Part shown: in pieces, positions 1 to 15,423 of the stretch
How positions within the stretch are numbered: position 1 is the stretch's first letter
Layout of the letters: each line of letters opens with the position of its first letter
Origin: Candidatus Nomurabacteria bacterium RIFCSPLOWO2_02_FULL_42_17
GTDB taxonomy: Bacteria; Patescibacteriota; Minisyncoccia; Phycocordibacterales; MFVN01
Assembly: GCA_001786095.1 (NCBI GenBank)
Contig: MFVN01000044.1
Coordinates: 5,338 to 20,760 of the forward strand
DNA: 15,423 bases
Direction of reading: 5' to 3'
Position numbers and translations under genes: made by a program
Notes under the pieces: generated by a model
What the model was told of the DNA's origin: nothing
Database searches by the model: none
What the model saw: only the letters and a program-made list of their open reading frames with translations

Positions 1-802
1 CAAAGGTTGTCGGATCAGCGCCGACAATAATGTCCCCGTAATAGTAAACATTGTTTTTGTCTTTGGAGTAAGGAACTGGGAAGGGTTCATCGGTTCCATA
101 TGCAATATATGGTAAAACCCCAAAGGTTGTCGGGTCGGCGCGGGGAATAATTTCATCTTCATAATAAACATTGTTTTTGTCTTTGGAATAAGGCCATTCT
201 AAAACCTCAAAGGTTAGTGGATCAGAATTTTCAAGTACTGTTGTATCATAGCAATCACTCTCATCACAAAAAACATAATAAACATTATTTTTATCTTTGG
301 AGTGGCCATTTTCTAAAACCTCAAAGGTTGTCGGGTCGGCGCGGGGAATAATTTCATCTTCATAATAAACATTGTTTTTGTCTTTGGAGTAAGGAACTGG
401 GAAGGGTTCATCAATTCCATATGCAATATATGATAAAACCTCAAAGGTTGTCGGATCAGCGCCGACAATAATGTCCCTGTAATAGTAAACATTGTTTTTG
501 TCTTTAGTATAATGGTTATTTAGAACCTCAAGGGTTGTCGGGTCGGCGCGGGGAATAATTTCATCTTCATAATAAACATTGTTTTTGTCTTTAGAATAAC
601 CTTCTCCTAGAACCTTAAGGGTTTCCAGGTCAACAACAATATCAACATCATCACTATCACTATTCTCTTGACCAACTGTTTGATCAGCCTCTTTTTGGTT
701 GGACTGGTTAGGTCCGGATAAAATAGCAAGTCCGCCGATGACGATAATGCAGATGATAAGAACCGATAGTGTTTTTAAATTCTTTAATAGTTCGCCTTTC
801 AT
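1..802 (-). CDS. DKNYY-repeat protein with N-terminal membrane anchor (partial, runs off left edge)
   Basis: The minus-strand frame is open from ATG at 802 to the window edge, so the C-terminus is missing. The first 30 or so residues (MKGELLKNLK, then a hydrophobic run ending near LAILSG) look like a signal anchor. An acidic Ser/Asp linker follows, then at least six copies of a unit of about 30 residues centred on KDKNNVYY and ending ADPTTFEVL, which matches the DKNYY family (Pfam). That family's function is poorly known; I infer a surface or periplasmic repeat protein. Two units carry an extra segment of about 10 residues (YIAYG then DEPFPVP) and one has a Cys-containing insert (CDESDCYDTT). 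A GTG at 805 is also in frame and sits 6 nt after a -10-like TATTAT, so the true start may be GTG. The gene lies 38 nt downstream of murJ but has its own promoter. Confidence 0.85.
   Translation of the reverse strand, partial: MKGELLKNLKTLSVLIICIIVIGGLAILSGPNQSNQKEADQTVGQENSDSDDVDIVVDLETLKVLGEGYSKDKNNVYYEDEIIPRADPTTLEVLNNHYTKDKNNVYYYRDIIVGADPTTFEVLSYIAYGIDEPFPVPYSKDKNNVYYEDEIIPRADPTTFEVLENGHSKDKNNVYYVFCDESDCYDTTVLENSDPLTFEVLEWPYSKDKNNVYYEDEIIPRADPTTFGVLPYIAYGTDEPFPVPYSKDKNNVYYYGDIIVGADPTTF
7..592 (-). repeat. Alternating A/B coding repeats inside the DKNYY gene
   Basis: Three 58-bp segments at 127-184, 328-385 and 535-592 are identical base for base (type A, encoding EDEIIPRADP). Two further segments at 7-64 and 448-505 are a second type (B, encoding IIVGADP) that differ from each other at one base. 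From N- to C-terminus the order is A-B-A-C-A-B, where C is a single divergent unit with two cysteines. A recurs at 201-207 bp. Identity at synonymous positions points to recent duplication or gene conversion. Confidence 0.9.
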
Positions 803-811
803 CACGATTTG

Positions 812-839
812 ATAATACACCGAAGTCCGGAAAAATCAA
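812..839 (-). promoter_or_regulatory. Promoter of the DKNYY gene
   Basis: TTGATT (839-834), a 16-bp spacer and TATTAT (817-812) resemble a sigma70-type promoter. The -10 ends exactly 6 nt before an in-frame GTG (805) and 9 nt before the ATG (802), so the transcript would be leaderless or nearly so. The -35 region abuts the murJ stop codon. Confidence 0.5.
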
Positions 840-840
840 G

Positions 841-2541
841 TCAAAGTTCTTCAGAAGACGGGCCGAAGGGAGAGAGCTTGGAAAATCGGGTTTTAAGCAC
901 GCGCACAACAGCCTTAAGTTCTGGATTTCCGGTATACCTAAGCACGGCCATACCCGCGGCAATACCCAAAATACCTGAAACTAATCCCTGCCAAAAAACA
1001 CCCGAGAAAGTTGAAAGATCAAAAACGCGAGAAAAAACATTCAATCCGATATAGGTAACCAACGCGCCCACCAATGAAACCATAAAAATCTGGAAGAAAA
1101 TAACACGCAAAAAACTTTTTCCTGTTTTTAAAAAATTCTTGCGAAAAACAAAAAGTAACCACAGCGCGTTTATTATAGTGCCTAAAGAATAAGCTAACGG
1201 CAACACTAAAACTTCCGTGCCTGTTAATCCCCTAACTCGCAATAAAGATTCAAAGAATTCCTGAATAGCAGATGACTCGTGAAAAATTTTAAGAAAAACA
1301 AAAGACAATACGATAATAATTCCCGTGGAAATGACGTTTACTATGAGCGGCCGGCGAGTTTCGCCGGCCGCGTAAAAACTCCGCACTGTTAATAAAAGCA
1401 AACTCTGCGCTAAAATAGAAACGGAAAAAATCGCCACAGAGGCCGCCGTAAGCTGTGTATCCGACCAACTAAACTGTCCAGATCCTAAAATTACGCGCAC
1501 AATCTGCGCGCGTAGAACTATAAAAAGAAAACTGGCCGGCAAAGCCCAAAAAATAATTTGGCGGGCGGCCGTTTCAAAATGTTTGGTAAATTTCTGAAGA
1601 TGCTCTTCGTTCGCCAAACCCGCCTGTTGAGCGGATAAACGCGACAAAGTCGGAAAGGCCGCCACTGAAAAAGCAATACCTATCAAACCCAACGGAACTG
1701 CCTGTAAATTCTTAGCAAAATTAAAAATTGAAATGGAACCCGAACTTAAAGTCGAGGCTATGGCCACTATAACTAATAAGGCAAAACTATTTAGAGCCAA
1801 TCCCAAAGCACGCGGCACGGAAACCAATATGACTTCTTTTATTTCCAGCCAATTTATATTGCGAACAAAATGCGGAAGAAATCCGGATTTAACCACAGCC
1901 GGAACTTGAATCAGAAAATGGAAAAGCGCGCCCAACACCACTCCTAAAGCCAAGCCATTCAAACCCCAAAGCGGATAAAAAACCAGCACGCCTATAACTA
2001 TTCCTAAATTATAAAAAACCGGCGATAGGGCATATACAAAAAACTTGCGGAAAATTTGCGTGACAGTGCCAAATAAATTAGAAAGGCCCATAAGAATCGG
2101 CGAAAGCATCATTATGCGGATGAGATTAATCAACTCCCCTTGTTCGATTGAATTAAAACCGGGTGCGATTAGAGGCGCTAAAATAGGTACGATTATAAAA
2201 ACAATCGCGCTTACGGCAATCATAATAATTAAAAAAGCCGTAAATATATTATTCATAAATCTATGGGCTTCCGGTTTACTTTTTTCCAGACAACTTAAGA
2301 AAAACGGAATTAAAACGTTTATAGAAACCAAAGAGGCCAAAGATACAAAAAGAAAATCGGGCACGCGAAAAGCGGCGTAATAAATATCAAGCGCGCGCGA
2401 CGTGCCAAGATAATGCGCTAGCGCCCGATCACGCAAAAGACCCAATAGTTGTGAAAGAAAAACAAAAAAACTTATAAGAAACGCAACCGCTTCCAAACCG
2501 TGGATTTCTTTATTAAAAACTCCCAATAAGTGTTTTACCAT
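841..2541 (-). CDS. murJ: MurJ/MviN-type lipid II flippase
   Basis: A 566-residue polytopic membrane protein of the MOP superfamily, MviN/MurJ branch, predicted to flip the undecaprenyl-linked peptidoglycan precursor lipid II across the inner membrane. Visible family signatures are the N-terminal segment GLLRDRALAHYLG followed by DIYYAAFRVPDFLF, and the later FYAAGETRRPLIV, equivalent to the conserved FYA-G-T-P motif. About 14 hydrophobic segments are spread over the whole length, which is normal for the family. The start is well fixed: the upstream gene's stop and this ATG share one base (TAATG), implying translational coupling with the O-antigen-ligase-like gene. There is no Shine-Dalgarno motif. 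The neighbour leaves open a role in exporting another lipid-linked glycan, but sequence features favour MurJ. Confidence 0.9.
   Translation of the reverse strand: MVKHLLGVFNKEIHGLEAVAFLISFFVFLSQLLGLLRDRALAHYLGTSRALDIYYAAFRVPDFLFVSLASLVSINVLIPFFLSCLEKSKPEAHRFMNNIFTAFLIIMIAVSAIVFIIVPILAPLIAPGFNSIEQGELINLIRIMMLSPILMGLSNLFGTVTQIFRKFFVYALSPVFYNLGIVIGVLVFYPLWGLNGLALGVVLGALFHFLIQVPAVVKSGFLPHFVRNINWLEIKEVILVSVPRALGLALNSFALLVIVAIASTLSSGSISIFNFAKNLQAVPLGLIGIAFSVAAFPTLSRLSAQQAGLANEEHLQKFTKHFETAARQIIFWALPASFLFIVLRAQIVRVILGSGQFSWSDTQLTAASVAIFSVSILAQSLLLLTVRSFYAAGETRRPLIVNVISTGIIIVLSFVFLKIFHESSAIQEFFESLLRVRGLTGTEVLVLPLAYSLGTIINALWLLFVFRKNFLKTGKSFLRVIFFQIFMVSLVGALVTYIGLNVFSRVFDLSTFSGVFWQGLVSGILGIAAGMAVLRYTGNPELKAVVRVLKTRFSKLSPFGPSSEEL
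1347..1371. repeat. GC-rich perfect hairpin inside murJ
   Basis: Eleven-base arms, GCGGCCGGCGA and TCGCCGGCCGC, pair perfectly around a 3-nt loop in an otherwise AT-rich gene. It encodes the conserved AAGETRRP stretch, so protein constraint may explain part of it. Confidence 0.6.
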
Positions 2542-4673
2542 TACTCATTCGGTACGTTTTCATTCAGTGTTTCCACAGGAACTTCTGGTACTGAAACGGG
2601 TTGGCGTAGGTTTTCTAGGTATGTTTTAATCTCAGTATCTTCTGGAGAAATAACTAAAGCGTCTTCGGCATATTTTATAGCCGCATTTATATTTCCTTCT
2701 AATTTTTCAAACCTAGAAAATGAAAGTAGGGTGATAATATAATCCGGTTTTAATTGAAGCGCTTCCGTTAAATACTGACGAACCTTGTCGCTGTTTTTAG
2801 AAATCATTTCAACCCGAGCAAGAGCAATGGGAACCGTTGGGTCTTTGGGATTAAGATTGCGCGCGTCGGTGTAAGAAGAAATAGCGCTTTCATATGATCC
2901 CTGTACGCCTAATGAAAGAAAAAACTCGTACAACCGTCCGAGTGTGGCCTGATTAAAATAATTTTCAGAATCATAGGCCACGGCCGACCGAGCGGCTATT
3001 TCAGCTTTTTGAACAATCACTTGAGCATCTTCGGTGGAAGATTTGGTTTCGGAATTTAAAAGCAGAGTTAATTTTTGGGTATAAACATCAACTAGAAAAC
3101 GATAGGATAAATCAGTGGGACTCAAAGAAATCGAACGCAGTAGATATTTTTCTGATGTGTCCAGATCATTCTGGGCCATTGACCTAACGGCGCGATCTGT
3201 CCAAGTTATCGCAAAGAATTTGCGCATAAAAATATAACCCATCCAAATTGACAGAATTAAAAGAATTACAAGCAGAAGATTGAAAAAAAACAATTTTATT
3301 CGGCTATTTCCAAATTGTAATTTAAATATTCCGATGTCTTTTCTATGCATCAACACGCCAAGAAAAACACCTGTCATAATAAAAGAAAGAGCAATTAAAA
3401 CAATGCTGGGCGTAAATATAAAATTAACCAACCAAAGAAAAAGCGCGCCCACTAACGACGTTAAAAGAAGATAATCGGAAATTCTATCTTTATTAGAAAC
3501 AGCAAGCGCTTTTATGCTATAAAATAAAAACGCGCCAAGGAAAAAAATCCAAGCCAACCCGCCTAAAATACCCACAGTTATAAGTGCTGTTGGAATAATG
3601 CCAAAACCACTGTCAAAGACTGAATTCCATAAATTTGTTTTATTCCAAGAAATCGGTTTATGGACGAGCCACTCATGCGTAAAATGTCCCGGTCCGGCGC
3701 CCAAAATCGGACTTTGTGAAAGTACTTCTTTATCCACAAACCAAGTGGTTCCCAAAGAAGGCCGAAATTCTACATTTTTTACATTAAAAAAATTAGGGAC
3801 AAATTTCCCAATAGTGCCACTACCAACAACAAAAACAAGACATATTAACACAACAATAAGAGATATTGTGGGGAAAAACCGCCCACGTTGATTAAAAAAT
3901 ATTTTACCACTCTTTTCATCTTCCGCCTTTTTTTCAAAAACATCCGACTGAAATGAAAGCTTGCAAATAAACAAAAACAGGGCAAATAACCCAGTTGCTA
4001 GCCAAATGAAAGAAAAATTAGCCAGAGCTAAAAAGAAAAGGGCAATAATTAAGATTGCAAATAGGAAAAAACGGAAAATTTTCTTGAACTCTAAAGATTC
4101 TAAGGTAATAAGAGATAATATAATCACTAATCCCGAAAAAATAGCCAGATTATTCAAACTGCCAACTATATTGGTTGGTATGTTCACTAAAAACGAGTTT
4201 TTTAAAAAATCAGAATGCCCGAAAAATAAAACGAAAAGCGAAAAAAGAGCTATTATTACAAACGACAAAAGGAACGTTAGAAAAAGTTGAAAAATCCTTT
4301 TAGAATTATTAAAAAACTGTGTGGAAAGGAAAAAGGCAATGAAAAAAAGAAGAGTATAAATAAACGTGTCGACATTAAATCCATGACCAATAAAAGACAG
4401 GGATGGGTTGGAAGAAAAAATTGTGGCAAGAAAAGATGTGAATACAAGCCCTAAACCAGCCCACAAAAGATAACTTTTGGGAAAAGTGAACTCAGCATCT
4501 ATCATGCGCCCTACTATCCAAAAAATAGCAGAAAGTAAAATACCAACAGTAAAAAGAAGACCCTTGCTAACAACAATATTGAAAAAAGGCAATACAAAAA
4601 AAGGTAAAAGAAAGATCATTCCCAAAAGACACAGAAACGAAATTTTGTTCATGAGTTGCGCTCTGGAATCCAT
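2541..4673 (-). CDS. O-antigen ligase/polymerase-like membrane protein with C-terminal TPR repeats
   Basis: About 710 residues. The first 480 or so hold about 11-12 hydrophobic segments plus one large loop with the motif LGAGPGHF near residue 322, followed by a conserved-looking stretch to DSGFG. This is the layout of the Wzy_C/WaaL (O-antigen ligase) superfamily, which joins lipid-linked glycans to an acceptor. From about residue 487 the protein becomes soluble and helical with TPR-like units (for example AQNDLDTSEKYLLRSISLSP, and a last unit ending AEDALVISPED). I chose ATG at 4673 because it lies 10 nt after the leuS stop and 9 nt after a consensus -10; another ATG at 4652 (MNKISFLCLL) is possible. 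It couples to murJ through a TAATG overlap. The true substrate is unknown; a surface glycan or glycoprotein is inferred. Confidence 0.8.
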   Translation of the reverse strand: MDSRAQLMNKISFLCLLGMIFLLPFFVLPFFNIVVSKGLLFTVGILLSAIFWIVGRMIDAEFTFPKSYLLWAGLGLVFTSFLATIFSSNPSLSFIGHGFNVDTFIYTLLFFIAFFLSTQFFNNSKRIFQLFLTFLLSFVIIALFSLFVLFFGHSDFLKNSFLVNIPTNIVGSLNNLAIFSGLVIILSLITLESLEFKKIFRFFLFAILIIALFFLALANFSFIWLATGLFALFLFICKLSFQSDVFEKKAEDEKSGKIFFNQRGRFFPTISLIVVLICLVFVVGSGTIGKFVPNFFNVKNVEFRPSLGTTWFVDKEVLSQSPILGAGPGHFTHEWLVHKPISWNKTNLWNSVFDSGFGIIPTALITVGILGGLAWIFFLGAFLFYSIKALAVSNKDRISDYLLLTSLVGALFLWLVNFIFTPSIVLIALSFIMTGVFLGVLMHRKDIGIFKLQFGNSRIKLFFFNLLLVILLILSIWMGYIFMRKFFAITWTDRAVRSMAQNDLDTSEKYLLRSISLSPTDLSYRFLVDVYTQKLTLLLNSETKSSTEDAQVIVQKAEIAARSAVAYDSENYFNQATLGRLYEFFLSLGVQGSYESAISSYTDARNLNPKDPTVPIALARVEMISKNSDKVRQYLTEALQLKPDYIITLLSFSRFEKLEGNINAAIKYAEDALVISPEDTEIKTYLENLRQPVSVPEVPVETLNENVPNE

Positions 4674-4682
4674 GTGTCGGCA

Positions 4683-4688
4683 ATTATA
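4683..4688 (-). promoter_or_regulatory. Extended -10 element overlapping the leuS stop codon
   Basis: On the minus strand TGGTATAAT is a perfect extended -10. Its hexamer includes the leuS TAA stop. The ATG at 4673 begins 9 nt later, giving a leader of about 3 nt. No good -35 is seen, as is usual for extended -10 promoters. It would allow the wzy/murJ pair to be transcribed separately from leuS. Confidence 0.5.
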
Positions 4689-7600
4689 CCACAATATTTA
4701 AAATACGACCGGGTATGTAAATAGTTTTTTGTGGATTACGGCCAGCCAGCCATTTTTGCACTGCTGGTAGTTCTAACGCCTTAACACAGACTTGCTCCTT
4801 GGTAATATCGGCCGGTACGGCCAACTCTGTGCGGGTTTTTCCATTGATTTGAACCGCGATTTTAACTTCCTTGTCTTTGATTTTTGCTTCGTCATACTCC
4901 GGCCAAGATTCCAGATGAATACTTTTGAAGTCAGACTTCGGGGACTTCTTTGAAGTCTGACTTCTCTGCCAAAGTTCTTCGGCGATATGCGGAGCAAAGG
5001 GAGATAATAGTTTTAAAAATATTTTATAGTCTTTAATTGTCACTTTGTTAGATTTTTCCATTTCATTCATTAAAATCATCATGGCTGAAATTGCAGTATT
5101 GAAACTCATTTTTTCTATATCTTCGCCAACTTTTTTGATGGTTTTATGGAGAAGTTTTTCTAGTATAGCGGAGTTGGCAGAGGATTTTTGAGTGTCTGGT
5201 TGAGCCCGAAGGGCGACCCGAGGACCGAAAAAATCCTTTGCCAACAAAGCTACTCTCCACATTCTTTCTAAAAATCTCCGCACACCAATAATACTTTCAG
5301 TGCTCCACGGCGCGTCTTGGTCAAAGGGCCCGATAAACATTTCATACAGACGCAAAGTGTCGGCGCCGTAGGTTTTCACAATACCGTCCGGATTAATAAC
5401 ATTGCCACGCGACTTGGACATTTTCTCTCCGTTTTCGCCTAGAATGAGCCCATGCGAAGTGCGTTTTTTATAAGGTTCGGAACTGGGTACAAGTTTTAAA
5501 TCGTATAAAAATTTGTGCCAGAAGCGCGAGTAAAGAAGGTGCAGGGTGGTGTGTTCTGTTCCGCCGTTATACCAATCAACAGGCATCCAGTAGTCTAATT
5601 TTTTCTGGCTTGCAAATTCTTTATTATTTTCTGGATCGCAATAACGCAGATAATACCAAGAACTTCCGGCCCAGTTTGGCATCGTGTCTGTTTCTCTTTT
5701 GGCTTTTCCCCCACATGTCGGACATGTGGTATTTACCCATTTTTCTATCGCTGTCAAAGGCGATTCGCCCGTGTTTGTCGGTTTATAATTTTTTATATCC
5801 GGCAACTTAACCGGTAAATCTTTCTCTGGCACCGGTACCCAGCCCGCATTTAAACATGTCGACCTGCCAGGTTGACATGTTTGTTTGGCGCAATTTTCGC
5901 AATACACAAGCGGAATCGGTTCGCCCCAATATCTCTGTCTTGAAAAAATCCAATCGCGCAGTTTGTATTTCGTCACTATTTTCCCGCCGACAAATTCAGT
6001 GATTTTTTTGCGGGCTTCTTTAGAACTTAAACCAACAAAACTATTAGAATTAATTAATGTTCCCTCCCCATCATAAAACCATGAATTCTGTTCAAGTCGG
6101 GTTAAAAAGATAGGAGGTTCAACTCCTATTACTATCTTCATGGCTTGCTCAACAGACAACCAAACAGGTTCATGTTTAGATTTTTCTTCAATAGAGATTT
6201 TATTTTTTTCCTCATCAATAATATCAAATAGAAAACCGGTTGCATATGCACGTCGATTTTCGTTTTTATGAGATGCAAAATACTCAGCATACATATCTCC
6301 AAGTTTCTTAATAAATTTAATGTTTTTATAACCAGTCTCTTCTTGTACTTCACGTGTGGCAGCTTGAAGTAAATCTTCACCATTTTCGACGCCTCCGATT
6401 ATTAATGTTTTCCAAGAATTATGTTTCCAGTGAAGTATAATGATTTTCCCATCACTCGGACGACGTAAAACTACTTGTACTGTCCGTCGAGGAATATTTT
6501 TTTTACCACGCTGGGGTGGATTTTTGAAATCCACACGATCAGGAACCACTACTTCAAGAATTGGTAGATTAAATTTCTTCGCAAATTCAAAATCTCTTTC
6601 GTCATGCGCGGGCACGGCCATCACTGCGCCGGTGCCATACTGCGGGAGCACATAGTCGGCGACCCACACCGGAATTTCTTCATTATTGGCTGGGTTTATA
6701 GCTTTGATTCCTTTTAACTCTACTCCGGTTTTTTGTTCTGATGTATTAGTACGTGATAACTCGGATTTATTTTTTACTTCTTCAACATACTTTTCAACTT
6801 CATTATAATTCGTAATTTTTAATTTCAAATTCTTAATTAACTCATGCTCTGGCGCAAGCACGACATAAGTCACGCCAAAAAGCGTATCTGCACGGGTAGT
6901 GAAAACTTTAACCCCACCCAAACCCTCCCCAAAGGGAAGGGCTTTTAAATGCTCTTCAATTTTCTCGAGTGTACCAGAAATATTGCTTAATATTTCTTCA
7001 TTCCTGAATCTTACAACCTGAAATCCTCTTTGTTTTAGAAATTCTGTTCGTTCCCCATCTTCCTTTTTTTGATAATCATGTATATCCCCATCAACCTCGA
7101 TTACCAGAGATTTTTCCAAGCAAACAAAATCTACTATAAAATTGCCGATAATTTGTTGTCTTCTAAAATGATATCCCATTAAATTTTTTCTTAATGATTG
7201 CCAAAGTATATCTTCGGCTTCCGTGGCATTTTTTCTCATTTCAAGCACTCTTCCCTGTAGAACTTTCCATGTTTTTGAATCAGTTGTGTGGTATCCGAAT
7301 TCCCCCTCCCCTTTGGGGGGGGCGGGGGTGGGGTTGATTTTAAACTCAATCTCACTGCCCTCCGACTTCCCAATCCAATTCCTTTGTTGAATTTTGACGC
7401 GCTCGGGATAATCAACCAAATCTAAATCTTTATCCAAACGATCGGCGTATTTGGTGATGGCCAACATCCATTGTTCTTTTTCGCGTTTCTCGGTCAATCC
7501 GCCACAACGCTCGCAATTTCCACTTATAACCTCTTCGTTGGCCAAGCCGATTTTACAAGACGGACACCAATTAATCGCGGATTTGGCCTTATAAGCTAAT

Positions 7601-8040
7601 CCTTTCTCAAAAAACTTCAAAAATATCCATTGTGTCCATTTATAATATTCCGGATCAGTAGTATTTACTTCTCGTGACCAGTCAAAAGAAAAACCCAGCA
7701 TCTTCATCTGCTTCCGAAAATTGTCCGTATTTTTTTTGGTGACAATTTTTGGATGTAAACCGGTCTTAACGGCGTAATTCTCCGTGGGCAGACCAAAAGC
7801 ATCCCAGCCCATCGGAAACAGAACATTAAAACCCTCCATGCGTTTTTTGCGAGCAATTATATCCATGCCGATATAAGGTCGCGGGTGTCCGACATGAAGC
7901 CCATCTCCAGATGGATACGGAAATTCAACTAGCGCGTAAAACTTTTTACCAGCATCCGCGGTTTTATAGATTTTCTTTTTCTCCCACTCTTTCTGCCATT
8001 TAGTTTCTATTTTTTTAGGATTGTAGTCTTGAGATTTCAT
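4684..8040 (-). CDS. leuS: Leucyl-tRNA synthetase with inserted DUF559 nuclease and Nudix domains
   Basis: Class I leucyl-tRNA synthetase, charging tRNA-Leu in the cytoplasm. About 1118 residues versus about 860 in E. coli. Visible in order: HIGH-type motif HVGH (about 49-52), a zinc-like knuckle CPSC..CERC, a DUF559 insertion (about 236-377), editing motif TTRADT (about 380), editing motif AHDERD (about 478), a Nudix insertion (about 503-644), RDWIFSRQRYWGEPIP, CENC and CPTCGG knuckles, KMSKS (about 872) and the C-terminal anticodon-binding region. Editing residues (the Thr pair and the Asp of HDERD) are retained. The start at 8040 is set by a 4-bp ATGA overlap with the upstream membrane-protein gene; the frame stays open upstream but that region is the other gene. 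Several palindromes are translated in frame. No frameshift or stop interrupts the frame, so the enlarged protein is probably made. Confidence 0.95.
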   Translation of the reverse strand: MKSQDYNPKKIETKWQKEWEKKKIYKTADAGKKFYALVEFPYPSGDGLHVGHPRPYIGMDIIARKKRMEGFNVLFPMGWDAFGLPTENYAVKTGLHPKIVTKKNTDNFRKQMKMLGFSFDWSREVNTTDPEYYKWTQWIFLKFFEKGLAYKAKSAINWCPSCKIGLANEEVISGNCERCGGLTEKREKEQWMLAITKYADRLDKDLDLVDYPERVKIQQRNWIGKSEGSEIEFKINPTPAPPKGEGEFGYHTTDSKTWKVLQGRVLEMRKNATEAEDILWQSLRKNLMGYHFRRQQIIGNFIVDFVCLEKSLVIEVDGDIHDYQKKEDGERTEFLKQRGFQVVRFRNEEILSNISGTLEKIEEHLKALPFGEGLGGVKVFTTRADTLFGVTYVVLAPEHELIKNLKLKITNYNEVEKYVEEVKNKSELSRTNTSEQKTGVELKGIKAINPANNEEIPVWVADYVLPQYGTGAVMAVPAHDERDFEFAKKFNLPILEVVVPDRVDFKNPPQRGKKNIPRRTVQVVLRRPSDGKIIILHWKHNSWKTLIIGGVENGEDLLQAATREVQEETGYKNIKFIKKLGDMYAEYFASHKNENRRAYATGFLFDIIDEEKNKISIEEKSKHEPVWLSVEQAMKIVIGVEPPIFLTRLEQNSWFYDGEGTLINSNSFVGLSSKEARKKITEFVGGKIVTKYKLRDWIFSRQRYWGEPIPLVYCENCAKQTCQPGRSTCLNAGWVPVPEKDLPVKLPDIKNYKPTNTGESPLTAIEKWVNTTCPTCGGKAKRETDTMPNWAGSSWYYLRYCDPENNKEFASQKKLDYWMPVDWYNGGTEHTTLHLLYSRFWHKFLYDLKLVPSSEPYKKRTSHGLILGENGEKMSKSRGNVINPDGIVKTYGADTLRLYEMFIGPFDQDAPWSTESIIGVRRFLERMWRVALLAKDFFGPRVALRAQPDTQKSSANSAILEKLLHKTIKKVGEDIEKMSFNTAISAMMILMNEMEKSNKVTIKDYKIFLKLLSPFAPHIAEELWQRSQTSKKSPKSDFKSIHLESWPEYDEAKIKDKEVKIAVQINGKTRTELAVPADITKEQVCVKALELPAVQKWLAGRNPQKTIYIPGRILNIVV
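4927..4964. repeat. Palindromic repeat translated in the leuS C-terminal region
   Basis: GAAGTCAGACTTC (4927-4939) and its exact reverse complement (4952-4964) are separated by 12 nt, and each arm is itself nearly palindromic. It encodes roughly SQTSKKSPKSDFKS, a low-complexity stretch with no counterpart expected in ordinary LeuRS, so it looks like an in-frame repeat insertion. Confidence 0.75.
5176..5214. repeat. Dispersed repeat (leuS copy) plus small hairpin
   Basis: Bases 5176-5204 match 13278-13306 in the lamin-tail protein gene at 26 of 29 positions and are read in the same frame (AQPDTQKSS versus TQPDAQKFS). The tail 5204-5214 (GCCC-GAA-GGGC) forms a short hairpin; the other copy is also followed, after a short gap, by a GAA-loop hairpin. 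Confidence 0.65.
5852..5882. repeat. 31-bp near-perfect palindrome translated in leuS
   Basis: Fifteen-base arms (AAACATGTCGACCTG and its near complement) surround a single central C, with one mismatch that would be a G-U pair in plus-strand RNA. It encodes TCQPGRSTCLN in the loop after the CENC zinc knuckle, adding two extra cysteines. It resembles a REP-type insertion. Confidence 0.75.
6110..6129. repeat. Hairpin at the C-terminal edge of the Nudix insertion
   Basis: ATAGGAG and CTCCTAT pair perfectly around a 6-nt loop. Encodes GVEPPIF at the point where the Nudix fold ends and LeuRS sequence resumes. Confidence 0.6.
6516..6534. repeat. Hairpin at the N-terminal edge of the Nudix insertion
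   Basis: GTGGATTT and AAATCCAC pair perfectly around a 3-nt TTG loop. Encodes RVDFKNPP just before the Nudix domain begins. Confidence 0.65.
6911..7334 (-). mobile_element. DUF559 (Vsr-like nuclease) cassette with terminal inverted repeats inside leuS
   Basis: A 424-bp unit read in frame as LeuRS residues about 236-377. The ends, 6911-6941 and 7304-7334, are inverted repeats matching at 26 of 31 positions. They are extremely G/C-skewed, with four G-runs on opposite strands, so each could form a G-quadruplex. Between them lies a full-length DUF559 domain (Pfam, PD-(D/E)XK-like, related to Vsr): TEAEDILWQSLR, YHFRRQQIIGNFIVDFVC and LVIEVDGDIH, with the putative catalytic Asp, Glu and His retained, then a C-terminal RTEFLKQRGFQVVRFRNEEI. 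It interrupts the loop between two strands just before TTRADT. No intein splice residues and no clear target-site duplication are visible. I read it as a domain-encoding mobile unit that landed in frame. Confidence 0.75.
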
Positions 8041-8600
8041 TCCCGGATTTTTTTGATACCCAACCATATTAATATACATAACGCCACGGCTAATACAGCC
8101 ACCCGCAACCAATCATCCATATCCGACCAATAACGCATTGAGGCAATAATTAATGATAAAATTCCACCCAAAGAAAGTCCTATGGAAACTACTTGATATT
8201 TTATAAAAAATCCGATCAATAAAGAAATTATGCCGGCCACTACTAAAATTACAAAAATATCTCGGTTATAAACCTTGGTCGCGCTTTCAAGACTTTGCCG
8301 GCAAGTATAATCCAAATCGCAATAACCCTCTGGGGCTTTTAGATCTCCTGCCGGCGCAGGACGGACCACTGACTGACTCTTGTAAAAATTTTCCTTATCG
8401 TAAGAAGTTGTAGCCGTCCAACCACCACCTGTCGCCAAACATTGTTCTTGTGTTTCGGGTGGGATAGTCACCTGTTCACGTTTACAAAAAGTGTCTTGCA
8501 GAGGTTCGTCGTATACCAGCGCCGCCGTATAATTAAAAAACAGATTAAGAACAATAATAATCGCCGCAACCAACACCCATTTAAGTATCTTTGGAGTCAT
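8037..8600 (-). CDS. Conserved-type membrane protein of unknown function
   Basis: About 187 residues from ATG at 8600 (MTPKILKWVL). One transmembrane helix lies at about 7-26, then an external domain of about 80 residues with four cysteines (in FCKRE, EQCLA, GYCDL and YTCRQ) that could form disulfides, then three more hydrophobic segments from about 112 to 183, and a short basic end (KKIRE). I do not recognise a named family. Its start overlaps the tsaC stop by 4 bp (ATGA), and its stop overlaps the leuS start in the same way, so it is translationally coupled between two translation genes. A longer reading upstream would run through the tsaC end and is unlikely. The linker encoding RPAPAGD includes a short palindrome. 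Confidence 0.8.
   Translation of the reverse strand: MTPKILKWVLVAAIIIVLNLFFNYTAALVYDEPLQDTFCKREQVTIPPETQEQCLATGGGWTATTSYDKENFYKSQSVVRPAPAGDLKAPEGYCDLDYTCRQSLESATKVYNRDIFVILVVAGIISLLIGFFIKYQVVSIGLSLGGILSLIIASMRYWSDMDDWLRVAVLAVALCILIWLGIKKIRE
8346..8361. repeat. Short palindrome translated as RPAPAGD
   Basis: TCCTGC and GCAGGA pair perfectly around a 4-nt CGGC loop within the external domain of the membrane protein. It looks like another short in-frame repeat insertion. Confidence 0.45.
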
Positions 8601-9148
8601 GAACGTATTGTAACATACCCACGGCTTGTAAGAAAAACTAAAGTGGAAGGTTTGATTTTTCGGCACCCTACGTTCACATAGAAATCTGCCTTGTCGCCAA
8701 AATAACGCCGAGCTTGCGTAATTGTATATGCCGGCTTTTTGCTTTCAGGATTAGCGCTCGGCGCAATCAGCGGGCCGGTTTTTTTTAAAATAGATATTAT
8801 GGATTTTTTATTAGGTAGGCGGAACGCAAGTGATTTCTTGCCTCGGTGCAGATACACAAATTTTTTGGAAAGACATGGCAGAATAACGCTTATCTTTCCC
8901 GGCCATATTTTTTTTAACATTCCAACATTCTTGAGAATGTGAGAATGTTTGACTTTAAAAAGTTTCAAATCTTTTAGAGAGGAAATCAAAATAATGAATG
9001 GTTTGTTTTTATTTCTGCCTTTCAATTTATAAATTCTTTCAACTGCTTTTTTATCTAACGCCCGTCCCACCAATCCATAAAGCGTATCGGTCGGCAAAAC
9101 CCCAACCCCACCAGATTTTTTTAAAATTTTAATAAAATCTTTTTTCAT
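8597..9148 (-). CDS. tsaC: Sua5/YciO/YrdC family threonylcarbamoyl-AMP synthase
   Basis: A 183-residue YrdC-fold protein. The family makes threonylcarbamoyl-AMP from Thr, bicarbonate and ATP for the t6A37 modification of ANN-decoding tRNAs. Diagnostic segments: GVLPTDTLYGLVGRALD near the N-terminus, AVERIYKLKGR, KKIWPGKISVILP, LAFRLPNK and GPLIAPSANPESKKPA, ending KPSTLVFL. The length fits the short TsaC type rather than the longer Sua5. The C-terminus is a little short after the PSTLV motif. The stop overlaps the next gene by 4 bp. The segment HSHILKNVGMLKK coincides with a palindrome (8925-8940) and may be a small insertion. The gene begins just downstream of the REP element that trails the RAYT gene. 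Confidence 0.9.
   Translation of the reverse strand: MKKDFIKILKKSGGVGVLPTDTLYGLVGRALDKKAVERIYKLKGRNKNKPFIILISSLKDLKLFKVKHSHILKNVGMLKKIWPGKISVILPCLSKKFVYLHRGKKSLAFRLPNKKSIISILKKTGPLIAPSANPESKKPAYTITQARRYFGDKADFYVNVGCRKIKPSTLVFLTSRGYVTIRS
8607..8612 (-). promoter_or_regulatory. Extended -10 6 nt before the membrane-protein start
   Basis: TGTTACAAT on the minus strand is an extended -10 within the end of tsaC; exactly 6 nt separate it from the ATG at 8600, so a leaderless transcript could start there in addition to read-through from tsaC. Confidence 0.4.
8925..8940. repeat. Palindrome inside tsaC
   Basis: ACATTCT and AGAATGT pair perfectly around 2 nt; weaker outer copies of the same heptamers (aacattc before, gagaatgtt after) extend the structure. 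Encodes part of HSHILKNVG. Confidence 0.45.
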
Positions 9149-9155
9149 TTTTAAA

Positions 9156-9161
9156 ATTTTA
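9156..9161 (-). promoter_or_regulatory. Possible -10 of tsaC
   Basis: TAAAAT lies 7 nt before the ATG at 9148, immediately downstream of the REP palindrome. It fits the leaderless spacing seen at other genes here, but the region is AT-rich, so support is weak. Confidence 0.3.
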
Positions 9162-9200
9162 ATCTTCAGCGGTTTAACCGCTGAAGATTACTGAAGATTA
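9161..9200. repeat. REP-like palindrome downstream of the RAYT gene, with a 10-bp tandem duplication
   Basis: Perfect 14-base arms (9161-9174 and 9176-9189; core CAGCGGTT/AACCGCTG) surround one base. CTGAAGATTA is then repeated in tandem at 9181-9190 and 9191-9200, and the second copy carries the RAYT stop codon. The hairpin may also act as a transcription barrier or terminator. Confidence 0.85.
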
Positions 9201-9857
9201 AAAAAAGTACTTACCAATAAGCATTTCTAAACCATTCTTATTGTCTTTTACTTTTAAAATTTCTTCCAAAGAAGACCTCGTAAAATCTTCATATTCTTTA
9301 ATTGATTTAAATTGCTCTAATATTATTTTTTTATCACAAATATTTTTATCAGTTTTTCCTATATACTCACCCCAACTTGATTTTACGTTCTCAGCGGTTT
9401 CACCGCTGATTTTATGAACCTTATAGTTTAAATTTATATACACGCTTGTATGCAGGAGTTGTTCATTGGATTTAATATGTACTGATTTAAATGTTCCTTG
9501 AAAAAGGGAACCGGATCTTTTGTTTTTATTATTAAAATACCATGTATATCCACCTCCTATCCTTTTCATAAATTCACTTATACCGCCATCATTTATTTCT
9601 TTAAGCAAAAGATGAAAATGGTTTGTATTTAAATCATAACAAATAATTTTAACTAAGGCTTCATTAGGTTTTATATTTTTACCATTATTAGAAATAATCT
9701 CACGCAAACTTCTGATAGGTTCTTTTGAATTAAAAAATTCTAGACTTTGAATAAATCTCTCTACGTCCTCATTGTCTTTAATTATTAATCTCTTATCTAC
9801 GCCACGATTATAGACATGATAATATTCTCCAATTGCTATTTTTTCTCTATTTGCCAC
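9198..9857 (-). CDS. REP-associated tyrosine transposase (RAYT, Y1_Tnp family)
   Basis: 219 residues of the IS200/IS605-like Y1 transposase superfamily, RAYT branch, single-strand DNA nucleases thought to move REP palindromes. Visible signatures: YYHVYNRG (12-19), the HUH metal motif NHFHLLL (HFH at 80-82), YTWYFN with the likely nucleophile Tyr104, then SGSLFQGTFKS. The start is GTG at 9857, set by the open frame and by a TATAAT 7 nt upstream; the ATG overlapping this GTG is out of frame. The gene is bracketed by REP palindromes with the same CAGCGGTT core, and a third copy lies inside its own reading frame (ISGETAE). All catalytic motifs are intact, so it could be active. It is AT-rich and lies between two housekeeping genes, consistent with a mobile origin. 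Confidence 0.92.
   Translation of the reverse strand: MANREKIAIGEYYHVYNRGVDKRLIIKDNEDVERFIQSLEFFNSKEPIRSLREIISNNGKNIKPNEALVKIICYDLNTNHFHLLLKEINDGGISEFMKRIGGGYTWYFNNKNKRSGSLFQGTFKSVHIKSNEQLLHTSVYINLNYKVHKISGETAENVKSSWGEYIGKTDKNICDKKIILEQFKSIKEYEDFTRSSLEEILKVKDNKNGLEMLIGKYFF
9391..9409. repeat. REP-like palindrome inside the RAYT coding region
   Basis: TCAGCGGT and ACCGCTGA pair around 3 nt and share the core of the two flanking copies. Translated as ISGETAE in the C-terminal part, beyond the catalytic motifs. Confidence 0.8.
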
Positions 9858-9864
9858 ATATAGT

Positions 9865-9870
9865 ATTATA
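9865..9870 (-). promoter_or_regulatory. -10 element of the RAYT gene
   Basis: A consensus TATAAT lies 7 nt before the GTG start at 9857, adjacent to the upstream REP. No clear -35. Spacing implies a leaderless mRNA. Confidence 0.5.
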
Positions 9871-9876
9871 TACCTT

Positions 9877-9893
9877 CAGCGGTTAAACCGCTG
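9877..9893. repeat. REP-like palindrome upstream of the RAYT gene
   Basis: CAGCGGTT and AACCGCTG pair perfectly around one base. Same core as the copies at 9391-9409 and 9161-9189. It lies between the end of ychF and the RAYT promoter. Confidence 0.85.
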
Positions 9894-9911
9894 TGCCTTG
9901 TGGATAAACAT

Positions 9912-10898
9912 TTATATTTTAAATTCAATCACATCTCCGTCTTGGACGATATAATCCCTGCCTTCGGTACGCACGAGGCCCTTAGCGCGAGCATTGGCAT
10001 AGGAGCCAGCGTCCAGCAGGTCTTGCCAATTTATCACTTCAGCACGGATAAATTTGTCGCGGAAGTCAGTGTGAATAGCCATCCCGGCAATCGGCGCGGT
10101 ACTTCCTTTTTTAATAGTCCAGGCTCGCGTTTCGTCTTCTCCGGTTGTCAAAAAAGTTTCCAGCCCTAAAAGTTCGTAGTTTTTCTTGATTAAATCATCA
10201 AAACCGCTTTCAAAGACGGGATCAATTTTTACCGACAATCCCGGCAATTCAACATCAACATTTTCATTAGCTTCGGAAGTATTCAGAACATAGAGTATTG
10301 GTTTCAAGGTGAGTAAATTTAGAGATTTGATTTTAAATTTTTCCTCTTCGTTTAAGCCGGCCTCCGTCGCCATTTTTCCTTCCTCAAAAACTTTTTCTAA
10401 CTTTTTTAAAATTGCTTTTTCCTTAATTATCTCTTTATCTCCTTTTTTTATATCCTTTTGAATACTGGTAATTCTTTTGGAAACGATTTCCATATCCGCC
10501 AGAATAAGCTCAAGGTTAATCACTCCGATGTCTCGCGACGGATCAATTTGGTTCGCCACGTGAATTACGGAATTGTCTCGGAAAGCGCGAACCACGTGGG
10601 CAATGGCATCCGCTTCGCGGATATTTGATAAAAATTTATTTCCCAAACCCTCGCCTTTTGAAGCACCGGTTACCAGACCGGCAATGTCCACAAATTCAAT
10701 CACCGCCGGAATTGTTTTTCGCGATTTAGAAAATTCTGAAAGTTTTTGGATTCTTTCATCCGGCACCGGCACAATCCCCACCGACGGATCAATGGTGCAA
10801 AAAGGATAATTCTCGGCCGGGACCGATTTTTTAGTTAAAACATTAAACAGGGTTGATTTGCCGACATTCGGCAACCCAACAATTCCGATTTTGAGCAT
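9912..10898 (-). CDS. ychF: YchF/Obg-family redox-regulated ATPase
   Basis: 328 residues (E. coli YchF is 363), a TRAFAC-class P-loop protein of the Obg family that prefers ATP and associates with ribosomes. Walker A is GLPNVGKST (8-16), the DXXG motif is DIAGL (71-75), and the G4-like motif is NTSE rather than NKXD, as in YchF. A coiled-coil-like helical stretch rich in Lys/Glu follows, and a TGS domain ends the protein (from about FLTTGEDETRAWTIKKG to DGDVIEFKI). The shortening is in the segment between G4 and TGS. The ATG at 10898 is the first codon of the family and lies 6 nt after a -10 element, with no Shine-Dalgarno motif. Expressed from its own promoter after a terminator. Confidence 0.95.
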   Translation of the reverse strand: MLKIGIVGLPNVGKSTLFNVLTKKSVPAENYPFCTIDPSVGIVPVPDERIQKLSEFSKSRKTIPAVIEFVDIAGLVTGASKGEGLGNKFLSNIREADAIAHVVRAFRDNSVIHVANQIDPSRDIGVINLELILADMEIVSKRITSIQKDIKKGDKEIIKEKAILKKLEKVFEEGKMATEAGLNEEEKFKIKSLNLLTLKPILYVLNTSEANENVDVELPGLSVKIDPVFESGFDDLIKKNYELLGLETFLTTGEDETRAWTIKKGSTAPIAGMAIHTDFRDKFIRAEVINWQDLLDAGSYANARAKGLVRTEGRDYIVQDGDVIEFKI

Positions 10899-10904
10899 TT
10901 GGAT

Positions 10905-10932
10905 AATATATCAGAAATATAGTTATTTTCAA
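10905..10932 (-). promoter_or_regulatory. ychF promoter
   Basis: TTGAAA (10932-10927), a 16-bp spacer, then TATATT (10910-10905) preceded by TG one base away (extended -10). Exactly 6 nt separate the -10 from the ATG, so the expected transcription start is the A of the start codon. Confidence 0.65.
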
Positions 10933-10933
10933 A

Positions 10934-10963
10934 TAAAAAGGAGTAGATACCAAACCTGCTCCT
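10934..10963 (-). terminator. Intrinsic terminator of the 50-aa gene
   Basis: On the minus strand an 8-bp stem (AGGAGCAG pairing with CTACTCCT, one G-U-type position) closes a 9-nt loop and is followed by TTTTTATTT. The T-tract runs directly into the -35 element of ychF. Confidence 0.65.
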
Positions 10964-11003
10964 AATTCTTTAAAATCGTCTTGGGCTTTATTCAACCAGA
11001 AAA

Positions 11004-11156
11004 CTATAAAGAAGTTTTGTCCTCAATGAATTCATTAAGCGCACCGCCACTATACCAATTGCGAATTTTTTCGTGGGCAATTTCATCTTTTGAAAAAGTT
11101 AACTTTTCAAATTCGCAATCAATACCATACTGTTTTTGGGTGAATGTGTTTTCCAT
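11004..11156 (-). CDS. Small protein of 50 residues, unknown function
   Basis: A 50-codon ORF starting MENTFTQKQYG and ending FIEDKTSL. It is acidic-to-neutral with a central KDEIAHEKIRNWYSGGALNEF, and has no membrane segment or known motif that I recognise. Support comes from context: a sigma70-like promoter lies about 50 nt upstream and an intrinsic terminator about 40 nt downstream on the same strand, so the unit is transcribed alone. A TATAAT at 11165-11160 is only 3 nt before the ATG, too close to be the start signal. No Shine-Dalgarno motif. It could instead be a structural or regulatory RNA with an incidental ORF. Confidence 0.55.
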   Translation of the reverse strand: MENTFTQKQYGIDCEFEKLTFSKDEIAHEKIRNWYSGGALNEFIEDKTSL

Positions 11157-11207
11157 AAAATTATAGATTTTCGTTATTTAATGTTTTTAAATTACTATTA
11201 CACATGA

Positions 11208-11236
11208 ACTCTATCATAAACCTATTTACAAGTCAA
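11208..11236 (-). promoter_or_regulatory. Promoter of the 50-aa gene
   Basis: TTGACT (11236-11231), a 17-bp spacer with TG near its end, then TAGAGT (11213-11208). The spacer and flanks closely resemble the zinc-finger gene promoter (shared TTTATGATA). Predicted leader about 45 nt. Confidence 0.55.
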
Positions 11237-11238
11237 AT

Positions 11239-11284
11239 AAAAAAAGCCCGGAGGTCATAATCATAAGATATGACACGGGCTTTT
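11239..11284 (-). terminator. Strong intrinsic terminator of the zinc-finger gene
   Basis: Nine-base outer arms (AAAAGCCCG with CGGGCTTTT) and an inner six-base stem (GTCATA with TATGAC) form a tall hairpin; on the minus strand it is followed by a run of seven T. The tract passes straight into the TTGACT -35 of the next gene. Confidence 0.85.
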
Positions 11285-11285
11285 C

Positions 11286-11325
11286 AAGTTCTTAAGTTCT
11301 TAAGTTATTAAGTTATTAAGTTATT
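11286..11325. repeat. Five tandem 8-bp repeats
   Basis: AAGTTCTT twice then AAGTTATT three times in direct tandem, between the zinc-finger gene stop and its terminator, so it would lie in the 3' untranslated region. Confidence 0.85.
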
Positions 11326-11342
11326 AATTAAAGAAAATTAAT

Positions 11343-11555
11343 TCACAAAAAAAAGATATCTTCCTCTCTTAATTTCTTTAACTTCCTCGATGTATTGAGA
11401 AACTTTTTCCCGCCCGGTTTTTTTGTTTTTCTGCAATTACCTTTCCAAATATGATTGAGGAATGTTTCTGCGCCCCTGAAGGTATTTCCACAATTATCGC
11501 ATTTTACTTCATTTCCATTTTGACTACTATTAGTTTCTACATTTTCCGGATCCAT
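11343..11555 (-). CDS. Small C2HC zinc-finger protein
   Basis: A 70-residue protein from ATG at 11555 (MDPENVETNSSQNG); an in-frame TTG at 11579 would add eight residues. It carries one zinc-finger-like motif, CX2CX12HX5C (Cys19, Cys22, His35, Cys41) with the aromatic and leucine spacing of a C2H2 finger (CGNTF, FLNHI). A strongly basic tail follows (KTKKPGGKKF, SRKLKKL), so nucleic-acid binding is a reasonable inference. The function is not known to me. It has its own promoter with a leader of about 65 nt and a strong terminator, and no Shine-Dalgarno motif. Confidence 0.75.
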   Translation of the reverse strand: MDPENVETNSSQNGNEVKCDNCGNTFRGAETFLNHIWKGNCRKTKKPGGKKFLNTSRKLKKLREEDIFFL

Positions 11556-11627
11556 AATATATGTTTTTTTGGTTAACAAAATATTTATTTAATTTGACAG
11601 GCATAAAGCCCGAACAAACCCAAAATG

Positions 11628-11657
11628 AGTATATCATAAACCCTCTTTATGTGTCAA
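11628..11657 (-). promoter_or_regulatory. Promoter of the zinc-finger gene
   Basis: Consensus TTGACA (11657-11652), an 18-bp spacer and TATACT (11633-11628) with an extended TG. This is the best -35/-10 pair in the window. It begins about 10 nt after the transporter gene stop. Confidence 0.75.
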
Positions 11658-11666
11658 GAAAAATCA

Positions 11667-12458
11667 CTAAAAGACTAACGGCATAATTACTTTCAGCGCG
11701 AGCATAATGAGGGCCAGAAAAACAAAAAACGCACCGATAATGCGGGAAAGAAGCTCGTCCGGCACGCGATCGGCGACCCAAGAACTAGCCGCGCCCCCCA
11801 CGGCCGCGGCTATGCCGATAATTAAACCAATTTCCCAATTTAAACTTTCATAACGAATATAACCCGCTACGCCCGAGAGCGCGGTTAAAAGCATTAAAAA
11901 AGTGGAAGTGCCCACGGCGGTTTTTACAGGCAAACGCAAAAGCGAAAAAAGAGCTATAAAAATCGCCAATCCCCCGCCCGCCCCAAAAACACCGGTAGCC
12001 AATCCGATTAAAACCCCGACTAAAACCATAGCCAGAGGCCGGCGCAAGCGCTCAGCCAAATGTTCGGGTAGAGTAATAATAGTATAAGGACGACGGCTTA
12101 CACCGCTACGCCACATATTCACGCCGAAAAAAATCATACAAACCATAAGCACTACGGTGATAAAAATTTTGGGAACGCCAGCCACGACAAATGAACCGGC
12201 TTGCGCGCCCAACAGTGCCCCGACCAAAATCCAAGCCGAAGATTTTATGTCCACGTAACCGCGGCGAGCGTAAGCATAAGAAACGGAAATTGAAACAATA
12301 ACATCCACTAATAAACTGGTACCCAAAACTGTTTTTAGCGGAAGATCCACGAAAGAAGTCAAAATCGGCACGATAATCAGCACGCCCGACGCGCCCGTAA
12401 CGCCGGTTACGACGCCGGTTATCAGGCCAAGTATTATAAATCCAAAAGTTGAGATCAT
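11667..12458 (-). CDS. TauE/SafE-family membrane transporter (sulfite exporter-like)
   Basis: About 263 residues with eight or so hydrophobic segments. The two halves each begin with the family's glycine-rich repeat: GVVTGVTGASGVLIIVPIL and GLATGVFGAGGGLAIF, typical of PF01925. Each half also has the LPLKTVLGTS / LPVKTAVGTS motif, a clear internal duplication. Family members export sulfite, sulfoacetate or other small anions; the substrate here cannot be told. Start ATG at 12458 (MISTFGF) is preferred; the frame extends upstream to a TTG at 12497 but that would pass through the shared promoter. Divergent from the uracil-DNA glycosylase gene with 27 nt between starts. Confidence 0.9.
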   Translation of the reverse strand: MISTFGFIILGLITGVVTGVTGASGVLIIVPILTSFVDLPLKTVLGTSLLVDVIVSISVSYAYARRGYVDIKSSAWILVGALLGAQAGSFVVAGVPKIFITVVLMVCMIFFGVNMWRSGVSRRPYTIITLPEHLAERLRRPLAMVLVGVLIGLATGVFGAGGGLAIFIALFSLLRLPVKTAVGTSTFLMLLTALSGVAGYIRYESLNWEIGLIIGIAAAVGGAASSWVADRVPDELLSRIIGAFFVFLALIMLALKVIMPLVF

Positions 12459-12473
12459 AATTAAATTTTGTTG

Positions 12474-12483
12474 TACAATTGTA
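12474..12483. promoter_or_regulatory. Palindromic, potentially bidirectional -10 element
   Basis: TACAATTGTA is a perfect palindrome containing TACAAT on both strands. On the plus strand it lies 6 nt before the glycosylase ATG (leaderless spacing; TTGAGA at 12449-12454 is a possible -35 with a long 19-bp spacer). On the minus strand it would start the transporter mRNA with a leader of about 13 nt. Confidence 0.55.
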
Positions 12484-12485
12484 GC

Positions 12486-13067
12486 ATGTCTAAACAAGAA
12501 GAACTAAAAGCCCTGCATCAAAAATGGTTTAAGGAGTGCAAATGCCGATTGAAAGAAAGCGCCACTCAACCGGTGCCCGGCGACGGTCCAGCTAATGCCA
12601 AGGTGGTTTTTATCGGTGAAGCCCCAGGGAAAGCCGAAGATCTTGAAGGAAAACCTTTTGTCGGAGCGGCCGGGAAATTTTTAAATGAAATGTTGGAATC
12701 TATTAAATTTAAACGAGAAGATGTTTATATTACCAACGTGGTCAAATACCGCCCGCCCAATAACCGCGATCCCCTGCCCGAAGAAAAAGAGGCTTGTTCC
12801 AAATGGCTGGAAGAAGAAATTAAAATTATCAATCCAAAATTAATTGTTTTTCTGGGGCGACATTCTCTTCAAAACTTTTTTCCCAACGAAAAAATATCCG
12901 AAGTTCACGGCAAAATTTTAAAAAAGAAAACAAAAATTGGAGATACTTTTTTTGCCCTTTACCACCCGGCGGCCGCCCTTTATAACGGTTCAATGCGGGA
13001 AGTTCTTATTGAAGACTTCAAAAAAATTCCCAAGGTTCTGGCTAAAATTAGTTCATTCGTCCAGTAA
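12486..13067 (+). CDS. Family 4-type uracil-DNA glycosylase with altered Fe-S cysteines
   Basis: 193 residues, the only plus-strand gene. Family 4/5 uracil-DNA glycosylase motifs are clear: GEAPGKAEDLEGKPFVGAAG (44-63), NVVKYRPPNNRDP and YHPAAALYNGS. These enzymes remove uracil from DNA in base-excision repair. Classic family 4 enzymes hold a 4Fe-4S cluster with four cysteines (CX2C, then C in VKCRPP, and one more 16 residues later). Here the first pair is CKC (18 and 20), the third is Tyr88, and Cys104 remains, so the cluster is probably missing or modified. The ATG at 12486 lies 6 nt after TACAAT. The end overlaps the convergent lamin-tail gene by 15 bp. The family assignment is firm; the cluster state is inference. 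Confidence 0.9.
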   Translation: MSKQEELKALHQKWFKECKCRLKESATQPVPGDGPANAKVVFIGEAPGKAEDLEGKPFVGAAGKFLNEMLESIKFKREDVYITNVVKYRPPNNRDPLPEEKEACSKWLEEEIKIINPKLIVFLGRHSLQNFFPNEKISEVHGKILKKKTKIGDTFFALYHPAAALYNGSMREVLIEDFKKIPKVLAKISSFVQ

Positions 13068-14594
13068 TTCAAATTCGTCGGAGGGTTTTTGGGCGGATGA
13101 AAGCGCTCCCGCGCTTCGCGACAAAAACACCCCCGCAACACCTAGAACACCGACACCGGCCACGCCCAAAAGCCAAGGCCACACCGATTTACCGCTTTCT
13201 TCCGACAATGCTTGCGCGACGGCGGCGGGTTGATCTAAAACCCCTTCTTCTATATTAATAATTTCTGGGATGGTTTCGCCAGAGAATTTTTGAGCGTCTG
13301 GTTGAGTAAGATTCGTTTGCTCCGCCGAAGGCGGGGCGGAATCGGCAGAGCCGGCTGAAGAACTTCCGACAGCCCGGGCGACGCCGGAGGCGACGGACGA
13401 GAGGGCCGAGGAAATTTCTTCAGCCGGCAGAGCTGGGGGCGACGAGGGCGATAAACTCGCGCCATAATCAAAAACCAAATCCCCACTCGGCAAAACAAGT
13501 CTAAGTGTCTTCGCGTCGTCGACCGTAAACCCGGTCAGCCGGCCGGATAAAATTATCTTCTTGGACGGCAACATTAAAGTATTCTGTGGTAGGCGGAATA
13601 ATTTCGTAACCGACTGCAGGACCCAGCCCGAAATATCGATTTCGGAAGTTGCGGAGTTGGAAAGTTCAACCGGAAAATCCGGCGCGGAACCAAAAGAAGT
13701 TATGGAAACGCCGGCCGGTAAAACTTTAATAGTTAAACGATCTGTCGCGTCCGGTGCCGACGCGTAAACACTTTGCGAGTATTCCAGAATCACCACATAT
13801 TCACCGGGATAGAAATAGGTATGGGTAAATTTGTAATTATCCGGGGATTCCCGGCTTCCGCCGTCACCGAAGCTCCATAAAAATTTTCCGCGCGTAAGCG
13901 GTTCGCCGGAAAGACCCGTTGCTTTGGCGCTAAAATAAAGAGGGACACCGGCCACAACAGAAATTTTGGAAATAATATCGACGGTAATTCTGGGCGTTGG
14001 CGGAGGTTGGACCATGGGGATTGTCGTGCTATCACTATTTTCTCCGCTTGAAGATTCGCCACCATCATTTCCACTTCCCCCACTGCCGGCAGAATTAGCC
14101 GCGCCGGGCGTCGGCGTGGCGACAATCCAATTACCGTTTATTTTTTGAAGCGAGTTACCATCGCCGGTCGCACCGGAAGTAGAACTGTAGGTTGTTTGAT
14201 CAACAACTGTCAGCGAAATATCTTTAAGAGCTAAATCTTCGCCAGTGTTGGAAAGCAAAAAAGAACTGTCAAACAAAGCGCCGGAAAATCCCGCGTGATT
14301 CTCTAAAAACTTTGCCGTATTGTCGGCAATTATTGCGAAACCGCCAGCTGGGATGCTCGCATCTCCTTGTGAAATTGCAAGCCCGTGGTTGACATTCGCT
14401 TCAAAAAATTTCCAAGATGATAAATCAACCGCCGAACTGCCGGAATTCAAAACCTCTATCCACTCACGGTCGGTGTCCGTACCTTCTAAATCATACATAA
14501 TCTCATTTATCACCACTTGCGCACGGGCTAAATTCCAAATGCCTGCCCACAATGCAATCGCCAGAAAAAACAGTCTTGTCATTCTGGAAGTCAT
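13053..14594 (-). CDS. Secreted, membrane-anchored lamin-tail domain and PKD-domain protein
   Basis: 513 residues. A signal peptide (hydrophobic LFFLAIALWAGIW, likely cut after ARA) is followed by a lamin-tail domain (VVINEIMYDLEG to about residue 150: WIEVLNSGSSAVDLSSWKF, IIADN). A Gly/Ser linker follows, then a PKD domain (FLWSFGDGGS, FTHTYFYPGEYVVILEYS) and a second, degenerate lamin-tail-like segment (SNSATSEIDISGWVLQS). A long Ser/Ala/Pro stretch leads to a C-terminal transmembrane helix (PWLLGVAGVGVLGVAGVFL) and a short acidic tail. The layout suggests a cell-surface protein, possibly adhesive or wall-binding; the function is not established. It is visibly richer in G/C than its neighbours. 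ATG at 14594 is 6 nt after a TATAAT and 3 nt after the alr stop; an ATG at 14582 also exists. Confidence 0.85.
   Translation of the reverse strand: MTSRMTRLFFLAIALWAGIWNLARAQVVINEIMYDLEGTDTDREWIEVLNSGSSAVDLSSWKFFEANVNHGLAISQGDASIPAGGFAIIADNTAKFLENHAGFSGALFDSSFLLSNTGEDLALKDISLTVVDQTTYSSTSGATGDGNSLQKINGNWIVATPTPGAANSAGSGGSGNDGGESSSGENSDSTTIPMVQPPPTPRITVDIISKISVVAGVPLYFSAKATGLSGEPLTRGKFLWSFGDGGSRESPDNYKFTHTYFYPGEYVVILEYSQSVYASAPDATDRLTIKVLPAGVSITSFGSAPDFPVELSNSATSEIDISGWVLQSVTKLFRLPQNTLMLPSKKIILSGRLTGFTVDDAKTLRLVLPSGDLVFDYGASLSPSSPPALPAEEISSALSSVASGVARAVGSSSAGSADSAPPSAEQTNLTQPDAQKFSGETIPEIINIEEGVLDQPAAVAQALSEESGKSVWPWLLGVAGVGVLGVAGVFLSRSAGALSSAQKPSDEFELLDE
13278..13334. repeat. Dispersed repeat (lamin-tail gene copy) and GAA-loop hairpin
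   Basis: Bases 13278-13306 match 5176-5204 in leuS at 26 of 29 positions and in the same reading frame (TQPDAQKFSG). After 15 nt comes CCGCC-GAA-GGCGG (13322-13334), a short GC hairpin encoding part of PPSAE. Confidence 0.6.
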
Positions 14595-14597
14595 AGT

Positions 14598-15423
14598 TTA
14601 ATTATACACCTTTTGAATATCTTGGTTAATTCTGGTGACAATTTCATAATTTATCGTGCCGGCGCGCTTGGCTAATTCTTCGACGCTTATTTCCCGTTTC
14701 CCCTGCCGGCCAATTAACACAACCTCATCACCGCGCCGAACGCCCGATATATCGCTCACATTGATCATCGCCATATCCATACACACGCGACCCAAGACGC
14801 GCGCCTTTTGTCCCCTCACAAGAACAACCCCGCGATTAGAGAGAGAGCGCGGATAGCCGTGCCAATAACCCACCGGCAAAACGGCAATTCTTGTTTTGCG
14901 TTTGAGGTGAACTGAAAGATCATAACCAACACCACTACCTTTGGGTAAAGTTTTCACTTCACTCACAATAGTTTTCCAAGTTAGTGCCGGTTTTAATTTT
15001 AAACCCCTTTTTTCCCCCAGTTTTTTTATTTCTTCCGACGGCCATAAACCATAAACAGAAATTCCAGACCGCACCATGTCCAAATGAAATTCAGGATAAA
15101 GTAAAACAGCCGCCGATGAAGCAATATGAACTAAAGGATTATAGCCGTCTGTTTTCAACACTTTAGCAAAACGCATTAAAGTGCTGGCTTGCCGGCACGA
15201 ATATTTTATATTCCGCGGATTTTCAACAGACGCAAAGTGGCTATACACTCCTTCTATTATTACACGATTTTTTTTGAGAACACGCGCGACTCTAATCGCT
15301 TCTCGCGGTAAAAAACCTTGCCGTCCCAGACCAGTATCAACCTTGATGTGAATTTTCAAACTAGACAATCGGCGCGCAATTGCCAGCGCTTCAAAATTGG
15401 AAATCGTAACGCTGATGCCGGCC
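14598..15423 (-). CDS. alr: Alanine racemase (partial, N-terminus beyond right edge)
   Basis: A PLP-dependent enzyme interconverting L- and D-alanine for peptidoglycan. The frame is open to the right edge (ISVTISNFEALAIARR), so the N-terminal part with the PLP lysine is outside the window; the in-frame TTG at 15368 is not the true start. Visible: IHIKVDTGLGRQGF, GVYSHFASVE, LDMVRSGISVYGLWP, the C-terminal domain with the catalytic-tyrosine motif SGVGYDLSV, RIAVLPVGYWHGYPR and GRVCMDMAMINVSD. The end, NYEIVTRINQDIQKVYN, matches the usual family terminus (YEI-T-I--R). The last two codons, TAT AAT, also serve as the -10 of the downstream gene. It fits with murJ in cell-wall synthesis. Confidence 0.93.
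   Translation of the reverse strand, partial: AGISVTISNFEALAIARRLSSLKIHIKVDTGLGRQGFLPREAIRVARVLKKNRVIIEGVYSHFASVENPRNIKYSCRQASTLMRFAKVLKTDGYNPLVHIASSAAVLLYPEFHLDMVRSGISVYGLWPSEEIKKLGEKRGLKLKPALTWKTIVSEVKTLPKGSGVGYDLSVHLKRKTRIAVLPVGYWHGYPRSLSNRGVVLVRGQKARVLGRVCMDMAMINVSDISGVRRGDEVVLIGRQGKREISVEELAKRAGTINYEIVTRINQDIQKVYN
14601..14629 (-). promoter_or_regulatory. Promoter of the lamin-tail gene within the end of alr
   Basis: TTAACC (14629-14624), a 17-bp spacer and consensus TATAAT (14606-14601), with exactly 6 nt to the ATG at 14594. Expected to give a leaderless mRNA independent of alr. Confidence 0.6.

Follow-up and report, generated by a model that had tools for sequence, protein, structure and literature searches.

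The window analysed here, a stretch of 15,423 nucleotides from a Patescibacteria genome, contains a leuS frame (4684..8112, minus strand) that is free of stop codons over all 1142 amino acids and encodes a leucyl-tRNA synthetase (LeuRS; TIGR00396, 951 bits) with two inserted domains, DUF559 and NUDIX. It is the only LeuRS match in this genome. The NUDIX insertion (6142..6489, minus strand; residues 542-657 according to Pfam) lies in the LeuRS editing domain and is separate from the DUF559 element; a NUDIX-like stretch is common to many LeuRS of the same order (L028-L042, L045) and missing from others. The window also holds an IS200-like Y1 transposase ORF at 9198-9857, from a family with 11 matches in this genome.

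The inserted element occupies 6910..7335 (minus strand), 426 bp from arm to arm, which corresponds to residues 260-401. Its upstream terminal palindromic arm (7304..7335, minus strand) consists of an outer tail, AACCCCACCC, and an inner hairpin, CCCCCCCCAAAGGGGAGGG, and is translated as NPTPAPPKGEG; its downstream arm (6910..6941, minus strand) consists of an inner hairpin, CCCTTCCCTTTGGGGAGGG, and an outer tail, GGGTGGGGTT, and is translated as LPFGEGLGGV. The arms are 32 nt long, 84% complementary and 362 nt apart, and they form the sole inverted repeat reported between window positions 6500 and 7700. Local alignment of the element's flanks gives a score of 19.5, whereas none of 100 shuffles exceeds 13.5. 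Terminal inverted repeats, as expected of a transposable element, bound the unit. Between the arms, Pfam finds only the DUF559 nuclease domain (PF04480; 6946..7245, minus strand; residues 290-389), with an E value of 2.8e-33 and 114.5 bits against a curated cut-off of 20.6, and LeuRS Pfam domains lie on both sides of it. A preliminary description of this DNA had placed a complete DUF559 domain in frame within LeuRS, which is what we find. It had also stated that the domain edges coincide with the inverted repeats. The repeat is real (earlier counted as 26 of 31 positions) and the downstream Pfam border lies only 4 nt from its arm, but the upstream border is separated from its arm by a linker of 58 nt (7246..7303, minus strand; GYHTTDSKTWKVLQ...) that has similar counterparts in many in-frame relatives.

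The insert has a PD-(D/E)XK/EDxHD fold with conserved D, E.D and H residues, and the DUF559 fold matches the homing endonuclease I-Bth0305I and Vsr. Alignment and motif conservation place the putative active site at D328, E339, D341 and H345 (VDF...IEVDGDIH; 7078..7131, minus strand). These four residues are invariant across 51 aligned LeuRS-DUF559 rows, in agreement with the earlier statement that catalytic-type residues are retained, and the catalytic motif is present in 150 of the 150 in-frame proteins listed. In an AlphaFold2 model, the LeuRS CP1 strand that precedes the insert (residues 249-259; 7336..7368, minus strand) is followed by a low-confidence linker (residues 261-273, pLDDT <50), the nuclease (residues ~279-390), a second low-confidence linker (residues 392-398, pLDDT <50) and the strand GVKVFT (residues 400-405; 6898..6915, minus strand), the first two residues of which are encoded by the arm. 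Both arms are thus read into the protein as Pro/Gly-rich, flexible linkers from which the nuclease hangs at a hairpin turn.

Several other identities for the insert were considered and rejected. Searches of Pfam and NCBIfam (E <= 0.001) reveal no Hint or intein domain in the insert, which argues against an intein. There is no Rfam match in the window at the gathering threshold and the frame is open throughout, which argues against a group I or group II intron. Since a Hint domain is lacking, the host protein and its insert probably remain unspliced, without post-translational excision. In the database, this LeuRS is represented by a protein cluster, P0001, whose sequence is 99% identical to it over the insert without matching letter for letter; the 12 members of the cluster come from 11 contigs, which argues against a one-off assembly error; a pseudogene is likewise rejected given the single open frame and the intact catalytic motif. 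For a defence system, there is only a weak, partial DpdF match. A phage origin finds 0 matches in 50,697 phage records and 36 IMG/VR candidate stretches, none of them confirmed, and a plasmid origin finds 27 records, all at <60% identity.

The insertion site and the range of host proteins

EIEFKI precedes the insert and KVFTTRADT follows it; the site is a hairpin turn of CP1 that is short in LeuRS of the same order. Among 59 same-order relatives, some with incomplete assemblies, none has a DUF559 domain on its LeuRS contig. LeuRS sequences from 29 of these 59 were aligned, and all but L040 and L049 span the site; DUF559 is found there in 0 of these 27. The preliminary description had named the same domain at the same place in all related LeuRS, with no inverted repeats, as an outcome that would refute its reading, and this is not what we find. 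By our reading of the alignment, the same turn contains an alpha/beta-hydrolase-like domain in L028, an ITPase/YjjX-like domain in L046 and L051, and a palindrome-like peptide in L031, and the CP1 hairpin turn is an insertion hot spot. In comparisons made without close empty-site DNA, no target duplication is obvious around the inserts. When 383 genomes of the class were searched for the in-frame lineage, 30 matched, and this genome alone has the long frame.

Homologues were sought among proteins of three length classes, with host names taken from precomputed Pfam domains and many of the records being metagenomic. The search of long proteins gave 162 matches, and the best 120 of them comprise 96 LeuRS, 10 acetyl-CoA synthetases, 7 RecJ and one or two each of GpmI, UvrA, RsbU-type, oxidoreductase-type, methyltransferase-type and methylmalonyl-CoA mutase-type proteins. 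Carriers of an insert in LeuRS include Flavobacterium flavipallidum (P0120) and Psychroflexus sp. CAK57W (P0118). Medium-length proteins add TGT (13), chorismate synthase (5) and single FtsJ-, RluA-, YchF- and RsmD-type proteins. Within named genomes, 12 of 15 loci lie in host frames: eight in LeuRS at the same site, two in LeuRS at a second site, one in the IleRS of Marinilabilia rubra WTE16 (L063) and one in MetH. Ten of these 12 are open on both sides up to the contig limits. At L057 the contig ends right after the insert, and at L069 a stop codon lies in the downstream arm, beyond which LeuRS resumes in the same frame. Patescibacteria genomes add three cases of riboflavin synthase, one Sua5/TsaC-type protein, one Mur ligase, one Elp3-like radical-SAM protein and a seventh host (L111) with no Pfam identity; four further long frames (L105, L106, L107, L112) merely read into or out of neighbouring genes. 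The riboflavin synthase inserts (L104, L108, L110) come from three Patescibacteria genomes, lie at about the same place, and belong to a DUF559 branch distinct from that of LeuRS. At least 21 types of host protein, with LeuRS at two sites included, therefore carry DUF559 in frame.

Translated-arm motifs are encoded by 128 of the 143 upstream flanks of in-frame domains and by 141 of the 150 downstream ones; for 477 random windows, the corresponding counts are 21 and 45. In seven of the 150 in-frame proteins, namely truncated or newly started ones and the RluA-type one, the domain begins no more than 30 residues from the N-terminus, so that a single junction is visible there. A Met that could serve as a start codon occurs in 69 of 143 linkers, a count that is not decisive as to independent expression. 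The search of short proteins gave 1317 matches, and among the best 120 four stand out, with E values of 4.5e-50 to 6.6e-48 (the next is 8e-34). One of these, P0127, is a piece of TGT; the other three (P0151, P0152, P0153) are scarcely more than the arm-to-arm element with a start Met, and free-standing copies of this DUF559 lineage may thus exist. A FastTree tree has one clade in which 126 of 128 members are in frame, in ten host proteins (support 78, without P0152 and P0153); with those two added, the count is 126 of 130 and the support falls to 15. Every member of a subclade of 68 is in frame (support 87 and 91).

Inverted repeats and palindromes

We examined DUF559 loci for the presence of bracketing inverted repeats. 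These were found at 39 of 50 loci in a first sample and at 37 of 49 places (34 of 46 without repeated places) in a second. The first sample originally had 60 loci, of which 10 whose matches were weak and distant did not enter the count since tblastn missed the domain. One homologue query contained translated arms, which may favour armed copies. Control positions in the same loci passed the inverted-repeat test in 0 of 150 cases. No inverted repeats were detected at 11 of 50 and 12 of 46 loci, including the in-frame loci L057, L063, L075, L108 and L111. A common form of the ends is a C/T-rich hairpin with a tail (CCTCACCCC / GGGGTGAGG). Perfect arms of 36 nt are found in L064 and L068, both of them in-frame LeuRS inserts, and in genome G266 two copies are 83% alike over 534 alignment columns, with the similarity stopping within ~10 nt of the arms. 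Thus, a search for such ends around other DUF559 genes, as had been proposed for this element, turns up the same architecture at most loci. One of these is the only other DUF559 gene in the present genome, a free-standing gene on contig C17 whose palindromes are similar to those of the LeuRS element in architecture and different in sequence.

The hairpin pattern occurs at 14 places in this genome, as compared with 0 for the reversed control, and a search with CCCTTTGGGG gave two chance matches beside the real copies. Of the 14 places, two correspond to the ends of the LeuRS element, another two bracket the C17 gene and seven lie in frame in other genes; of the remaining three, one is outside any long frame, one is at the start of a short frame and one is terminator-like. 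The seven nuclease-less, in-frame palindromes (L161, L155, L158, L159, L160, L151 and L154) are in TGT, MetRS, RNase HI, TsaD, Fmt and, twice, UvrD-like sequence, the latter two probably in one helicase-nuclease gene. Only the downstream junction can be read for the Fmt palindrome, whose upstream side is masked. The copy in TGT resembles the LeuRS element in its two hairpins and its tails but lacks the nuclease, making it a miniature version of that element. As we read them, the hairpin loops are of two types, LeuRS-like and C17-like, as if each DUF559 had palindromes of its own.

Across Patescibacteria, the hairpin-plus-tail pattern is present in 64 of 379 genomes, and the reversed control was seen once. 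Of the 73 genomes with a close DUF559, 56 have the pattern, as compared with 8 of the 306 that lack one, an odds ratio of 123. When only families containing both kinds of genome are counted, the fractions are 35/42 and 3/39. This association is partly trivial because the pattern also picks up the ends of the elements themselves. The pattern count, in which overlapping matches of one place are included, is more than twice the DUF559 count in 35 of the 73 genomes with a close DUF559. Seven of the eight palindrome-positive genomes that lack a close DUF559 have no PF04480 match at all; these eight may harbor relics or another mobiliser. Genome G127 has 89 matches to the palindrome pattern and a DUF559 match that is weak and partial, which suggests that its repeats have outlived the nuclease or can do without it.

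These counts bear on the possibility that the palindromes are REP- or MITE-like sequences that owe their movement to a different enzyme, such as a Y1/RAYT transposase, with DUF559 as their cargo or stabiliser. REPs and RAYTs are an established pair, as described in PMC3733652, the present genome has 11 Y1 matches with one such ORF in the window, and the genomes with palindromes and no PF04480 match would fit as well. However, DUF559 itself is bracketed by the palindromes, and Y1 transposases are tied to them only weakly. Such transposases are found in 178 of the 379 genomes, and palindromes occur in 39 of the 178 genomes with Y1 and in 25 of the 201 without (odds ratio 2.0, p 0.02), a link that is not significant once DUF559 is considered (p 0.57 within DUF559-positive genomes; 6/133 and 2/173, p 0.08, within DUF559-negative genomes). 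We therefore regard a passenger role for DUF559 as unlikely.

Inheritance and movement

For LeuRS pairs below 80% identity, DUF559 identity is nearly flat, with the median rising only from 0.53 (LeuRS 30-45% identical) to 0.60 (70-80%). For 12 LeuRS pairs above 80% identity, the DUF559 domains are similar (medians 0.73 and 0.99). DUF559 domains from unrelated hosts are up to 76% identical to one another. The tree requires at least 26 to 28 host changes, far below the mean of 60 in shuffles, suggesting that the elements mostly stay or spread within one host gene and occasionally jump. The clustering by host on the tree, together with the similar DUF559 domains of close LeuRS pairs, indicates that inheritance with the host gene is common.

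One could therefore ask if DUF559 is a domesticated accessory domain with a function for the host in repair, defence or regulation, inherited vertically, with the repeats as relics. The active site that is invariant in 51 aligned LeuRS fusions, a dN/dS of 0.09 in one pair (dN/dS is saturated in four of the five pairs) and the 12 close LeuRS pairs would be in keeping with this. Nevertheless, we consider it improbable, given that 0 of 59 same-order relatives have DUF559 on the LeuRS contig, that DUF559 identity hardly changes below 80% LeuRS identity, that one lineage is found across many unrelated proteins and that the arms of L064 and L068 are perfect 36-nt repeats. The preliminary description had proposed a mobile unit that lands in frame without splicing, and its sporadic occurrence, many hosts, related ends and nuclease-less in-frame copies lend that proposal support, such that the mobility of the unit is well supported by sequence comparison. 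Because its occurrence is sporadic and its hosts have switched, a selfish element is favoured over a domesticated one. DUF559 would itself carry out the movement.

Movement might also be confined to site-specific homing, in which an empty allele of leuS (or of TGT, RecJ and others) is cleaved, gene conversion spreads the element and the palindromes are dispensable. In 99 of 101 LeuRS rows, among them records named Patescibacteria and Bacteroidota, the insert is at about one position, which is what homing predicts, as are the homology to I-Bth0305I and the clustering by host on the tree. Further evidence of this kind comes from two Sphingobacterium MAGs (L058 and L061) with inserts at one LeuRS site, where the insert has diverged more than its flanks: dS is 0.71 for the insert and 0.22 for the host, the dN/dS of 0.09 given above is that of this insert, and DNA identity is ~96% upstream, 79-90% in the insert and 88-93% downstream. 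In this one pair, the element at an occupied site may have been replaced by another through re-invasion with co-conversion. However, close relatives in unrelated host genes also carry the repeats, solo palindromes invade genes too, which homing alone does not explain, and Pfam finds no DNA-binding domain next to DUF559 in the insert. Homing as the sole process thus seems rather unlikely, if marginally less so than the passenger role discussed above.

A proposed protein-resident element and its relation to known systems

Our preferred interpretation, to which we assign a probability of roughly 70%, is that the insert belongs to a non-splicing, protein-resident mobile element driven by an EDxHD/Vsr-like nuclease. 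It draws on sequence comparison for the architecture, the in-frame state, the many host genes, the conserved active site, the solo palindromes and the sporadic distribution; DUF559 as the mover, the strand chemistry and the lack of post-translational excision are the parts that we infer. Such an element would lack a splicing domain and consist of two palindromic terminal repeats with an EDxHD/Vsr-like (DUF559) endonuclease between them. It would enter loops of conserved genes in frame and be translated with the host protein, and its Pro/Gly-rich flexible ends would let the host enzyme and the nuclease each fold. The host-borne nuclease would cut or nick its own palindromic ends, an empty target, or both; repair would then copy the element into the new site, and the survivors would be in-frame, tolerated insertions only. 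Palindromes without DUF559 would spread in trans as short in-frame insertions. The recurrent LeuRS site and the homology to I-Bth0305I speak for homing into an empty allele, and the repeat ends, the solo copies and the host jumps speak for transposition by way of the element's own ends. Counting against the element are the eight palindrome genomes without a close DUF559, the loci without repeats, the possibly free-standing P0151-P0153 and the stop codon in L069.

The closest known systems each share some of these features. In-frame, protein-coding palindromes are known from Rickettsia, where RPEs are ~150 bp in length and belong to the CGTC repeats, for which there seems to be no dedicated transposase (PMC3733652, PMC10969869). 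Like RPEs, the present unit is palindromic, lies in frame in unrelated genes and is translated with the protein, and the solo palindromes of this genome are RPE-like. In contrast to the short, nuclease-less RPEs, however, the LeuRS unit is 426 bp long, has a nuclease between its palindromes and occurs in other phyla. REPtrons (REP and RAYT) likewise have small hairpin-plus-tail repeats, solo copies and two inverted copies around a mobility-type gene, but here a PD-(D/E)XK/EDxHD nuclease, rather than a Y1 (HUH) transposase, lies between the repeats, and many copies are in coding frames.

Homing endonucleases of the EDxHD/Vsr-like type, such as I-Bth0305I, have a homologous catalytic domain, occupy a conserved gene and recur sporadically at one site. 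The present DUF559 differs in that it has terminal inverted repeats, is not free-standing and has no intron or intein that we could find around it. Inteins with a homing endonuclease also have a nuclease translated in frame in conserved proteins, whereas in the DUF559 insert no Hint domain is detected and linkers take the place of splice junctions. Vsr and VsrA (DUF559) very-short-patch repair proteins share the superfamily and the arrangement of the active site, but they are free-standing genes, and the account in PMC12907096, as far as it goes, does not describe them as bounded by repeats or embedded in host proteins. In the open-access literature that we searched, where DUF559 is mentioned in 14 papers, there is neither an account of such DUF559 elements nor a paper that mentions DUF559 together with 'inverted repeat'. 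Whether these elements form an autonomous class that stays in the protein, in which the nuclease borne by the host enzyme drives the spread, the repeats act as both DNA recognition ends and linkers, and neither splicing nor excision is needed, is a tentative proposition for which we put the chances slightly below even; these chances are lowered somewhat because P0151-P0153 may be free-standing.

Self-splicing introns and inteins are said to free homing nucleases to invade highly conserved genes (PMC3943268). If our interpretation is correct, there would be another route into such genes, namely to stay in the folded protein with the repeat ends serving as linkers. Some palindromic repeats that are now orphans would then have DUF559 as a candidate mobiliser, and the odd additional domains seen in essential enzymes of both Patescibacteria and Bacteroidota would be accounted for. 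This would also constitute a natural route for the insertion of domains into proteins. The interpretation lends itself to tests in cultured bacteria.
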